A DNA stretch of 64,000 nucleotides from the NCBI RefSeq assembly GCF_029936995.1, contig NZ_JAPYRE010000004.1:248001-312000 (forward strand), written 5' to 3'. Under the pieces are notes generated by a model, which saw only the letters and a program-made list of their open reading frames with translations, ran no database searches and had not been told where the DNA came from. Shown here in pieces: positions 1 to 64,000 of this stretch. Origin of the DNA: Henriciella sp. (lineage in GTDB: Bacteria; Pseudomonadota; Alphaproteobacteria; Caulobacterales; Hyphomonadaceae). The position numbers and the translations under genes are program-made. Positions within the stretch are counted from its first letter, which is position 1; every line of letters starts with the position of its first letter.

Positions 1-539
1 ACAGGGCCGGGAAGTTTGCCGATGGCTTCGGTATGGATCCAGAGCTGGTAAGCGAGATGTGCCGTGGAGGCACCAAGCACCAGCGAGACCGGAAAGCCGA
101 GCACGACCATCGGTCCGCCCGTCAGCAACAGGCCGGTAAGCGGACCCGTCCAGGGCTGTCTCAGGGCCGTAGTGAGATTGTAGTGCTCACTGGAATGATG
201 GGTCACATGCTCGGCCCAGAACCAGCGGGCACGATGGCCGATCCGGTGCTTCCAGTAATACAGGAAATCATGGACAAGAAAGGCACCTGCCGCGGCTGTG
301 ACGCTCAGGCCAAGGTCGAGAACCTGCACCTTTGCTGCTAGCGTCAGCACCCAGAATGAGAGAAAGGCGAGAGTGGAATTGATGAGGATGTTGCCCGCGC
401 CCATCGTCAGCGATGTCAGGGCGTCTTTCGCGCAGTAACGGCCATTGATCCGGCCCTTCCGCACGGCCCACCACTCTGTCGCGATGGCTGCCAGCACGAT
501 GGGTGTCGCTATCATCCCCAAGGCAGGCAGGTCAGGCAT
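1..539 (-). CDS. Sterol desaturase / fatty acid hydroxylase family protein, 3' part cut by window edge
   Basis: The reading frame opens at an ATG at 539 and runs without a stop off the left edge, giving about 179 codons. It encodes an integral membrane di-iron hydroxylase of the sterol desaturase family: an N-terminal hydrophobic segment with EWWAV, then the histidine clusters KHRIGH and HVTHHSSEHYN that bind the iron pair. The last family His cluster (HHxxHH type) would lie beyond the window. The protein aligns along its whole visible length with the next gene on the same strand, including ALRQPW and the WIHTE motif, so the two are tandem paralogues. Substrate cannot be read from the sequence; sterol, carotenoid or alkyl lipid are all possible. 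Confidence 0.85.
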   Translation of the reverse strand, partial: MPDLPALGMIATPIVLAAIATEWWAVRKGRINGRYCAKDALTSLTMGAGNILINSTLAFLSFWVLTLAAKVQVLDLGLSVTAAAGAFLVHDFLYYWKHRIGHRARWFWAEHVTHHSSEHYNLTTALRQPWTGPLTGLLLTGGPMVVLGFPVSLVLGASTAHLAYQLWIHTEAIGKLPGP

Positions 540-644
540 TCAGACGGGCTCCTCACGCAATACTCACGAACACTTCACATAAAGGTGAGGTCTCGCTTAT
601 CGAAAGAGGGCCACTGGTGAAAGGCCGGTGGAATTACAGTTTGC

Positions 645-1568
645 TCAGGATCCGGGCAGTCCCGGTGTGCCGGTCTCCTGCGGGTTATCACGCAGGTATG
701 CGGCCTTGAGTTCGGCTGAACGGGTGTGCTGGCCGTCCGGGGACCAGCCGGGGCCGTTGATGGCGCGGCGAACCCAGCGGTCAGGGCGAAGGCCATCGCG
801 CCAGCAATCCCGGGCAAGCCCGGCGGCTTCGTGAAAAGCAACGGTGAGCGGGTTGTAGCTCTCGAGCGGTTTGACAGTGCCATAGCGTGGCGGATCGCTC
901 TCAAGCTCCGGTACGAAGCTTCCGAAAAGCCTGTCCCAGATGATGAAGACACCAGCATAGTTTGCGTCGAGATAACGGGGGTTGGTGGCGTGATGGACGC
1001 GGTGATGGGAAGGTGTGTTCATCACGGCCTCGAACCAGCGCGGCATTTTCCCGATGCTCTCTGTATGGATCCAGAACTGGTAGAGAAGGTTCAGCCCGCC
1101 AGTGAAAAAGATGAAGAGCGGGTGGAAACCGATCATGACGAGGGGCAGGCCAAGCAGGATAAGCCCGGTGAAAGGGCCAAACCAGGGCTGGCGCAGCGCG
1201 GTGGTCAGATTGTAATGGCCGGAGGAGTGATGCGTGACATGCTCCATCCAGAACCAGCGCATCCGGTGGGCGAAGCGGTGCTTCCAGTAGTAGACGAAAT
1301 CATAGGCAAGAAAGAGCGCGAGAAAGCTCCACCAAGTCACCGGGATTTCCGCAATCCGGTAGGGCCAGGCAAGCAACATCATGCCGAGCGCGACAGCACC
1401 TGTCAGCGTATTTACAACCAGATTGCCCGTGCCCATGGCAAGCGATGTCAGTGCATCCTTGGTGTCATAGCGCCCGCCCGCACGGCCCGATTTCACGGCC
1501 CACCACTCCAGGGCGACGGCGAGGACAAAGGCTGGTGCGGCCAGTGTTGTGGGCGAGGGAAAGTCCAT
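645..1568 (-). CDS. Sterol desaturase / fatty acid hydroxylase family protein
   Basis: An integral membrane di-iron oxygenase of about 307 residues. Starting at MDFPSPTTL (ATG at 1568) matches the start of the tandem paralogue downstream; the open frame continues to 1739 but would overlap the divergent crotonase gene. Visible family features are EWWAVKSGRAGGRYDTKD near the N-terminus, KHRFAHR and EHVTHHSSGHYN in the middle, WIHTE, and HHRVHHATNPRYLDANYAG, giving the expected three His clusters. Family members hydroxylate or desaturate lipids at the membrane using two irons. The C-terminal 60 residues are rich in charged residues and look like a soluble tail. The gene is about 100 bp upstream of its paralogue in the same direction. 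Confidence 0.88.
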   Translation of the reverse strand: MDFPSPTTLAAPAFVLAVALEWWAVKSGRAGGRYDTKDALTSLAMGTGNLVVNTLTGAVALGMMLLAWPYRIAEIPVTWWSFLALFLAYDFVYYWKHRFAHRMRWFWMEHVTHHSSGHYNLTTALRQPWFGPFTGLILLGLPLVMIGFHPLFIFFTGGLNLLYQFWIHTESIGKMPRWFEAVMNTPSHHRVHHATNPRYLDANYAGVFIIWDRLFGSFVPELESDPPRYGTVKPLESYNPLTVAFHEAAGLARDCWRDGLRPDRWVRRAINGPGWSPDGQHTRSAELKAAYLRDNPQETGTPGLPGS

Positions 1569-1701
1569 GGCGCAGAAAATGACACGCGCGTCACGGGATT
1601 TGAAGGCAGTAAATACCGTTCCGATTGGCGCTTGACGGACGCGGGGGAAATCCGCCTCTCTGGCCTCAGCTTTTATCAGAACACCTACAGGGAGAAAGCC
1701 A

Positions 1702-2619
1702 ATGAGCGCCACCACCATCAAGGAATTCGAGCAGATCAAGCTGGAGAAGGAAGACGGTATTGCGGTGCTAACGCTTTACCGGCCGGAGAAGATGAACGCC
1801 TTCACCGGCAAGATGATGCAGGAAATGATCGCCGCCTTCGACGAGACCGACAAGGATGATGATGTAAAGGTCGTCATCGTGACCGGGGATGGCGAGCGGG
1901 CCTTTTGCGCCGGGGCAGACCTTTCTGAAGGTGCGAAGACGTTCGACTACGATGCCCGCAAGGGCGATGGAGAGGCCGGTCGCTCCACTGACGAAGATGT
2001 AAAGCGCGATGGCGGTGGCCGCGTCACGCTACGCATCTTTGAGAGCCTGAAGCCCGTCATCGGCGCGATCAATGGCGCAGCTGTCGGCATCGGTGTGACG
2101 ATGCAATTGCCCATGGATATCCGTATCGCGGCCGACAATGCGCGGTTCGGTTTTGTCTTCAACAGCCGCGGGATCAATCCGGAAGCTGCTTCCAGCTGGT
2201 TCCTGCCGCGCCTTGTCGGCATCTCCAAAGCGCTAGAGTGGTGCTATACGGGGCGTGTTTTCCCCGCCTCGGAAGCGCTCTCCGGCGGTCTGGTTTCTGA
2301 AGTCGTGCCGCAGGCTGACCTGATGAAGCGGGCGAAAGAGCTTGCCCGCGAAATGGCTGACAAGACTGCCCCCGTTTCCAACGCGCTGACGCGTCACATG
2401 ATGTGGCGCATGCTTGGGGCGTCTCACCCGATGGATGCGCATATCGTTGATTCGGCTGCTATCTATGAGCGGGGCCAGTCACCGGATGCGAAAGAAGGCG
2501 TGATGAGCTTCCTCGAAAAGCGCCCGGCCGAGTATACCGGCAAGGTCTCCAATGAAATGCCGAGCTTCTTCCCCTGGTGGGATGATCCGGCATTCAAATG
2601 GATTTCCAAGAAAGGCTGA
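1702..2619 (+). CDS. Enoyl-CoA hydratase/isomerase (crotonase) family protein
   Basis: A 305-residue crotonase-fold protein, probably acting on acyl-CoA thioesters in beta-oxidation or a related pathway. The oxyanion hole is formed by CAGADL (residues 69-74) and NGAAVGIGVT (124-133). Only one of the two typical catalytic glutamates is obvious, in NPEAASSWFLPR (Glu about 161). It is longer than classical 260-residue hydratases, with an insert after CAGADL (about 76-105) and a C-terminal WWDDPAFKW tail, as in a recognised crotonase subgroup. An AGGGAG-like ribosome site precedes the ATG. It is divergent from the hydroxylase genes; the shared gap is about 130 bp. The exact reaction (hydratase or isomerase) is not determined. 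Confidence 0.88.
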   Translation: MSATTIKEFEQIKLEKEDGIAVLTLYRPEKMNAFTGKMMQEMIAAFDETDKDDDVKVVIVTGDGERAFCAGADLSEGAKTFDYDARKGDGEAGRSTDEDVKRDGGGRVTLRIFESLKPVIGAINGAAVGIGVTMQLPMDIRIAADNARFGFVFNSRGINPEAASSWFLPRLVGISKALEWCYTGRVFPASEALSGGLVSEVVPQADLMKRAKELAREMADKTAPVSNALTRHMMWRMLGASHPMDAHIVDSAAIYERGQSPDAKEGVMSFLEKRPAEYTGKVSNEMPSFFPWWDDPAFKWISKKG

Positions 2620-2625
2620 AGAGTT

Positions 2626-2663
2626 GGGCGGGCAACCACGTGGACTGAACTGGCTGCCCGCCC
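2626..2663. terminator. Hairpin between convergent genes, possible terminator
   Basis: A 13-bp inverted repeat with one mismatch (left arm 2626-2638 GGGCGGGCAACCA, right arm 2651-2663 TGGCTGCCCGCCC) sits directly after the crotonase stop and before the convergent EF-hand gene end. There is no U-run on either side, so this may be a 3'-end stabilising or Rho-assisted structure rather than a classical intrinsic terminator. Confidence 0.4.
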
Positions 2664-2719
2664 CAGAGGCCGGATCGGGGGTCGAGGGGGAGGAAACCAC
2701 CGGCCTCTGTGTCCTTCAG

Positions 2720-3301
2720 CTAGTTGTCGGGCATCATGCGTGTGGCCCTGGAGCCGCCGCGACGGCCCATGCCAGCGCGTGGTACGTCGAAAACAAGTTC
2801 GCTGCGTTCAAGCTGCCCGTCGCCGGAACTGTCATGTTTCTCGAACTCGGCGCGTAGACGCGCCTCGAACTCGGCCCGGCTGATCTGTCCATTAAGATTG
2901 GTGTCGAAGGCGACGGATGATGGCTGGGCATCGGCTGAGCCCAGGGCTGCAACCAGCCAGCTGGAGAGGTCCAGCGGCTTGATGGCGGAATCTCCGCCTG
3001 AAAGATTGTCCCAGATGCGATCCGATGCCATTGCCAGTTCAGAGCGGTCGACCAGCATGTCCTGATCTGCATCCATGCTGGCAAACAGGAGCGCGACCGG
3101 GCGGGCAAGAGGGCCTGACAGGTTGCTTGCGCCACCACGTCTGTCGTCCATCCCGCCCCGCTGTCCGCCGGATACACCATCTCCCGGTCCGCCGGGTGGA
3201 CCGCCCCGCCTGCCCGGGCCGGACGACGTACACGCGCCGAGCGCCAGAGCAGCCGCGAAGAATATAAGCAGACGAGAAGAAGTCGTGGGAGAAAAACGCA
3301 T
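2720..3301 (-). CDS. EF-hand calcium-binding lipoprotein
   Basis: A 193-residue exported protein. The N-terminus has a lipoprotein signal (LLIFFAAALALGACTSS; lipobox LGAC, acylated Cys about 23) followed by a Gly/Arg-rich low-complexity linker. The mature part carries three EF-hand-like loops: DADQDMLVDRSEL, DTNLNGQISRAEF and DSSGDGQLERSEL, each with the D-x-(D/N)-x-D/N calcium-ligand spacing. It therefore probably binds calcium in the periplasm, anchored to a membrane; its partner is unknown. An AGGAAGG ribosome site lies just upstream of the ATG. It is transcribed alone, convergent with the crotonase gene. Confidence 0.8.
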   Translation of the reverse strand: MRFSPTTSSRLLIFFAAALALGACTSSGPGRRGGPPGGPGDGVSGGQRGGMDDRRGGASNLSGPLARPVALLFASMDADQDMLVDRSELAMASDRIWDNLSGGDSAIKPLDLSSWLVAALGSADAQPSSVAFDTNLNGQISRAEFEARLRAEFEKHDSSGDGQLERSELVFDVPRAGMGRRGGSRATRMMPDN

Positions 3302-3430
3302 GGACGGACCTTCCTGCAGTGCGCCCTGAGAGCGCTGTTATCTGAATGCAGGAGATAGAAAGAGGGTAGCCCCTATTTCCGTCGCAAATGCTGTATTAAA
3401 TGATCTTCACGTTCCTGGAGCGTTGTTTGA

Positions 3431-4894
3431 TCACTCTTTTTTGGTGACGACACTCTTCATGTTCCATATCTCCGTGCGCAGGGCGAGCCAGACGATCAGG
3501 ACCGTCATGCCGGTCGCCGGGACCACGGCAACCCGCTGAGGATCATCGGGGAAGAAGTCGACCAGCCAGCCCATGAGAGCGGCCCCAAAGGGCGCGCCGG
3601 CCATGAAGCCCAGCTGGTAGATCGACAGGACGCGCGCGAGCTGGTTTCGCGGCGCGGCATCCTGGACGATGGAGCGGCTGGTGGCGATCGAGATGCCTGC
3701 GGCCAGGCCCCACACGAAGACGATGGCCAGGAAAATCCAGTGCGGGGGCCGGCCCAGCATGATCAGGATGGCCAGCGAGCCGATCAGCTGCGCGGTGAGC
3801 AGGAGGCGACCCTGACGCTTGACATTGCGAAAGACCGACAGGGCGACAGATGAAACAAACGCGCCGAGCCAGAACGTCACGAACATGTCGCGGATGCCGT
3901 CCGAGGAGAGGCCGTAGAGATCCCGGTTGATAATCGGCAGCACGACAAGAAAGGAACCGATCACGAAGATACCGACCCCGAACATCAAAACGGTCATCGC
4001 CCATAGCTTGCCGTTTGCGAAAACGACCTGGAAGCCTTCCTTGATGTCCCCGATAGCCGCGCCGACGCCTGACCGGCCTGTCTGCACGCTGCGTCCGCGC
4101 GCCAGGAAAATAGCGAAGCCCGTGCCCAGCCCGGCGATGATGGCCTGGAAGGCCAGAAGCCGCCAGCTTGCAATCGGGCCGACGGAAAACCCACCCAGCC
4201 ATGCCGGCATGCGGGTAAGCTTGTCGGCATATCCGCCAATGATAAGCCCGGCGATCTGCGCGGCAAATTGCGCGATGGTCGCGAAGGCGACGCCCTGCTG
4301 GAGCGTGACGCCGGAGCCGATGCGCGAGCGGCGTTCGACCACTTCGTTGATGATGGAATCGCGCGCAGGCATCATGAAAGCGCCAACCGTGCCCATGGCG
4401 AGCCCGTAAATGATCATGAATCCATAGGCGAGATTGCCGGTCGCGATCACGATGGCGAGCGCGGCGGCGGGCAGGGCGGCTGCAAAGTGCAGGGACATCA
4501 GCAGCGGTTTGCCGCGCGTACGCTCGGCGACCACACCGCCGAGCAGTAGGAAAATGACGGAAGGGCCGGACAGCGCCATATTGGCAAGCCCGAGTTCGGT
4601 GCCGTCGAGACCCAGCCGGTTGGTAATGAGATAGGGGAACAGCACCATCTGTAGCCCGAAGGCGGTAAACCAGCTGCACTGGATCATCAGATAGGCGGGC
4701 AGTTCGGACTTCACGCGACGATGCGTGCGCCGGGCAAAGAGTGAGCGGGCGGTGAATTCCAGCGAGGCCCCAGCGCCCGTGGCGCTATCAACACCGCTTA
4801 CGGGTGACTTGATCTGGACGGTGCGGTCTTCCTCGAGTCCATCAAGGTCCGCTTCCGGATCTGTCTCCTGCCATTTGCGGTCATCGTCCGTCAT
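3431..4894 (-). CDS. Major facilitator superfamily transporter
   Basis: A 487-residue inner-membrane transporter. The start at MTDDDRKWQ (ATG 4894) was chosen because it has a GAGGCGAGAAG ribosome site; the frame stays open to 5098 with residues unlike a signal. After a charged cytoplasmic N-terminus of about 70 residues there are about 12 hydrophobic segments, with a central loop near RSVQTGRSGVGAAIGDIKEG. It most resembles the DHA/enterobactin exporter-like MFS group (AGxxIGGYADKLTR, RNQLARVLSIYQLGFMAG). Substrate is unknown. The gene is divergent from a small membrane protein gene. Confidence 0.85.
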   Translation of the reverse strand: MTDDDRKWQETDPEADLDGLEEDRTVQIKSPVSGVDSATGAGASLEFTARSLFARRTHRRVKSELPAYLMIQCSWFTAFGLQMVLFPYLITNRLGLDGTELGLANMALSGPSVIFLLLGGVVAERTRGKPLLMSLHFAAALPAAALAIVIATGNLAYGFMIIYGLAMGTVGAFMMPARDSIINEVVERRSRIGSGVTLQQGVAFATIAQFAAQIAGLIIGGYADKLTRMPAWLGGFSVGPIASWRLLAFQAIIAGLGTGFAIFLARGRSVQTGRSGVGAAIGDIKEGFQVVFANGKLWAMTVLMFGVGIFVIGSFLVVLPIINRDLYGLSSDGIRDMFVTFWLGAFVSSVALSVFRNVKRQGRLLLTAQLIGSLAILIMLGRPPHWIFLAIVFVWGLAAGISIATSRSIVQDAAPRNQLARVLSIYQLGFMAGAPFGAALMGWLVDFFPDDPQRVAVVPATGMTVLIVWLALRTEIWNMKSVVTKKE

Positions 4895-5073
4895 GCGGAA
4901 TCTTCTCGCCTCAAAAGCCGGCCACTGTATAGGCCCGCGCTGACGAGAAAAGCAAAAAGGCATTACGGTTCCGCAAGGGCACTCAGGTGTAGGCAGGCCC
5001 GAGCGATTGTATTCATCCCGGCCAGTGTCTATTCTTGGCACAGAGTGAGATTCTTGGAGGCAGGGCAGAGTTG

Positions 5074-5541
5074 ATGCGAGGACTGCGCCAACTGGCAAGC
5101 TGGGGGCTCGCCCTGTTCCTGATCTTCATGTTCGTGCAGGCCACTCTCCATCCGGTCGGTGAGGCACAGCCGGGCATGGAGCTTCTCCTGGACCCGGCTG
5201 GCGAGAACATATTATTCCACACAATGGCAGAGAAGACGGGGCTGAGCTGGCTGGAGCCGGAAGCCCGCTATGCCGTATCGGTCCTGATATTGGTTGCGTG
5301 TCTGCTGCTACTCATTCCGCATTCACGGCGGACCGGCGCGATCATTGCTGTCTTTCTCATGAGCGGCGCGATCGCAGCTCATCTATCACCAGAGGTTCTT
5401 GGCCGCGAAATTCCGGCGGCGATAGGGAGTGAGGAGAACGACACGGGACGGCAGTTCTCTCTTGTGACGGCAATGTTTGCCCTCTCGATGCTGTTGATCT
5501 TTGTCCATCCCGGCAAAAAGCCGGAAACCTTGCGCCGATAG
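5074..5541 (+). CDS. Small integral membrane protein of unknown function
   Basis: About 155 residues with four predicted membrane segments (around residues 5-25, 68-86, 92-110 and 136-152). The start at ATG 5074 (MRGLRQLAS) follows GGAGG at 5056-5060; a TTG at 5071 is an equally spaced alternative. The layout and the LHPVGEAQPG and FHTMAEKTGL stretches recall DoxX-like/DUF membrane proteins, but I do not recognise a specific family. It ends 70 bp before the DUF2336 gene and may share its transcript. Confidence 0.65.
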   Translation: MRGLRQLASWGLALFLIFMFVQATLHPVGEAQPGMELLLDPAGENILFHTMAEKTGLSWLEPEARYAVSVLILVACLLLLIPHSRRTGAIIAVFLMSGAIAAHLSPEVLGREIPAAIGSEENDTGRQFSLVTAMFALSMLLIFVHPGKKPETLRR

Positions 5542-5612
5542 GGCCATACCGGCTGTTAACCTCTTCCTGACAGATTGCTGCCCCAAGCAATCGCACTGAG
5601 CCGGACCTCATC

Positions 5613-6821
5613 ATGGCAGAGATTTCAGAGTTCAACGAAGCTCCGAATACTGGTCGCGCCCGTCGTCTCCTCCTTCGCCGCCTGATCGACTTTGTGGCCT
5701 TGCCCGCAACAGCCGTGGCACCTCAGGACCGTTCAATGGCAGGCGATATACTTCTCGACATGCTTTTCCATGCCACCGATGAGGAGCGGATTTTCTGTGC
5801 CAAGCGGCTCAGGATCACGAAAGAGGCCCCGCGCCGGCTGATGCGTTATCTCGCGCAGAGCGATCTCGATATCGCGCAATACGTGCTTGAGGATAATGAA
5901 GTCTACGATTCGGCCGACCTCTGTGAGTTTGCTGACAAGACGAGCATGGAGCACCGGCTGATGATCGCCCGGCGCAAGCGTGTTGCGCCCACCGTGTCGC
6001 AGGAACTGTGCAAGCGGGAGGAGCCGACCGTTCTAAAGGCGCTGTTGCAGAACCAGGGTGCCATTATTCCCGAGGCGGGTATGGATTTGCTCGTCCATCA
6101 TTCCCGCAAGGTTGAGGGGCTTCCCAACCTCATCATCAAGCGTCTTGAGCTGATTCCCAGTCAGGCGATGGCCATGTTCTGGTGGTCGGACGGGCCGACG
6201 CGGCGCACGATTTTGAGGCGTCAGGCGGCCGACCGGCTCGAACTGGTCGATCTCTGTTCGGATGTGTTCCCGATTGCGGCAGCGGAAAAATGGTCCGATC
6301 CGGTTGCCCGCAAGACATTGCAGCTGATCGAACGGCGCCAGCGCAATCGCCAGGCGATAGACAAGAGCCCATTCGACAATCTCGAGCACGCTGTCGAGAC
6401 AGCCGCTGAGAAGGGGCTGAACCCGGAACTGGCCCAGGAGATCGGCTTCCTCGCCGGTGTCAAACCCGTGACCATTGCAAAAATTCTGTCCGACCCAGGT
6501 GGGGAGGGGCTGGCCGTCCTGTGCAAGGCGACCGGTCTGAAGCGACCGTACCTGACCTTGCTCTGGCAGGCGCTGCGTCGTCCGATGGAGCTTGATGGAG
6601 GAGAGCCGCACCCGCAGTTCGCGTACGTCAAGGAGACCTATGAGCTGCTTGCTGTCGCCAAGGCGCAGACAACCTTGCGCTACTGGAACTGGTCCCTGTC
6701 ATCTTCCTACTCCCCGCAGCAGGCAGCCGCGCCGCAGGCTGCGGAGCTCATGGAGGAAGCTGATGCGGAGTTTTCCGCCTCCCGCCGGACGGCTCGCCTG
6801 GTCTTCGGACAGCATGGGTAA
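5613..6821 (+). CDS. DUF2336 domain-containing protein
   Basis: A 402-residue soluble, mostly helical protein matching the alphaproteobacterial DUF2336 family: LRRLIDFVALPATAV near the N-terminus, then repeated HEAT-like helical pairs (for example DEERIFCAKRLRITKEAPRRLM and LMIARRKRVAPTVSQELCKREEP regions). No signal peptide or membrane segment. The family has no established biochemical role; it is found widely in Rhizobiales, Rhodospirillales and Caulobacterales. It is followed by a 128-bp gap and then the Mrp operon, so it is probably a separate transcription unit. Confidence 0.82.
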   Translation: MAEISEFNEAPNTGRARRLLLRRLIDFVALPATAVAPQDRSMAGDILLDMLFHATDEERIFCAKRLRITKEAPRRLMRYLAQSDLDIAQYVLEDNEVYDSADLCEFADKTSMEHRLMIARRKRVAPTVSQELCKREEPTVLKALLQNQGAIIPEAGMDLLVHHSRKVEGLPNLIIKRLELIPSQAMAMFWWSDGPTRRTILRRQAADRLELVDLCSDVFPIAAAEKWSDPVARKTLQLIERRQRNRQAIDKSPFDNLEHAVETAAEKGLNPELAQEIGFLAGVKPVTIAKILSDPGGEGLAVLCKATGLKRPYLTLLWQALRRPMELDGGEPHPQFAYVKETYELLAVAKAQTTLRYWNWSLSSSYSPQQAAAPQAAELMEEADAEFSASRRTARLVFGQHG

Positions 6822-6949
6822 AATCACGCCGGCTGCAAAAAGACCGCGTCAAATTGGCCATGCGTGACTGCTCGGGTCTGGTCAAAGCGGGTACGAACAT
6901 TTAACAGTTCCTGAGAAGTCAAAACCAAGACTGAGGGAGCGGGTTACCT

Positions 6950-7456
6950 GTGGGCTATTTTATTGGGCTGATCGTCGTCCTGGGCGCGCTTTGGCTCGGC
7001 CTGTCAGGCATTTACACGCCGCTGCTGCTGATCCTTGCGACAATTTCGATTCTGCTTTGCCTGATTCTGGCGGCACGCCTTGAAACGGTTGACCGGGAGG
7101 GTGCGCCCTATGCCCGTGCGCCACAGATCATCCGCTACTGGTGCTGGCTGATCGTGGAAATCTTCAAGGCCAACTGGCCTGTCATCAAGGCCTGTGTCAG
7201 CGCAAATCGGGACATCAATCCGGCGCTCGTCAAAGTGAAGACCCAGTGTGAGAGTGATCTCGCCAAGACGATATTCGCCAATTCCATCACGCTGACACCG
7301 GGCACCGTCACAATCGAGGTCGAAGGCAACAAGCTGCTTGTCCACGCCCTTTACGAAGAGGATGCAACGCCGGAATCGTTTGCCGAGATGGACGAGCGCT
7401 CCAGGCGGTCTGTCGACAGGCGTGCAACAGACGGAAATGAGCAGGTGAGCGCATGA
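6950..7456 (+). CDS. mrpE: Mrp-type Na+/H+ antiporter subunit E
   Basis: First gene of a ten-gene antiporter operon. The 168-residue protein has two or three N-terminal membrane segments and a cytoplasmic C-terminal domain with ANSITLTPGTVTIEVEGN, the hallmark of MrpE/MnhE/MbhA. It starts with GTG at 6950 behind a GAGGGAGCGGG site. MrpE is a structural subunit of the multisubunit cation/proton antiporter of the inner membrane. It overlaps mrpF by 4 bp, so the pair is translationally coupled. Confidence 0.93.
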   Translation: MGYFIGLIVVLGALWLGLSGIYTPLLLILATISILLCLILAARLETVDREGAPYARAPQIIRYWCWLIVEIFKANWPVIKACVSANRDINPALVKVKTQCESDLAKTIFANSITLTPGTVTIEVEGNKLLVHALYEEDATPESFAEMDERSRRSVDRRATDGNEQVSA

Positions 7457-7764
7457 TCGGAGCAGCAGCCATAGCCCTGATCGTTGCGATCGCCCTGATG
7501 ATGATTCGCGCGCTGAGCGGGCCGACACTTTATGATCGCGTGCTGGCGATGAACTCGCTCGGCACCAAGATCGTTCTGTTCATTGGCGTTCTGGGCTTTG
7601 TGCTCGGGCGTCCGGACTTCCTTGATGTTTCAGTGCTTTATGCCCTGATCAACTTTGTCTCGACGATCGCGATCCTGAAATTCTTCCGCTACCGCTCCTT
7701 CCAGGTGCCCCTGATGCGGCGCACCCCTGCGCGGCGGCCTGCCGAGGGAGGTGAGGGTGACTGA
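7453..7764 (+). CDS. mrpF: Mrp-type Na+/H+ antiporter subunit F
   Basis: A 103-residue protein with three membrane helices. The conserved MrpF block is RALSGPTLYDRVLAMNSLGT in the first loop and LDVSVLYALINFVSTIAILK in the last helix. The ATG overlaps the mrpE stop (ATGA-type junction) and its end overlaps mrpG, so translation is coupled. MrpF is a small, hydrophobic, essential subunit of the antiporter. Confidence 0.93.
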   Translation: MIGAAAIALIVAIALMMIRALSGPTLYDRVLAMNSLGTKIVLFIGVLGFVLGRPDFLDVSVLYALINFVSTIAILKFFRYRSFQVPLMRRTPARRPAEGGEGD

Positions 7765-8122
7765 AGTGCTTGATATCATCATGGCGGTTAAGCCGGTCCT
7801 GGGCGCATTGCTGTGTCTGGTTGGCGGTATTCTGGCGATCATCGGCACGGTCGGTGTGCTGCGCTTTCCTGATTTCTATACGCGTCTTCACGCAGCCAGT
7901 ATCACCGATACGAGCGCGGCCACGCTGACCATTCTCGGCATGGTATTGCTCGCGCCAAGCTGGCTGATCGTCTTCAAACTCGCGGCGATCTGGCTGTTCC
8001 TGTTCCTTTCGGGGCCGACCGGCTCTCACGCACTGGCCAATGCGGCGCATACGGCGGGGCTGCAACCTGTCATCGGGCGCCTGCGCGGCCGCGTTGATTC
8101 CTCAGGGGAGGAGCCATCATGA
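7757..8122 (+). CDS. mrpG: Mrp-type Na+/H+ antiporter subunit G
   Basis: About 121 residues with three membrane helices and the MrpG signature GTVGVLRFPDFYTRLHAAS. The start is taken as GTG 7757 because GGAGG ends 5 nt before it; GTG 7751 is an in-frame alternative that would lie inside the ribosome site. It overlaps mrpF by 8 bp and the next gene by 4 bp. Equivalent to MbhC in archaeal membrane-bound hydrogenases. Confidence 0.92.
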   Translation: MTEVLDIIMAVKPVLGALLCLVGGILAIIGTVGVLRFPDFYTRLHAASITDTSAATLTILGMVLLAPSWLIVFKLAAIWLFLFLSGPTGSHALANAAHTAGLQPVIGRLRGRVDSSGEEPS

Positions 8123-8715
8123 CCGGATATGAAGGTGCCGATCTCGCCATTGCCCTGATCAATGTCGTCCTGCTGGGGCTGCTCTTCGTGATTGGTATCG
8201 CGATTGCGCGCATGCGCAGCCTGTTTGCGATTGTCATGCTGTCGGGCATCTATTCGCTGATTTCAGCCACGTGGTTTGTTGCCGTGGATGCAGTCGATGT
8301 GGCCTTTACCGAGGCGGCTGTGGGGGCCGGGATTTCGACCGCGCTGCTGCTCGGCGCGATGCTGCTGACGTCGCGCACGGCCAAGCCGGAAAAGAAGGCC
8401 ATGTCTCTCGTTCCGCTGCTGGTCGTGATCGCGACCGGTGCCATGCTGGTCTATGCGACCATTGATCTGCCAGCCTTCGGTGATCCGGAAAGTCCGGCCA
8501 ATACCTATGTGGGCACTGATTACATCGAGCGCACGCCTGAGGATATCGGGGTGCCAAACCTCGTGACGGCGGTCCTCGCCAGTTACCGGGGCTTTGATAC
8601 GCTGGGTGAGACAGGCGTGGTGTTTGCCGCAGCCCTGGCCGTTATCCTGCTGCTTGGCTTCGGGGAGCGTTCACTCGCGTCCAGTGTTGGAAGCCGCAGG
8701 GGACGGGAGAAGTGA
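8119..8715 (+). CDS. DUF4040/MbhD-MbhE-like fused antiporter subunit (MrpA C-terminal equivalent)
   Basis: A 198-residue membrane protein made of two parts that are separate subunits in archaeal Mbh complexes. Residues about 10-80 (RMRSLFAIVMLSGIYSLISA and FTEAAVGAGISTALLLGAML) form the DUF4040/MbhD domain. Residues about 95-190 contain NLVTAVLASYRGFDTLGET, the MbhE block also found at the C-terminus of large MrpA. So this gene supplies what the C-terminus of MrpA supplies in Bacillus-type operons. It is often annotated as a subunit B homologue, but true MrpB is the next gene. Confidence 0.85.
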   Translation: MTGYEGADLAIALINVVLLGLLFVIGIAIARMRSLFAIVMLSGIYSLISATWFVAVDAVDVAFTEAAVGAGISTALLLGAMLLTSRTAKPEKKAMSLVPLLVVIATGAMLVYATIDLPAFGDPESPANTYVGTDYIERTPEDIGVPNLVTAVLASYRGFDTLGETGVVFAAALAVILLLGFGERSLASSVGSRRGREK

Positions 8716-8716
8716 G

Positions 8717-9175
8717 ATGAGCCAGAAGACAGATCATCACGTCATCCTGCGCATTGTCGCCAAGCCGCTGATCCCCATTATCGCGCTATTCGGCTTTTAT
8801 GTGCACTTTCACGGGGACTACAGCCCCGGCGGCGGTTTCCAGGCCGGGTGTATCATCGCTGTCTCGGTGATCCTGTATTCCCTGATCTTCGGCATTGCCC
8901 CGGCAATGCGCGCCGTGCCGCCGGCTTTTACAAGGTCGCTTGCAGCACTCGGCTTCCTGATCTTTGGCGGCGTCGGTGTCTGGGCGCTCCTGATGGGCGG
9001 CAATTATCTCGACTATGACGCGCTGTTCAACGAGCCGCCGGGCGGCCATGACGGTCAGCACTACGGCATTCTCATGGTCGAGTTGGGCGTGCTGTTCGCC
9101 GTGGCAGGCTCCATGCTGTCGATCTTCTATGCGTTTGCGGGCCGCGTTACTGAAATCAAGGATGAGGACTGGTAA
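8717..9175 (+). CDS. mrpB: Mrp-type Na+/H+ antiporter subunit B (MnhB domain)
   Basis: A 152-residue protein with four membrane helices and the MnhB signature FGFYVHFHGDYSPGGGFQAG. The ATG at 8717 directly follows the previous stop codon; the open frame runs further upstream but overlaps the preceding gene. The loop with NYLDYDALFNEPPGG is typical of this subunit. It ends on the ATG region of mrpC (1-bp overlap). Confidence 0.93.
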   Translation: MSQKTDHHVILRIVAKPLIPIIALFGFYVHFHGDYSPGGGFQAGCIIAVSVILYSLIFGIAPAMRAVPPAFTRSLAALGFLIFGGVGVWALLMGGNYLDYDALFNEPPGGHDGQHYGILMVELGVLFAVAGSMLSIFYAFAGRVTEIKDEDW

Positions 9176-9693
9176 TGCTGGAATTCATTCTGGAGCGCGG
9201 GAACTACTGGGCGATCATCGGCCTGATGATGATCGGGCTGTACACGCTGTTTGCCGCGACAAACCTGATCAAGCGTCTGGTGGGGCTGTCCATTTTCCAG
9301 ACATCCATCATCCTGTTCTATATCTCGCTCTCACGTATTGATGGCGGCACCGCGCCGATCCTCTATGGCAAGGACGCCAAGGGACACGGCGGCGGTCATG
9401 GAGAGGAGGCTGCGGCGGGACATGCTGCAGAGGCCACACATGGCGCAGCCGATGCCGCACACGGCGCAGCCAGTCACGGCATGGCGCATATCTATTCCAA
9501 CCCGCTGCCGCATGTCCTGATGCTGACAGCGATTGTTGTCGGTGTCGCGACGCTGGCGGTCGGTCTCGCGATCGTTGTGCGTATCCGCGAGGCTTACGGC
9601 ACGATCGAGAGCGATGAAATCCGTCAGATGGACCTGGACGTTGCGCTGGCGGAATACGCTGAAGATCATTCTGGTGAGGCGAACCCGGCATGA
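9175..9693 (+). CDS. mrpC: Mrp-type Na+/H+ antiporter subunit C with a His-rich loop insert
   Basis: A 172-residue NuoK-like subunit with three membrane helices: about residues 10-30, 36-56 (GLSIFQTSIILFYISLS) and 108-132 (HVLMLTAIVVGVATLAVGLA). Ordinary MrpC is about 110-125 residues; here the loop between helices 2 and 3 carries an insert (about residues 65-105) rich in Gly, Ala, Glu and His, with about ten histidines in roughly 40 residues. Similar His-rich loops are seen in metal transporters. The DEIRQMDLDVALAEYAEDH tail is cytoplasmic-looking. Overlaps mrpD by 4 bp. Confidence 0.9.
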   Translation: MLEFILERGNYWAIIGLMMIGLYTLFAATNLIKRLVGLSIFQTSIILFYISLSRIDGGTAPILYGKDAKGHGGGHGEEAAAGHAAEATHGAADAAHGAASHGMAHIYSNPLPHVLMLTAIVVGVATLAVGLAIVVRIREAYGTIESDEIRQMDLDVALAEYAEDHSGEANPA

Positions 9694-11225
9694 TGGACTG
9701 GATCCTGCAAATGGCGCCGGCATGGGCCGAAGCGCATGCCCCGGCGTTGATCGTCGTCCTGCCGCTTCTGGCCGGGCCGATCTGTGCTTTCCTGCCGGGC
9801 AAGGGGCGGATCGCCTGGTTGCTGACTGTGGCGGTGACAGCCCTCTGTACCCTGCTGGCGCTGGTGCTTCTGGCACAGGTGCGCTCGGTCGAGGGCGGGG
9901 CGATCATCTCATATGCAATGGGGGGCTGGGCCCCGCCACACGGTATCGAATTCCGCATTGATGCGCTGAATGTGCTCGTGCTCCTCCTGGTCAGCAGTAT
10001 TGCCTTCCTGACCAGCATATTCGGCTGGCCCACGATCCGCGCGGAAATCAATCAGGAAAAGCGCGCCATGTTCTTTGGCGCGTTCCAGGTCTGCTTCATG
10101 GGCCTGCTGGGCGTCACCTCAACGGGCGATGCGTTCAACCTCTTCGTCTTCCTCGAGCTATCCTCGATTGCGACTTACGTGCTTGTCGCCCTCGGCTCGG
10201 GCCGTGACAGGCGCGCACTGCCGGCCGCCATCGACTATCTGTTGATGGGCACGATCGGGGCGAGCTTCTATGTCTTCGGTGTCGGCTTCCTTTATGCTGC
10301 GACGGGCACGCTCAACATGGCCGACCTGGCCCTGCAGCTGCAGGATGTCGGTGGTAACCGGGCCGTCCAGGTAGGGTTTGCCTTCATTCTTGTCGGGCTT
10401 GGCCTGAAAGCGGCAATGTTCCCGCTGCACCAGTGGCTGCCAAACGCCTATTCCTACAGCCCCAGCTTCGTCACCGCCTTCCTTGCTGCGACAGCAACGA
10501 AGGTGGCGATCTATGCACTGGTGCGCTTCCTGTTCTCGGTTTTCTCGCTGGAATACATCTTCGAGGGCGCAAGCCTCGCCATGATCCTGATGCCGATGGG
10601 GATTGCTGCGATGCTGGCCTGTTCCTTCCAGGCGATCTTCCAGACAGACATACGCCGGACGCTTGCCTATTCTTCCGTGGCGCAGGTCGGTTACATGCTG
10701 CTGGGTATCTCGCTCGGCACGGCTGTCGGCGTTTCGGCGGGCCTGTTCCATCTGGTCAACCACGCGCTGATGAAAGGCGCACTGTTCATGGCGGTCGCCG
10801 GTGTTGTGCTGACCTATCAGGGCACCCGCATTCATGACTTTGCAGGCCTTGGGCGGGCGGCTCCCTGGACGATGACGGCCTTCGCTATTGCTGCGCTGTC
10901 GCTTATCGGTGTGCCGCTGACAGCCGGCTTCCAGTCCAAGTTCGCGCTGGTTTCAGCACTGCTGGCAAGCGGTTGGTGGTGGGCTGCCCTGATCGTCGTA
11001 TTCTCGAGTGTGCTGGCGGTTGTCTATATGGGCCGCATCCTTGAGGCGGTTTTCTTCAAGGCACCGAACAATCCGCACAAGGAACACAAGGAAGCCCCGC
11101 TTCTCCTGCTTATTCCACTCTGGGTTCTGGCGCTCGCCAATATCTGGGTCGGGGTGAACGGCAGCTTCGTTTCCGGGCTGGCCGATGACGCTGCCGCAGC
11201 CCTGTTTATCGGAGGTCTCCAATGA
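9690..11225 (+). CDS. mrpD: Mrp-type Na+/H+ antiporter subunit D (first of three MrpD-like proteins)
   Basis: A 511-residue, about 14-helix subunit of the NuoL/M/N antiporter family. The proton-pathway residues expected of the family are visible: Glu in FNLFVFLELSSIATY (about 156), Lys and His in GLGLKAAMFPLHQWLPNAYS (Lys about 240, His about 247), and a second Lys in HLVNHALMKGALFM. This is probably the main antiport subunit of the complex. It overlaps the next MrpD-like gene by 4 bp. Confidence 0.93.
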   Translation: MMDWILQMAPAWAEAHAPALIVVLPLLAGPICAFLPGKGRIAWLLTVAVTALCTLLALVLLAQVRSVEGGAIISYAMGGWAPPHGIEFRIDALNVLVLLLVSSIAFLTSIFGWPTIRAEINQEKRAMFFGAFQVCFMGLLGVTSTGDAFNLFVFLELSSIATYVLVALGSGRDRRALPAAIDYLLMGTIGASFYVFGVGFLYAATGTLNMADLALQLQDVGGNRAVQVGFAFILVGLGLKAAMFPLHQWLPNAYSYSPSFVTAFLAATATKVAIYALVRFLFSVFSLEYIFEGASLAMILMPMGIAAMLACSFQAIFQTDIRRTLAYSSVAQVGYMLLGISLGTAVGVSAGLFHLVNHALMKGALFMAVAGVVLTYQGTRIHDFAGLGRAAPWTMTAFAIAALSLIGVPLTAGFQSKFALVSALLASGWWWAALIVVFSSVLAVVYMGRILEAVFFKAPNNPHKEHKEAPLLLLIPLWVLALANIWVGVNGSFVSGLADDAAAALFIGGLQ

Positions 11226-12703
11226 GCGGTGAGCTTCTGATTCTCGCGGCGCTTATCATCCCGCTTGTCACCGGTGCCGGTATCTTCATCTTCGGCAAGC
11301 TGCCGGACATCCGTGAGGGTGTCACACTGGTCGGCGCAGCGCTTCTGTTTGCCACAGCCATCGGGCTGGCCATGTCGGTCGGTACCGGGGCTTCGGCACA
11401 GTTCTTCCTTGGCACAGCTGTGCCCGGTCTCGACTTCGCCTTCGAGATGGAGCCACTGGGCGCCATGTTCGCGCTGGTGGCGAGCGGGCTGTGGATCGTC
11501 AACAGCTTCTATTCCATCGGCTATATGCGTGGCGGCAAGGAGCGGCACCAGACGCGTTTCTATATCTGTTTCGCCATCGCCCTGATGGGCGCGATGGGCG
11601 TTGCCATGGCGTCGAACCTGTTCACCCTGTTCGTCTTCTATGAAGTGCTGACGCTGTCGACCTTCCCGCTAGTGGCCCACAAGGGCACCGCGGAGGCGCT
11701 GCGCGGCGGACGTATCTACCTGATGACGCTGCTGGCGACCTCGATCGGGCTTTTCCTGGTTGGTATCATCTGGACGGCGACACTGGCAGGCAGCATGGAT
11801 TTCGTGCCTGGCGGCCTTCTTGCCGGTGTCGATGGTGTGACGCCACTCATTGCGAGCGCGCTACTCATCCTGTTTGCCTTCGGTATCGGCAAGGCTGCGC
11901 TGATGCCGATCCATTTCTGGCTGCCAAACGCCATGGTCGCGCCAACGCCGGTTTCGGCGCTGCTGCATGCCGTGGCCGTTGTGAAGGCCGGTGTGTTCAC
12001 CATGGCCAAGGTCGGGGTCTACGTCTTCGGGCTCGACCTGCTGAAAGAGACGCCTGCGCGGGACTTTGTACTGGCAGTAGCGTGTTTCACGATTGTTGTC
12101 GCCTCGCTGGTGGCTCTCACCAAGGACAACCTCAAGGCACGGCTTGCCTATTCGACGATTGGCCAGCTTGCCTATGTCACAGCGGGGGTGATGCTGGCGA
12201 CCACAGCAGGCGTCATGGGCGGCAGTCTCCAGATTGCCGCGCACGCCTTTGGCAAGATTACGCTCTTCATGTGTGCCGGTGCCATCTATGTCGCGACCGG
12301 CAAGGCGCAGATTTCGGAGATGCGCGGGCTGGGGCGGCGTATGCCCTGGGTGTTTGGGGCGTTCCTCGTCGGGTCGCTGTCAATTATCGGGATTCCGCCT
12401 TTTGCGGGCACGTGGCCGAAGGTCATGCTGATGCTTGGGTCGGCTGATACCGGCGATGCCTATGTCGCGTGGGTTCTGATTCTCTCGTCGTTGCTGAACA
12501 TTGCCTATCTTCTGCCGATTGCCTTCATCGGCCTGATGCCGCCAAAAGGCACGCCGGAACCTGTGGCTTATAAACGGCCCGGTGGTGCGCCGATGTTCAC
12601 TGTGGCAGCGCCGGTCTTTACCGCTTTCGGGACCCTCGTCCTCTTTTTCTTCATGGGCGAGCTCTATGATTTCCTTCTGCCAGCTATTGGAGGCCAGCCA
12701 TGA
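11222..12703 (+). CDS. MrpD/NuoM-like proton-conducting membrane subunit (second)
   Basis: A 493-residue paralogue of the preceding protein. It retains the family Glu in SNLFTLFVFYEVLTLSTFPL and Lys in GIGKAALMPIHFWLPNAMV, followed by APTPVSALLHAVAVVKAGV, a stretch typical of NuoL/M and MbhH/MrpA-type subunits. It may therefore provide the second proton channel that the N-terminus of large MrpA provides in classical operons. Start and end overlap the neighbouring genes by 4 bp each, indicating coupled translation and equal production. Confidence 0.88.
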   Translation: MSGELLILAALIIPLVTGAGIFIFGKLPDIREGVTLVGAALLFATAIGLAMSVGTGASAQFFLGTAVPGLDFAFEMEPLGAMFALVASGLWIVNSFYSIGYMRGGKERHQTRFYICFAIALMGAMGVAMASNLFTLFVFYEVLTLSTFPLVAHKGTAEALRGGRIYLMTLLATSIGLFLVGIIWTATLAGSMDFVPGGLLAGVDGVTPLIASALLILFAFGIGKAALMPIHFWLPNAMVAPTPVSALLHAVAVVKAGVFTMAKVGVYVFGLDLLKETPARDFVLAVACFTIVVASLVALTKDNLKARLAYSTIGQLAYVTAGVMLATTAGVMGGSLQIAAHAFGKITLFMCAGAIYVATGKAQISEMRGLGRRMPWVFGAFLVGSLSIIGIPPFAGTWPKVMLMLGSADTGDAYVAWVLILSSLLNIAYLLPIAFIGLMPPKGTPEPVAYKRPGGAPMFTVAAPVFTAFGTLVLFFFMGELYDFLLPAIGGQP

Positions 12704-13086
12704 GCGATCCCGCCAAGCCGCCCCATCTGAGCGATCATGGTGAACATGAGCTGCCTGATGACAGCTACACCACACCGACAGCGAAATTCCTTTTCGGCTG
12801 GACATCGAAGCCGTGGACAAGCCGCCTCCTGCTGATCGTCACTGTCTTGATTTCGCTTATCCTGATCGGGCTGGAACCGCTGCTGGAGGCCCTTTCGGGC
12901 GAGGGGCATCATTTCCGCCATACCTATTTCGATATCGACGCGATCACCGCGTTCCATGCCTGGTGGGGCTTCGGATCTTTCACGCTGGTCGTGCTCGCAG
13001 GCTGGCCGCTCGGCCGTCTCATGCGCCGGCGGGAAGACTACTATGACGACGAAGCAGAACCGGCTGGCGAGGAGCCCCACGCATGA
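12700..13086 (+). CDS. Small two-helix membrane protein embedded in the Mrp operon, function unknown
   Basis: A 128-residue protein with two predicted membrane helices (about 41-62 and 84-106), a charged N-terminus (HLSDHGEHELPDD) and an acidic C-terminus (RREDYYDDEAEPAGEEPH). The intervening segment, GHHFRHTYFDIDAITAFHAW, holds several His residues. It does not match any of the seven classical Mrp subunits that I know. Its 4-bp overlaps with MrpD-like genes on both sides make it very likely to be an accessory or assembly subunit of this antiporter complex. Confidence 0.75.
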   Translation: MSDPAKPPHLSDHGEHELPDDSYTTPTAKFLFGWTSKPWTSRLLLIVTVLISLILIGLEPLLEALSGEGHHFRHTYFDIDAITAFHAWWGFGSFTLVVLAGWPLGRLMRRREDYYDDEAEPAGEEPHA

Positions 13087-14831
13087 GTGAGCTGATTTCC
13101 TCCATAAACCCGGGTCTCATCCTGATCCTGGCCGGTATCCTGGCAGGTCTGGTGCCCATGCAGCGTGCGCGCCAGGCGCTGACGCTGACAGCCCCGGTCA
13201 TTGGCCTTTTGCTGCTGCTGGCCGCCCCGCGTGAGACCGATCTCGCCACGATGAGCCTCATGGGCTTCGACATGGTGCTTTACCGGGTCGACTCGCTTTC
13301 CTTCATTTTCGGGCTCGCTTTCCTCATCGCGGCGTTCATCAATGCCGTCTACTCGTTGCACAATGACAGCCAGCTCGAGGATTCGATGGCGCTGTCCTAT
13401 ATGGGCGCAGCCGTGGCGGCCTGTTTCTGCGGCGACTTCATCAGCCTGTTTGTCTTCTGGGAACTGACGGCAGTCACGTCGGTCTTCCTGATTTTCCTGT
13501 CAGGCACGAATGCGGCCTACAAGGCAGGGATGCGCTATCTGGGCCTGCATGTCCTGTCTGGCGTGATGCTCCTTTTCGGGGCGATGCTGCTCTATTTCGA
13601 CACCGGCGATCTTGGCATACGCCAGCTCGAGCTTGGTAATCCGGGTGTGCTGCTCATCTTTCTGGCGCTGGGTATCAAGGCAGGCTTTCCCTTCCTGCAC
13701 ACCTGGCTTGCAGACGCCTATCCCAAGGCGACAGTCACCGGCACGGTGATCCTGTCGGCCTTCACCACAAAGCTCGCCATCTATGCGCTGGCGCGGATGT
13801 TCCCCGGAGAGCAGAGCCTGATCTGGATCGGCGCGATCATGACTGTCTATCCGGTCTTCTTCGCCGTGGTCGAAAATGACCTGCGCAAGGTGCTGTCCTT
13901 CTCGCTGAACAACCAGCTCGGCTTCATGGTCTGTGCGATCGGGGTGGGTACGCCGCTGGCGCTGAATGGCGCGGCTGCCCACGCCTTCTGCCACATCATG
14001 TACAAATCGCTCCTGTTCATGAGCATGGGCGCCGTGCTCTACCGCACAGGCACGACCAAGGCGACAGAGCTTGGCGGGCTTTACCGCACCATGCCCTGGA
14101 CAACGGTTTTCTGCCTGATTGGGGCCGCCTCGATCTCGGCGTTCCCGCTTTTCTCCGGCTTCGTCTCGAAGTCCCTGACCATGAGCGCCGTCGCCGGCGG
14201 AGGTTTCCTGATCCCGTTCCTGATGCTTCTGTTCGCCTCGGCTGGCGTGCTGGAGCATTCCGGCATCAAGATCCCGTACTTCGCCTTCTTTGGCCATGAC
14301 AGTGGCAAGCGCCCGCGTGAGGCGCCGTTCAACATGCTGCTCGCCATGGGGGCTGCGGCCTTCATCTGTGTCGGCGTCGGGCTTCCGGCCTTTTTGCCGG
14401 GCTTTGGCTTCGACTGGCTCTATTCCATCGTGCCGTATGCCGATGATCCGTACACGCAAGGCTACGAGCCTTACACAGCGGATCACATCCTGACCCAGAT
14501 GCAGCTCCTGATGCTGGCCATATTCGCCTTCGTCATCCTGCAACGTATTGGCGCGTATCCGCCGGAGAAGCGCGGGATCATCCTCGATACCGACATTCTC
14601 TGGCGCAAGGTTGGCTATGGGCTGGCCCGGTGGAGCGGGTCTGTCTGGCAAAAGGCTGGCCCCGCTCTGACTGGCGTATTCGGCGGCCTTTCAGCACGCG
14701 CCTTCACGCGCCTGGAAGCTGCGTTCAGCCCGCGGGGCACGCTGGCGAGAGGCGGACTCTATAACGGCATGGCTGTCTGGACTGCAGTTCTCCTTGGGCT
14801 GGCGCTGGTCGTGGCGTTCTTTATTCGCTAG
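13083..14831 (+). CDS. MrpD/NuoL-like proton-conducting membrane subunit (third)
   Basis: The last gene of the operon, 582 residues. It has the antiporter-family core: Glu in FISLFVFWELTAVTSVFLI, Lys and His in GIKAGFPFLHTWLADAYPKA, and HIMYKSLLFMSMGAV with a second Lys. It is longer than MrpD (about 500), with an extended C-terminus containing a final membrane helix (MAVWTAVLLGLALVVAFFI), which recalls the lateral helix regions of NuoL-type subunits, although a true lateral helix cannot be proved here. With three such subunits the complex could have three proton/cation half-channels. Confidence 0.88.
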   Translation: MSELISSINPGLILILAGILAGLVPMQRARQALTLTAPVIGLLLLLAAPRETDLATMSLMGFDMVLYRVDSLSFIFGLAFLIAAFINAVYSLHNDSQLEDSMALSYMGAAVAACFCGDFISLFVFWELTAVTSVFLIFLSGTNAAYKAGMRYLGLHVLSGVMLLFGAMLLYFDTGDLGIRQLELGNPGVLLIFLALGIKAGFPFLHTWLADAYPKATVTGTVILSAFTTKLAIYALARMFPGEQSLIWIGAIMTVYPVFFAVVENDLRKVLSFSLNNQLGFMVCAIGVGTPLALNGAAAHAFCHIMYKSLLFMSMGAVLYRTGTTKATELGGLYRTMPWTTVFCLIGAASISAFPLFSGFVSKSLTMSAVAGGGFLIPFLMLLFASAGVLEHSGIKIPYFAFFGHDSGKRPREAPFNMLLAMGAAAFICVGVGLPAFLPGFGFDWLYSIVPYADDPYTQGYEPYTADHILTQMQLLMLAIFAFVILQRIGAYPPEKRGIILDTDILWRKVGYGLARWSGSVWQKAGPALTGVFGGLSARAFTRLEAAFSPRGTLARGGLYNGMAVWTAVLLGLALVVAFFIR

Positions 14832-14861
14832 CGGCAGGATATTGTTCGTTAAAAGCAGAGC

Positions 14862-14886
14862 CAGTCCGCGCAAGTCGTGCGGACTG
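14862..14886 (+). terminator. Hairpin downstream of the Mrp operon
   Basis: An 8-bp perfect stem (CAGTCCGC at 14862-14869, GCGGACTG at 14879-14886) with a 9-nt loop, 30 bp after the last Mrp gene and followed by a weak CTTTGCT stretch. Likely the 3' end of the Mrp transcript. Confidence 0.45.
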
Positions 14887-14952
14887 CTTTGCTAACATAT
14901 ATCATGATACCGCTGCACTAGACTGCGATTTAAGAATAGAAACTGATATAGC

Positions 14953-14983
14953 TTGCGTTTACGCTGTGCTGTGTTTTTATAAT
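14953..14983 (+). promoter_or_regulatory. Candidate promoter of mucR
   Basis: A perfect TATAAT at 14978-14983 lies 35 bp before the GTG start of mucR, with TTGCGT at 14953-14958 as a loose -35 (19-bp spacer) or GTTTAC at 14957-14962 (15-bp spacer). The surrounding 100 bp are AT-rich with several TA steps, the kind of sequence MucR proteins bind, so autoregulation is plausible but not shown. Confidence 0.45.
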
Positions 14984-15018
14984 GACTTTGTAATCACAAA
15001 TAAAAGCTGGAGTAGACC

Positions 15019-15435
15019 GTGGACGCACCCGTAGAAAATGGCGTTACGCCCGTGACTGACCCGCTGGAACTGACGACAGAAATCGTCGCCGCCTATGTCA
15101 GCAATAATCCCGTTCAGAGTAGTGAACTCTCCAATATTATCCGCAATGTGCACGCTACCCTGACCGGGCTGTCCAGCACGCCTGTGGAGACTGTCGAGGC
15201 CAAGCCCGCCATTCCCGTGAAGAAGTCGGTGACGGATGACTACATCGTCTGCCTCGAAGACGGGAAGAAGTTCAAGTCGCTCAAGCGCCACTTGCGCGCG
15301 AAGTATGACATGACCCCCGAAGAATACCGTGAAAAGTGGGGGCTGCCGTATGATTATCCCATGGTCGCGCCGAGCTATGCTCGTAAACGCTCCAAGCTTG
15401 CCAAGCAAATGGGCCTGGGAACAGGCAAGAAGTAG
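15019..15435 (+). CDS. MucR/Ros family transcriptional regulator
   Basis: A 138-residue protein with GTG start. The C-terminal half is the Ros/MucR DNA-binding domain: [18 protein letters not shown] (about 75-92), then [20 protein letters not shown] and a basic tail. In canonical Ros the zinc is held by Cys-Cys-His-His; here the second Cys is Asp (CLED) and the second His position is occupied by AKYD residues, so zinc binding is uncertain, as in other zinc-free family members. The N-terminal half (about 15-50) is the oligomerisation region. MucR proteins are global, often H-NS-like silencers and autoregulators in alphaproteobacteria. Confidence 0.9.
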
Positions 15436-15451
15436 AAGAGTGCTTTGTCGA

Positions 15452-15512
15452 ATACTTCATTTCGGGTTCAAAACGAAACGTTTCGCATCCGAAATGAAGT
15501 ATATGTTTCATT
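15452..15512. repeat. Nested inverted-repeat array between mucR and the PAS gene
   Basis: A perfect 14-bp inverted repeat (15452-15465 and 15489-15502) encloses a 12-bp perfect palindrome, CGAAACGTTTCG at 15474-15485. The right arm overlaps a third palindrome, AATGAA-N8-TTCATT (15493-15512). The half-site TTTCG or its complement CGAAA occurs four times in 32 bp. It lies 16 bp after the mucR stop and about 90 bp before the next gene, and a T6 run follows at 15521. It may be an operator cluster for the PAS gene, or a long-stem terminator. Confidence 0.6.
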
Positions 15513-15600
15513 AAAGTTAATTTTTTACATGGCAGAGACTTGCCGCCGGAATCGAATTCCGCCACACCAGTGATATCGCATCACCACGGGGGTGGCTCAC

Positions 15601-16095
15601 ATGATCAGGCAAGGTGGATTTCGGGGGCTTTCCAGAGCCCAGAAAGAGATCATCGGACACTGGGAGGCCGTGCGCGGGGACCGTAGTCTTCCGGGCAAGA
15701 GCGACATCGATCCCGGCGCGCTACGGACGCATCTGGCTTCCATCTCGATAATTGAGTTGAGTGCGCATGGGGAGGCACGGTTCCGCATTGCCGGATCCGG
15801 TCTGCGCCGGATGCTCGGCGGCGAGATGCGCGGGCGTTTTCTGAACGAACTGGAAAGCGATCTGGCGGCGATGTGGTCACTGGGGCTGAACGGCGCTATC
15901 CGGCGGGCAGAGCCAGTCGGCGGTATTGTGGAGCGTTCCAAGGATCAGCATGCTTGGCTGCGTCTTCCGCTCGAGGCGGAGAATGGCGCGCGTAACCTGG
16001 TCATGTGTCATGACGTCCTTTTGTCCAATCGCAAGCCGGAAAGACCTGAGCACGAAGACTTCCTGTCCGCTCTTACAAGAGGTCTGGCGGCCTGA
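15601..16095 (+). CDS. PAS domain-containing protein (PAS_5-like)
   Basis: About 164 residues, almost entirely one domain: LSRAQKEIIGHWEAVRGDRSLPGKSDIDP, then a PAS-like sheet (FRIAGSGLRRMLGGEMRGRFL). This is the alphaproteobacterial PAS_5-type family, small proteins with no output domain whose role is not known. ATG 15601 is chosen; GTG 15592 would add MAH. The gene lies behind the nested palindromes described upstream, which could control it. Confidence 0.78.
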   Translation: MIRQGGFRGLSRAQKEIIGHWEAVRGDRSLPGKSDIDPGALRTHLASISIIELSAHGEARFRIAGSGLRRMLGGEMRGRFLNELESDLAAMWSLGLNGAIRRAEPVGGIVERSKDQHAWLRLPLEAENGARNLVMCHDVLLSNRKPERPEHEDFLSALTRGLAA

Positions 16096-16186
16096 CTTTA
16101 TTGGGATTGATTTCCCGAAATAGGAAAAATATCCTACACCCTGTCCGGAGGGCCTAGTATGGTCTTTCAGACACAGGGAGATGGAT

Positions 16187-16570
16187 ATGAAACGAGTGGC
16201 ACATCATAATGACATACATAATGTTCGCCTCGCGGCGGGCCTGACAGGGTTTGCGTTAAGGCTTCCGGCTGAAACGATCCTGTCCTTCGACCAGCGTGAG
16301 CACAGGATTGCGCGGGCCCGCCAGGTGGCTATGTATCTCTGTCATGTCGTGCTGGGGATGAGCCTGGCGCGGATTGCCACGGCGATGGGGCGGGATCGTT
16401 CAACCGTGGCGCATGGCTGCCACCGGGTCGAGGATTTCCGTGACGATCCTGAAATTGATGCCTGGCTGGATGATCTTGAGAGCCGCCTCAGGGTGGCTGC
16501 CAATCCGGTAGATGTTACCCGTTGCCAGGCACACCGTCAGACACCGGCTGAGCGTCTGCAGCTGATTTGA
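16187..16570 (+). CDS. Free-standing DnaA domain IV-like protein
   Basis: About 127 residues. The core, REHRIARARQVAMYLCHVVL followed by MSLARIATAMGRDRSTVAHGCHRVED, matches the C-terminal DNA-binding domain of DnaA, including the GRDxSTVxH signature that reads DnaA boxes. There is no AAA+ ATPase part. ATG 16187 is preferred over 16181 because GGGAG (16176-16180) is then 6 nt away rather than touching. It might bind DnaA boxes and compete with DnaA at the origin or at promoters; this is an inference. Its 3' end overlaps the convergent sufE by 56 bp. Confidence 0.82.
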   Translation: MKRVAHHNDIHNVRLAAGLTGFALRLPAETILSFDQREHRIARARQVAMYLCHVVLGMSLARIATAMGRDRSTVAHGCHRVEDFRDDPEIDAWLDDLESRLRVAANPVDVTRCQAHRQTPAERLQLI

Positions 16571-16967
16571 TCCGCTCAAGCATGGAGTTCAGCCCATTGG
16601 AACGCTGCGCGGTCAGGGCCCCTGTAACACCTATGTTCTCAAGGAAAGCAGGCGCGTCAAAGGCGAGGATTTCGTCCTTTCGGGCATCAGAGAACAACCG
16701 GATGAGCAGGGCGATCAGGCCGGACACGATCATGGCGTCTGATTCGGCGCGCATCTTCAGTCGGTCACCCTCGCTGGCATCGAACACCATCCAGACCTGC
16801 GAGGCGCAACCGCGCACGCGGGCGTCCTCAGTCCGCTCTTCCGGTTCAAGCGCAGGGTTCTGTTTGCCAAGGTCGATGATGTGGGCGTAACGCGTTTCCC
16901 AGTCGTCGAGAAACTCGAACTCGGCAGAGATGTCGTCGGCGCGTTCCTGTACAGTCATGACAGCCAT
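16515..16967 (-). CDS. sufE: SufE family sulfur acceptor protein
   Basis: About 150 residues. The SufE fold is recognisable from the N-terminal FEFLDDWETRYAHIIDLGK, the acceptor Cys in DARVRGCASQVWM, and the later SGLIALLIRLFSDARKDEIL block. SufE takes persulfide sulfur from the cysteine desulfurase SufS for Fe-S cluster assembly in the cytoplasm. The suf operon itself is not in the window, as is common for stand-alone sufE genes. The start at ATG 16967 (MAVMTVQ) has a weak ribosome site; 16958 is an alternative. The 3' end runs 56 bp into the convergent DnaA-like gene. Confidence 0.88.
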   Translation of the reverse strand: MAVMTVQERADDISAEFEFLDDWETRYAHIIDLGKQNPALEPEERTEDARVRGCASQVWMVFDASEGDRLKMRAESDAMIVSGLIALLIRLFSDARKDEILAFDAPAFLENIGVTGALTAQRSNGLNSMLERIKSAADAQPVSDGVPGNG

Positions 16968-16983
16968 TTGGGGCGCTTTGAGA

Positions 16984-17020
16984 CAAAAGAAAACCCCGGT
17001 CCGCCAGAAACGGTCCGGGG
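16984..17020 (-). terminator. Intrinsic terminator of the exported-protein gene
   Basis: On the minus strand, a 10-bp GC-rich stem with one A-A mismatch (16994-17020, CCCCGGACCG / CGGACCGGGG with a 7-nt loop) is followed by TTTTCTTTT. It lies 28 bp after the stop of the gene at 17048-18091. Confidence 0.8.
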
Positions 17021-17047
17021 TACGAGAGATTGAAAGTATCTTTGAGT

Positions 17048-18091
17048 TTACTGGCTGACCTTGCTTATGCAACGCCCAACATCAGCCAGCGCATGTTCGC
17101 CAATGCAGAAAGGCACTTCGAAATGCTGGTGCGTGGCGGCGATGCACTGCTGCAAATTCAGCTGCGCCATGGTGAGGCAGCCTTCGGTCTGCTTTTCAGT
17201 AAGTGCGCTCTTCACGGGCGTGGCACCTGTGTCGTTCGCCCCCAGGATGCGATAGGCAGCCAGCGTGGCGATTCGGTCAGCAATCGGTTTCTTGCCGGCG
17301 GCGACGTTACTGTCCGGCAGGCCGGCCGTGCCGGAACTCTCTGGCGGGCGGATGGAAACGGCAGAGCTTGAAACATTCTCCCAGACAGAAGTTGCCCCTT
17401 GCGATCCGGCTGTAACCAGGACCGTGTCTATGCCGGGCGCGGAGAAGGCGGACACCATGCCGTTGCGTGCCGGGCGCCCGGTCAGCGAGGAAGCCCGAAG
17501 CTGGGTCGCCAGATTGCCGGAGTCGCCGATACGGCCTTTTGCCCAGCTCTGCGCCTGAAGGGTGTAGGCCTGTTCCTTGACGATAGCGGCGGTGTTGACG
17601 AGCCGCTGCGAGTCCGCCTCGACCGCGCCAAGCGCTGAACGTACTGCCGCGCGGCCACCATGCAGTGAGTGGGCGTAATCTGTATCGTTCTGCAGGCCGC
17701 GCACAACCGCATCCTTGCCATAGAAGCCTTCAACATCGCGAAGGGCGGCGCGGAATTCGGGGGTCTGCGAGGCAACCAGGGCCGAATACGCCATCCAGCC
17801 GCGTGCGAGCTGTTCTGAGTTCTGCCCGCCAAGCGTTCTCAGGGCCGCCTGGATATCTGAGGAGCTCTGGAAACTGTTACGCTTAATATCAGTGACATCG
17901 CCATGATAGGTCGCGTAAACGGCGGCAGCCGAAGCAAGTGGATCGGTCGTCGGGGCGGGCGTTTCCTGTGCAGTTGCCGCCGCCTGCACATTGAGTGGTT
18001 CGACTTCAGCAGCAGGCTGTACCTGGGCCACACCGGGCAGGGCTACAACAAGAGCGCCAAGAGTTGCTGCGCAAAGTCTGTTGAAATTCAT
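17048..18091 (-). CDS. Exported protein of unknown function with Cys-rich C-terminus
   Basis: A 347-residue protein. The start at ATG 18091 has a GAGGGAA ribosome site and gives a clear Sec signal peptide (LCAATLGALVVALPGVAQ), followed by an Ala/Pro/Thr-rich linker to about residue 55. The mature domain is mainly helical, with no membrane segment. The last 45 residues contain four cysteines (EGCLT, QQCIA, PFCIG, GRCIS), suggesting two periplasmic disulfides. I do not recognise the family. It is monocistronic with its own strong terminator and is divergent from the histidine kinase. Confidence 0.75.
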   Translation of the reverse strand: MNFNRLCAATLGALVVALPGVAQVQPAAEVEPLNVQAAATAQETPAPTTDPLASAAAVYATYHGDVTDIKRNSFQSSSDIQAALRTLGGQNSEQLARGWMAYSALVASQTPEFRAALRDVEGFYGKDAVVRGLQNDTDYAHSLHGGRAAVRSALGAVEADSQRLVNTAAIVKEQAYTLQAQSWAKGRIGDSGNLATQLRASSLTGRPARNGMVSAFSAPGIDTVLVTAGSQGATSVWENVSSSAVSIRPPESSGTAGLPDSNVAAGKKPIADRIATLAAYRILGANDTGATPVKSALTEKQTEGCLTMAQLNLQQCIAATHQHFEVPFCIGEHALADVGRCISKVSQ

Positions 18092-18208
18092 GTTCAGGTT
18101 CCCTCGCATTGGCTGACACCACAGTGGCCTATCTTTCCAGCCTTGCAAAGCGTATCGTGGAGTCGGGAGTCGGTTACGACTGAAACTTAATGTTCAGCCA
18201 GAGTGAGA

Positions 18209-19906
18209 ATGACTAACAAATCTGACCGGTCTGTTAATGCGCTGCGCCAGTCGAGGCTGACGGGACTCTTTCTCCTGTGGTTCGTGCTGACAGGCATTGC
18301 GGCTGCCACTCTGACGGGTGGCGGGGTGGCCCCGTACATTACCGGCCCGGCACTGGTCCTGTCCCTGTTTCCAGCAATACTTACCCTGTTCGTCGCGCTG
18401 GCAGGACGGGCCTGGCCGAGCAGCGTCCAGGCCGCACTTGTATGTCTGCCGTGGCTGTTGATGAGTAGCGTTTTCGTGATGCTGACCGGCGGCATTTCCT
18501 CGCCCGCCCTCGTTTTCGCGGTTTTTCCCCCGCTTTTTGCACTGGCTTTCGGCTGGCGCATGCTGGCTATTGAAGCGGCTGTCTTCTCGCTGATGTCAGC
18601 CCTGCTGGCCATCAGCCTGTCGGCCTTCTCGGCGGACTTTCCGGCGGCCAGCGATCTGGCCCGGACAGGAGAAGCATTCGCTATTGCCGGGCTTTGCCTG
18701 CTGCCCTTTCTCATTGCCGGTTTCCGCCAGCACCGGGCAGACCCTCCGAAAGCGGCCACAAGCCCTGAGCCCCTCACGAAGACAGACCTCCCTGTCGAGA
18801 CGGCCGCTCCGGCTAACAGCGCAGCAGAAGGGCTGGAGCCGCTCGAGACGGTTCCTGACGCACATGAAGAACGCCGCGCCATCGTCGACCTGACAAGGGA
18901 AGGACATGTCCGTTCGGTATCAGGAGACCTGCCTGACGGCCTGTCCCTAAAGCCCGGCATGGGCTTCACCGATGCTTTTCCCGAGGAGACACGTGCCCCC
19001 TTGTTATTGCACATGACCAATGGGGGAACGTTCCGCCACCCCGTCAAAGGGGGCGGGGCTGTTGAATTGACCGTTGACCGCCACGACCTCGGGGCGCGCG
19101 TCTTTATTCTCGATGTCGCCGACATAGAGGCCGGGCTGGCCGAAACCGGGAAGGCAAGTTCGACTATCGCAGCAGAGGCCGAGGCGGCACTGGCTGAGCG
19201 GACTGCCTTTTTCGCGAGTCTCAGCCATGAGCTGAAAACGCCGCTGAATGCAATTCTCGGCTTTACCGAAATCATGCGCATGGAACTGCGCGGCGAGATG
19301 CCCGACGCCTACAAGGATTATGCCTCGCTGATCCATGAAAGCGGGCAGGACCTGCTGTTGATGGTTGAGGATATTCTTGATTACGCCCGCACTGAAGCGG
19401 GAGAGGTGCAGCTTGACTGTGAGCCTGTCGACCTTGTCGCAAGCGCCCGGTCGGTCATGGAGCAGTTGTCGGGACAGGCCCATCGCACCGGTGTCAGGGT
19501 GAGCCTTCAGGCCACCGGAGAGGTCTGGGCGCTGGCAGATGTACGCGCAGTCCGCCAGATCTGGCAGAACCTGCTTTCAAATGCGCTGAAATATTCAGAA
19601 GAGGGGGGAGTGGTCACGCTCGATGCGCGCGCCGGAAAGGAGGTTGTCGGCCTGTCCGTACGCGACCATGGCGCAGGCATGGACGCCGAAGACCTCGACC
19701 GTATTGCCCGGCCTTTCCAGCAGGGACGCAATGCCAAGGGCCGGACCGGTACGGGACTTGGCCTTGCAGTCGTGAAATCCTTTGCGGATGCAATGCAAGG
19801 CAAGGTCATCATAGATACTGCGCCCGGACGGGGCACGCGCGTGCGGGTCATGTTGCCAAAGATCGATGCAGAGCAGTATGCACCAATGGAAGATGCCGCC
19901 GAATAG
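18209..19906 (+). CDS. Membrane-bound sensor histidine kinase
   Basis: About 565 residues. The N-terminal 160 residues contain about six membrane helices in pairs, followed by a linker, a PAS-like region (about 230-315) and a HisKA/HATPase_c kinase core. Visible boxes are the H-box FFASLSHELKTPLNAILGF, N-box IWQNLLSNALKYSEEGG, G1 DHGAGMDAEDL and G2 GRTGTGLGLAVVKSF. The H-box sequence is of the PleC/DivJ type found in alphaproteobacteria; membrane helices plus PAS fit DivJ-like kinases, but that name is not proved. No response regulator is adjacent, so the partner is elsewhere. Start: ATG 18209, with GTG 18203 as alternative. Confidence 0.88.
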   Translation: MTNKSDRSVNALRQSRLTGLFLLWFVLTGIAAATLTGGGVAPYITGPALVLSLFPAILTLFVALAGRAWPSSVQAALVCLPWLLMSSVFVMLTGGISSPALVFAVFPPLFALAFGWRMLAIEAAVFSLMSALLAISLSAFSADFPAASDLARTGEAFAIAGLCLLPFLIAGFRQHRADPPKAATSPEPLTKTDLPVETAAPANSAAEGLEPLETVPDAHEERRAIVDLTREGHVRSVSGDLPDGLSLKPGMGFTDAFPEETRAPLLLHMTNGGTFRHPVKGGGAVELTVDRHDLGARVFILDVADIEAGLAETGKASSTIAAEAEAALAERTAFFASLSHELKTPLNAILGFTEIMRMELRGEMPDAYKDYASLIHESGQDLLLMVEDILDYARTEAGEVQLDCEPVDLVASARSVMEQLSGQAHRTGVRVSLQATGEVWALADVRAVRQIWQNLLSNALKYSEEGGVVTLDARAGKEVVGLSVRDHGAGMDAEDLDRIARPFQQGRNAKGRTGTGLGLAVVKSFADAMQGKVIIDTAPGRGTRVRVMLPKIDAEQYAPMEDAAE

Positions 19907-19932
19907 CCGTGTTGGCGCATGCGTCGGCTCGC

Positions 19933-20184
19933 TCAGCCCTGGCGCTGTTCGATCCGGGTTTCGCGGATCAGCAGGGCGAAGCTTGAAATAATGAGGCAGC
20001 CCAGCACCACAAAAGCCACTTCGACAGGAAAGACCCCAAGGCTGACAACTTCGCTGGCACGCCCGGCAATCATTTCGGTATTGGCGGTGTTCACCGGCAC
20101 GGCCTGTTCGCTGGCAAGGCCGGGGGCCTGCATGAGGGGCGAGCTGAAGAACTTTGAAAACAAGGTCATGATTGCGTGTGCCAT
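19933..20184 (-). CDS. Small single-pass membrane protein, hypothetical
   Basis: An 83-residue frame ending with one hydrophobic helix (VEVAFVVLGCLIISSFALLI) and a basic RETRIEQRQG tail, consistent with a membrane protein. No clear ribosome site is seen at the proposed ATG 20184 (MAHAIM) or at ATG 20169 (MTLFSK), so the start is uncertain. It is convergent with the histidine kinase and divergent from the DUF1491 gene. No family recognised. Confidence 0.5.
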   Translation of the reverse strand: MAHAIMTLFSKFFSSPLMQAPGLASEQAVPVNTANTEMIAGRASEVVSLGVFPVEVAFVVLGCLIISSFALLIRETRIEQRQG

Positions 20185-20260
20185 ATGGTTACCGAAATCT
20201 TTATTTGGAACACATGCTGCAATCAACATGCCGGAATAGGGCAACAGGCGGGAATTTGCG

Positions 20261-20620
20261 ATGCAGGAAGAGAGACTTCCAAGCTGGATATGGGTTGATG
20301 CGCTGATACGCCGTGTCCAGGCGGCCGGCGCGGCCTGTTTCGTGGTCCAGTCGGGAGACCGCGAGCGCGGCGATGTCCTGGTCAAGGTTGCAGACCTTGC
20401 AGGCATGGCGCGCGGCTATGTCCCGCGTACGAGCATGGAAGGGGTGCGCGTATTTTCCGACCTGCGGCTTCAGGGAATTGGCGAGAGCGAAGCCGACATC
20501 GATTCCTATGTCGCACGCACCCGGGCGCGCGATCCAGACCTCTGGGTTCTCGAGATAGAGGACAGGCAGGCACGCCATTTCATCACCGAGCCGGTGGAGA
20601 CGCCGGACACGTCTGATTAA
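20261..20620 (+). CDS. DUF1491 family protein
   Basis: A 119-residue cytoplasmic protein with the family features WVDALIRRVQAAGAACFVV, GDVLVKV and a C-terminal ARTRARDPDLWVLEIEDRQ. DUF1491 proteins are small and restricted mainly to alphaproteobacteria; no function is established. It ends 90 bp before tdk in the same direction. Confidence 0.8.
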   Translation: MQEERLPSWIWVDALIRRVQAAGAACFVVQSGDRERGDVLVKVADLAGMARGYVPRTSMEGVRVFSDLRLQGIGESEADIDSYVARTRARDPDLWVLEIEDRQARHFITEPVETPDTSD

Positions 20621-20710
20621 GCTACAGGAACGGTCTTGGCAGGTCTGGTGGAAAGTCGCATCACTGGGCATCCGACAAGGCCCACAGCATAGCGTGAGGA
20701 GGCCAGCTGC

Positions 20711-21301
20711 TTGGCAAAGCTCTATTTCACCTATTCGGCAATGAATGCCGGTAAGACGACAATCCTGCTCCAGTCAGCCTACAATTACCGCGAGCGCGGA
20801 ATGCAGGTGATGTTGTGGACGTCTGGACACTATAGCGACGAGGCGGGCGAGCGCGCAGATATCTGCTCTCGTATCGGTCTCCAGGCGGATGCCCGGCTGT
20901 ACCGTGACGGGCTGGATATGTTCGAGGTCATCTCCGCGCGCAAGAATGACGGGCCGCTGAATGCGGTCTTTGTCGATGAAGCCCAGTTTCTTGATCCTGA
21001 CCAGGTCTGGCAACTGGCCCGTGTGGCTGACGGGCTGGGTGTGCCGGTGATGTGTTACGGCCTGCGTACCGATTTTCAGGGCAAGCTATTTCCGGGCTCC
21101 GCAGAGCTTCTGGCGATTGCCGACCAGCTACGTGAGGTGAGAACCATCTGTCATTGCGGGCGCAAGGCGACGATGACGGCTCGCCTCGGAGCAGACGGCA
21201 TGGCTATCACGGAAGGCGCCCAGGTCGAGGTCGAGAAGACGAATTATGTCTCGCTCTGCCGGCGTCACTGGGAAGAAGTGACCCATATCCATCCCGGCTG
21301 A
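20711..21301 (+). CDS. tdk: Thymidine kinase
   Basis: A 196-residue type II thymidine kinase that phosphorylates thymidine with ATP in the salvage pathway. The P-loop is at the N-terminus (YSAMNAGKTTILLQSA), with DEAQF as the Walker B/catalytic region and a zinc-binding lasso domain (CHCGRKA and LCRRHW). The start codon is TTG at 20711, supported by AGGAGG 8 nt upstream and by the protein beginning exactly at the family N-terminus. Length is normal for the family. Confidence 0.95.
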   Translation: MAKLYFTYSAMNAGKTTILLQSAYNYRERGMQVMLWTSGHYSDEAGERADICSRIGLQADARLYRDGLDMFEVISARKNDGPLNAVFVDEAQFLDPDQVWQLARVADGLGVPVMCYGLRTDFQGKLFPGSAELLAIADQLREVRTICHCGRKATMTARLGADGMAITEGAQVEVEKTNYVSLCRRHWEEVTHIHPG

Positions 21302-21311
21302 AGACCGGGAT
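21291..21311 (+). terminator. Hairpin over the tdk stop codon
   Basis: A perfect 7-bp stem ATCCCGG/CCGGGAT with a 7-nt loop overlaps the tdk stop codon. It has no following U-run, so termination is uncertain; it may just protect the 3' end. Confidence 0.35.
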
Positions 21312-21437
21312 AAAATTCCATTCAGGCACGAAAAAAGGCAAAGCGCGCGCAAGATGATCCTGCGATTGCCGTCTCCTGCGCCCAATCCGGCCCCAATTCG
21401 GGGGCAGGGTGAAATCATGGCGAGAAGGAGAGCCGCG

Positions 21438-21977
21438 ATGAGCGAACGGCGCAATGCAATACTCGGGCTGGCTGTGATTGTCGTGTTTATCACGTCCGGC
21501 ATGATGGCGAATGCACAGACACGCACTCCGGAAAAAGTGCCTGCCGACATTGATTACCGGGGATTTGCGCAGGTCAGCGAGAAGGTCATGACCTATCGGG
21601 AATCCCGCAAGGTCAGCCTTGCAGGGTTCAATGAAATGCGCACCCAGCCGGATACGATCATCCTCGATACCCGTAGCCGGGCAGCCTATGAGGCGGGTCA
21701 CATCCGGGGCGCTGTGCACCTGAATTTTTCGGACATCACGGATGAGGCGCTGGCGGACCTGATCCCCACGCGCGACACACGCATCCTGATTTACTGCAAT
21801 AACAACTTCACTGACGATGCCAGGCCAGTGATGCTCAAGCGTTCACCCTTCGCGCTCAACATCCCGACATTCATCACCCTGTACGGCTATGGATACGAGA
21901 ACATCTACGAGCTTGGCGAGCAGGTTTCGATCCATGATGCGGACGTCTACTGGACGGGGCTGCGGCAGGCCTCCTGA
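21438..21977 (+). CDS. Exported rhodanese-like domain protein
   Basis: About 179 residues. ATG 21438 is chosen because AAGGAG lies 7 nt upstream and gives a signal peptide (ILGLAVIVVFITSGMMANAQ), so the protein is probably periplasmic. The rhodanese domain follows: ILDTRSRAAYEAGHIRGAVHLNF and the active-site loop IYCNNNFTDDARP with Cys as the sulfur-carrying residue. The active loop is longer and less basic than in thiosulfate sulfurtransferases, so substrate is open. It begins about 140 bp after tdk. Confidence 0.82.
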   Translation: MSERRNAILGLAVIVVFITSGMMANAQTRTPEKVPADIDYRGFAQVSEKVMTYRESRKVSLAGFNEMRTQPDTIILDTRSRAAYEAGHIRGAVHLNFSDITDEALADLIPTRDTRILIYCNNNFTDDARPVMLKRSPFALNIPTFITLYGYGYENIYELGEQVSIHDADVYWTGLRQAS

Positions 21978-22140
21978 AGGGTACGTTGGCGTGTAACCGG
22001 CCCCGTCTATCCCCGGCGGGGCACCGGGTTTGGCGGTTTCCCGGCTGTTTTAGTTCTGCTAAAGTGATCATTTGCTGCCTTGCACAATAGCTGCATCGCC
22101 GTCATCTGACAGGCGAACCAGCCAGTTTCAGGATTTGAGA

Positions 22141-22956
22141 ATGACGACTGCCAGTACAGAGACAGCCGCCCCACGCGTCAATCCGAACGCGCCGACAGAG
22201 GAAACCGTCGTGTCGGTCGAGCATTACACCGACCGGCTCTTTTCCTTCCGTATCTCCCGCCCGCAAAGCTTTCGCTTCCGTTCGGGCGAGTTCGTAATGA
22301 TCGGCCTGCCGCGCGAAAACGGCAAACCGCTTCTGCGCGCCTATTCGGTCGCTTCGCCGGCCTGGGATGACACGCTGGAATTCTACTCGATCAAGGTGCC
22401 GGACGGCCCGCTGACCTCGCGCCTCCAGAACATCAAGGAAGGCGACAAGGTTCTGCTCGGCAAGAAGCCAACAGGCACGCTCGTGCTCGATGCACTGACG
22501 CCCGGCAAGCGCCTCTACCTCTTCTCCACCGGGACCGGCTTTGCGCCGTTTGCAAGCCTGATCCGCGATCCGGAAACCTATGAGAAGTTCGAGGACGTGA
22601 TCGTCACCCATACCTGCCGCCAGAATGGTGAGCTGAAATACTCCGCCCGCCTTGTCGAGGATCTGGTGAACGACCCGCTCGTCGGCGAGATGGTGCATGG
22701 CAAGCTGCGCCTGTTCACGACCTGCACGCAGGAAGAGTTCGAGCGCATGGGCCGGCCAACCGATCTCATCCGCTCAGGTGATCTTTTCAAATCCCTCGAT
22801 GTGCCACCCATGGATCCGTCCACCGACCGGGCGATGATCTGCGGCTCCATGCCGATGACGCTCGAAATGAAAGAGCTGATGCAGGAGGCCGGTCTCACCG
22901 AGGGGTCAAACGCCGCCCCGGCTGAGTTCGTTATTGAAAAGGCCTTCGTGGGGTAG
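22141..22956 (+). CDS. fpr: Ferredoxin--NADP+ reductase
   Basis: A 271-residue flavoenzyme that moves electrons between NADPH and ferredoxin or flavodoxin in the cytoplasm. FAD-binding motif LLRAYSVASPAW, the NADP-binding STGTGFAPFASLIRDPETY, and CGSMPMTLEMKELM are visible. The C-terminus, FVIEKAFVG, ends in the short bacterial-type tail. This is the subclass I (Azotobacter/Rhodobacter-like) Fpr. ATG 22141 is used; the frame is open 69 bp upstream but without a ribosome site. Confidence 0.93.
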   Translation: MTTASTETAAPRVNPNAPTEETVVSVEHYTDRLFSFRISRPQSFRFRSGEFVMIGLPRENGKPLLRAYSVASPAWDDTLEFYSIKVPDGPLTSRLQNIKEGDKVLLGKKPTGTLVLDALTPGKRLYLFSTGTGFAPFASLIRDPETYEKFEDVIVTHTCRQNGELKYSARLVEDLVNDPLVGEMVHGKLRLFTTCTQEEFERMGRPTDLIRSGDLFKSLDVPPMDPSTDRAMICGSMPMTLEMKELMQEAGLTEGSNAAPAEFVIEKAFVG

Positions 22957-22978
22957 CAATCTTGCGCGCATAGTTCTT

Positions 22979-23437
22979 GTGCGTAATTTCACCCCGGCGG
23001 ATGGTCCCGCTTTCAAGGCGCTCAATCTCGCCTGGATCGAACAGATGTTCGATGTCGAGGCCTCCGACCTTGCCCAGCTGGATGATCCCCAGGCGACGAT
23101 TATAGATCTTGGCGGGCGTGTATTAATCGCTGAAGTCGATGGCGAGCCTGTCGGCACGGCCGGCCTTGTTGCCGGACATGCGCCAGGCACGCTCGAACTC
23201 GTCAAGATGAGCGCGCGCGATGACATGCGTGGCAAGGGGGTCGGCAAGGCCCTGATGGCGGCCTGCATTGAAACGGCACGCGAGGTAGGGGCGAAATGTA
23301 TCTGGCTGGAATCAAACCGGAAACTTGATGCCGCGCTCGGTCTCTACAAGGCGGCGGGATTCCGTGAACTGACCGGGGAAGAGATGGCGGACACGCCATA
23401 CACACGCTGTGATATCCAGATGGTTCTGGAGCTTTGA
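22979..23437 (+). CDS. GNAT family N-acetyltransferase
   Basis: About 152 residues. The acetyl-CoA binding motif A is seen in LVKMSARDDMRGKGVGKALM (R-x-x-G-x-G/A type) and the C-terminal block in CIWLESNRKLDAALGLYKAAGF. GNAT enzymes transfer acetyl from acetyl-CoA to amines or protein N-termini; the substrate is unknown. The start is unclear: GTG 22979 gives the usual VRNFTPADG beginning, while TTG 22934 would overlap fpr. It probably shares the fpr transcript. Confidence 0.85.
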   Translation: MRNFTPADGPAFKALNLAWIEQMFDVEASDLAQLDDPQATIIDLGGRVLIAEVDGEPVGTAGLVAGHAPGTLELVKMSARDDMRGKGVGKALMAACIETAREVGAKCIWLESNRKLDAALGLYKAAGFRELTGEEMADTPYTRCDIQMVLEL

Positions 23438-23685
23438 GGCGCCGCGGCAGCATATATCTCAAACGGTTCGCCTTGATTGCCGGGGCGATATTCGTGCTGA
23501 CGGGGGTCGCCGCATTGGTGGGAGACGCCGATGAAGCCGCTCCAAGCAAGAAAACAGCTGTCTTCGTCAGGGCTTTACGCAGTCTGCGGGAAGCCTTTGG
23601 CGATCCGGGCGGTGGTATCGCCATGATTGCAGTGGGGCTGCTACTCGGCGGGCTTCTCTATTGGGCAGCCGGACGCAACTCCTGA
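23434..23685 (+). CDS. Small two-helix membrane protein, hypothetical
   Basis: An 83-residue frame that begins with TTG overlapping the GNAT stop codon by 4 bp, with a GGAG site just upstream. It has two hydrophobic helices (about 11-30 and 60-77) separated by a charged loop. No recognised family. The tight overlap supports it as a coupled real gene. It ends immediately before the convergent aroC stop codon. Confidence 0.55.
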   Translation: MRRRGSIYLKRFALIAGAIFVLTGVAALVGDADEAAPSKKTAVFVRALRSLREAFGDPGGGIAMIAVGLLLGGLLYWAAGRNS

Positions 23686-24774
23686 TTAGCCCATCTGCCC
23701 GCGATGGCGCAATTTAGCGTCCGCCAGCACGCAGGCCAGCATCGCTTCGGCGACCGGTACGGCACGGATGCCGACGCACGGATCATGACGCCCCTTGGTG
23801 CGCACATCGACCTCCTCGCCATCGCGCGTCACGGACCGTGTCACCGTCAGGATGGAGGACGTTGGCTTGATCGCAACGCGCACCACCACATCCTGTCCCG
23901 TCGATATGCCGCCAGCCACACCGCCATTATTGTTCGAAAGGAAGCGCACGCCTTCATTTCCCATGCGCATCTCGTCTGCATTCTCCTCGCCCGATAGGGC
24001 TGCTGCACCGAAGCCTGCGCCGATCTCGACACCCTTGGCGGCATTGATGCTCATCATGGCCGCGGCCAGCTCTCCGTCGAGCTTGCCATAGACCGGCGCC
24101 CCCCAGCCGGCTGGCACGCCTGAAGCCCGCACTTCGACCACTGCGCCAGAGCTTGAGCCTGCCTTGCGGGTTTCGTCCAGGAAGGTTTCCCATTTTTGTG
24201 CGGCGCCTTCGTCCGGACACCAGAACGGGTTCTTCGTCGTTTCGTCCCAGTCCCAGGCCTCCCGGTCGATCATGTGCGGGCCGATCTGGACGACCGCGCC
24301 CCGGATCAGGATATCTTCGCCGATCACCCGGCGCGCCACGGCACCGGCTGCCACACGGGCTGCGGTTTCACGTGCGGAGCTGCGCCCGCCGCCGCGATAG
24401 TCGCGTACGCCATATTTCTGGTCGTAAGGATAGTCGGCATGTCCGGGCCGGTAGCGGTCGCGGATCTCGGAATAGTCCTTCGAGCGCTGGTCTGTATTCT
24501 CGATCATCATCGAGATGGGTGTGCCAGTCGTGACCTGGCCATCGGTCCGGTCATCCTCGAAGACACCGGAGAGGATTTTCACCGCATCCGGTTCCTTGCG
24601 CTGCGTGACGAAGCGGCTGGTGCCCGGCTTGCGCGCGTCGAGATAGGTCTGCACCCAGGCCTCGTCGAGCTTCAGGCCTGGCGGGCAGCCATCGACCACG
24701 CAGCCAAGCGCGGCGCCGTGGCTTTCGCCCCAGGTGGTGACACGGAAGAGGTGGCCGAAAGTGTTATGCGACAT
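23686..24774 (-). CDS. aroC: Chorismate synthase
   Basis: A 362-residue enzyme that makes chorismate from 5-enolpyruvylshikimate 3-phosphate, the last step of the shikimate pathway, using reduced FMN. Family signatures are present: [18 protein letters not shown] near the N-terminus, [16 protein letters not shown], and [21 protein letters not shown] near the C-terminus. Length is normal. It is divergent from the SDR gene with a 150-bp gap and convergent with the preceding small gene. Confidence 0.97.
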
Positions 24775-24927
24775 GCAGGGCCTTGAAGCGCAAAACGGTG
24801 TCTTTGAACAGATGCACGGGCGGGTTTATCGCAAAAATCATCGCTTAAATTTCGGCGTGTGGCTCATTGATAAGTCCCTGAAAGGGAATAGGCTCGTGTC
24901 CACGAAACCATAAAGGGCAGGACCATT

Positions 24928-25683
24928 ATGACTTACGACTTCTCCGGCAAGAATGCGGTTGTGACAGGCGCGAGCCGTGGCATCGGCGCAGCGATTGCAA
25001 GAACGCTTGCCGAGGATGGCGCCCGCGTCTGCCTCGTGGCGCGCAACACCGAGGCGCTGGAAGAACTTGCAAAGGACCTGCCGAACGATCCGGTCGTCCT
25101 GCATGCCGATCTCGGTTCGCATGATGGCTGGAAGCCGCTGGCGGAAGCCATTCTCGAACAGCTCGGGCCTGTCGATGTCCTCGTCAACAATGCTGGCGTC
25201 AGCGTGCATGAGCCAGCCGGTAAAGTGACGGAAGAAGGGCTCGACGCGACGCTCAATATCAACGTCCGCAACCTGATCCTGCTCACTGACGCGCTGACCG
25301 AAAGCCTGAAATCCCGCAGGGGCAATATCGTCAACATCTCTTCTGTCTCGGCCAGCACAGGCAGTGTCGGCCAAATTGCCTATTCGGCCTCCAAGGGCGC
25401 GGTGAACTCGATGACGCGCAACATGTCGATTGACCTTGGCCGGGCCGGGGTGCGGGTGAATGCCGTCGCGCCGGGCGTCATTGATGACGGCATGTGGAAG
25501 ACTGCCTTTGAGAGCGGGCTTGATCGCGACAAGACGATGCAACGGATCGGAAAGGTCGTGCCGCTGGAAGGGCGCTGGGGCAGTGCGCAGAACATTGCTG
25601 ACGCGGTCGCCTTCCTCGCCTCCGGCAAGGCGGATTATGTCACGGGACAGGTTCTGCGCGTCGATGGCGGTATTCTGGCGTGA
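24928..25683 (+). CDS. SDR family oxidoreductase
   Basis: A 251-residue classical short-chain dehydrogenase. The cofactor site is GASRGIGAAIA (residues about 12-22), the NNAG motif is VLVNNAGVSVHE, and the catalytic residues are Ser in VNISSVSAS and Tyr/Lys in YSASKGAVNSM. The C-terminus YVTGQVLRVDGG is typical. Probably an NAD(P)-dependent alcohol or ketoacyl reductase; specificity is not readable. An AGGA ribosome site precedes the ATG. Confidence 0.9.
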   Translation: MTYDFSGKNAVVTGASRGIGAAIARTLAEDGARVCLVARNTEALEELAKDLPNDPVVLHADLGSHDGWKPLAEAILEQLGPVDVLVNNAGVSVHEPAGKVTEEGLDATLNINVRNLILLTDALTESLKSRRGNIVNISSVSASTGSVGQIAYSASKGAVNSMTRNMSIDLGRAGVRVNAVAPGVIDDGMWKTAFESGLDRDKTMQRIGKVVPLEGRWGSAQNIADAVAFLASGKADYVTGQVLRVDGGILA

Positions 25684-25734
25684 TGCTCGACCTATATGAG
25701 CCTGACAGGGCACTGCCGATACAGGATACAAGCC

Positions 25735-26406
25735 ATGAGTAAGGCTGACCGCCAGACCGTTATCCCGCCATCCCCGAGCGAGGCTGACTATCAGCGTGAT
25801 AGTGCGGGCAACCCGCTGATCCCGGATATCAGCGATCCAATCGCCCTGTTCACCACATGGATGGGCGAGGCGCGCGAGGCCGAGCCGAACGATGCCAATG
25901 CCATGTCACTGGCCACTGTCGATGCCGGGGGGCGGCCTGACGTACGTGTCGTTTTGCTCAAGGGCGTTTCGGACGAGGGCTTTACCTTCTATACCAATTT
26001 CGAAAGCGCAAAGGGCGAGCAGCTCAAGGCCAACCCGTTTGCCGCGCTCGGCTTTCACTGGAAGTCGCTGCGCCGTCAGGTGCGCGTGCGCGGAGCCATC
26101 CAGCCTGTGCCAGATGAAGAGGCCGATGCCTATTTTGCCTCCCGCGCCCGTGTGAGCCGCCTCAGCGCCGCTGCCTCCGACCAGTCGCGCCCATTGCCGT
26201 CTCGTGATGTTTTTGAGAAACGTATCGCGGCGCTGGAAAAGGAGTTCGAGGGCCAGGACAACATTCCGCGCCCGTCAGTCTGGGGTGGGTTTCGCCTGGT
26301 GCCAGAGGAGATCGAGTTCTGGCAGGATCAGGCCTTTCGTATGCATGACCGGCTGAAATTCACGCAGAAAGACGGCGTCTGGACGACCACACGGCTTTAT
26401 CCGTAA
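25735..26406 (+). CDS. pdxH: Pyridoxamine 5'-phosphate oxidase
   Basis: A 223-residue FMN enzyme that oxidises pyridoxamine or pyridoxine 5'-phosphate to pyridoxal 5'-phosphate. Visible signatures: [34 protein letters not shown], and [15 protein letters not shown] with the C-terminal RMHDRLKF. The ATG at 25735 (MSKADRQ) is chosen over 25696 because it has an AGGA site and matches the family N-terminus. It lies 50 bp after the SDR gene and may be co-transcribed. Confidence 0.94.
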
Positions 26407-26410
26407 GCCT

Positions 26411-27268
26411 TCAAAGCTCTTCAATGCGAGCGCCGCGCGCTTCAAGGACGGGTTTCATTTCCCAGTACGCTTGCGGTGTGCGGTAGAGCGGTATGCGCGG
26501 ATGAAGATGGTGTACGATGTGATACTGCATCCCCATTGAGCCAAGATTACCGACAATGGAGCGAAAGCTGCGCGTATTACGATAGCGGCCTGTCTCGGTT
26601 GCTGGATGGTGCGGTGCCCAGCTGAGATAGAACTGGATATAGGTCAGCGCGATATGACGCGGCAGCCACCAGAGCAGGGCGGCCTCCAGCGCGAATCCAG
26701 TCCAGGCGAGCGTAAAAAGAATGGTGTAGAAGACGAGTTCATACACAACATAATCAAGTAGGACATCGGCGCGGCCAATTCGCTGAAGTGTCCCGCGATA
26801 GGCATTCTCGTGGCCAGGCTGTCGGTTTCGGATGCTCGTCCAGATCGCGGCAAGCGGCCCTTTCGCCTGCGTGCCATGGTCGGGGTCGAGATTCGGATCA
26901 TTGGCATGCTTATGATGCTCAAGGTGTGTGAGTTTCGCGACCCGATAGGGAAGCAGGAGCGGAATCGTCGAGATGTGGCCGACGAGCTCGTTCAGCCAGC
27001 GCAGTCGGCTGCCGGGCTGGGCAATAATGTCATGCTGGGCTTCATGTGAGGGCAGATAGCTCAACATGATATTGAGTGTCGCGATGATAAATCCGGCCCA
27101 GAGCGGAATGACCCCCAGCATGACGAGTGGCCAGAGGCTGAGCCAGACAACAATATTCGTGAACGCCCAGGTCACGGCAAGATAGGGGAACTTGCCGATG
27201 TGACGCCGTGCGATCTCGCGCTCGATTTTCGCCAGCCCGGTTTCGGTCGTTGTTGATATATCGCTCAT
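26411..27268 (-). CDS. Fatty acid desaturase / carotenoid hydroxylase-like membrane protein (copy A)
   Basis: A 285-residue integral membrane di-iron enzyme with the desaturase histidine boxes HEAQHD, HLEHHKH and HHLHP. Four membrane helices are visible. It resembles the fatty acid desaturase / CrtR-type carotenoid hydroxylase group; the substrate cannot be decided. The start ATG 27268 overlaps the stop of the upstream small gene (ATGA), so the pair is coupled. It is about 60% identical by eye to the second copy upstream, including the RYRNTRSFRS/HRATRSFRS and YRTPQAYWEMKPVLEARGA endings. Confidence 0.88.
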   Translation of the reverse strand: MSDISTTTETGLAKIEREIARRHIGKFPYLAVTWAFTNIVVWLSLWPLVMLGVIPLWAGFIIATLNIMLSYLPSHEAQHDIIAQPGSRLRWLNELVGHISTIPLLLPYRVAKLTHLEHHKHANDPNLDPDHGTQAKGPLAAIWTSIRNRQPGHENAYRGTLQRIGRADVLLDYVVYELVFYTILFTLAWTGFALEAALLWWLPRHIALTYIQFYLSWAPHHPATETGRYRNTRSFRSIVGNLGSMGMQYHIVHHLHPRIPLYRTPQAYWEMKPVLEARGARIEEL

Positions 27269-27462
27269 ATCCAGCGTCCTCTGGCCTGCGCCACAACACC
27301 AAGCAGCCCGCCGATAATCAGGCCAGTCGTCAGTGACGAGAGACCGAAAGGCGGTGTCCAGCCTGCTGATTTGATGATCTGGGCTGTAAGGGGGGCCAGA
27401 AAACCGAAAGCAAAGAGCAGGGGGCCGAAGCGAAAAACGACTTGCACGATCTGGATCATCAT
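27265..27462 (-). CDS. Small membrane protein paired with desaturase (copy A)
   Basis: A 65-residue protein with two membrane helices, FRFGPLLFAFGFLAPLTAQI and LTTGLIIGGLLGVVAQ, ending in RGRWI. A GGGAGAG site precedes ATG 27462 (a second ATG follows directly). It overlaps the desaturase start. A clear homologue precedes the second desaturase, so the pairing is duplicated, which supports it being real. It could be an assembly or electron-transfer partner of the enzyme. Confidence 0.75.
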   Translation of the reverse strand: MMIQIVQVVFRFGPLLFAFGFLAPLTAQIIKSAGWTPPFGLSSLTTGLIIGGLLGVVAQARGRWI

Positions 27463-27525
27463 TCTCTCCCGAGAAAGAAGATGACACATGCGTCAACTTT
27501 TTGCAATGAGGTTGTCGTAAGCCCT

Positions 27526-28398
27526 CTAAAGCCCGTCCACGTTTGCCCCGCGTGCTTCAAGAACGGGCTTCATTTCCCAATAGGCCTGTGGCGTGCGGTA
27601 GAGCGGTATACGCGGATGCAGGTGATGCACGACATGATACTGCATCCCCATTGAGCCGAGATTGCCGACGACCGAACGGAAGCTGCGCGTAGCGCGGTGT
27701 GGATGGGTTTCTTCTGCCGGATGGTGTGGTGCCCAGCTCAGATAGAACTGGATATAGGTGTAGCCGATATGGTGCGGTAGCCACCAGAGCGCGGCCGCTT
27801 CTATGGCGTGGCCGCACCAGGCAAGGGCGAACAGGCTCATGAACCATGCCAGGCGGCAAACTGCGGCTTCACGCAGCACGTCAAATCTTTTCAGCCTGAC
27901 CAGTGTGCGCCCATAGGCATTGAACGCCCCTTTCGCGCGCGGCTGGCGATTGACGATCGAGCGCCAGACGGCATGCCACGGTCCGCGTGCGTGTGAGGAG
28001 ACATCCGGGTCCAGCTCAGGGTGATTGGTATGCTTGTGATGTTCCTGGTGCGTGACCTTGGCCAGCTTGTAGGGAAGGGCAAGGGGAATTGTAGACAGGT
28101 GACCGATCAATTCGTTCAGCCAGCGCAGCTTCGAGCCGGGACGTGCGATGATGTCATGCTGGGCCTCATGGGACGGCAGATAGCCGACCGCGGCGTTTAT
28201 GCTGGCGATGATGAGGCCGAGCCAGACAGGTATGATGCCGGTGAAGACGAGTGGCCACAGGGAGATCCATATGGCAAAGTTCACAATCGCGCAGATGACA
28301 ATGAACCACGGAAACTTTCCGATATGCCGGCGGGCGATGTCGCGCTCGAGGCGGGCAAGTTCACGGTCGCTGAGCAGGCTGAGGTCACGGTCACTCAT
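27526..28398 (-). CDS. Fatty acid desaturase / carotenoid hydroxylase-like membrane protein (copy B)
   Basis: A 290-residue paralogue of copy A with the same histidine boxes (HEAQHD, HQEHHKH, HHLHP) and the same N-terminal ARRHIGKFPW. Its ATG at 28398 overlaps the stop of the small upstream gene. Its 3' end is about 60 bp from copy A's small gene, so four genes form one minus-strand unit. Divergence between copies indicates an old duplication with possible change of substrate. Confidence 0.88.
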   Translation of the reverse strand: MSDRDLSLLSDRELARLERDIARRHIGKFPWFIVICAIVNFAIWISLWPLVFTGIIPVWLGLIIASINAAVGYLPSHEAQHDIIARPGSKLRWLNELIGHLSTIPLALPYKLAKVTHQEHHKHTNHPELDPDVSSHARGPWHAVWRSIVNRQPRAKGAFNAYGRTLVRLKRFDVLREAAVCRLAWFMSLFALAWCGHAIEAAALWWLPHHIGYTYIQFYLSWAPHHPAEETHPHRATRSFRSVVGNLGSMGMQYHVVHHLHPRIPLYRTPQAYWEMKPVLEARGANVDGL

Positions 28399-28592
28399 TA
28401 GATCCAGCGCCCCCGGATCTGTGCAGGAATACCAAGGGCAGCGGCGATCAGAAGGCCAGTGGCGAGCGGGCTGAGCCCGAAAGGCGGGGCCCATCCGGTA
28501 CGCCCGATCAGCTGTGCGGCAAGGGGGGCAATGAAACCGGCCGCAAAGATCAGCGGCCCGAAATAGAAAACGCTCTTTAATCCCCGGCCCAC
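28398..28592 (-). CDS. Small membrane protein paired with desaturase (copy B)
   Basis: A 64-residue protein with GTG start at 28592 behind GGGGGC. It is a homologue of the small protein of copy A: FYFGPLIFAAGFIAPLAAQL, GWAPPFGLSPLATGLLI, and the same RGRWI end. Two membrane helices. First gene of the four-gene unit. Confidence 0.72.
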   Translation of the reverse strand: MGRGLKSVFYFGPLIFAAGFIAPLAAQLIGRTGWAPPFGLSPLATGLLIAAALGIPAQIRGRWI

Positions 28593-28636
28593 AATGCCCC
28601 CTTCGGCGCGGTGTAATCCCCCGAACCGCCCAGCCT

Positions 28637-28684
28637 GTAATTATTACAACAGTTTCTGGACGTGTATTATATGGTAATAATTAT
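28637..28684 (-). promoter_or_regulatory. Paired operator-like sites upstream of the desaturase unit
   Basis: Two near-identical 11-bp palindromic sites, GTAATTATTAC (28637-28647) and GTAATAATTAT (28674-28684), 37 bp apart in a strikingly AT-rich stretch, 45-92 bp upstream of the first gene of the desaturase unit. The size, symmetry and spacing fit binding sites for a dimeric regulator, for example a TetR type, but no regulator gene is adjacent. Confidence 0.4.
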
Positions 28685-28804
28685 AAACAACAGGTTTCAT
28701 AAGCGCGAAATTACTAGCCTAAATCGCGTTTATTTCGGTCATTTATAAACCTGTAGGAGAAATTTGGGCGCGTAGGGCCGACTGAACCAACAGACGGGCC
28801 TACG

Positions 28805-29806
28805 TCACTTCATGAAATCGCGCATGCATTCCTTGCGGGCGATGTCCTGAGCCGTCCCGATGTTGCCATCGGCGCGGGCCAGCCGGTAGGGCGTATCGGT
28901 GGCCAGCATGGTCAGGCCGCCTTCGGACAGACGGTCATATTCGGAAGGGTCGCCGTCGGCCCAGTACTGGTCGTCCAGCCGCTCTCCGGGCCGGCCAAGC
29001 GTGCCAAACGCACTTTCGATGCCTTTCCTGGCAAGCGCCTGCCACTGGCCGGGCAGGGGAGAGCTCGTGCCAGTCCAGGCGATGAGGCGGTCAGGATCGG
29101 CACCGCTCTCGATCAGTGCAGCACGATGCTTATTGTCCCGGATTCCGGCAGTCATCATCATTTCCGGCGCGAGGCGGGCAACCTGTGCGGCCTCGGCATC
29201 ATTATAGGTAATCAGGATGACATTCGATTCCGCACCGGCTTCACGCACCGCCGCGATAATATTGCGGAAACTGGTCGTCTCCTTGCGGTCGAGCTCGAGA
29301 ATGGCGTTGTTGTCCACCGCCCATCCCAGCGCGGCGGCCAGTGTGGGAACCGGGAAATCCGTCACCGTGCCTTCATCGTCGACGAGGTTCAGCGCGGCAA
29401 TCTCCTGCCAGTCAGTATCGGCGACCGCGCCGGAGCCTGTCGTCGTCCGCCCGAGCGTGCGGTCGTGCATCAGGAAGAGGGTGCCGTCACGGCTTTCGGC
29501 GACATCGACTTCCATGATGAAAGCGGCATTCGCCAGCGCATGGTCCAGTGTCTGTATCGCATTTTCCGGATAGCCGGGGGCCGGGCCGCCGCGATGGGCC
29601 GCCAGCAGCAGGCCACCTTCCTCGCGGACACAGTCGAACAGGGCAGGCAAGCGCTTATGGGCCTGCGGATCGGGGGCGGGCGATGTGGCGACGGTATCGA
29701 GGCTGGTATTGGCCATACCGGCCGTATCAGGCGCGCCTGCCTGTTCGCATGCAGCCAGCAGAACCGTGCTAATAGCCGATAAGAAAAGGCTTTTGTGAAA
29801 TTTCAT
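28805..29806 (-). CDS. Glycerophosphodiester phosphodiesterase lipoprotein
   Basis: A 333-residue protein. The N-terminus is a lipoprotein signal with lipobox LLAAC (acylated Cys about 20). The GDPD domain has AAHRGG, PENAIQTLDHA, MEVDVAESRDGTLFLMHDRT and ELDRKE, matching the metal- and substrate-binding residues of the family (His-Arg, Glu-Asp, second His). It probably hydrolyses glycerophosphodiesters in the periplasm to glycerol 3-phosphate. Divergent from the acyl-CoA ligase gene. Confidence 0.9.
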   Translation of the reverse strand: MKFHKSLFLSAISTVLLAACEQAGAPDTAGMANTSLDTVATSPAPDPQAHKRLPALFDCVREEGGLLLAAHRGGPAPGYPENAIQTLDHALANAAFIMEVDVAESRDGTLFLMHDRTLGRTTTGSGAVADTDWQEIAALNLVDDEGTVTDFPVPTLAAALGWAVDNNAILELDRKETTSFRNIIAAVREAGAESNVILITYNDAEAAQVARLAPEMMMTAGIRDNKHRAALIESGADPDRLIAWTGTSSPLPGQWQALARKGIESAFGTLGRPGERLDDQYWADGDPSEYDRLSEGGLTMLATDTPYRLARADGNIGTAQDIARKECMRDFMK

Positions 29807-29911
29807 TGCGCCTCGCCCCTTTCAATTGCTTGCTGGCGACCCTAACGGGACATACAAGGAAAGTGAACGTCGCGTCACCCACGCGAAACAAGAAAACACC
29901 GGAGGAGACAA

Positions 29912-31537
29912 ATGAAAGGCTTGATGCAGGATTGGCAGCTGACCGTGGACAAGGTTCTCGACCATGCCGCCCTCAATCATGGCGACCGCGAAATCGTCAC
30001 CCGCAACGTCGAAGGCGAAGTTGTCCGCACGACTTACAATGCGCTGCACGGGCGCGCCAAGCAGGTTTCCAACGCGCTCCTGAAAGACGGGATCAAGCTG
30101 GGCGACCGCGTTGCTACGCTCGCCTGGAATACCGAAAAGCACATGGAAGCCTGGTACGGCACCATGGGCATCGGTGCCGTGCTACACACCGTGAACCCGC
30201 GCCTCCATCCGGATCAGGTCGCCTGGATCGCCAACCACGCTGAAGACCGTATCCTGATCTTTGACACGACCTTCCTGCCCATCGTCGAGGCGGCGAAAGA
30301 CCAGTTCAAGACGATCGAGAAGTTCATCATCCTGGCCGCCCAGGACAAGATGCCGGAAAATTCACTGAATGCGGTATCCTATGAGGCCTGGATCGACGGC
30401 CAGCCGCAGGAAGCCGAATGGGGCAATTTCGACGAGCAGACTGCCTGCGGCCTCTGTTACACGTCCGGCACTACGGGCAATCCCAAGGGCGTGCTCTATT
30501 CCCACCGCTCCAACGTGCTGCACACCTTCATCACCATGGGCGTCGATACGCTGGGCATGGGCGCGGCAGATGTTGTCATGCCGGTCGTGCCGATGTTCCA
30601 CGCCAATGCCTGGGGGCTGGCGTTTGCGTGCCCGGCAACCGGGGCCAAGATGGTCATGCCTGGCGCAGATATGTCCGGCAAGGCAGTCTATGAGCTGCTC
30701 GACAAGGAGAAGGTGACGATCACGGCGGCCGTGCCGACTGTCTGGCTGCTCCTGCTCACCTATCTTGAGGAAAACAATCTCAAGCTGCCGCATCTGCGCA
30801 AGGTCGTCATTGGCGGTTCGGCGGTGCCGGAACGTATTCTCAGGGCGTTCGAGGAAGACTATGATGTCGAGGTGTTCCACGCCTGGGGCATGACGGAACT
30901 CTCGCCGCTTGGCACGCTCGGCTCGCTTCCAGCCGAACTCGCCGATGCGCCGCACGAGAAACAGGTTGCCTACAAATTGCAGCAGGGCCGCCCGCCATTC
31001 GGTGTGGAACTCAAGGTTGTCGATGATGATGGCAATGAGTTGCCGCGGGACGGCGAGACGTCGGGACGCCTTGTCTGCCGTGGCCCGGCGATTGCCTCTG
31101 AATACTTCAAGGGCGATGGCGGCAATATCCTGGACGAAAGCGGCTTTTTCGACACCGGCGATGTCGGCACGCTCGACAAGCACTCGACCATGCACATCAC
31201 TGACCGGGCCAAGGATGTCATCAAGTCCGGCGGGGAGTGGATCTCCTCCATCGACATCGAGAACTTCGCCGTGGGCCATCCGAAGGTCGCCAATGCCGCC
31301 GCCATCGGCATCTATCACCCCAAATGGGATGAGCGTCCGCTGCTGATCGTCCAGCCGGCCGATGGCGAGAAGCCGTCCAAGGAAGAGGTGCTCAAGCAGC
31401 TTGAGGGCAAGATCGCCAAATGGTGGACGCCGGATGATGTTGCCTTTGTCGACGAAATCCCGCTGGGCGCGACCGGCAAGATCAACAAGTTGAAGCTGCG
31501 TGAAATGTTCAAGGACTACACGCTGCCGACAGCCTGA
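29912..31537 (+). CDS. Long-chain fatty acid--CoA ligase (AMP-binding)
   Basis: A 541-residue ANL-superfamily enzyme that activates a carboxylic acid with ATP and CoA. Motifs: P-loop [62 protein letters not shown] and the C-terminal catalytic Lys in [13 protein letters not shown]. An excellent GGAGGAG site precedes the ATG. The sequence fits the medium/long-chain FadD-like group common in alphaproteobacteria; chain length is inferred. It fits with the crotonase and acyl-CoA dehydrogenase genes in the window. Confidence 0.93.
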
Positions 31538-31546
31538 AACAGTGAC

Positions 31547-31570
31547 CCGGGACAAGACGGCTTGTCCCGG
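31547..31570 (+). terminator. Hairpin after the acyl-CoA ligase gene
   Basis: A perfect 10-bp stem CCGGGACAAG / CTTGTCCCGG with an ACGG loop, 10 bp after the stop codon. There is no U-run after it, so it may be Rho-assisted or an mRNA-end stabiliser. Confidence 0.5.
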
Positions 31571-31636
31571 ATCAGCCCTTGCGGGTACGCAGCAGACAGG
31601 TATGAGTCCCCGCCAGCATCCTTCGAGGAGTTATTC

Positions 31637-32554
31637 ATGAGTGGTCCGGTTCCAACATCCGCAGGCTGGCGCCTGAAGCTGTCCATCGCAGCGGTCGCAG
31701 TCTCGCTCCTGACAGTGCTGTGGTTTGCTGCGGCTGCACTGGGGTCGAAATACGGGCTCTGGAGCTGGCAGTTCGGCCTCGGCAAGATGACCGGGAACGT
31801 GAATGCGGGTTATGGCCGGTATGTCCTGCTCGTCTCGGCACTGGTCTCGGTCGCTGCCCTTGCCGTTGCCTTTATCAGGTTTCCAAGGTTCAAGCCGGCG
31901 ATCGTTGCGCTGCTCGCCACGCTGATCACGGCCTATGTCGGCGGGCGCTGGCTGGGCTTCCAGATGGAAGCGCTGGCCCTGCCGCCCATCCATGACATCC
32001 AGACAGACTGGTCGGAACCGGTGCGTTTCTCGGAAGCCCTGCTGGCCCAGCGCAAGGACGACGATGCGGCCAACCCTGTCGAGGATGAACCCGTCATTCC
32101 GGACTCTCCCGGTATCGAGGAACGCTGGCCCGGTATGGGCGGGCGCTCGGTGGCAGAAGTCCAGGAAGAGGCCGAATCCGAACGCACCGTCGATGGCGAA
32201 ACCGTCCCACCGGCCTACGACCGGGAGATCGAGCCACTCTATTTTGACCAGCCTGTCAGCGACATTGCACAAATGGTGCTCCAGCTCGCTGAAGCACGCG
32301 GCTGGAACATCTTCTCACGGCCAGAGACAGGTGAGGAGGTCGAGGAAACCCTCATGGAAGCCACCGCGACGACCGGCTGGTTCGGCTTCAAGGACGATGT
32401 TGCCGTGCGTATCCGTGAGGTCGAGGGGGCAACCCGTGTCGATATGCGCTCGATCAGCCGTGTCGGCCTGTCAGACCTCGGCGCAAACGCCCGCCGCGTC
32501 TCGGCCTTCATGACCGAACTGGAAGACCGCGCCGACGGGCGGCTGGAGCCTTAG
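31637..32554 (+). CDS. DUF1499 domain-containing membrane protein
   Basis: A 305-residue protein. Three N-terminal membrane helices (about 15-36, 55-74, 82-102) precede a soluble domain with WSEPVRFSEALLAQRKDD, AQMVLQLAEARGWNI and FKDDVAVRIREVEGATRVDMRSISRVG, the DUF1499 signature. The insert about 145-190 is acidic. Start ATG 31637 has GAGGAG 6 nt upstream. DUF1499 has no known function. Confidence 0.82.
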   Translation: MSGPVPTSAGWRLKLSIAAVAVSLLTVLWFAAAALGSKYGLWSWQFGLGKMTGNVNAGYGRYVLLVSALVSVAALAVAFIRFPRFKPAIVALLATLITAYVGGRWLGFQMEALALPPIHDIQTDWSEPVRFSEALLAQRKDDDAANPVEDEPVIPDSPGIEERWPGMGGRSVAEVQEEAESERTVDGETVPPAYDREIEPLYFDQPVSDIAQMVLQLAEARGWNIFSRPETGEEVEETLMEATATTGWFGFKDDVAVRIREVEGATRVDMRSISRVGLSDLGANARRVSAFMTELEDRADGRLEP

Positions 32555-32569
32555 ATTGGCTACAACAAT

Positions 32570-32609
32570 GGCAGCCTCATCCTGAGCGAAGCCGATGGAT
32601 GAGGTTGCC
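32570..32609. terminator. Bidirectional hairpin between convergent genes
   Basis: Arms 32570-32582 and 32597-32609 form a 13-bp stem with a single G-T wobble between the DUF1499 gene and the convergent metallo-hydrolase gene. The flanks are AT-rich on both sides (ATTGTTGTA / ATTTGCG), so it could terminate in both directions, without a strong U-run. Confidence 0.5.
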
Positions 32610-32629
32610 ATTTGCGATTCATGGCTGGC

Positions 32630-33541
32630 TCAGCCCGTCGTCTGAAGCGCTTTCCAGGTGTATTCGGAGCGCACCGAGGGCTCTTTGGCCGGTGTCTCGA
32701 CATAGCCTTCCTCGACCAGCTTCAGCATATGGCCGAGCACTGAGAGTGCCGCAGCCGGGTGCAGCTTCTTGTCGACATTGGCATACATGCTCTCGACCAT
32801 CTTCGGAATGCTCGTCTCACCAGCCTTGAGATGCTTGATGATGGCGGCTTCCCGGTCGAGCCGGTGCTGGCGGTAGGCCCCGATGAAGCCGTTCACATCC
32901 TCGCGGATGGGCGAGCCGTGGGTTGGCCAGAGAATATCGAAATTACGGTCCTCGATCCTGTCGAGCGAGCGCATATAGTCGCCCATATTCCCGTCTGGTG
33001 GAGCAACGATCGTTGTTGACCAGCCCATGATGTGGTCGCCGGTGAAGCAGGCATTTTCTTCGCGCAGGGCAAAGCAGATATGGTTGCAGGTGTGACCGGG
33101 CGTCTCGATGGTCTCGAGCGTCCAGCCGGGGCCTGAGAATACGTCGCCGTCGCCGATCAGCACATCGGGCTGGAAGCCGAGATCGTCGGCAGAACCAAGC
33201 TCGCCCTTGGCGGTCGGCACGCCGCAATTCTTCGCATAGGTCTTGCAGCCGGCCCAGTCGGCCAGCGGCTGGGCGAGGGGGGAGTGGTCGGAATGGCCGT
33301 GCGTCACCAGGACATGCGTGACCTTTTCGTCTTTCAGGATTTCCTTCAGCGCCTCGAAATGCTCGGCCTGTTCCGGGCCCGGATCGATCACGGCAACCTC
33401 GCCATGTCCGATGATATAGACGCCGGTGCCAGTATAGGTGAATGGCCCTGGATTGTTGGCGATGACGCGGCGGATCAGTGGCGAGACCTGCTCGACCTTG
33501 CCGTAATCGAAATCTATTTCTTTGACGAACGGGATTCCCAT
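32630..33541 (-). CDS. MBL-fold metallo-hydrolase (LACTB2-like)
   Basis: A 303-residue metallo-beta-lactamase fold protein. Metal ligands are visible in THGHSDH (about residue 80), GHTCNH and GDHIMG. The final 60 residues (KMVESMYANVDKKLHPAAAL) form the small winged-helix domain typical of the LACTB2/glyoxalase II-like subgroup. Substrate is unknown; hydrolysis of an ester, thioester or nucleic acid is possible. Followed upstream by the ATP-grasp gene about 40 bp away, same strand. Confidence 0.88.
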   Translation of the reverse strand: MGIPFVKEIDFDYGKVEQVSPLIRRVIANNPGPFTYTGTGVYIIGHGEVAVIDPGPEQAEHFEALKEILKDEKVTHVLVTHGHSDHSPLAQPLADWAGCKTYAKNCGVPTAKGELGSADDLGFQPDVLIGDGDVFSGPGWTLETIETPGHTCNHICFALREENACFTGDHIMGWSTTIVAPPDGNMGDYMRSLDRIEDRNFDILWPTHGSPIREDVNGFIGAYRQHRLDREAAIIKHLKAGETSIPKMVESMYANVDKKLHPAAALSVLGHMLKLVEEGYVETPAKEPSVRSEYTWKALQTTG

Positions 33542-33583
33542 GGGACCTCTTCGGCGGTTTCTGTTCGCTTCAGGCGACGAATA

Positions 33584-34519
33584 TCAGTGTGACCGTTTCC
33601 GGGTGAACGCCGTGACGAAGGCATGGGCCATGCGGCGGGTCGCCTTCAGCTTGTGAGGAAGCTTCAGCGCCACGGGCGGTCCCATGTCCGTCTTGTTGGC
33701 ATCCACGATATAGATACGGCCGGACGAGCGGTCGCGTAGCACGTCGATGCCGCCCCAATCCAGACCGAGCTCTGCAGCAAAGGCCCTTATGACCGCAATT
33801 TCATCAGCGGAGTAGCAATTGCGCGGCTCATCGAGCAAAACTTCGGCATTCTCATTAAGAAAGCGTCGCGTCAGCGGGCGGCGCTTTCTGAAAGAGACGG
33901 CCGGCTCTCCGCCGACGATGCAGCAGCGCAGGTCCTCGACCAGCCCCCCCTCGATCTCGTTGTCGATCAGGCGCTGATAGGTCTTGCCCGGCAGGGGGTC
34001 GAGAGGACCTTCAATGATGCGCCCGTCATGGCAGGCATTCTTTTCGGATTTTTCGACCATCGGGCCGCGATAGACGGTGGGGTCGACTTTCAGGCTGTAA
34101 CCTGCGGCGCGCTCGAAAGCCTCTGCGACCTTGGTTTTGGAAATGTCGTTACAACCGAAATTGACGAGCGTGGCGCCGGGCTTGGTGGTCGGCGGGGTGT
34201 TCCGGGTGTGTGTGGAATCGTCAAACTGGAAGACGATGTCGGCCTTTTCCACTTCGGAGATGAGCTTGGCACCTGAAGCGTGCATGACAGGCCAGATGAA
34301 ATACCAGGGGCGCGGCTTGTCTGGATGGAAAGCAATGGTGGGGCGTTTGTGGCCGGTCAGGAAGCGCCATGTGCGCCAGGACTGGGCGAGGGTGTAGAAG
34401 GTCAGCCAGGTAAAGATGTCATTGGCCAGCGCGAAGTTGGCCGGCACGCGGTGCCCGGTCTTTTTGACGAGCCACTTGCCGTCTTCGTATTTGAAATCTG
34501 TCAGCCAGTTGCGTGACAT
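33584..34519 (-). CDS. ATP-grasp-like ligase domain protein, function unknown
   Basis: A 311-residue cytoplasmic protein. The C-terminal half has ATP-grasp-like features: RLIDNEIEGGLVEDLRCCIV, then GLDWGGIDVLRDRSSG with an acidic metal-binding IYIVDANKTDMGPP (Asp, Asn). The N-terminal half (HRVPANF, ISEVEKADIVFQFDDS, GATLVNFGCNDISKTK) resembles a preATP-grasp domain. I do not recognise a known subfamily. ATG 34519 starts at MSRNWLTD; the frame is open further upstream. It may share a transcript with the MBL gene, separated by about 40 bp. Confidence 0.7.
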   Translation of the reverse strand: MSRNWLTDFKYEDGKWLVKKTGHRVPANFALANDIFTWLTFYTLAQSWRTWRFLTGHKRPTIAFHPDKPRPWYFIWPVMHASGAKLISEVEKADIVFQFDDSTHTRNTPPTTKPGATLVNFGCNDISKTKVAEAFERAAGYSLKVDPTVYRGPMVEKSEKNACHDGRIIEGPLDPLPGKTYQRLIDNEIEGGLVEDLRCCIVGGEPAVSFRKRRPLTRRFLNENAEVLLDEPRNCYSADEIAVIRAFAAELGLDWGGIDVLRDRSSGRIYIVDANKTDMGPPVALKLPHKLKATRRMAHAFVTAFTRKRSH

Positions 34520-34646
34520 AAGACCTCGCTTCGCGCCCCCGCGCGCCAGAAAAAAGTTGAATCGCACGGCATATAGAGAGATTCAACCGTTTATATAGGG
34601 TGTGTTGCCGGTCAGTGTGCCGTCACATCCGTGCACATCAATGTGA

Positions 34647-35057
34647 TCACAGAAGATGCTGGATACCTGACAGGTCATAGCCTGCGCCTGCGGCGGCATC
34701 TACGATTTCCTCCGACTGGCCCTGTCCACCATGTGTCAGCGCCCAGGCCGTGATGGAGCGTGTGCCGGTGCGGCAATATGCCAGAACCGGTGTCGGGGCT
34801 TCGTTCAGGATGGACTGCATACGCTCAATGATTTCCGGGGTCGGTGCCCCGGAAAAGGGCACGGCCACAAAGGTCAGCCCGCGGGCTTCGGCCTGCGTGC
34901 GAATCGAGCCCATGCGCGGCTGGTCGACCCCGCCTTCGCCATCCGGCCGGTTGGCGATGATGGTCTTGAAGCCTGCGGCGGCGATTTCATCCAGATCGGT
35001 CTCGTCGATCTGTGGGGCAACAGAGAAATAGTCTGTCACGCGGCGGATGTCGGCCAT
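34647..35057 (-). CDS. TIGR01244/DUF442 family sulfur transferase or phosphatase-like protein
   Basis: A 136-residue protein with the family blocks VTDYFSVAPQIDETDLDEIAA, FKTIIANRPDGE and the active-site loop VLAYCRTGTRSITAWAL (C-x5-R). These small proteins are fused to or co-occur with beta-lactamase-like hydrolases (Blh) in sulfide metabolism, and are also related to dual-specificity phosphatases. The window does not show which reaction applies. Confidence 0.82.
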   Translation of the reverse strand: MADIRRVTDYFSVAPQIDETDLDEIAAAGFKTIIANRPDGEGGVDQPRMGSIRTQAEARGLTFVAVPFSGAPTPEIIERMQSILNEAPTPVLAYCRTGTRSITAWALTHGGQGQSEEIVDAAAGAGYDLSGIQHLL

Positions 35058-35181
35058 GTTGTTACCTCGGTGTCATGTGGCGTTGACAAGCGAACCTCTG
35101 GCGTGAACCTAGGATCGCGCTGCCGGACTTCCAAGTGCCGATAGCCGCTTCGAGTGAAACGGAAAAGAGAAAAACTCAATC

Positions 35182-36153
35182 GTGTCAGCGCTACAGCGAA
35201 GCTTTTCCCGTATTCCATGGGCTTATGTCACGCGACGGCTGCTGTTTGCGATTCCGACGCTTCTGGTCATCATCGCGGTTGCCTTCTTCATGATGCGCAT
35301 GGCGCCGGGCGGGCCGTTCGACGGTGAACGCAAGCTCAACGCGGCCACTGAAGCCGCCATCAAGGCGAAGTTTGGCCTCGACCAGCCGCTGTGGAAGCAG
35401 TTCTGGGACTATCTGCTCGGTGTATTGCAGGGCGATTTCGGTCCTTCGATGAAAACCCTCGGCAAGAGCGTGAATGATCTTATCGCGGACGGCCTTCCGG
35501 TCAGCCTTGCCATCGGCACGCTTTCCATGCTGGTCGCGCTGACTGTCGGCACAGCGCTCGGCGTATTTGCCGGCCTGCGCCAGAACACGGCTGGCGACTA
35601 TACAGTCATGGGGATCGCCATGGCGGGTATTTCCATCCCAACCTTCGTGACCGGCCCGTTGCTGATTCTCACCTTCGCGCTCGGGGCCGGGTTGTTCGCG
35701 GTCGGCGGGCTGGGCGAATACCCGAATATCGGGATGAGCTTTCACAACATGACCCTCCCGGTCCTGACACTCGCCCTGCCGCAGATCGCCATCATTTCCC
35801 GGCTGATGCGGGCCTCCACGATCGAGACGATGCGCTCGCCGCATGTGCGCACCGCGCGCGCCAAGGGGCTGGCCGAGCGCACCGTGATCCGCCGTCACGT
35901 CCTGCCATCTGCCGTCCTGCCGCTGGTCTCCTATGCCGGCCCGGCCATGGCGCGGGTGATGACCGGCTCACTCGTCATCGAGCGCATTTTCGGGCTGCCC
36001 GGCATGGGCTCGTATTTCGTCGATGGCGCGATCAACCGGGACTATACGCTCGTCATGGGCGCGCTGATCATCTACGCGACGCTGATCGTGATCTTCAACC
36101 TGATTGCCGACATCCTCTACGCGCTGCTCGACCCGAAAGTGAGTTATGACTGA
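35182..36153 (+). CDS. ABC transporter permease, OppB/DppB type
   Basis: A 323-residue inner-membrane permease with six helices. Start is GTG 35182. The N-terminal RRLLFAIPTLLVIIAVAFFM and the EAA loop (TARAKGLAERTVIRRHVLPSA) are characteristic of the DppB/OppB family of peptide or nickel importers. The stop overlaps oppC's ATG. No substrate-binding protein or ATPase gene is adjacent. TTGACA at 35083 with ACCTAG 18 bp later is a possible promoter. Confidence 0.9.
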   Translation: MSALQRSFSRIPWAYVTRRLLFAIPTLLVIIAVAFFMMRMAPGGPFDGERKLNAATEAAIKAKFGLDQPLWKQFWDYLLGVLQGDFGPSMKTLGKSVNDLIADGLPVSLAIGTLSMLVALTVGTALGVFAGLRQNTAGDYTVMGIAMAGISIPTFVTGPLLILTFALGAGLFAVGGLGEYPNIGMSFHNMTLPVLTLALPQIAIISRLMRASTIETMRSPHVRTARAKGLAERTVIRRHVLPSAVLPLVSYAGPAMARVMTGSLVIERIFGLPGMGSYFVDGAINRDYTLVMGALIIYATLIVIFNLIADILYALLDPKVSYD

Positions 36154-37055
36154 TGGTTGATACGCTGGACATGACGGGCCGGAAGGATCCGGTCGAGCAG
36201 GCGCTCGCAGGCGGACGTTCGCTGTGGGATGACGCCAAGCGCCGGCTGTTCAACAACAAGGCCGCTGTCATCTCCATGTGGGTGCTGGGTGTTCTGATCC
36301 TGATTGCGGCTTTCGGGCCGATGGTCTGGGTCCATGATTACAGCCAGATTTCCGCCGACACAGAACTGCCGCCCACCCTTCAGAACTGGCACCTGCTCGG
36401 CACCGATGAGCAGGGCCGCGATCTTGTCGCCCGCAACATGCTGGGCCTGCGCATCTCCATGGCGGTCGGCCTTGTGGCAACCATCGTCTCGCTCATCATC
36501 GGTGTGACATGGGGCGCGATTGCCGGTTTCGTCGGCGGGCGCGTCGACAACCTCATGATGCGCTTCGTCGACGTGCTCTACGCCATGCCCTTCATTTTCT
36601 TCGTCATCCTCCTGCTCACCGTTTTCGGGCGCAATATCATCCTGATCTTCGCCGCCATTGGCGCAGTTGAATGGCTGACCATGAGCCGGATCGTTCGCGG
36701 CCAGACACTCGCCATCAAGGGCAAGGAATTCATCGAGGCGGCCCGCGCCGCCGGCGTTTCCGGCCCGGCGATCATCCGCCGCCACATCCTGCCGAACGTG
36801 GTCGGCCCGGTCGCGGTCTATGTGACGCTCACCATCCCGGTCGTCATCATGGCGGAAAGCTTCCTCTCCTTCCTTGGTCTCGGCGTGAACGAGCCGCTGA
36901 CCTCGCTCGGCGTACTGATCTCCAACGGTGCCAAGGAAATGCAGGACAAGCCCTGGCTCCTCATGGCCCCGGCTGTCCTGATGGCGGTGACGCTCCTCTG
37001 CCTGAACTTCATCGGTGACGGCCTGCGCGACGCCCTCGATCCGAAAGAACGGTAA
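36153..37055 (+). CDS. ABC transporter permease, OppC/DppC type
   Basis: A 300-residue partner permease with an OppC_N-like N-terminus (RLFNNKAAVISMWVLGVLIL), GTDEQGRDLVARNMLGLRIS, and the EAA loop in KGKEFIEAARAAGVSGPAII. It overlaps the previous gene by 1 bp, so the two permeases are made together and would form a heterodimer. The ATPases and binding protein of a full Opp system are not present; they may be elsewhere in the genome. Confidence 0.9.
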   Translation: MVDTLDMTGRKDPVEQALAGGRSLWDDAKRRLFNNKAAVISMWVLGVLILIAAFGPMVWVHDYSQISADTELPPTLQNWHLLGTDEQGRDLVARNMLGLRISMAVGLVATIVSLIIGVTWGAIAGFVGGRVDNLMMRFVDVLYAMPFIFFVILLLTVFGRNIILIFAAIGAVEWLTMSRIVRGQTLAIKGKEFIEAARAAGVSGPAIIRRHILPNVVGPVAVYVTLTIPVVIMAESFLSFLGLGVNEPLTSLGVLISNGAKEMQDKPWLLMAPAVLMAVTLLCLNFIGDGLRDALDPKER

Positions 37056-37220
37056 AGCAAGCTCGGAGCAACCGGAATTGTTTGCGAACGGAGACTTGCG
37101 CCTGACCCGGACTCCAGCATTCCGGACTGGACGTTCAATTCCACGTCACGCCTGTTAGCAATAATCGGATTAAAACACCCATTCCCACCCGCGCATGAAT
37201 TGCGCTAAAGCCTCATCCCC

Positions 37221-38069
37221 ATGACCGATTCTCCTTTCATCGACCTTCAGTCGACGCACAATCCGCACCGCTGGTACCTGCCCGTGGAGGAGCGGCTCTG
37301 CGTCGGCCCGCCCGGCAAGAAGTTCCTGTTCGGGGGTGTCGGGCTGGCCACCGCAGTTACTGCGTTGGAGCGCACGACCGAGCGGCCATGTATCTGGGCG
37401 ACCTCGCAATATCTCTCTTTTGCCAATCCTGGCCATGTCGTCGATGTCGACGTGCGCGCACCCGTCGTTGGCAAGAATATCACCCAGGCCCGCGTGCTCG
37501 CCCATGTCGGAGAACGGGAGATTTTCACCGCGAATGCCGCCGTCGGCGCACGCGACTCTGACCAGTCCCATCAGTGGCTGACCATGCCGGACGTACCTGC
37601 GCCGGACGACTGCCCGCCCATGCCGCGCTTCGACGAGACGAGCGAGGACCTGCACACCTTCCTCGACATGCGTGTCGGCCAGGGTCGCTACGCGCGCGGG
37701 CGTGACGTGAAAGGCGGGCGCAGTGAGGATGGCCGCGTCGTCCTCTGGGGCCGCGCAAAGACCGGCCATCCGATCGACTCGGTCATGCTGGCCGTTCTTG
37801 CAGATTTCGTCCCCTCCGGCACCAGCCATGCGCTTGGCCTGCCAGCCGGGGCGAACTCCCTCGACAATACGATCCGCATCCGCCGCATCGTCGAGACCGA
37901 ATGGGTGTGCTGCGACATCCAGATCGAGGGCGTACACAATGGCTTTGTACACGGCCGCATTGCCATGTTCGCTGATGATGGCACGCTGATGGCCACCGGC
38001 AGCCAGTCCGGAATCATCCGCGTATTCGATCCGGAAGCCTTCAAGGCCCGCTTCAAGAAGGAGGGGTAG
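37221..38069 (+). CDS. Acyl-CoA thioesterase family protein (double hotdog, TesB-like)
   Basis: A 282-residue protein with duplicated hotdog halves. The N-terminal half has GGVGLATAVTALERTTE, and the second half has HPIDSVMLAVLADFVPSG with the conserved Asp followed by LDNTIRIRRI and GFVHGRIAMFADDGTLMATG. It probably hydrolyses acyl-CoA thioesters, again fitting lipid catabolism. No close operon partner. Confidence 0.82.
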   Translation: MTDSPFIDLQSTHNPHRWYLPVEERLCVGPPGKKFLFGGVGLATAVTALERTTERPCIWATSQYLSFANPGHVVDVDVRAPVVGKNITQARVLAHVGEREIFTANAAVGARDSDQSHQWLTMPDVPAPDDCPPMPRFDETSEDLHTFLDMRVGQGRYARGRDVKGGRSEDGRVVLWGRAKTGHPIDSVMLAVLADFVPSGTSHALGLPAGANSLDNTIRIRRIVETEWVCCDIQIEGVHNGFVHGRIAMFADDGTLMATGSQSGIIRVFDPEAFKARFKKEG

Positions 38070-38123
38070 GGCGTTTCCTCGGCTCATTCCGGCCTGCGCC
38101 AGGATGAACGGCGTAAATGGTAT

Positions 38124-38612
38124 CTACTCCAGCGCCGCCCGGGCCGCATCCGCGCTGGCGGCGCAGCTTGTCGCGCCAGCCTCCGCCGCTGGCCCGTCTT
38201 GTCCGGCTGACTGCGCCGCTGCCACCGCAATCGTTTCCGCGTCGGAGAACATCGCCGCCAGCCGCTTCAGGCTCGTATGCGTCTCGCGTGCACTGTCTGC
38301 GGTGTCGAGCGCGTCGAGTTGGACTTCGCCTTCCTCGGCCATGCCCCGAAAGATGCAGCCAAGGTCAGACGGGCCGCCATTGCCATCAATCCAGCTGCCA
38401 AGCCGGGACGCCGTCATGGAGAACCGCGCAATCTCCGTTTCAAAATCACTCGGCACATTCACCGTGCCGGAGGCTTCGATTACGGAAATCAGGCTGGCGG
38501 TGTCCTCGCGCAGGTCGCTTGCTTTCACGCCCCATTGCGTCGCCAGTTCGGGCGAGGCGGCAGCGCTGAAGGGCAGGGCGGCAGCGGCAAGGGCAAGCAG
38601 CATTCGTTTCAT
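38124..38612 (-). CDS. Exported hypothetical protein
   Basis: A 162-residue protein. ATG 38612 gives a short signal peptide (MLLALAAAALPFSAAAS) with a twin-Ala cleavage area. The mature part is acidic, helical and Ala-rich with two Cys (LGCIF, TSCAA), possibly a disulfide. No family recognised. Monocistronic, convergent with the thioesterase gene. Confidence 0.6.
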   Translation of the reverse strand: MKRMLLALAAAALPFSAAASPELATQWGVKASDLREDTASLISVIEASGTVNVPSDFETEIARFSMTASRLGSWIDGNGGPSDLGCIFRGMAEEGEVQLDALDTADSARETHTSLKRLAAMFSDAETIAVAAAQSAGQDGPAAEAGATSCAASADAARAALE

Positions 38613-38699
38613 GTCGGCACGTCTCCGGATTTCTCCTGAGAGGCGAAGCAAGCCCCGTGCCGCTCGCCTGAAAGTAGACTCAATGTATAATTCCCAGAC

Positions 38700-38987
38700 A
38701 TGAGCACATTATCAGTGGGGCCAAGCATGGGAATTTTCAGAAGTGAAAAAGGGACCGTGTCGTTGAATCAAATGCCCAACCATGAGCCTGCAACACTTCG
38801 CAAACTGTCAGATGACGAGTTGCTTAAGTTCATTGGTGGTTGGAGAGTTGGCACGGAAAAGCATCTAGCTGGTATGCAGGAGTTGGAGCGACGTAATTCA
38901 AGACCTGCGGACATAAGGTCTTGGATCGCTATAGCTATTTCTTTCTTCGCAATGCTGGTAGCGCTTGGGCAAGCATTACTGAGTTAG
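38700..38987 (+). CDS. Small tail-anchored membrane protein, atypical composition
   Basis: Up to 95 residues; internal starts at ATG 38727 (MGIFRS) and 38772 (MPNHEP) are possible. It has a soluble charged N-terminus (LRKLSDDELLKFIGGWRVG) and one C-terminal hydrophobic helix (IRSWIAIAISFFAMLVALG). The GC content is clearly lower than its neighbours and codon use is different, which suggests recent acquisition. Similar short LRKLSDDEL-type proteins occur as orphan membrane proteins; no function known. Confidence 0.55.
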   Translation: MSTLSVGPSMGIFRSEKGTVSLNQMPNHEPATLRKLSDDELLKFIGGWRVGTEKHLAGMQELERRNSRPADIRSWIAIAISFFAMLVALGQALLS

Positions 38988-39003
38988 TCATCTTGAACCT
39001 CGC

Positions 39004-39032
39004 TTGACTTCGCCGCCCCCGCCCCATATTCA
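39004..39032 (+). promoter_or_regulatory. Promoter of the histidine operon leader
   Basis: TTGACT (39004-39009) and TATTCA (39027-39032) with an exact 17-bp spacer. Transcription would start about 7 nt later, at 39039-39041, that is at or next to the leader ATG at 39041. Confidence 0.65.
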
Positions 39033-39040
39033 GCCTCGCA

Positions 39041-39079
39041 ATGAATACGAGAACGCATCACCACCATCACCACGCGTGA
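39041..39079 (+). CDS. hisL: Histidine operon leader peptide (attenuator)
   Basis: A 12-codon frame, MNTRTHHHHHHA followed by TGA, with six consecutive His codons (39056-39073). It lies 180 bp upstream of hisS, the first gene of hisS-hisZ-hisG, and starts at about the predicted transcription start, explaining why there is no ribosome site (leaderless translation). The layout follows the his leader of enteric bacteria (seven His codons) although the sequence is unrelated. When charged tRNA-His is short, ribosomes would stall on the His codons and alter the downstream hairpins. The run is too short for routine ORF calling. Confidence 0.75.
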   Translation: MNTRTHHHHHHA

Positions 39080-39157
39080 CGCGCCGATCGAGGCGCGAAC
39101 CGGTCCGGCTGCGCCTCTCTCTCAAGTGTTCATTCTTCTCATTGAACCGCCAGAGGC
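39080..39157 (+). promoter_or_regulatory. His attenuator hairpins (mutually exclusive)
   Basis: Right after the leader stop, CGCGCC (39080-39085) pairs with GGCGCG (39092-39097). The same middle segment, extended to GAGGCGCG (39090-39097), also pairs with TGCGCCTC (39110-39117), giving an 8-bp stem including one G-U, followed by the U-rich UCUCUC...UGUUCAUUCUUCUC stretch. The two stems share bases and cannot coexist, as expected for antiterminator versus terminator. A further stem, GCCTCT (39113-39118) with AGAGGC (39152-39157), competes with the second. The U-run is impure, so terminator strength is uncertain. Confidence 0.55.
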
Positions 39158-39261
39158 AGACGCGCCGCCACCCGGTCTCGCGCCCTATCGACGCGTCCGC
39201 CTTCACACGCTGAACAGCTTCGTCTAAGGCGAAGCGCGACTGACCAGACAGGACGGCCTCA

Positions 39262-40755
39262 ATGAGCAAGAAGAAGAAACAGGACCCGGACGCCCCGAAG
39301 ACAGGGAAGGACCTCGCCCGCAGCCCCCGAGGCTTTCCGGACCGGCGCGAGGGCCTCATTCATGCCCAGGCCGAGATGATCGACCGGGTGACATCTGTCT
39401 ATCGCCGCTGGGGCTTCGAGGCGCTGGACACTGGCGCATTCGAATATGCTGACGCGCTCGGCAAGTTCCTGCCCGATGATGACCGCCCGAATGCCGGGGT
39501 CTTCTCGCTTCAGGATGATGACGAGCAGTGGATTTCGCTGCGCTATGATCTCACCGCCCCGCTTGCGCGCTTTGCTGCAGAGAACTGGCAGACCCTGCCG
39601 AAGCCCTTCCGCCGCTATGCGTCCGGCCCGGTCTGGCGCAACGAGAAGCCGGGGCCCGGGCGGTTCCGTGAATTCCTGCAATGCGATGCCGACACGGTCG
39701 GCGCGCCGGGGCCCCATGCCGATGCGGAGATGATCGCGATGGCCGCTGAAGCGATGCGCGCGGCCGGCGCGGGCGACAGCGAATTCGTCGTGCGGGTGAA
39801 CACGCGCCGCCTTCTGAATGCGGTCCTCTCCGGCGTCGGCGCATCGGATGCGGGCACCCACCTCACCATATTGCGCGCGCTCGACAAGATGGACCGGCTG
39901 GGCGAAAGCGGCGTTGCCGACCTCCTGGGCAAGGGCCGCATGGACGATAGCGGGGACTTCACCAAGGGGGCCGGACTGGACCCTGAGCAAGTCAAACGTG
40001 TCCTCGCCTTCGCGCAGGCTGGCCGCGAGACCCGTGGCGAGACGCTGGAAGCGCTGGGGCAGGCCGTCGGCACCGGCGAGGAAGCGCAGGCCGGGCTCGA
40101 TGAGCTCACCGCCATCGCCAGGGCGCTTGAAGCCTTTGGCTGCCCGGAAGGTGATGTGGCCTTCGACCCGTCGGTGGTGCGCGGCCTTGAATACTATACC
40201 GGCCCGGTCTTCGAGGCCGAACTGCTGCGTGAAACGCTCGACGAGGATGGCAACACCGTCCGCATCGGCTCTGTCGGCGGCGGCGGGCGCTATGACGATC
40301 TCGTCGCGCGCTTCACCGGTGAGAAAGTGCCCGCGACCGGCTTTTCCGTCGGTATCTCGCGCCTCGCCACCGCGTTTGCCATTTCCGGCAATATAGACGC
40401 GCTCAACGGCCCGGTTGTCGTGCTCAACCTCAACCGCGAAGACCCGTCAGACGCGCTCAGGGTGGCGACCGAACTCAGAAATGCAGGCATCCGCGCGGAA
40501 GCCTATATGGGTGGCTCCGGCATGCGCCCGCAGATGAAATATGCAGACCGCCGCGGCGCGCCCGTCGCCGTCATGGTCGGCGAGGACGAGATCGCCAAGG
40601 GCGTCGTCACCATCAAGGACCTGAAGGAAGGTGCGAAACAGGCCGCGGCGATCAAGTCGAATGCGGAATACCGCGAGGCGCGCCCCGGCCAGTTCGAAGC
40701 CCCGCGTAGTGAAATGATCGCCCGCGTGCGTGAGATTGTCGAGGCCGCCGAATGA
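39262..40755 (+). CDS. hisS: Histidine--tRNA ligase
   Basis: A 497-residue class II aminoacyl-tRNA synthetase that charges tRNA-His. Motif 2 and the His-binding regions are visible: LRYDLTAPLARF, VWRNEKPGPGRFREF and RGLEYYTGPVFEAEL, and the C-terminal anticodon domain starts near NGPVVVLNL. It is longer than the E. coli enzyme (about 424), with a basic N-terminal extension (MSKKKKQDPDAP), a pattern seen in alphaproteobacterial HisRS. It overlaps hisZ by 4 bp, which places tRNA charging under the same leader as histidine synthesis. Confidence 0.95.
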   Translation: MSKKKKQDPDAPKTGKDLARSPRGFPDRREGLIHAQAEMIDRVTSVYRRWGFEALDTGAFEYADALGKFLPDDDRPNAGVFSLQDDDEQWISLRYDLTAPLARFAAENWQTLPKPFRRYASGPVWRNEKPGPGRFREFLQCDADTVGAPGPHADAEMIAMAAEAMRAAGAGDSEFVVRVNTRRLLNAVLSGVGASDAGTHLTILRALDKMDRLGESGVADLLGKGRMDDSGDFTKGAGLDPEQVKRVLAFAQAGRETRGETLEALGQAVGTGEEAQAGLDELTAIARALEAFGCPEGDVAFDPSVVRGLEYYTGPVFEAELLRETLDEDGNTVRIGSVGGGGRYDDLVARFTGEKVPATGFSVGISRLATAFAISGNIDALNGPVVVLNLNREDPSDALRVATELRNAGIRAEAYMGGSGMRPQMKYADRRGAPVAVMVGEDEIAKGVVTIKDLKEGAKQAAAIKSNAEYREARPGQFEAPRSEMIARVREIVEAAE

Positions 40756-41852
40756 CCAGCCCGGAAGACATTTTCGCCCGCCTCGGCGGCGAGCTCACCG
40801 ATCCCCCCATCGTCATGCCGGCGAGCCAGCCGCTGGAGCTCTCCGGCGAGGCGGTGCGTGCGCGCCTCTGCGTCTTTGTCGGCGCGAATGGTGAGGAATG
40901 CGCCCTGCGCCCTGATCTCACCCTGCCGCTTGCCATCGCGCAGGCCGAAGCCGGTGTCAGTGGCGAGACCGTCAAACGCTATGCTGCACGCGCCTTCCGC
41001 TTACCCATCGTGCCCGACGACAGGGTGGAGTTCACACAGGTCGGCTTCGAGCGCTATGGTGCGGCGTCCACGCCTGAGACCGATGCCGATGTCTTCGCAC
41101 TCGTCTGCGAAGCCGCCCGCGAGTCCGGTGTGAAGGAAAGCGAGACCCGTATGGGCGACCTGGCCGTCTTCCCGGCTTTTGTCGACGCACTTTCGCTGGC
41201 GCCCGGTCTTGCCGATGCGCTGAAGCGTGCCTTCCGCCAGGTTGGCGGGGTTTCGGCGCTGCTCGAGGCAAAGCCGGAACAGCCCGCCCACGGTCTCGCT
41301 GCCCGTCTCAAGGGCGCAAGCCCGGCCGAAGCCAAGGCCATCGTGGCCGACATTTTCGCCCTGTCAGGCATCCAGCCGCAGGGCACCCGCACGCTGGACG
41401 AGATTGTCGAGGGTCTGCTGGCCCAGGCTGCTGACGCCGAACATGGCGGTGCGCCGGAACTGGCGCGCGAGACGCTCGAGGCTGTCATGGCCGTCGATTG
41501 CCCGCCCGAAGAAGCTGCCGACAGCCTCTCGACCATTGCTCGCAAGGCCGGCGTCAGCGGCGTTGATCCGGTTCTGGAAGGTCTGGAAAAGCGTGTTTCG
41601 GCGATGCGCGCGCAGGCGGGCGACTTCATGACGAGTGCCCGTTTCGGCACCCCCTTCGGACGCCGCTTCAATTATTATGACGGCTTCCTGTTCGAGCTGT
41701 TCCGCCCCGGTGAAGCCTCGGGCCGCAAGCCGTTCGGGGCGGGGGGGCGCTATGACACGCTCCTGTCAAAACTCTCGAATGGCACCGTCGATGCCACCGC
41801 GATTGGTGGGGTCGTGCGCCCCGACCGCCTGAAAGAGGGAGGCGCATCATGA
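40752..41852 (+). CDS. hisZ: ATP phosphoribosyltransferase regulatory subunit
   Basis: A 366-residue HisRS-like protein without catalytic anticodon domain, the activating subunit that forms a complex with short HisG. The HisRS-like core is seen in LRPDLTLPLAIAQAE and the conserved FQ VGFERYGA region, and RFGTPFGRRFNYYDGFLFE at the C-terminus. It sits between hisS and hisG with 4-bp overlaps on both sides, so the three proteins are made together. Confidence 0.92.
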   Translation: MTSPEDIFARLGGELTDPPIVMPASQPLELSGEAVRARLCVFVGANGEECALRPDLTLPLAIAQAEAGVSGETVKRYAARAFRLPIVPDDRVEFTQVGFERYGAASTPETDADVFALVCEAARESGVKESETRMGDLAVFPAFVDALSLAPGLADALKRAFRQVGGVSALLEAKPEQPAHGLAARLKGASPAEAKAIVADIFALSGIQPQGTRTLDEIVEGLLAQAADAEHGGAPELARETLEAVMAVDCPPEEAADSLSTIARKAGVSGVDPVLEGLEKRVSAMRAQAGDFMTSARFGTPFGRRFNYYDGFLFELFRPGEASGRKPFGAGGRYDTLLSKLSNGTVDATAIGGVVRPDRLKEGGAS

Positions 41853-42793
41853 GCCGCCTGACGATTGCGATTCCCTCCAAGGGGCGCCTTAAAGAGAATG
41901 CCGAGAACTGGTTCGCCAAGGCCGGGTTCAGCCTGAAGCAGACCGGTGGTGCCCGTGGCTACACGGCAGAGCTGAAGGGCCTTGCCGAAGCTGATGTGCT
42001 GCTTCTGTCTGCCCGTGAAATTGCGCAGGGACTGATCGACGGGGCCTTCCATATCGGCGTGACCGGCGAGGACCTGCTGAATGACCTCTCACCGGACCTG
42101 TCCCGCGATGCGAGCGTCATACGCCGGCTTGATTTCGGCGGCGCGGATGTCGTCGTAGCCGTCCCGTCAGCCTGGCTGGACGTGAACACGATGCGTGAGC
42201 TGGAAGCCGCTGGCGCGCTGTTCCGCCAGAAGCATGGACGCCGTATGCGGGTCGCGACCAAGTATATGCGGCTGACGCGCAACTTCTTCGCGCAGAAATC
42301 TGTTGGCGAATATCGGCTGATCGAGAGCGCCGGGGCGACAGAGGCCGCGCCCAGTTCTGGGCAGGCTGAAGTCATCGTCGATATCACCTCGACCGGCGCG
42401 ACGCTCAAGGCCAATGGTCTGAAAGTGCTCGATGATGGTGTGATGCTGAAGTCCAAGGCGGCGCTCACCGGATCGCTGGGGGCGCATTGGGACGAGGAAG
42501 CGCTCGGCGCGCTGGAAAAACTGCTTGCTTCGGTCGAGGCGGTGGAATCGGCGGATGCGAAGAAACTGCTACAGGCCGCGCATCCGATCCCCGATTCTCT
42601 CCTCACAGGCGAAAACCTGGAGCCCGTGTCGGAAAATGCGGCTCTGTCGACCGCTCAGGCGGCGAAAGAAAATGCCCGGCGAATCGCGGAATCGGGGGCT
42701 GGGCCTGTTTCCATCCTCGGTGCAGAGTTCATTTTTGACCGGAATACGCCGTCATTCGAGAACTTTGTTACCAATCTGAAACAGCGCGCTTGA
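41849..42793 (+). CDS. hisG: ATP phosphoribosyltransferase catalytic subunit
   Basis: The enzyme of the first step of histidine synthesis, condensing ATP with PRPP. The N-terminus (AIPSKGRLKENAENWF) and the PRPP-binding EVIVDITSTGATLKANGLKVL are typical. At 314 residues it is longer than the 210-230 residue short form usually found with HisZ, with an extra C-terminal segment after LEKLLASVEA; similar lengths occur in other alphaproteobacteria. The window does not contain the other his genes. Confidence 0.92.
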   Translation: MSRLTIAIPSKGRLKENAENWFAKAGFSLKQTGGARGYTAELKGLAEADVLLLSAREIAQGLIDGAFHIGVTGEDLLNDLSPDLSRDASVIRRLDFGGADVVVAVPSAWLDVNTMRELEAAGALFRQKHGRRMRVATKYMRLTRNFFAQKSVGEYRLIESAGATEAAPSSGQAEVIVDITSTGATLKANGLKVLDDGVMLKSKAALTGSLGAHWDEEALGALEKLLASVEAVESADAKKLLQAAHPIPDSLLTGENLEPVSENAALSTAQAAKENARRIAESGAGPVSILGAEFIFDRNTPSFENFVTNLKQRA

Positions 42794-42818
42794 CTTTGTG
42801 ACAGAAAATTGGCGTTAT

Positions 42819-42894
42819 GAGTCTTGCAAGTTTCTGGGAGGAAACGCTGCAAGAACTCTTACAGGCGCGGCCCGATGGCCGCGCCAATTTTTTT
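42819..42894 (+). terminator. hisG 3' UTR: long hairpin plus intrinsic terminator
   Basis: Hairpin 1: 42819-42858, stems GAGT/ACTC, CTTGCA/TGCAAG and GTTTC/GAAAC (15 bp in total, one bulged A and a small internal loop) closing a TGGGAG loop. Hairpin 2: perfect 9-bp GGCGCGGCC/GGCCGCGCC with CGAT loop (42864-42885), followed by AATTTTTTT (42886-42892). The second is a textbook Rho-independent terminator for the his operon; the first may be a stable 3' UTR element. Confidence 0.85.
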
Positions 42895-43090
42895 GCCTGA
42901 TTCCGCTGTTTCAACGCCCTTTCACACAACCGGCTTTCTGGCATCACCATGCTCTCGCCAGACGTGCGGAAACAATGGACCTGGCTGAAATAATTGCGAT
43001 ACGAACCAGTTCTGCCCATCAACCGGGCGGACTTGCAGCATGTATGGGCGCTATTTCGTCCGGACGGGCACCTCGCCAGGGTGTCAGCCA
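42895..43090. other. Gap between his terminator and minus-strand RNA
   Basis: The 706-bp stretch between hisG and argD has no protein gene. Within 42895-43090 I see no ORF with coding character, no repeat and no strong hairpin; it is the region just beyond the terminator of the minus-strand RNA described next. Confidence 0.4.
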
Positions 43091-43210
43091 AGAAAAAAGG
43101 CCCCCGGAGGAGCCTTTGAAGATTGGAGTTTCTCGTATGTGTTGAGCCCGACTGGTGGCTCAGGGTCAGGGCGTCAGGGGTGACACCAGCCGGGCTCTCG
43201 TTTATTATTG
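43091..43210 (-). ncRNA. Candidate small regulatory RNA (minus strand, about 115-120 nt)
   Basis: On the minus strand: a 14-bp stem closed by arms at 43184-43197 and 43144-43157 that is fully paired as RNA only on this strand (one G-U; the plus strand would have an A-C mismatch), enclosing a C-rich loop with CCCTGA repeated three times. A 3' hairpin (43099-43114, GGCTCC / GGGGCC, also with a U-G pair only on this strand, loop TCCG) is followed by TTTTTTCTT. A promoter lies just upstream. No coding frame is evident. C-rich loops that can pair with Shine-Dalgarno sequences are typical of alphaproteobacterial sRNAs; targets are unknown. Confidence 0.65.
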
Positions 43211-43243
43211 ATAATCAATATATGCTTTATTGATAAACGTCAA
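43207..43243 (-). promoter_or_regulatory. Promoter and operator-like palindrome of the candidate sRNA
   Basis: Minus-strand -35 TTGACG (43238-43243 on the plus-strand as CGTCAA), and GCATAT or TATATT as -10 (43217-43225). The palindrome ATTGAT-A-ATCAAT (43207-43219) overlaps the predicted start, and ATTGATAA recurs at 43229-43236, 22 bp (two turns) away. This would suit repression of the RNA by a dimeric regulator; an iron-type (Fur/Irr-like) site is possible but the match is loose. Confidence 0.5.
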
Positions 43244-43435
43244 GCACATATCGAAAAACAATTATTAAACATGATTTAGCCGTTGGCTCTGCAACCAACA
43301 GCGTGCAGGTAAGGCCATTGATGCTGCATGGCTAGCCTCGCTGTCAGCATGGCCCCCATGCATAATTGCAAATAAAACTATCTATCTGAAAGCCCATGTC
43401 GCAGAGGCGGCCACAGCGCCAATTTGCGCCCTGTG

Positions 43436-43461
43436 TTGACTTTGCCAGCCGCGCCCTACAA
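43436..43461 (+). promoter_or_regulatory. argD: Candidate argD promoter
   Basis: TTGACT (43436-43441), 14-bp spacer, CTACAA (43456-43461), matching the Caulobacter-type housekeeping consensus TTGAC-N10-14-GCTANA, 40 bp before the argD ATG. Confidence 0.55.
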
Positions 43462-43500
43462 GTCGAATAACTTCGAAACATCAAACACTGGAGCCCGTTC

Positions 43501-44691
43501 ATGTCTGATCCCCGCGCCCACATCCTGCCCGTCTACAGGCCGCCGGAAGAGGCGTTCGTGCGCGGTGAGGGCGTGCGCCTCTATACTGAAGAGGGTCAGG
43601 AATATCTCGACTTCATCGCTGGCATCGCTGTCAGCGCGCTCGGCCATTCCCATCCGAAGCTGGTCGAGGCCCTCCAGGAGCAGGCCGGCAAGCTCTGGCA
43701 CCTGTCCAACATGTTCCGCGTCGAAGCGGGCGAGGACTTCGCCGACAAGATGTGCGCACGCACCTTCGCCGACCGTGTCTTCTTCACCAATTCCGGCACA
43801 GAGGCGGTCGAGTGCGCGCTCAAAGCTGCGCGCAAGTATCACTGGGCGAATGGCAATCCCGAGCGCATTGAGTTCGTCACCTTCACGGGCGCCTTCCACG
43901 GCCGTTCGCTCGGTGCGATCAATGCCGGCGGTAACCCGAAATATCTTGAAGGCTTCGGCCCGCCGATTGAAGGTTTCCGCCAGATAGAATGGGGCGATCA
44001 TGATGCGCTCAAGGAAGCTGTCACCGACAAGACCTGTGCGGTCTTCGTCGAGCCTGTACAGGGTGAGGGCGGTGTGCGTGCGATGCCAGAAGAATGCCTC
44101 ACCGGCCTGCGCAAGCTCTGCGACGAGACCGGCACGCTGCTGATCTATGACGAGATCCAGTGCGGCATGGGCCGGACCGGCAAGCTGTTCGCGCATGAGT
44201 GGGCCGAGAATGCCCAGCCCGACATCATGTGTCTCGCCAAGGGCATTGGCGGCGGTTTCCCACTCGGCGCCTGCCTGATGACCGAAGCGGTCGGCGAACC
44301 GATGCAGCCCGGCTCCCACGGGTCGACCTATGGCGGCAACCCGCTCGCCATGGCTGTCGGCAATGCCGTCTGGGACATCATTTCCGACGAAGCGTTTCTG
44401 GAGCAAGTCCGCCGCGTTTCCGGCACGGTGCAACAGGGCCTCAAGTCACTGGCTGACAGCCATCCCGACAAGGTCGAGGGCGTGACCGGCAAAGGCCTGC
44501 TCACCGGGCTCAGGCTAAAAGCCGCGCCGAAACCCGTCCAGAATGCCTGCCGTGACAAGAACCTGCTCGTCGGCGTCGCCGGAGCCAATGTCCTGCGCCT
44601 CGCCCCGCCGCTCATCATTGAGGACGCTGACGTGCGCGAAGCCATCGGCGTGATGGACACCGCGCTGACCGAGTGGGAGATGGAGGGGTAA
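43501..44691 (+). CDS. argD: Acetylornithine aminotransferase
   Basis: A 396-residue class III PLP aminotransferase of arginine synthesis; it may also serve succinyldiaminopimelate in lysine synthesis. Visible: NSGTEAVECALKAARKY, FVEPVQGEGGV, IYDEIQCGMGRTGKLFA and the PLP-Lys in CLAKGIGGGFPLGA. Another arginine gene, argF, is at 53.8 kb. Preceded by a Caulobacter-type promoter. Followed after 42 bp by the HMCES-type gene. Confidence 0.93.
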   Translation: MSDPRAHILPVYRPPEEAFVRGEGVRLYTEEGQEYLDFIAGIAVSALGHSHPKLVEALQEQAGKLWHLSNMFRVEAGEDFADKMCARTFADRVFFTNSGTEAVECALKAARKYHWANGNPERIEFVTFTGAFHGRSLGAINAGGNPKYLEGFGPPIEGFRQIEWGDHDALKEAVTDKTCAVFVEPVQGEGGVRAMPEECLTGLRKLCDETGTLLIYDEIQCGMGRTGKLFAHEWAENAQPDIMCLAKGIGGGFPLGACLMTEAVGEPMQPGSHGSTYGGNPLAMAVGNAVWDIISDEAFLEQVRRVSGTVQQGLKSLADSHPDKVEGVTGKGLLTGLRLKAAPKPVQNACRDKNLLVGVAGANVLRLAPPLIIEDADVREAIGVMDTALTEWEMEG

Positions 44692-44733
44692 ACCTCTCTG
44701 GACTTTCTGCCGGGATCGGCCGACGCTTGAGCC

Positions 44734-45423
44734 ATGTGCGGGCGTTTCTTCAGACAGGATGTGACATGGGCGGACTATCATGCCGCCCTGTCTATCCTTC
44801 AGCCGCCTGAAGGCGTCGACCCGCCAGAGTCAGCGTACAATATCGCCCCGACGCAGCTAGCGCCGATCCTGCGCCATGTGCCGGACAGGCCGGGGCGTGC
44901 GCCGATTGGTGAAATGGCCCCGGCCATGTGGGGGCTTGTGCCGTCATGGTGGAAAAAGCCTCTCAGCGAGAAGAAGTTCTCCACTTTCAGGGCGCGCAGT
45001 GAAACGGTTGCCGAGAGCAACACCTTTCGCGGCGCTTTTCGTCATCACCGCTGCCTGGTGCCGGCAAGCGGTTTCTATGAATGGTCCGGGCCGAGGGGTA
45101 AACGCCAGCCGTTTGGCATTGGCCTGCGCAACCGGCGCTGGTTCTGTTTCGCCGGTCTCTGGGACCGGGCCATGATTGACGGGTCGGAGATCGACACGTT
45201 CACCATCCTGACAACCCGTCCGAATGACCTGATGGCAGGCCTGCATACACGTATGCCGGTTATCCTGCGACCGGAGGATTATGCCCGCTGGCTGGACGCT
45301 GATGAGCGCAAGGTCGAAGACCTGTTCGAACCGTTCGCAACTGAGGACATGCACGCATGGCCGGTCGATCCGGCTGTCGGCAATGTCCGCAATCAGGGGG
45401 CGGCATTGGCCGCTGAAGTGTAA
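44734..45423 (+). CDS. SOS response-associated peptidase (HMCES/YedK family)
   Basis: A 229-residue SRAP protein that covalently traps abasic sites in single-stranded DNA through Cys2. Cys2 is present (MCGRFFR), and the catalytic Glu in VPASGFYEWSG and His in GLHTRMPVIL are visible, as is the NIAPTQLAPIL region. It is downstream of argD in the same direction; a terminator follows. Confidence 0.93.
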   Translation: MCGRFFRQDVTWADYHAALSILQPPEGVDPPESAYNIAPTQLAPILRHVPDRPGRAPIGEMAPAMWGLVPSWWKKPLSEKKFSTFRARSETVAESNTFRGAFRHHRCLVPASGFYEWSGPRGKRQPFGIGLRNRRWFCFAGLWDRAMIDGSEIDTFTILTTRPNDLMAGLHTRMPVILRPEDYARWLDADERKVEDLFEPFATEDMHAWPVDPAVGNVRNQGAALAAEV

Positions 45424-45430
45424 GGCATAA

Positions 45431-45463
45431 AAAAGCCGGCACCTTCGGGCGCCGGCTTTCTTC
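45431..45463. terminator. Bidirectional intrinsic terminator
   Basis: AAAAGCCGGC-ACC-TTCG-GGC-GCCGGCTTTC: a nine-pair stem with one A-C mismatch and a UUCG tetraloop, A-run on the left and T-run on the right. It lies between the HMCES gene and the convergent acyl-CoA dehydrogenase gene and can serve both. Confidence 0.85.
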
Positions 45464-45485
45464 ATTCTGGTATCGGGCGAAGTGC

Positions 45486-46763
45486 TTACTTCTGCCCTCT
45501 CATGCCCATACGGCCGATCTCGTTGCGGCCGACGACCATGTGGTGAACCTCATCAGGCCCGTCTGCCAGGCGCAGCGTACGCTGGCTGGTGTACATGTCA
45601 GCGAGCGGGGTCCACTGCGAGACACCTGTCGCGCCGTGCATCTGGATCGCGTCGTCGATGATCTTGCAGACCTTCTCCGGCACCATCGCCTTGACCATGG
45701 AAATCCAGACGCGGGCTTCCTTGTTGCCGAGCACGTCCATCGCCTTGGCGGCTTTCAGCACCATCAGGCGGCAGGCCTCGATCTCGATGCGGGCACGCGA
45801 GATCTTCTCCTGGTTGCCGCCAAGCTTGACCAGCGGCTGGCCGAAGGCATCGCGGCTCATGCCACGCTCGAGCATCAGGTCGAGCGCCTTTTCGGCCGCG
45901 CCGATGGAGCGCATGCAGTGGTGGATACGGCCCGGGCCGAGACGCAGCTGTGAGATTTCAAAGCCACGGCCAACGCCGAGCAGGATGTTCTCTTCCGGCA
46001 CTTTCACGTCCGTGAAGCGGATATGCATGTGGCCGTGCGGGGCATCGTCCTTGCCGAAGACATGCATGGGGCCGAGCACTTCAACACCAGGCGTGTCCAT
46101 CGGCACGAGGATCTGGCTCTGCTGCTCATGGCTCTGGCCGTCCGGATCGGTCTGGACCATCACGATCATGATCTTGCAGCGCGGGTCGCCAGCACCAGAG
46201 GCGTAATACTTCTCGCCATTGATGACCCATTCACCGTTCTTCAGCACTGCTTGCGTACGCACGTTGCGCGCGTCCGAACAGGCCGTGTGCGGCTCGGTCA
46301 TCGCGAAGGCGGAGCGGATTTCGCCAGCCAGCAGGGGCTTCAGCCACTGGTCCTTCTGCGCCTGCGTGCCGACACGCTCCAGCACTTCCATATTGCCGGT
46401 GTCCGGTGCTGCACAGTTCATGCTTTCCGATGCGAGCGAGTTCTTACCCAGCTCAGCGGCGATATAGGCATAGTCGAGATTGGGCAGGCCCTCGCCGGTC
46501 TCGGCGTTGGGCAGGAAGAAGTTCCACAGGCCCTGGTCCTTGGCCTTCTGCTTGACCTTGTCGAGTTCCTCGAGCTGGCCGGGGGCGTATGAGAAGCGAT
46601 CTGCGCGGTTGGCGCCGAGTTCGTGAAATTTCACGCTCATCGGATCGACTTCTTCCTTGATGAACTTCTTGACGTGCTCATACAGCGGGACGGATTTTTC
46701 CGACATCCGCAGGTCATGCAGGTCATCGCGGACGTTGAGTTTGTCGAGGCTTCCGGTATCCAT
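45486..46763 (-). CDS. Acyl-CoA dehydrogenase
   Basis: A 425-residue flavoenzyme that introduces a trans-2 double bond in acyl-CoA. Motifs: FAMTEPHTACSDARN (FAD/substrate), VINGEKYYASGAGDPR, DAIQMHGATGVSQWTPLADM, and an ADGPDEVHHMVVGRNEIGR C-terminus. It resembles the ACAD10/11-like or FadE2-like subgroup with long N-terminus. An excellent GGGAGGAG site precedes the ATG. Divergent from a MarR regulator gene with a palindrome between, so probably controlled by it. Confidence 0.93.
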   Translation of the reverse strand: MDTGSLDKLNVRDDLHDLRMSEKSVPLYEHVKKFIKEEVDPMSVKFHELGANRADRFSYAPGQLEELDKVKQKAKDQGLWNFFLPNAETGEGLPNLDYAYIAAELGKNSLASESMNCAAPDTGNMEVLERVGTQAQKDQWLKPLLAGEIRSAFAMTEPHTACSDARNVRTQAVLKNGEWVINGEKYYASGAGDPRCKIMIVMVQTDPDGQSHEQQSQILVPMDTPGVEVLGPMHVFGKDDAPHGHMHIRFTDVKVPEENILLGVGRGFEISQLRLGPGRIHHCMRSIGAAEKALDLMLERGMSRDAFGQPLVKLGGNQEKISRARIEIEACRLMVLKAAKAMDVLGNKEARVWISMVKAMVPEKVCKIIDDAIQMHGATGVSQWTPLADMYTSQRTLRLADGPDEVHHMVVGRNEIGRMGMRGQK

Positions 46764-46851
46764 GGTTTTCTTCTCCTCCCAGAGAAACTAGCGTTACGGA
46801 TTGAGTCTGATGCAGGCTGGGTTTGCCAGATAGCCTGCAAATGTATATTAT

Positions 46852-46863
46852 TTCACCTGTGAA
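46852..46863. promoter_or_regulatory. Palindrome in the divergent acyl-CoA dehydrogenase/MarR gap
   Basis: TTCAC-CT-GTGAA, a 12-bp perfect palindrome in an AT-rich context (ATATTATTTCACCTGTGAA followed by GTATATC), about 40 bp upstream of the MarR start and 90 bp from the dehydrogenase start. Good candidate operator for the MarR protein. Confidence 0.5.
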
Positions 46864-46901
46864 GTATATCGGGTGTAAGCTGGAGGTGCAAGGGCAGGGC
46901 G

Positions 46902-47357
46902 ATGGAAACTAGAACGAAAAATCCGCGGCTTTATTCACGCCTCCAGATCGCCGCCCAGCAGATGCGCAAGGTTACGGATCGCCAGCTGGTCGAGGCCGCC
47001 GGTATCACCGCCCCACAGCTTGGCGTTCTGACCCGCGTCGGCGCAGCGGAGGAACTCAACCAGACCAGCCTTGCGCGCGACCTGCGGCTCAATGATTCCG
47101 CGATCACCGCCATGGTCAAACGCCTGATCGGGCTCGGTATGCTGGAAAAGACGCGCAGCCGCAGTGACAGCCGCGCCTGGGTGCTGAAGCTGACGGGGAA
47201 TGGGGAGGCAGCGATCGACTGCGCAAGCAACGCGATGCTTTCGATCAATCAGCGCATCGACGCGGAATTTGGCCCCGGAAAGCTCGACGACTTCGTCGCC
47301 AAGCTCAACCGCATCATAGATCTGTGTGATGAGGAACAGGCCGCGGCTGAAGGATAG
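46902..47357 (+). CDS. MarR family transcriptional regulator
   Basis: A 151-residue winged-helix regulator. Features: ITAPQLGVLTRVGAAEELNQ (helix 2-3), SLARDLRLNDSAITAMVKRL (recognition helix), and the wing DSRAWVLKLTGNGEAA. MarR proteins bind palindromes as dimers and often respond to aromatic or fatty acids. It is divergent from the acyl-CoA dehydrogenase and likely represses it and itself, releasing on an acyl ligand; that is inference. Confidence 0.9.
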   Translation: METRTKNPRLYSRLQIAAQQMRKVTDRQLVEAAGITAPQLGVLTRVGAAEELNQTSLARDLRLNDSAITAMVKRLIGLGMLEKTRSRSDSRAWVLKLTGNGEAAIDCASNAMLSINQRIDAEFGPGKLDDFVAKLNRIIDLCDEEQAAAEG

Positions 47358-47376
47358 CAGTACCGTCCACGGCACG

Positions 47377-47406
47377 CCTCACCCTCGACCGCGAAGCGGT
47401 CTGAGG
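47377..47406. other. Hairpin downstream of marR
   Basis: CCTCA (47377-47381) and TGAGG (47402-47406) enclose an inner stem ACCGC-GAA-GCGGT; no U-run. A possible 3'-end structure for the MarR transcript, in the gap before the convergent GST gene. Confidence 0.3.
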
Positions 47407-47486
47407 GCCTATCTACTTAGATGTAAACCTGGCGCGTGTGGGGCTTTGGGCTTTGACACCTGCAATGAGCACGCGCCGGCTTTCTC

Positions 47487-48098
47487 CTAAGCCTTCGCAC
47501 TCTCGCGTTTGGCCATCCGGTCAAACCAGGCAGCAACGTTCTTCAGGTCGCGATTGAGTGGCTGGCCAACCTGTTCGCCGAAGGCGAGGAAGCAGAACAG
47601 CAGGATGTCAGCGAGCGAGAAGTGATCGCCGGCCAGATAGTCCCGCTCGGCAAGCTGCTTGTCGAGGAAAGCGAGATTGTCCTGCGCGATGGCTTTCAGC
47701 CCTTCGGCGGCTTCCGGCAGGCAGCGCATCCGGTCCTTGAACATGGGCAGGCCCTCAGCGGCGCGGAAGCCCGATGTCAGCGGCTCGACGATCTGCAGGT
47801 CGGCCCAGCGGGTCCAGCGCCGCGTCTGGGCGCGTTCTTCCGGGGTCGCGCCGATCAGGCTGTCGCCAGCTTGCGTCTCGTCGAGATATTCGCAGATCGC
47901 CGTGATCTCGGTGATCAGCATACCGTCATCCAGCAGGAGGGCAGGCAGCTGTCCGGCCGGGTTGATCGCAAGATAGCCGTCCTGGCGGTTGTCGCCCTTC
48001 ATGATGTCGACATCCTCGAGCGGAATGGTCAGCCCGCGTTCGGCCATGAACATGCGCACGACCTGCGGGTTTGGCCCGACGGAATTGTATAGTTTCAT
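47487..48098 (-). CDS. Glutathione S-transferase family protein
   Basis: About 203 residues with thioredoxin-like N-terminal domain (MKLYNSVGPNPQVVRMF, INPAGQLPALLLDDG, ITEITAICEYLDE, the last holding the Glu-Ser/Thr glutathione-binding motif) and helical C-terminal domain with DHFSLADILLFCFLAF. ATG 48098 with GGGAGGATC just upstream was chosen; the frame is open to 48155. It may conjugate or reduce with glutathione; substrate unknown. Confidence 0.9.
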   Translation of the reverse strand: MKLYNSVGPNPQVVRMFMAERGLTIPLEDVDIMKGDNRQDGYLAINPAGQLPALLLDDGMLITEITAICEYLDETQAGDSLIGATPEERAQTRRWTRWADLQIVEPLTSGFRAAEGLPMFKDRMRCLPEAAEGLKAIAQDNLAFLDKQLAERDYLAGDHFSLADILLFCFLAFGEQVGQPLNRDLKNVAAWFDRMAKRESAKA

Positions 48099-48162
48099 GT
48101 GATCCTCCCATTTTGCCGGGAGATTATTGGTGCGGCCGGGGGCTGCAAGATGCAACGTAGCG

Positions 48163-49074
48163 TCAACTGGCGGATTGAGCGGTGTCTTTTCTGTCGCGTC
48201 CGATGACGCCGTTCGTTTCTGCGCCGATGCAGACGGCGAAAGCCGACAGCCACAACCACATCAGCAGGGCGACCGCGGCACCAAGCGAACCGAAAGTCTC
48301 GTTATAGTCGGCGAAGTTGCCGAGATAGAAGGAAAAGCCAACCGAGGCGGCAAGCCAGATCGTGCCTGCGACAATCGTTCCGGGCAGGACCGGGCGTGTG
48401 CGCAGGTCGGCATGACGGACGCCATGCGGGCGTGCAATGCGGTAGAACGCATAGATGCCGCCGAGGAACAGGCTCAGCACCGCAATCCAGCGTACAATCC
48501 TGAGACCGGCTTCTATGAATGAGCCCAGCTGTAGCGCGTCGATAATTGGCGGCACAGCCCCAATCGCGGCCAGCGAGAGGAGGGCGAAGACGATCCCGCC
48601 GCCGGTAAAACCGAGCGCGAGCAGGTTCTGGGTGACGAAGCCGCGCTTCTTGTGGCGGTCATAGGTTACAGCCACCGCGCTGAGCAGGGCATTCACCGCC
48701 CGCGACGAAGACCAGAGCGCAAGTCCCAGGGAAAGCACCGCACCCCATGAAAGCCCGGTTGTCTGGCTGTCGGCAATCCGGATCATCTGGTTCGAGATCA
48801 GCGTGAAGGCCGATTCCGGAACGACTGCACTCAACAGGTCGAGATAGGAGCGTAGTTCGGTCTCAGTGGTGAACAGCCCCCACAGCATGAGAGCGCAGGC
48901 AATGGCGGGAAAGATGGAGAGAAAGGCATAAAAGGCCACTCCGCCCGCGACCAGCGCGACATTGTTCTCGCCCAGCTTGCCCCCGATGCCGGAAACGACG
49001 CGGGTTGTTGGCACGCCGACCTTCTGCCAGGGCGGTGAGCGGCGTATGACATTCAGCGGTCCGAACCATTGCAT
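48163..49074 (-). CDS. YihY/BrkB family inner-membrane protein
   Basis: A 303-residue protein with six membrane helices. The family core is VALVAGGVAFYAFLSIFPAI, and GLSWGAVLSLGLALWSSSRA with AVNALLSAVAVTYD. Bacterial members are poorly characterised; they were once called ribonuclease BN by mistake. The C-terminal tail is short. Its upstream region is divergent from the LapA gene. Confidence 0.88.
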   Translation of the reverse strand: MQWFGPLNVIRRSPPWQKVGVPTTRVVSGIGGKLGENNVALVAGGVAFYAFLSIFPAIACALMLWGLFTTETELRSYLDLLSAVVPESAFTLISNQMIRIADSQTTGLSWGAVLSLGLALWSSSRAVNALLSAVAVTYDRHKKRGFVTQNLLALGFTGGGIVFALLSLAAIGAVPPIIDALQLGSFIEAGLRIVRWIAVLSLFLGGIYAFYRIARPHGVRHADLRTRPVLPGTIVAGTIWLAASVGFSFYLGNFADYNETFGSLGAAVALLMWLWLSAFAVCIGAETNGVIGRDRKDTAQSAS

Positions 49075-49179
49075 ATAGTTTACAACGGACCAGCCGTGTG
49101 CCTGTTCCGAAGCCAGGGCTTGACCCGCGCGGCCAGAGGATCAGCATTACTGGTACATCCAGCTTCAGGAGATTTTTGA

Positions 49180-49380
49180 ATGAAAAACGCCAAGACATGG
49201 CTCGCCTTAATCCTGCTCGCCCTTGTCATCATCTTCGCGTTGCAGAACCTGGCAACGATTCAGGTCAATTTCCTGGGCTTCGGATTTGAGACACGCCGCG
49301 TCTTCCTGATGTTGCTCTGTGTCGTGATCGGGTTCGTTCTCGGCAAGGCGATCAATCTGAAACAGCTCACCCGGCGCTGA
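49180..49380 (+). CDS. LapA/DUF1049 family small membrane protein
   Basis: A 66-residue protein with two helices (WLALILLALVIIFALQNLAT and RRVFLMLLCVVIGFVLGKAI) and the QNxxxxxVxFLG pattern of LapA-type proteins (DUF1049), which assist lipopolysaccharide assembly in some bacteria. The ribosome site AGGAGA is 10 bp upstream. It precedes the S41 peptidase gene by 25 bp and may be co-transcribed. Confidence 0.82.
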   Translation: MKNAKTWLALILLALVIIFALQNLATIQVNFLGFGFETRRVFLMLLCVVIGFVLGKAINLKQLTRR

Positions 49381-49405
49381 CGGTTCGGCACACGAGAGAC
49401 AGCTC

Positions 49406-50686
49406 ATGTTGAGAGGGATGCTGCCGCGCGCCCTGCCTGTACTGGCGAGCGCGATTTTCTGGACTACTGTCATACCGCTGGCGTACCACCACGAGACCAT
49501 GCCGGACGTGGCCCATGCGCAGGAACGTCCAGAGGATGAAAGCCTTCCGGTCCGGCAGGATATCGACGCACTTTGCGACCTCGTGCGCGAGGAGTATGTC
49601 TATTTCGAGCCTCGGCGCGAAGGCTGGGCGGAAGCCTGCCAAATGGCACGGGCAGAGGCTGAGACCGCAGCCGCCGCGAGCCCGGCCGGCCACCTCGCAA
49701 TCCTGGAGCGGCTGCTCGACCAGCTCTGGGACAATCATGTCTCGCTGAATGCCAACTCTGCTACCTCGCCGAGGCTTGTGCCTTCGGGCAGCGACTACTG
49801 GCTCGACTACAGGAGCGGCATAGCCGTGGTGACAGCTGTCCGGGCGGGCTCGCCAGCAGCTGGGGCCGGGCTGGAAGTCGGTGATATCGTGCTGGAGATG
49901 AATGGCGTGCCGGTCATTGCCAGCGCCATCGAGCGCATCCGGGCTGGGCGGAACCGGGTCAGCGAGGCGCGGCTCGAATGGGCGCTGAATGCGCAGGCCG
50001 CAGGGGTTCGCGGGGACAGCAGGACGATTCAAATTGAACGCAATAACAAGGCCCTGGAGCTTGATCTGCAAGCGTCTGGAGAGAGGGGGACGCGCGATGG
50101 TCTCGTGTCATCTCGCCGTCTGCACGGGAATATCGGCTATATCCGGTTCGAGGACTCGCTAGGAAATCCGGAGACAGTCGAGGCCTTCGAGGCCGCGCTG
50201 GATGAACTTCGCGGCGTTGAAGCCTGGGTGGTCGACCTGCGCAACACACCCGGCGGCGGCAATACCGATGTGGCAGAACCGGTGCTCGGGCGGTTCATTT
50301 CAGGGGTGAAGACTTACCAGCTCTCAGGCCCGCGCTGGGAGGGTGAGAGCAAGCGGCGGGCAGCATCACGCGGGCCTTGGCGTGTGAAGGGCCGCGTCGC
50401 GGTGCTGGCTGGGCGCTGGACGGGCAGCATGGGCGAAGGAATGGCTATAGGCTTTGACGGGCTGAACCGGGCGCGCGTCTTTGGTACGCCCATGGCCCGG
50501 CTCGCGGGCGGCGTGGAGAGTTTCGAGCTGCCGGGCAGCGGGCTCAGCGTGCGTCTGCCGGCCTATGACCTGCGCCATGTCGACGGTACGCCGCGCCATT
50601 ACTGGGTGCCGCCTTACAGGGTTGTCGCGGACAATGGCAACGGGCCGGACCTGGCGCTTGAAGCGGCGCTGAACTGGCTGGACTAG
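49406..50686 (+). CDS. Exported S41 family (C-terminal-processing-like) peptidase
   Basis: A 426-residue protein with N-terminal hydrophobic signal (LPVLASAIFWTTVIPLAY) ending in VAHAQ, a PDZ-like region (GIAVVTAVRAGSPAAGAGLEVGDIVLEMNG) and the S41 core: WVVDLRNTPGGG and the nucleophile Ser in GRWTGSMGEGMAIGFDG. The classical catalytic Lys of CtpA-type proteases is not where expected (FGTPMARLAGG), so it belongs to the S41 subgroup that does not use the Ser-Lys pair. Probably periplasmic. Confidence 0.85.
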   Translation: MLRGMLPRALPVLASAIFWTTVIPLAYHHETMPDVAHAQERPEDESLPVRQDIDALCDLVREEYVYFEPRREGWAEACQMARAEAETAAAASPAGHLAILERLLDQLWDNHVSLNANSATSPRLVPSGSDYWLDYRSGIAVVTAVRAGSPAAGAGLEVGDIVLEMNGVPVIASAIERIRAGRNRVSEARLEWALNAQAAGVRGDSRTIQIERNNKALELDLQASGERGTRDGLVSSRRLHGNIGYIRFEDSLGNPETVEAFEAALDELRGVEAWVVDLRNTPGGGNTDVAEPVLGRFISGVKTYQLSGPRWEGESKRRAASRGPWRVKGRVAVLAGRWTGSMGEGMAIGFDGLNRARVFGTPMARLAGGVESFELPGSGLSVRLPAYDLRHVDGTPRHYWVPPYRVVADNGNGPDLALEAALNWLD

Positions 50687-50698
50687 GGCGCGGCGCAT

Positions 50699-51139
50699 CT
50701 ACCACGTTGTGGGATCGGCCTCGAAGAAGTCCGACATGGTCTTCCCGTTCTGGTCGCGAAATGTGGGATAGCGGTATTGTACCGCGTTTGCAGCGTCGAT
50801 CACGGGAACCGCAACTGTTGCGAAGAACAGGATTGCGATCGCTGTGGCGGGCGACGTCACCCCGAAAGACGCGATCAGAAACATGAAGACCAGCCCGGCC
50901 AGCAGGACCAGGCAGCCCAGAAGCACCAGTCGATCCTGGAAACTGGCCCGTAACAGGGGGCTGAGACTGCCGCATATGGAATAAGGCAGAATGACGATGA
51001 ACCAGAATGCTGTCCCGTATGCGAGACCGAAAAAGGGGTAGGCGAGCAACGCTGGTATGACGTTCAGCCCCACAACCCAGGCGAGTGTCGGCCAGGTCAG
51101 GCGAAACAGGCGTGTCTTGCCTGGTGTTGCATCACTCAT
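50699..51139 (-). CDS. Hypothetical membrane protein
   Basis: A 146-residue protein with four membrane helices (VIPALLAYPFFGLAYGTAFW, then LVLLGCLVLLAGLVFMFLI and AIAILFFATVAVPVIDA) and a short C-terminal soluble part. Its ATG touches the stop codon of the mechanosensitive channel gene, so it is the last gene of the zntB-mscS unit. No family recognised. Confidence 0.65.
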   Translation of the reverse strand: MSDATPGKTRLFRLTWPTLAWVVGLNVIPALLAYPFFGLAYGTAFWFIVILPYSICGSLSPLLRASFQDRLVLLGCLVLLAGLVFMFLIASFGVTSPATAIAILFFATVAVPVIDAANAVQYRYPTFRDQNGKTMSDFFEADPTTW

Positions 51140-52621
51140 CTAGGCGTCGCCCGGTTCCTCGCCATCTCTGGCCATGAAGACCTTGAAATCACCCGGATTG
51201 CGGAAATTGATATCGCGCTGCGGGAATGGGATTTCGATGTCGTATTTCGTGAGCGCGGTATGCAGTGCCCAATAGTAGTCGGCCTTTACGCGGGAGGGTT
51301 TCTTGACCGCTTCCTCTGTCAGCCAGACGACCAGTTCGAAATCGAGCGCTGAGTCGCCGAACCCGGTCAGCCAGACCTGAGGGTCACGGCCTGGGGCATC
51401 CCTGAACGTCCATTGCACTTCGTCAGCCGCTTCAAGACCGGCCTTCTTGACCACTTCCTTGTCGGAAGCATAGGCCACGCCGAACTCCACACGCATGCGG
51501 CGGCGCGCATCGCGCAGGGTCCAGTTGATGACCTGCGCCTTGATGAACTCCTCATTCGGCACGAGGATATCGACATTGTCATTCGTTGTGACCAGCGTCG
51601 AACGGATGTTGATCTCTTTGACGAGCCCCGTCACGCCGGATTGCAGCTCGATGAAGTCGCCGACCTTAATTGAGCGTTCGAACAGGATGATGATGCCGGA
51701 AATGAAGTTCGAGAATATCGATTGAAGGCCGAAACCGATACCGACACCGAGAGCGCCGCCAAAGACGGCAAGTGCGGTCAGGTCAACGCCAAGTGACGAG
51801 ATCGCGAAGAGGATCGCGGCTGTCATGAAGCTGACCTTCAGGACCTGGCCAAGCAGGCCGGCCATTGAAGGGTTCAGTGACTTGCTGGATTTCAGCTGCG
51901 ACTGGGCCGCATCCCCAGCCACGCGACCGATCCAGAGCGCAACCACCGCAATGAAGACACTGGTGATGATCCGCAGAATGGTGATCTTGACCCCGGCAAC
52001 CGTGAAGGCTGCGGCATTCAGGGCATCTGTAACCGGCCCGAGCAGGCGGAGGATGTAGAGCGCGGCGACCGTCCAGGCGAGCACCGCGATGGCCGTCTGC
52101 CAGAAGCCTTCCTTCATGTTCGCCGTGATGAAGCGCACCACGATCCAGGCATTCAGAAGGCTCGCGGCGATGCGCAGGCCTGTATTGGGCAGGCCGACAG
52201 CATTGAACACCGCTGTCGCGATCCACAGCAGCAGGACAATGAAGACAGGCCAGACAATCCGGGCCAGCGACAGGGCAAGCCTTGAGAGGATGTCGTCATT
52301 CGGGCGGCTGTCGGCATATCTGCGCAGTTGGCCTGCCGGATAGCGTGAAACAAGCCAGCCAAGGCCGACGGCGGCCAGTACCGCAAGTGCCTGCCAGATA
52401 GAGCCAAGCGACAGGAAATTGTCCCGGAAAGTGTTGAAACCGTCGATGGTGGCCTCTCTGGCCTCGGTCCAGTCGATATGGTTCTGGATAAGATCCCCGT
52501 TCTCGCTGCCGGTGGTCTCTTCACCGTTGCTGGCCGTGTCTTCGGAGGTGGCCCCAGTTTCATCTGCGGGCTGGCTTGCGCCCTGTTGAGCGAGAGAGAC
52601 TATCCAATGTGCTAGAGCCAT
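51140..52621 (-). CDS. Mechanosensitive ion channel family protein (MscS-like)
   Basis: A 493-residue inner-membrane channel. It begins with a charged, acidic N-terminal region (ADETGATSEDTASNGEE) and then about five helices. The pore-lining helix (ALAVFGGALGVGIGFGLQSI) and the beta domain (FIELQSGVTGLVKEINIRST, with NVDILVPNEEFIKAQVINW) are clear. It relieves osmotic stress. The start overlaps the end of the upstream ZntB gene by 10 bp. Confidence 0.93.
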   Translation of the reverse strand: MALAHWIVSLAQQGASQPADETGATSEDTASNGEETTGSENGDLIQNHIDWTEAREATIDGFNTFRDNFLSLGSIWQALAVLAAVGLGWLVSRYPAGQLRRYADSRPNDDILSRLALSLARIVWPVFIVLLLWIATAVFNAVGLPNTGLRIAASLLNAWIVVRFITANMKEGFWQTAIAVLAWTVAALYILRLLGPVTDALNAAAFTVAGVKITILRIITSVFIAVVALWIGRVAGDAAQSQLKSSKSLNPSMAGLLGQVLKVSFMTAAILFAISSLGVDLTALAVFGGALGVGIGFGLQSIFSNFISGIIILFERSIKVGDFIELQSGVTGLVKEINIRSTLVTTNDNVDILVPNEEFIKAQVINWTLRDARRRMRVEFGVAYASDKEVVKKAGLEAADEVQWTFRDAPGRDPQVWLTGFGDSALDFELVVWLTEEAVKKPSRVKADYYWALHTALTKYDIEIPFPQRDINFRNPGDFKVFMARDGEEPGDA

Positions 52622-53631
52622 TTGAGCTTCCTGAAGATTAAGTATTGCAGACCCATGATCGCTGCCAGCATACCGACCGTGATCCAGAAGGCATTACCGG
52701 ATTCGACCCCGGGCATACCGCCGACATTGATGCCGAGCAGGCCGGTGATAAAGCCGAGCGGGAGGAACACCGCAGCCACGATGGAGAGCATGTACATGGT
52801 CTGGTTCATGCGGGCTGCGGCGCGGTTGTTGAGATCATCCTGGAGAACGAGCGCGCTCTCCTTGGAGACGTCGAGGTCTTCGAGGTAGCGCTCAAGCCGC
52901 TCGCCGGTCTCGCGGATGTCGATGAGGTTCTCCTCTGACAGCCAGGACGGTGGATTGCGCTGGATGAGGAGCAGGGCCTCACGCTGCGGCGACATGTGCC
53001 GTTTCAGGGCGAGACAGTTGCGACGGATTTCGGCGATCTCGGTGAGCAGTTCATCGACTTCGCTGTCCTCATCGTCCTCCATCTCGTCGATGCGCTCGTT
53101 CATCTCGACGATGGCACGGTTCATCTTGACGACGAGCTGTTCTGTCAGGGCGGTGAACAGGTCACCTGCGCTACACGGTCCGTTCCCGGAAGCGAGCTCG
53201 GCGTGAATGTCGCGCGGGGTTTGCAGCCGCCGGCGCCGCAGCGTGATGAGGCGCTGGCCGTCGCACCACATCTGCATGGCGATCATGTCTTCCGGGTCGG
53301 CACCGGGATTGAAGTTGATCCCGCGCAGCACCGTGATCAGGCTATCGCCCTCACGGAAGGCCCGCGGGCGGGTCTCGTTGGAGAGCAGAACGTCTGCCGT
53401 GGCTTCATTGAGATTCAGGGAATCGTGGAGCCAGTCGTCAAGGTCAGGATAGACACGGTCGAGGTGGAGCCAGAGAACGCTTCCCTTGTCGGGTTGTATC
53501 CAGCGCTGGGCTTCGGCCCATGAGACGGCTTTGGCGCCGCCTGTGCCATCCAGGACGCTTCCCAGCAGAAGCGGGCCATCGGCGGGCGCATCCGGCGGGA
53601 CTGTCGTCGTGTCGGCCTTCTTGTCACTCAT
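52612..53631 (-). CDS. zntB: CorA/ZntB family divalent cation transporter
   Basis: A 339-residue protein: N-terminal cytoplasmic domain, long helix (about 205-265 with ERIDEMEDDEDSEVDEL), and two C-terminal helices. The pore motif is GINVGGMPGVE, a GIN-type rather than the GMN of magnesium CorA, which is the ZntB pattern for zinc and other cations. ATG 53631 (MSDKKAD) is chosen; the frame is open to 53697. Confidence 0.88.
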   Translation of the reverse strand: MSDKKADTTTVPPDAPADGPLLLGSVLDGTGGAKAVSWAEAQRWIQPDKGSVLWLHLDRVYPDLDDWLHDSLNLNEATADVLLSNETRPRAFREGDSLITVLRGINFNPGADPEDMIAMQMWCDGQRLITLRRRRLQTPRDIHAELASGNGPCSAGDLFTALTEQLVVKMNRAIVEMNERIDEMEDDEDSEVDELLTEIAEIRRNCLALKRHMSPQREALLLIQRNPPSWLSEENLIDIRETGERLERYLEDLDVSKESALVLQDDLNNRAAARMNQTMYMLSIVAAVFLPLGFITGLLGINVGGMPGVESGNAFWITVGMLAAIMGLQYLIFRKLKWL

Positions 53632-53777
53632 ACATGTCAAACTAGACACAATTCGGGGGCAGGCAAGTTTGCGTTCGGGCCGTATCGCCCTAGGCACGGG
53701 TAAAATTTTCCATTAAGGCGCGGCCTTTGGTTTTTCCGCCTCATGATTTCAGGAGAGAGGCGGCAGGAGGACACGTC

Positions 53778-54704
53778 ATGGCGATCCGGCATTTTCTCGA
53801 TCTCTGGCAGCTTGAGGCTGGCGATCTGCGCAGCATGCTCGATGAGGCCCATGCCATGAAGGCGGCCCGGCGGGGCTGGCCGAAAGGCAAGGTGGACGAA
53901 GGAGCGCCGCTGGACGGGCATATCCTGGCCATGATCTTCGAGAAGTCATCGACGCGTACGCGCACCAGTTTCGATGTCGGCATACGCCAGCTCGGCGGAA
54001 CCTCCATCGTGCTGAACTCCGCCGACATGCAGCTCGGTCGGGGTGAAAGCATTGGCGATACTGCCCGCGTCCTGTCACGCTATGTCGACATGGTGATGAT
54101 CCGCGCGAACGATCATGGCGATGTGGAGGACTTCTCCGAGTCGGCTAGCGTGCCTGTCATCAACGGGCTGACCGACCGGTCTCACCCCTGCCAGATCATG
54201 GCGGACCTGATGACGCTGGAAGAGCATGGGGTCGACCTCAAGGGCGCGCGTCTGGCCTGGGTCGGTGATGGCAATAATGTCTGCTCCTCCTTCATCCATG
54301 CGAGCGCCAAGTTCGGTTTCACGCTGGCTGTCGGCACGCCGGACCGGTTCGCCCCGGACGAAGACGATGTCGAGATCGCCCGCGAGATGCAGGGCCGGGT
54401 CGAGCTTTATGCTACCGCCGAAGATGCCGTGGCCGGGGCCGATGTCGTGATCGCGGACACATTTGTCTCGATGGGCGACCTCGATGCCGATGAGCGCCTT
54501 GAGGCGCTGGAGCCTTACGCTGTGACCGAGGAGCTGATGGATCTCGCCCAGCCGGGCGCGAAGTTCCTCCACTGCCTGCCTGCGCACAGGGGTGAGGAGG
54601 TCGACAGCGAAGTGATCGACGGGCCGAATTCGCTGGTTTTCGACGAAGCCGAGAACCGCCTGCACGCACAGAAGGCGATCATGCGCTGGTGTCTGGACAA
54701 GTAG
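53778..54704 (+). CDS. argF: Ornithine carbamoyltransferase
   Basis: A 308-residue enzyme forming citrulline from ornithine and carbamoyl phosphate. Motifs: carbamoyl phosphate site [32 protein letters not shown] for ornithine, and [19 protein letters not shown] lies 7 nt before ATG 53778; the frame is open upstream to 53727 without support. It is divergent from zntB. The partner gene argD is at 43.5 kb. Confidence 0.95.
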
Positions 54705-54749
54705 GGTGAGCGCGGCAGACTGTCTCCCGGATCAAGATGGAGGCGGAAG

Positions 54750-55997
54750 ATGCTGACGAAACGCGAATTTCTTCTGACGAGCGGCGCGGCTGGGTTGGTG
54801 CTCGGCACGGGGCAGGCGACGGCGCAAACAGCCCCGGACGAGCTTCGCGACATTGCCGCCAATGCAGTGCCGATCTCACCTGAAGAACACCAGCAGCGTC
54901 TCGAAAAGGCGCAGGCGTTGATGCAGGAACAGGGCATCTCCGCGCTGGTGATCGAGGCCGGTTCGGCGCTTGTCTATTTCACAGGCATCCGCTGGTGGCG
55001 CTCTGAGCGGTTCACGGGTGTCGTGATCCCGGCCGAAGGCACGCCGGTGGTCGTCACGCCTTACTTCGAGGAGCCGTCGGTGCGCGAGAGCGTGAAGGTC
55101 GATGTCGATGTACACACCTGGCACGAGAATGAGAACCCGTTCGTGCTGGTGGCCGGGGCATTGAAAGACCGGGGCCATGACGCGGGTAAAATCGCCATAG
55201 AAGAAACAGTTCGCCACTTTATCGCGAATGGTATCGCGAAAGCCGCACCAGCCTTCGAAACGGTTTCCGGCATGAGCGTCACGCGCGGGGTTCGCATGTA
55301 CAAGTCGCCCGCCGAGCTCGCCCTGATGCAGACGGCGAACGACATCACGCTGGCGGCTTACAAACATATTTACCCGCGTGTCGAACTGGGCATGAGCCAG
55401 GGCGACATTTCCGCGATGATGAGCAAGGCGACCGAAGCGCTTGGCGGGGCGGTGGAGTTTTCCATGGTGCTGCTGAACGAGGCGAGCGCCTATCCGCATG
55501 GCACAAACAGCAGGCAGACCGTGCGCGAGGGCTCGGTCATCCTGATGGATTGCGGCTGCGGGGTGCATGACTACGAGAGCGATATCTCGCGCACATGGGT
55601 GTTCGGCGAACCGACGGCGAAGCAGCGCGATGTCTGGAACACGGTAAAGGCCGGGCAGGAACTGGCGCTGGAGACTGCGCAGGTCGGTGTGCGGGCAGGG
55701 CTGGTCGATGAGACGGTGCGGGCCTTCTATGAAAGCAAGGGCTATGGACCGGGCTATCGTACCCCGGGGCTATCGCACCGGCTGGGCCACGGCATCGGGC
55801 TCGACGGGCATGAGCCGGTCAATTTTGTCGAGGGCGAGGACACCCCGCTTGCGCCGGGCATGTGTTTCTCCAACGAGCCGGGACTCTACACCTTCGGCGA
55901 ATTCGGCGTGCGGCTGGAAGACTGCCTCTACATGACGGAAGACGGGCCGAAACTTTTCAGCGCGTTTTCGCCCTCCATCGACAAGCCGTTCGGTTAG
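54750..55997 (+). CDS. M24 family metallopeptidase (Xaa-Pro dipeptidase/creatinase-like), exported
   Basis: A 415-residue protein with N-terminal signal (KREFLLTSGAAGLVLGTGQATAQ, twin-arginine-like but with KR), then creatinase-type N-domain and pita-bread domain. All five metal ligands are visible: LMDCG, ESDISRTW, LGHGIG, FSNEPG and RLEDC. Probably periplasmic Xaa-Pro peptidase. It is 46 bp after argF and about 12 bp before the SatD operators. Confidence 0.9.
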   Translation: MLTKREFLLTSGAAGLVLGTGQATAQTAPDELRDIAANAVPISPEEHQQRLEKAQALMQEQGISALVIEAGSALVYFTGIRWWRSERFTGVVIPAEGTPVVVTPYFEEPSVRESVKVDVDVHTWHENENPFVLVAGALKDRGHDAGKIAIEETVRHFIANGIAKAAPAFETVSGMSVTRGVRMYKSPAELALMQTANDITLAAYKHIYPRVELGMSQGDISAMMSKATEALGGAVEFSMVLLNEASAYPHGTNSRQTVREGSVILMDCGCGVHDYESDISRTWVFGEPTAKQRDVWNTVKAGQELALETAQVGVRAGLVDETVRAFYESKGYGPGYRTPGLSHRLGHGIGLDGHEPVNFVEGEDTPLAPGMCFSNEPGLYTFGEFGVRLEDCLYMTEDGPKLFSAFSPSIDKPFG

Positions 55998-56007
55998 TAC
56001 TCAGTAT

Positions 56008-56058
56008 TAGACAATCGTAAATGATTGTCTTATATAAGACAGTCAATAATAACTGTCT
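56008..56058 (+). promoter_or_regulatory. Promoter and AGAC/GTCT operators of the SatD-like gene
   Basis: Operator 1: AGACAATC-N6-GATTGTCT (56009-56030, perfect 8-bp arms). Operator 2: AGACAGTC-N6-AACTGTCT (56037-56058, one mismatch). The middle pair also forms the perfect 14-bp palindrome GTCTTATATAAGAC (56027-56040). A promoter fits: -35 TAGACA (56008-56013), 17-bp spacer, -10 TATATA (56031-56036), so the operators cover the promoter and start site. Confidence 0.65.
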
Positions 56059-56071
56059 ATTGGGTGCCGTA

Positions 56072-56767
56072 GTGGCCAATCCGCCAGAAAACCAGCGCAT
56101 TCATGCCGTCCTGACGGGGGATATCATCGCCTCGTCGGAGATGCCGGCGGAGACGCTTGCGCAGGTGCGGGCGGTTTTGCAGGGGGCAGCAGAAGGGTTC
56201 TGCAACAGCTGGTCTGAACCTGTCGAAGCGCGGCTCGATATCTATCGCGGGGATGCCTGGCAGCTTCTCTTGACCGAACACAATCTCGCCTTGCGCCTGG
56301 CGCTCTATCTGCGCGCGCAGCTACGCGCCCGGCTTGAGGCCGATACGCGTATCTCCATAGCGATTGGAACATGCGAGCGTGTAGATTCCGAAAAAGTGTC
56401 GCTTTCGACGGGTGAGGCATTCACGCTTTCGGGCCGGGCGCTGGATGCGATGACCGGGTATTTCGACATGACCGCCGCACTGCCGGTACGGGCAGGTGAG
56501 ACGGGCCTATGGGCAAAGGCGTCTGTTTCCCTGGTCAGTGAGCTTGTGCGCAGCTGGACACGCCGTCAGTCCGAGATTGCCGGGCTGGCTCTGCTCCACC
56601 CGGAAGAGACGCATGAGGAAATTTCCCGCCGGCTTGTTCCGCCAGTTACAAAACAGTCTGTGACCGCATCGCTGAGCGGGGCAGGGTGGCGGGCGCTTCA
56701 GGAGCCGCTTACGGCATTCGAGACGACGCAATGGAAGTCGCTTCTGGCCGCGCAAGCGACGGTGTGA
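56072..56767 (+). CDS. SatD-like protein with C-terminal helix-turn-helix
   Basis: About 231 residues. GTG 56072 is chosen because the alternative ATG 56021 lies inside the operator, upstream of the predicted start of transcription. The N-terminal domain has HAVLTGDIIASSEMP, RGDAWQLLLTEHNL and an AIG/GRALDAMTGYFDM region, as in SatD family proteins, whose fold recalls nucleotide-cyclase or palm domains. The end (THEEISRRLVPPVTKQSVTA) looks like a helix-turn-helix. So the protein could bind the upstream palindromes. SatD function is unknown. The gene for DUF3307 follows. Confidence 0.72.
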   Translation: MANPPENQRIHAVLTGDIIASSEMPAETLAQVRAVLQGAAEGFCNSWSEPVEARLDIYRGDAWQLLLTEHNLALRLALYLRAQLRARLEADTRISIAIGTCERVDSEKVSLSTGEAFTLSGRALDAMTGYFDMTAALPVRAGETGLWAKASVSLVSELVRSWTRRQSEIAGLALLHPEETHEEISRRLVPPVTKQSVTASLSGAGWRALQEPLTAFETTQWKSLLAAQATV

Positions 56768-56786
56768 GACAAGAGACAAAAAACGG

Positions 56787-56806
56787 CTTGTCTGGTGCCA
56801 GACAAG
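56787..56806 (+). promoter_or_regulatory. Palindrome between the SatD-like and DUF3307 genes
   Basis: CTTGTCTGG-TG-CCAGACAAG, perfect 9-bp arms, with the same TGTCT/AGACA half-sites as the upstream operators in reverse order; AGACAA also appears twice at 56767-56777. It may be a further operator for the same regulator, or a hairpin adjusting expression of the second gene. Confidence 0.5.
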
Positions 56807-56846
56807 TGAATTGAGCTGTCAAATAGGTGTGAAAGGTCCGGTCTGA

Positions 56847-57590
56847 ATGGCTGCAACACTTACCGCCCTGCTGTGCGCGCATTTCGTTGCCGATTTCCTG
56901 CTTCAGCCGGCCGGGCTGATCCGGAACAAGCGAAAACCTCTGGTCCTGCTCGGCCATGCGATCATCGTACTCGCGACAGCCGTGCTGTTTCTGGGCGGGT
57001 TTCCACTCCTCCCCCTGGCTCTCCTGCTGGGCACGCACATCGTCATGGATGCGGTAAAAGTCTATCTTCTGCCAGACCGTTTCTGGGCATTCCTCGCAGA
57101 CCAGGGCGTACACCTTATGGTTATCCTTGGCCTCGCCATGGCCTTTCCGAACATCATGGCAGCCGGCTGGTGGGCTGACATCCTGCCTCCCGGCTGGGGC
57201 GAGGCCTACATGGCTGTGCTCGTTCTTTTGACCGGCCTTGTCGCAAGCCTGGGAGCAGGCGCGGTGCTGATCCGAAAGGCGACGGCCGGGCTGATGGACG
57301 AGATCCGCGCCCCGATCGAGGGCCTGTCGAATGGCGGGCTCTATATCGGCTGTCTCGAACGCGGGCTTGTCCTGCTGTTGATCCTGATGGGCCAGCCTTC
57401 CGGTGTCGGTTTTCTGGTGGCCGCAAAGTCCATCCTGCGCTTCGGCGACGTCACCAACCCGGCCGAGCGCAAGACGGCGGAATACATTATCATCGGCACC
57501 TTCATGAGCTTTGGCTGGGGCTTGCTGGTGGCGGTGCTGACAGCGGCCGGTGTACGTTTCTGGATGCCGGGGCTGGTGCCGGTGATCTGA
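56847..57590 (+). CDS. DUF3307 domain-containing membrane protein
   Basis: A 247-residue protein with about seven membrane helices. The DUF3307 signature is near the N-terminus: LLCAHFVADFLLQPAGLIRNK with HAIIVLATAVLFL and LLLGTHIVMDAVK (H-x3-D-x3 type). The C-terminal part has helices (GFLVAAKSILRFGDVTNPAE) of unknown role. The AAGG ribosome site precedes the ATG. Its close position after the SatD-like gene suggests co-regulation and joint function. Confidence 0.85.
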   Translation: MAATLTALLCAHFVADFLLQPAGLIRNKRKPLVLLGHAIIVLATAVLFLGGFPLLPLALLLGTHIVMDAVKVYLLPDRFWAFLADQGVHLMVILGLAMAFPNIMAAGWWADILPPGWGEAYMAVLVLLTGLVASLGAGAVLIRKATAGLMDEIRAPIEGLSNGGLYIGCLERGLVLLLILMGQPSGVGFLVAAKSILRFGDVTNPAERKTAEYIIIGTFMSFGWGLLVAVLTAAGVRFWMPGLVPVI

Positions 57591-57711
57591 TCTCGGCGAA
57601 AGCGCGTTGACGCGGCGTCTGCAATGACAGGCCCGCAGCTGCATGATATTTCCAGAGTCAAACCCAAGAGAGGCCGGCACAAAAGCTGGCCCGACAGACC
57701 GGAGGAAACCC

Positions 57712-58812
57712 ATGAAAGCTGCCGTGATGCGGGAGGCGAACAAGCCTCTGTCGATTGAAGATGTCTCGATTTCCAAGCCCGGCCCGCGCGAGGTGCTCGT
57801 GCGGCTGAAGGCGGTCGGGGTCTGCCACTCCGACGTGCATTTCTGGGACGGAGCGTTCCCGGCCGAGATGCCGGTCATCCTCGGCCATGAGAGCGCAGGC
57901 GTCGTCGAGCAGGTCGGCTCGATGGTTTCGGCGGTGAAGCCGGGCGATCATGTCGTTTCGATCCTGTCGCCCTTCTGCGGCACATGCGAGTTCTGCATGT
58001 CGGGGCACATGTCGGTCTGCCACACGGTGAACCGGCCTTTCTTCAACAGGGCCGAGAGTGAAGCGCCGCGGCTCAGTGCAGGCGGGGAACCGGTGCATCA
58101 GTTCCTGAACCTGTCCTCCTTTGCCGAACAGATTCTCGTGCATGAAAACACGCTTTGCGCCATCGACCCGGAAATGCCGATGGACCGGGCCGCACTGATC
58201 GGCTGCGGCGTGATCACGGGGGTTGGCTCGGTCTTCCATGCGGCACAGGTCGAGCCGGGTTCGACAGTGGCCGTGATCGGCTGCGGCGGGGTTGGCCTGT
58301 CGACGATCAATGGGGCCGCAATTGCAGGGGCAGCGCGTGTCATCGCGGTGGACCTTTCGGACGAAAAGCTGGCCATGGCGAAGAAGTTCGGCGCGACCGA
58401 TTTTGTCAATCCGGCCAAGGGCGACCCGGTTGAGCAGGTGAAAGAGCTGACAGGCGGCGGCGTGCACTATTCGTTCGAATGCATCGGCCTGAAGCAGACC
58501 GCCGAACAGTCCTATCTGATGCTGCGTCCGCGCGGGGTCTCGACGATTATCGGCATGATCCCGCCCGGCGTGAACATCGAGATACCGGGTATTGAATTAC
58601 TCGTGACGGAGAAGCGTTTGCAGGGGGCCGTTATGGGGTCGAACCGGTTCCGGATCGACTTTCCGCGCCTGATCGAACTCTACAAGCAGGGGCGGCTGCA
58701 TCTCGACGACCTGGTATCCGACCGCATCGGCCTTGAGGGCATCACGGGGGCGCTCCAGAACCTGAAGGACAACAAGGGCTCGGTCGCCCGCCAGGTCGTG
58801 ACGTTCGACTAG
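57712..58812 (+). CDS. Zinc-dependent alcohol dehydrogenase
   Basis: A 366-residue medium-chain dehydrogenase. Catalytic zinc ligands: GVCHSD, GHESAG and GCGVITGVG. Structural zinc: CGTCEFCMSGHMSVC. The Rossmann motif is VIGCGGVGLSTINGAAIAG. It resembles the NAD-dependent, class III/aryl-alcohol type (COG1062) group. ATG 57712 follows GGAGGAAACC; the frame is open to 57643. Substrate may be a fatty or aryl alcohol. Confidence 0.9.
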   Translation: MKAAVMREANKPLSIEDVSISKPGPREVLVRLKAVGVCHSDVHFWDGAFPAEMPVILGHESAGVVEQVGSMVSAVKPGDHVVSILSPFCGTCEFCMSGHMSVCHTVNRPFFNRAESEAPRLSAGGEPVHQFLNLSSFAEQILVHENTLCAIDPEMPMDRAALIGCGVITGVGSVFHAAQVEPGSTVAVIGCGGVGLSTINGAAIAGAARVIAVDLSDEKLAMAKKFGATDFVNPAKGDPVEQVKELTGGGVHYSFECIGLKQTAEQSYLMLRPRGVSTIIGMIPPGVNIEIPGIELLVTEKRLQGAVMGSNRFRIDFPRLIELYKQGRLHLDDLVSDRIGLEGITGALQNLKDNKGSVARQVVTFD

Positions 58813-58823
58813 GCCGAAAGAAA

Positions 58824-59567
58824 TCAGAAGTCGCGTGACAGCCAGATCCGGACATCATTGTCCGGGGCGGCGTCCGACACGCCGAACAGGTTGCCCACTG
58901 TCCAGCCCCACCCGTTACCGAGTGGGCCGCTGAGGGTCGGGCCGATCTGCTGGCGTTGCCCGTCTGTGCCAAAGTCGTCCAGCGTGCCGAGCTTGTTGAA
59001 GAAGAGCAGGGCGGCCTTGTAGCCTCCACCGAGATTGTAGTTCAGGCTGGCGCGTGCCTCGATGCCGATGCCGTCATCTGCCCGGTCGCCGAATTCCTTA
59101 GAGGTGGCGACCATGGCGCGTGCATGCCAGCGAGGGCCTAGCGTCCAGCGGTTTATCCAGTCGAAGCCAATCTGTTCTGGCGTTGATCCATTCGAAATTC
59201 GGCCATCCACACGCAGGGCACTCTGCCAGACGCGGGCATCTTCCGGAGTGACTTCCCAGATGAATTCCCCGCCGACATAGTTCAGGCGCGCATCGCGGCC
59301 AGCCTTGTCATCGACGACGGCGATCACTTTGACGCCCTGCCGTTCGTTCAGGGAAAAGGCATAGTCGAAGCGGTGCGCAAAGCTGTCGCCACGTCCGTTT
59401 TCGCCGGGCGTCCAGCCAAAGCGATATTCGAAGCCGCGTTCCCCGGCGTCGACACCGGGCGAAGAGACGGAGGAGGTGTTCTGCGCGCTCGCTGGAAGCG
59501 CGGTGTAGAGGGCGGCTGCGAACGTAAATGCAGCAAACCCTGTAAACCTGTTTCTGGTGATCGCCAT
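58824..59567 (-). CDS. Exported protein, probably an outer-membrane beta-barrel
   Basis: A 247-residue protein with signal peptide (FAAFTFAAALYTALPASAQ). The mature part has alternating strands with aromatic ends (RFGWTPGENGRGDSFAHRFDYAFS, WEVTPEDARVWQSALR) and the C-terminus ends in Phe (RIWLSRDF), typical for outer-membrane proteins inserted by BamA. No family recognised. Convergent with the alcohol dehydrogenase. Confidence 0.72.
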   Translation of the reverse strand: MAITRNRFTGFAAFTFAAALYTALPASAQNTSSVSSPGVDAGERGFEYRFGWTPGENGRGDSFAHRFDYAFSLNERQGVKVIAVVDDKAGRDARLNYVGGEFIWEVTPEDARVWQSALRVDGRISNGSTPEQIGFDWINRWTLGPRWHARAMVATSKEFGDRADDGIGIEARASLNYNLGGGYKAALLFFNKLGTLDDFGTDGQRQQIGPTLSGPLGNGWGWTVGNLFGVSDAAPDNDVRIWLSRDF

Positions 59568-59816
59568 GCCCCACCTGTCAGCCTGAATTTTGGGCAATTC
59601 TGCACAGTTTTTGAGTGCCCTCTGGGACATTCCCTACTGTTTATGGACGCGAATGAAAGGGGTTTACGACAGAAATGTGTCGGTTTCATCTTCGGGTATA
59701 ATTCAACAGTTCGCAGGCCCACACAGGTTTATGACCGATGCAGGACCGGCTTCTCCGGAGGCTTTCTAACAGTCTGGACAGGAACCATGCCTGCATCTGG
59801 CCCGTTCAGATGAGCG

Positions 59817-61070
59817 ATGGCCGGGAATCATCCTGATTCCTGCCGGGTTTTGCCGGGGGCGCAGGTCTTGAAACACGGACTATTATCCGTACAGCCGGAA
59901 TCCTATTCACACTGGGCAATCATCGGTCTGTTCGTGATGATGTCGGTGGCGGCCCTGTCATTCGCGCAGGCGTTTTTCATTCCCGTCATCTTCGCCCTGC
60001 TCCTGGCGCTGACCCTGAGCCCGATCCGTCGCGGCATGGGGCGTCTCGGGATCGGTCCCGGCGTTTCCGCCGCCATCATCATGATCATTTTCTGCGCGAT
60101 CAGCGCAGTCCTGCTCTTCCTGATTTCGAGTTCGCTGGCGACCATTGTCAGCGATGAGCCACAGCTGATGAACAAGGTACAGGAGCGGGTGAAGGAAATG
60201 ACCGGCATGCTCGAACCGGTCCGCCAGGCTGGTGAGCAGCTGGAGCAGATGCAGCAGAACCGGCCCAATTCGCCCGAACAGGTTGTCGTACGCCAGGAAG
60301 GCATATTCAGCCTGTGGGCCCAGACGACGCCATATATCGCCGGACAGGTTGGCCTGTCGATCGTGCTGGCGACCTTCCTGATTGCCTCGGGCGACATGTT
60401 CTATGAAAAACTCGTGCAGGTGATGCCGAACCTGACGGCCAAGCAGAAAGCGCTGACTATTGCCCGGGAAATGGAACGTCAGCTCTCGACCTATTTCCTG
60501 ACGATCACGGCGATCAACAGTGCGCTTGGTATCTGTGTCGGTACGGCGATGTGGCTGATTGGCATGCCCAATCCGGTCTTCTTCGGCGTTGCCGCCTTTG
60601 CCCTCAACTATATTCCATATGTCGGCTCCGTTATCGGGATCATCGTCACGTTCGTGATGGCTGTGGGCACATATGATAACCTGTTGATGTCGGTCGTGCC
60701 GCCCCTGGCATACTGGCTCATCAACACAGCCGAAGGCCAGTTCATAACCCCTGTCGCGGTTGGCAGGCGCTTGCGGCTGAACGCCGTGGCAGTCTTCCTG
60801 TCACTCGCCTTCTGGGCCTGGCTCTGGTCGTTTGCCGGCATGTTCCTGTCCACGCCCATGTTGATCGGCCTGAAAGCATTCTCTGCGCGCAAGCCGGAAC
60901 TCTCCTGGCTGGATACATTCCTCGAGGGACGCAAGGCGGCAGGCGACCGTGACGATGATGTCATCAATGACGTCATGGGTGCCGGCAATGATGCCGGACA
61001 GCCCGGGGAGCCCAAAACGGCCGAGGAGGTTGCAGAACATCTGCCTGAAAAGCAGGCGCACGAATCCTGA
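59817..61070 (+). CDS. AI-2E family transporter
   Basis: A 417-residue inner-membrane protein with about eight helices and the family features LALLLALTLSPIRRGM, NYIPYVGSVIGIIV and LINTAEGQFITPVAVGRRLRLN. AI-2E proteins are proposed efflux carriers (AI-2 or sodium/proton). The C-terminal 60 residues are hydrophilic and acidic. The start is unsure: ATG 59817 lacks a good ribosome site; TTG 59868 is possible. Confidence 0.85.
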   Translation: MAGNHPDSCRVLPGAQVLKHGLLSVQPESYSHWAIIGLFVMMSVAALSFAQAFFIPVIFALLLALTLSPIRRGMGRLGIGPGVSAAIIMIIFCAISAVLLFLISSSLATIVSDEPQLMNKVQERVKEMTGMLEPVRQAGEQLEQMQQNRPNSPEQVVVRQEGIFSLWAQTTPYIAGQVGLSIVLATFLIASGDMFYEKLVQVMPNLTAKQKALTIAREMERQLSTYFLTITAINSALGICVGTAMWLIGMPNPVFFGVAAFALNYIPYVGSVIGIIVTFVMAVGTYDNLLMSVVPPLAYWLINTAEGQFITPVAVGRRLRLNAVAVFLSLAFWAWLWSFAGMFLSTPMLIGLKAFSARKPELSWLDTFLEGRKAAGDRDDDVINDVMGAGNDAGQPGEPKTAEEVAEHLPEKQAHES

Positions 61071-61080
61071 AACGCTCGTA

Positions 61081-62391
61081 TTAGGGGCCGTCGGCCTGAA
61101 CCTCTTTCAGGCCGGCACCGACGACCGCGGCGGCTGCGCTCATTAGAGCGAGTATGCCGATAACGATGTCCAGCCCGGCAACTTCCGCAATGAGACTGAA
61201 TATCCCGCCAAGGGCGACCAGAAGGCCGATAATGGTGTTTGAAAGCGCGGTATAGGCGATGCGCGTCTCTTCGGTGGCCATGTCCACCAGGTGCGTCGCA
61301 CGGCCAAGGCGCACGCCCTGATAGGCAATCATCAGGGTGAAGATGACGAACGGAAGCGCCCAGACGGTTTGCAGCAAACCGGTTGCATTGAGGCCAAGCG
61401 TTGCAACCAGGGAAATCGTTGCGGCGAGCGCTGAAAAGATCAGGACCTTGCGGCTGGACTGGTCTGCCAGCCGGCCCCACACATAGGAGCTGAGCAGGGC
61501 GGCTCCGGAAGAGGCGATGACCAGCAGGCCGAGCCCGCCGAAGGCATTCTCAGCGGCCTGCGAAGCTGAAAGGGCGACCATGAAAGGCGGTGCCAGCGCG
61601 GTCGAGATCAGAAGGCCCCTTGTCGCGATGAACCTGCGCAGCTGGACGTCCTTGCCCAGCAAGGCGATGTTCTCCCAGGCCGCCTTGAGCGGGTTGCGTC
61701 CGCCCTCTGTCGAGCCGGGAACTTCTTCCAGGGTGGAGAACAGAAACGCCGCCATCATCCATAGCCTGCCTGCGACAAGCAGCGCTGAAACGACAAGGCT
61801 CAAACGGTCGAAATAGCCTGACGCAAGGGCGCCACCGAACAGGATGACGAATATGGCGGAGGCCGATGCAGCAGTGCCCGTCGCTGTGCCCCGGCGCACT
61901 TTCGAGACGGTCTTGCCGAGGACATCCTTGTAGGTGACAGATGATACACTGCGGGCAACCGCAAGCAGGCCGAGCAGCACGATGATGGCCGCACCCGCAG
62001 CCACGCCCTGCAGGGTCAGGGCGCAAACAGCGATACCGATCGCCGCGATTCCCTGCACCGCGCTGCCTGCGCTCCAGGCCCATTTGCGCTGAGGCAGGCG
62101 CCGCAGGCTGGCGGCGGTGAACAGCTGCGGCAAAAGCGCGCCGGATTCACGAACAGGGACAAGCAGACCGATAAACACCGCTGGTGCGCCAAGTTGTGTC
62201 AGCAGCCATGAGAGAACCAGTTTCGGGTCGATCAGGCCGTCTGCTGTCTTGGTCGCCCCGAGCGAAACGATATGGGTCAGGAAGTTCTGCGGCTGGTGAT
62301 TACAGGCGCTTTCGGGGATGTCCCGGCATACCCTGCCGTCATCCTCCGAGGTGATCATCCGGTAGACCTTGTCGAGTGTCGTCTGTGACAC
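61081..62391 (-). CDS. MFS transporter with cysteine-bearing N-terminus
   Basis: A 436-residue protein with about 12 helices. The GTG start at 62391 has CAGGAGAG 9 nt upstream; the frame stays open to 62622 but without support. A conserved N-terminal domain precedes the first helix (CRDIPESACNHQPQNFLTH, two Cys), which is a known feature of one MFS group in proteobacteria. It is divergent from the VTT gene at 62601. Confidence 0.85.
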   Translation of the reverse strand: MSQTTLDKVYRMITSEDDGRVCRDIPESACNHQPQNFLTHIVSLGATKTADGLIDPKLVLSWLLTQLGAPAVFIGLLVPVRESGALLPQLFTAASLRRLPQRKWAWSAGSAVQGIAAIGIAVCALTLQGVAAGAAIIVLLGLLAVARSVSSVTYKDVLGKTVSKVRRGTATGTAASASAIFVILFGGALASGYFDRLSLVVSALLVAGRLWMMAAFLFSTLEEVPGSTEGGRNPLKAAWENIALLGKDVQLRRFIATRGLLISTALAPPFMVALSASQAAENAFGGLGLLVIASSGAALLSSYVWGRLADQSSRKVLIFSALAATISLVATLGLNATGLLQTVWALPFVIFTLMIAYQGVRLGRATHLVDMATEETRIAYTALSNTIIGLLVALGGIFSLIAEVAGLDIVIGILALMSAAAAVVGAGLKEVQADGP

Positions 62392-62600
62392 GCCTGGCTC
62401 TCCTGTCAGTAATCCGCGTAGCGGAGGTAGCGCGTCGAGCCGACAAGGCAACCGGTTCCTTCGTGTTGCCGCGCCATTGCGTGCATGGCATTCAGGCCCA
62501 ATCTGAAGATCGTTGCGGATGATGATGCGGACACGTCCTGCCAGCACATGAGACAGTCTGACGGGGGAACCGTTCACTTGCATACCGGTTTGATAATCTG

Positions 62601-63203
62601 ATGTCCGAGGCCGCTGCCCCAAAGAGAAAACGCTCCATTCGCCAGAGGGTCTCTGAGTGGGGGAAGGGGCCGTGGTCGCTTCCCGTCTCGGTTCTGATCG
62701 GGTTTATCGAAAACACGATTGTCGTTGTGCCGGCGGAGCCGATCTACATGCCACTGATGGCATTGCGCCGGAAGACGGCTTGGCTGGTGGCTGCCGCGCT
62801 CCTGCTTGGTAATGTGCTTGGCGGGCTCGTCATGTACTGGCTGGGTGCGGTCTTTGCCGACGATGCGATCCAGCCGCTGGTGACCATGCTGGATGCCAAT
62901 GTGGCCTATGAAGACACGATGGCGAAACTGAAGACCGATGGCTTCGCGACGCTCTTCATGGTCGGTGTGACGCCATTCCCGTTCCAGGTGGGGACTGCGG
63001 CGGCCGGAGCGGCGGGATATTCGATTCCCCTGTTCATCATTGCCGTGACGCTTTCACGCTCAATCCGTTATTTCGCCGAAGCCGGGCTGGTCATGCTAGT
63101 TGGTGACAAGGCCGAGGCGATCATGAAGCGCCATGAACTGGAGCTGACGATTGTCGGGGCCATCCTGTTTGTCGCCTTCATCATCTACTTCCTGTTTTTC
63201 TGA
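62601..63203 (+). CDS. VTT/YqaA family membrane protein
   Basis: A 200-residue protein with about five helices. The VTT (SNARE-associated Golgi-like) pattern is visible: GFIENTIVVVPAEPIYMPLM with the two acidic residues, and a GVTPFPFQVGTAAAGAAGYS re-entrant region. YqaA/DedA relatives are lipid scramblases or flippases. It starts inside the divergent MFS promoter region. Confidence 0.82.
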   Translation: MSEAAAPKRKRSIRQRVSEWGKGPWSLPVSVLIGFIENTIVVVPAEPIYMPLMALRRKTAWLVAAALLLGNVLGGLVMYWLGAVFADDAIQPLVTMLDANVAYEDTMAKLKTDGFATLFMVGVTPFPFQVGTAAAGAAGYSIPLFIIAVTLSRSIRYFAEAGLVMLVGDKAEAIMKRHELELTIVGAILFVAFIIYFLFF

Positions 63204-63286
63204 CACTTGCCCCTGCGGCGCAGCTTGCAAGATATGCCCGCCTGACCGCAGTGTGAGCGCTGAGAGAGAACAAGGGAGACAGGCTC

Positions 63287-64000
63287 ATGGCTGACACGGT
63301 GAAGGGGGCATGCGACCCGAAATTCGCGGAACTGAAGGACGAGTTCGCGCGGAATTTCGAGGAACGCGGCGAGGCAGGGGCTTCGGTCTGTGTCAGCGTG
63401 AATGGCGAGACAGTGGTCGATCTGTGGGGCGGGGTTGCTGATACGACAAGCGCCGAGCCCTGGCAGGAAGACACGGTTTCAATCGTCTTCTCCTGTACCA
63501 AGGCCGCCGTGGCGCTGTGTGCGCACATCCTGATTGACCGGGGGGAGCTGGAACTCCAGGCGCCAGTCTCAAAGTACTGGCCGGAATACGCACAGAAGGG
63601 CAAGGAGAACACAACGGTCCAGATGATGCTGAACCATGAGAGTGCCTTGCCGGCCCTGCGGGCACCTGTGAAGGAAGGCGGCTTTCTGGACTGGGACTAT
63701 ATGATCAAGCGGCTTGAAGAAGAGGAACCCTTCTGGGAGCCGGGCACACGCAATGGCTATCACATGGTCAATTTCGGCTGGACGGTTGGTGAGCTCGTCC
63801 GCCGGGCCTCGGGCAAGTCGCTGGGGCAGTTCTTCGCAGAAGAGGTTGCCGGGCCAACGGGGGCCAACTTCCATATCGGTCTGCCGGAGGACGCAAAAGC
63901 CCACATCGCGCCGATCATCCCTTATGAACCGAAGCCGGATGACCCGCTTTCGGATTTCACCAAGTCGCTTCTCGCCGATCCGAATTCGGTACAGGCGCTG
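63287..64000 (+). CDS. Serine hydrolase of the beta-lactamase/EstB family, cut at the window end
   Basis: The frame opens at ATG 63287 behind AGGGAGACAGG and stays open to the window end (238 codons). The SxxK motif is FSCTKAAVAL (Ser about 74), and the conserved second motif is NGYHMVNFGWTVGELVRRAS. It belongs to class C beta-lactamase-like esterases (EstB or LACTB type); about 150 C-terminal residues are missing, including the HxG-like third motif. No signal peptide, so probably cytoplasmic. Confidence 0.9.
   Translation, partial: MADTVKGACDPKFAELKDEFARNFEERGEAGASVCVSVNGETVVDLWGGVADTTSAEPWQEDTVSIVFSCTKAAVALCAHILIDRGELELQAPVSKYWPEYAQKGKENTTVQMMLNHESALPALRAPVKEGGFLDWDYMIKRLEEEEPFWEPGTRNGYHMVNFGWTVGELVRRASGKSLGQFFAEEVAGPTGANFHIGLPEDAKAHIAPIIPYEPKPDDPLSDFTKSLLADPNSVQAL

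What the first reader, a model, noticed from the sequence alone, without database searches (positions are those of the whole stretch)
39004..39262. Histidine attenuator with six consecutive His codons ahead of hisS-hisZ-hisG
A 12-codon ORF with six adjacent CAY codons, followed directly by TGA and by two hairpins that share bases (39080-39097 versus 39090-39117), lies 180 bp upstream of the histidine operon. This is the layout of a ribosome-mediated attenuator and differs from enteric his leaders in sequence. It would couple HisRS, HisZ and HisG production to charged tRNA-His, including the synthetase itself.
Basis: partly seen in the sequence, partly recalled or inferred. Interest (0 to 1): 0.87.

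Follow-up and report, generated by a model that had tools for sequence, protein, structure and literature searches.

The report
Histidine-sensing switch ahead of hisS
A tiny six-histidine gene in front of a bacterium's histidine tRNA-synthetase operon looks like a real, conserved RNA switch that turns the operon up when charged histidine tRNA runs short; the principle is known, but this version has unusual features and possible relatives that also sense glutamine.

Summary
Window 39041-39079 encodes MNTRTHHHHHHA (Ala, then TGA) 182 nt before hisS-hisZ-hisG. Six consecutive CAY codons occur once in the 3.40-Mb genome. The two overlapping hairpins lie where stated.

It is conserved. Of 80 related hisS loci, 78 had upstream DNA and 63 carry a His-run leader: 38 Hyphomonadaceae-type, 25 Caulobacteraceae-type. 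CAC and CAT interchange. H1 pairs in 100% and H2 in 97% of cells. Caulobacteraceae-type leaders keep the 1:2 / 2:3 / 3:4 topology in unrelated sequence; 3:4 shows compensatory changes.

Best reading: a ribosome-mediated attenuator. It differs from the textbook: the ORF is predicted leaderless; stalling frees hairpin 1:2 as antiterminator; no canonical U-tract follows 2:3, although this genome's ilvB leader has one; a second promoter-like site would bypass the switch. Termination itself is inferred.

Unexpected: in relatives where a tRNA-Gln gene sits between leader and hisS, the leader has Gln codons (7/7 versus 2/56; loci related). New variant of a known kind.

The parts
39004..39032 (+). promoter P1: -35 TTGACT 39004-39009, 17-nt spacer, -10 TATTCA 39027-39032; predicted start at about 39039-39041, i.e. 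at the leader ATG
   Evidence: TTGAC and the TA of -10 invariant in 39 of 39 aligned loci; spacer 17 in 39/39 and 6-10 nt from -10 to ATG. Predicted, not mapped; the simple sigma-70 scan does not list it.
39041..39079 (+). leader peptide ORF MNTRTHHHHHHA, predicted leaderless; His codons 39056-39073
   Evidence: 12 codons in 35 of 39 loci; CAC 110 / CAT 95 in 38 distinct 12-codon leaders
39080..39097 (+). hairpin 1:2 (segment 1 39080-39085, segment 2 39090-39097), proposed antiterminator
   Evidence: -11.8 kcal/mol; 100% of 222 cells paired, slid controls 17-66%
39090..39117 (+). hairpin 2:3, proposed terminator, exclusive with 1:2
   Evidence: -15.7 kcal/mol; 97.3% of 296 cells paired, slid controls 35-74%; T-enriched but not canonical tail; not listed by the simple terminator scan
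39113..39157 (+). hairpin 3:4 (39113-39118 with 39152-39157, inner GUUCA/UGAAC), exclusive with 2:3; proposed lock of the starved state
   Evidence: -12.0 kcal/mol; read by eye in Henriciella/Hyphomonas alignments, with mismatches in some Hyphomonas; not counted there; compensatory support only in Caulobacteraceae-type leaders
39171..39198 (+). downstream arm complementary to 39077-39104 (long-range helix in the full-length fold); role unknown
   Evidence: (z -4.45); beats shuffles in 15 of 16 loci outside L009-L018 and in 1 of 10 within, in the 26 loci done before a time-out
39202..39230 (+). promoter-like P2: TTCACA 39202-39207, 17 nt, TAAGGC 39225-39230; proposed bypass promoter for hisS
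   Evidence: pattern TT[CAG][CA][CA]N-N16-18-TA[TAG][GA]CG found in 34 of 39 loci; window, L002, L008, L039 and L040 miss it; alignment
39262..40755 (+). hisS
   Evidence: TIGR00442, 367 bits over cut-off 287
40752..41852 (+). hisZ
   Evidence: PRK12295/TIGR00443 models, below their cut-offs; synteny
41849..42793 (+). hisG
   Evidence: TIGR00070 over cut-off

Best explanation
A ribosome-mediated transcription attenuator that senses charged tRNA-His and controls the P1-derived part of hisS-hisZ-hisG expression. Transcription starts at or within about 3 nt of the leader ATG, so ribosomes load on a leaderless message (inferred). With enough His-tRNA the ribosome reaches the stop codon and covers segment 1; 2:3 forms and P1 transcripts end before hisS (the termination step is inferred; 2:3 acting as an imperfect intrinsic terminator is the likeliest form). 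When His-tRNA is short the ribosome stalls on the His codons, segment 1 stays free, 1:2 forms first and removes segment 2 from 2:3, 3:4 can follow and hold segment 3, and polymerase reads into hisS. By the same logic an untranslated leader should read through, unlike trp. P2 keeps a basal supply of the essential synthetase (inferred).
For: Single 6xHis run in the genome. Leaders in 63 of 78 hisS loci with upstream DNA. CM R1 hits 67 of 105 family genomes, 2 of them weak hits away from hisS. Synonymous CAC/CAT use. Promoter, spacing and no SD-like 4-mer in 39/39. H1 and H2 conserved as pairs; the same topology in unrelated Caulobacteraceae-type sequence, with compensatory pairs in 3:4. G-U versus A-C cells 93:16 point to the hisS-sense strand as the structured RNA. 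With the ribosome modelled on codons 6-9 (edge A-site +14), 1:2 has probability 0.96-0.99 while RNA ends at 39100-39110; on codons 10-13 it is 0.65 or less at 39100 and 0.01 or less at 39110. For assumed edges of A-site +9 to +16, stalls on codons 6-8 leave H1 wholly free and the stop-codon ribosome masks segment 1.
Against: No canonical U-tract after 2:3 or 3:4, and the simple terminator scan finds none on this strand: T is 2.90 of the first 8 nt after H2 (background 1.5), TTTT in only 11 of 39; in Caulobacteraceae-type leaders T is 1.6 of 8; the genome's own ilvB leader has a 6-T tract. At equilibrium 2:3 beats 1:2, so the switch must be kinetic. With edges of +14 to +16 the stop-codon ribosome also touches segment 2 (2:3 falls to 0.8). 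Covariation in H2 is no better than slid controls, and 1:2 of Caulobacteraceae-type leaders is exceeded by one slide. Missing from 15 of 78 hisS loci, including scattered Hyphomonas, and from the 19 hisS loci found in 22 genomes picked mostly because R1 missed them. The SD contrast is weak: only 17 of 39 and 2 of 25 hisS starts as placed have an SD-like 4-mer. No expression data.
Confidence: 0.82

Rival explanations
1. Same sensor, other output: termination is Rho-dependent (or assisted), acting on the C/U-rich, G-poor stretch after H2, which 3:4 folds away in the starved state.
For: No canonical U-tract; G 0.01 and C 0.40 at +50-60 after the stop in Henriciella, G 0.07 in the L009-L018 clade; 3:4 is the best-supported helix in Caulobacteraceae-type leaders.
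Against: T is enriched just after H2 in the window's family (0.41, 0.35, 0.53 at +40-50 in three groups), which favours an intrinsic terminator there. No rut site can be proven from sequence.
Confidence: 0.25
2. Textbook trp logic: 3:4 is the terminator, 2:3 the antiterminator and 1:2 the protector.
For: The four segments have trp topology, and in Caulobacteraceae-type leaders segment 1 lies inside the ORF.
Against: In the window the stalled ribosome leaves segment 1 free, and the Caulobacteraceae-type His codons likewise lie upstream of segment 1; trp logic would then terminate on starvation. No U-tract after 3:4 either.
Confidence: 0.07
3. The region mainly makes a small RNA, or an antisense RNA, acting elsewhere: Rfam lists the Caulobacter counterpart as sRNA CC3513.
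For: RF01528 matches the leader region in 7 of 18 Caulobacteraceae-type loci scanned, on the strand opposite to hisS. A terminated leader RNA would itself be a small RNA; one from a trp attenuator acts in trans in Sinorhizobium (PMC7298713, passages).
Against: Structure is conserved on the hisS-sense strand. The window does not match RF01528. A trans role would not explain His codons tied to hisS.
Confidence: 0.06
4. A functional His-rich micropeptide (for example metal-binding), or a chance run.
For: Six His resemble a metal-binding tag.
Against: Length, position and flanking hairpins are fixed relative to hisS; leaders survive with HHLH or HPHH; one strong R1 site per genome.
Confidence: 0.02

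Closest known systems
Histidine leader peptides upstream of hisS* and hisZ in bacilli (Naville and Gautheret 2010, PMC2965389, passages seen)
   Same: His-run uORF with an attenuator, on a hisS paralogue and on hisZ
   Different: Other phylum; the paper saw no similarity between Firmicutes and Proteobacteria leaders; Rho-independent terminators were its search criterion; no leaderless start in the passages seen
uORFC-8-2, cysS attenuator of Rhodobacterales (PMC8632094, section 24 read)
   Same: Alphaproteobacterial uORF with cognate codons ahead of an aminoacyl-tRNA synthetase gene
   Different: Cys codons inside the first stem; run of U at the end in all cases; no sequence relation tested
Enteric his operon attenuator (Rfam His_leader, recalled)
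   Same: Run of His codons, alternative hairpins
   Different: Controls the his biosynthesis operon, not hisS (recalled); no Rfam match here even at E 10
trpL attenuator of Sinorhizobium meliloti (PMC7298713 and PMC10117765, passages)
   Same: Alphaproteobacterial attenuator whose transcript begins with the AUG of the leader ORF (leaderless)
   Different: Trp codons, trpE(G) target
Caulobacter trpS leader CDS and ilv attenuator (PMC4117421, passages)
   Same: Same order; leader CDS before a synthetase gene
   Different: The word hisS does not occur in its main text
Rfam RF01528 CC3513
   Same: Covers the hisS leader region in 7 of 18 Caulobacteraceae-type loci
   Different: Listed as an sRNA, matched on the opposite strand; window does not match

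Membership tests
ribosome-mediated amino-acid attenuator (functional class) | short translated ORF with a run of codons of the amino acid concerned | tested here: met
   (translation inferred from synonymous codon use)
ribosome-mediated amino-acid attenuator (functional class) | mutually exclusive hairpins whose choice depends on ribosome position | tested here: met
   (computed)
ribosome-mediated amino-acid attenuator (functional class) | regulated gene in the pathway of that amino acid | tested here: met
   hisS-hisZ-hisG
ribosome-mediated amino-acid attenuator (functional class) | terminator hairpin with U-tract before the genes | tested here: inconclusive
   hairpin yes; T enriched but no canonical tract; no T enrichment in Caulobacteraceae-type leaders; ilvB control has one
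ribosome-mediated amino-acid attenuator (functional class) | readthrough rises on starvation for the amino acid | not testable with these tools
   needs RNA or reporter data
Rfam His_leader (enteric type; name recalled) | match to the covariance model | tested here: not met
   no match at gathering score nor up to E 10
T-box riboswitch | match to the T-box model | tested here: not met
Rfam RF01528 CC3513 | match to the covariance model | tested here: not met
   window no match; Caulobacteraceae-type counterparts match in 7 of 18

The most novel reading that the evidence does not exclude
The attenuator is a lineage-wide device of Caulobacterales whose control codons follow the content of the operon. 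Where a second tRNA-Gln(UUG) gene lies between the switch and hisS, the leader becomes a dual His/Gln sensor, so a ribosome-mediated attenuator regulates a tRNA gene by the charging of that same tRNA species; when the tRNA is lost, the Gln codons go too.
Probability: 0.3. Interest if true: 0.78.

Novelty: new variant of a known kind. Interest (0 to 1): 0.57.

Why it matters
It gives the histidine synthetase operon of Caulobacterales, including Caulobacter itself (L071), a testable starvation switch; it offers an explanation for the region that Rfam lists as sRNA CC3513; it adds a predicted leaderless leader ORF without a canonical terminator; and the association of Gln codons with a tRNA-Gln gene would make the link between operon content and leader codons directly testable.

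Tried and rejected
Other His-run leaders in the same genome: R1 and 4xCAY (20 of 29 places inspected) gave none that I take for a second leader; I did not check which genes lie downstream of those 20. Of 14 lower-ranked R1 rows I looked at 6: four look like coding sequence (G039, G056, G049, first of G074) and two are not at hisS (G079, G103). The other 8 were not inspected.

Co-variation of the H1 loop with the long-range arm: own pairs are no better than swapped pairs, so the long-range helix is not shown to be selected as a pair. One search timed out after 26 of 39 loci.

Rows dropped: A2 (counts and model R1) holds 38 of the 39 leaders, L032 left out; A4 holds 25 and was not counted; A3 holds all 25 Caulobacteraceae-type leaders; the tree program left out L011.

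Class-wide search (142 genomes; upstream DNA of 29 loci read): only L177 has a convincing His uORF; L166 has a 59-codon ORF with 4 His that I take for chance. In the 19 loci, four ORFs with 3 scattered His (L136, L143, L146, L149) were taken for chance.

Literature: the listings (several capped) showed no open paper on a His leader before hisS in Alphaproteobacteria. Lopatovskaya 2010 and Vitreschak 2004, which may report one, were seen only as citations; Landt 2008 (origin of the CC3513 name) is recalled. No supplementary tables were read.

Corrected on checking: I first counted two tRNA-Gln loci in the window's genome; they are one gene seen in two overlapping loci.

Full report
What is there. 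The nearest named relatives of the window's HisS are Henriciella (Hyphomonadaceae). At 39041-39079 an ORF reads MNTRTHHHHHHA, then TGA. The His run is 39056-39073; an Ala codon separates it from the stop. hisS starts 182 nt after the stop and is followed by hisZ and hisG. The run of six CAY codons is unique in the genome.

Conservation. A protein search with HisS gave 80 loci (capped at 80); hisZ follows in all 80 and hisG in 78, the contigs of L003 and L035 ending before it. In 58 of 80 a simple scan found an upstream ORF with at least 4 His in 7 codons. Adding five with fewer His but the same flanking motif gives 63: 38 Hyphomonadaceae-type and 25 Caulobacteraceae-type. These groups are by leader sequence; some records carry broader or clearly wrong labels (for example L041, L042 and L064 are labelled Acidobacteria but sit among Hyphomonas). 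L060 and L069 had no usable upstream DNA; 15 have no leader. A covariance model (R1, built from 38 leaders) hits 67 of 105 family genomes, with one strong site each; two of the 67 (G079, G103) are weak hits away from hisS. In the window's genus 28 of 29 genomes match; in the 29th (G023) no hisS was found either. I did not check for each R1 genome that hisS follows; the 38 named leaders were found through hisS. Nineteen hisS loci found in 22 genomes, chosen mostly because R1 had missed them, lack a convincing leader. In a class-wide draw, 1 of 29 further loci has one (L177).

The peptide is what is conserved. In 38 distinct 12-codon leaders, His stands at codons 6-11 in 34, 37, 35, 38, 31 and 30 of 38, and CAC (110) and CAT (95) alternate. 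The ORF is 12 codons in 35 of 39 loci.

Leaderless start. TTGAC of the -35 and TA of the -10 are invariant in 39 aligned loci, the spacer fits 17 nt in all 39, the ATG lies 6-10 nt (7-8 in 31) after the -10, and none of 39 has an SD-like 4-mer; 1 of 25 Caulobacteraceae-type leaders has one. As a control this is weak: only 17 of 39 and 2 of 25 hisS starts, as placed by homology, have one. Start sites were not mapped; this is a prediction. The simple sigma-70 scan does not list this promoter.

RNA. H1 (1:2) pairs in 100% of 222 cells, H2 (2:3) in 97.3% of 296, both above slid controls (at most 66% and 74%). The arms hardly vary: one double change each, and for H2 the covariation score is matched by slid versions, so proof by covariation in this family is thin. 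Free folding of the longer stretches that hold both hairpins is no better than shuffles. In 25 Caulobacteraceae-type leaders the sequence is unrelated and the ORF longer, yet the topology is the same: 1:2 82.7%, 2:3 92.9%, 3:4 95.6% of cells paired. The structures were drawn from one of these rows, which favours them. The best single evidence is column pair 122:151 of 3:4: U-A in 15, C-G in 8, C-A in 2. For 1:2 one slid version scores higher in covariation, so that helix is the weakest. In the window's own family 3:4 was read by eye only: GCCTC with GAGGC and an inner GTTC/GAAC, mismatched in some Hyphomonas, and changed on both sides in L042. G-U exceeds A-C cells 93 to 16 over five helices, 36 of the 93 from one nearly invariant H2 pair; this points to the hisS-sense strand.

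How it works. With the ribosome modelled on His codons 6-9 (edge A-site +14), 1:2 forms with probability 0.96-0.99 while the RNA ends at 39100-39110; 2:3 is preferred only once segment 3 is out. On codon 10, 1:2 falls to 0.65 and then 0.01; on 11-13 it is 0. Codons 1-5 behave like 6-9, so a leader that is not translated should also read through. The geometry tolerates assumed edges from 9 to 16 nt: stalls on codons 6-8 always leave H1 free, and at the stop segment 1 is masked; from +14 the stop-codon ribosome also touches segment 2. So stalling gives 1:2 (then 3:4), completion gives 2:3. Because a synthetase and biosynthesis operon should rise on starvation, 2:3 should be the terminating state. 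That step is inference: T after H2 is enriched (2.90 of 8 against 1.5 expected) but TTTT is present in only 11 of 39 loci, Caulobacteraceae-type leaders have 1.6 of 8, the simple terminator scan does not list H2, whereas the ilvB leader of the same genome ends in GGCCCTTTTTTCTTTT. Rho-dependent termination is the main rival.

Bypass. A promoter-like TTCACA-N17-TAAGGC (39202-39230) close to hisS is conserved in register; a strict pattern finds it in 34 of 39, and the window itself misses that pattern by its last bases. It would keep hisS expressed when P1 is attenuated.

Long-range helix. The full leader folds better than shuffles (z -4.45) because 39171-39198 is complementary to 39077-39104. 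In the 26 loci finished before a time-out, the duplex beats all but 0-2 of 200 shuffles in 15 of 16 loci outside L009-L018 and in 1 of 10 within. Own arms fit no better than swapped arms. Its role is unknown.

Gln codons and tRNA-Gln. Of 63 leader regions that differ in 200 nt, 7 have a tRNA-Gln(UUG) gene between leader and hisS, and all 7 leaders carry Gln codons; of 56 without the tRNA, 2 do (L111, and L018, which to the eye has a tRNA remnant that ARAGORN does not call). Fisher p is 6.5e-8, but the loci are related: on the HisS tree (55 named loci plus the window; L011 dropped by the program) the tRNA carriers are L009, the trio L012/L014/L015, and the long-branched L031; L220 and L124 carry it too but were not in that tree. 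One gain and about three losses would explain it, so the association is suggestive only. In G012 (one contig, 39 tRNA loci) this is a second, divergent tRNA-Gln beside a canonical one; the window's genome (41 tRNA loci) shows one tRNA-Gln, of the canonical kind.

Known or new. Attenuation by His leaders, leaders on synthetase genes, and leaderless leader ORFs are each known. The combination on hisS in Alphaproteobacteria did not appear in the listings of ten literature searches of open papers, several of them capped; subscription papers were not covered. Rfam's CC3513 'sRNA' overlaps the Caulobacteraceae-type leader in 7 of 18 loci scanned, opposite strand. I rate it a new variant of a known kind.

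Noticed in passing
L009, L012, L014, L015, L031, L124, L220 (between leader and hisS): A tRNA-Gln(UUG) gene sits inside the unit, and the leaders of these loci carry Gln codons (7 of 7, versus 2 of 56 loci without the tRNA).
   Followed up: partly
L071 4277-4446, L063 4212-4378 and five other Caulobacteraceae-type loci: Rfam sRNA family CC3513 (RF01528) coincides with the hisS leader region on the opposite strand (7 of 18 loci); the family may be this attenuator.
   Followed up: partly
L071 8248-8383 and 16 of the 17 other Caulobacteraceae-type loci scanned: The Caulobacter sRNA CrfA (RF01527) lies downstream of hisG, same strand; the one miss, L073, ends soon after hisG. The window has no such match.
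   Followed up: no
L177 1290-1355 and 1398-1474: In an unnamed 1.2-Mb genome of the class a His-rich uORF (MKNIVLNHTHHHTHAKHGLGN) is followed by a tRNA-His gene and then hisS.
   Followed up: partly
L187, about 193 to 85 nt upstream of the ilvB match in the window's genome: A Val/Leu/Ile-rich leader ORF (TTG start) followed by a hairpin and TTTTTTCTTTT: looks like a canonical branched-chain attenuator.
   Followed up: partly
window 39171-39198 with 39077-39104: Long-range complementarity that dominates the full-length leader fold; found in two genera, role unknown.
   Followed up: partly
L016 and L013, between leader and hisS: Sequence that to the eye looks like tRNA remnants where the tRNA-Gln stands in sister loci, in leaders without Gln codons (reading, not tested).
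   Followed up: no
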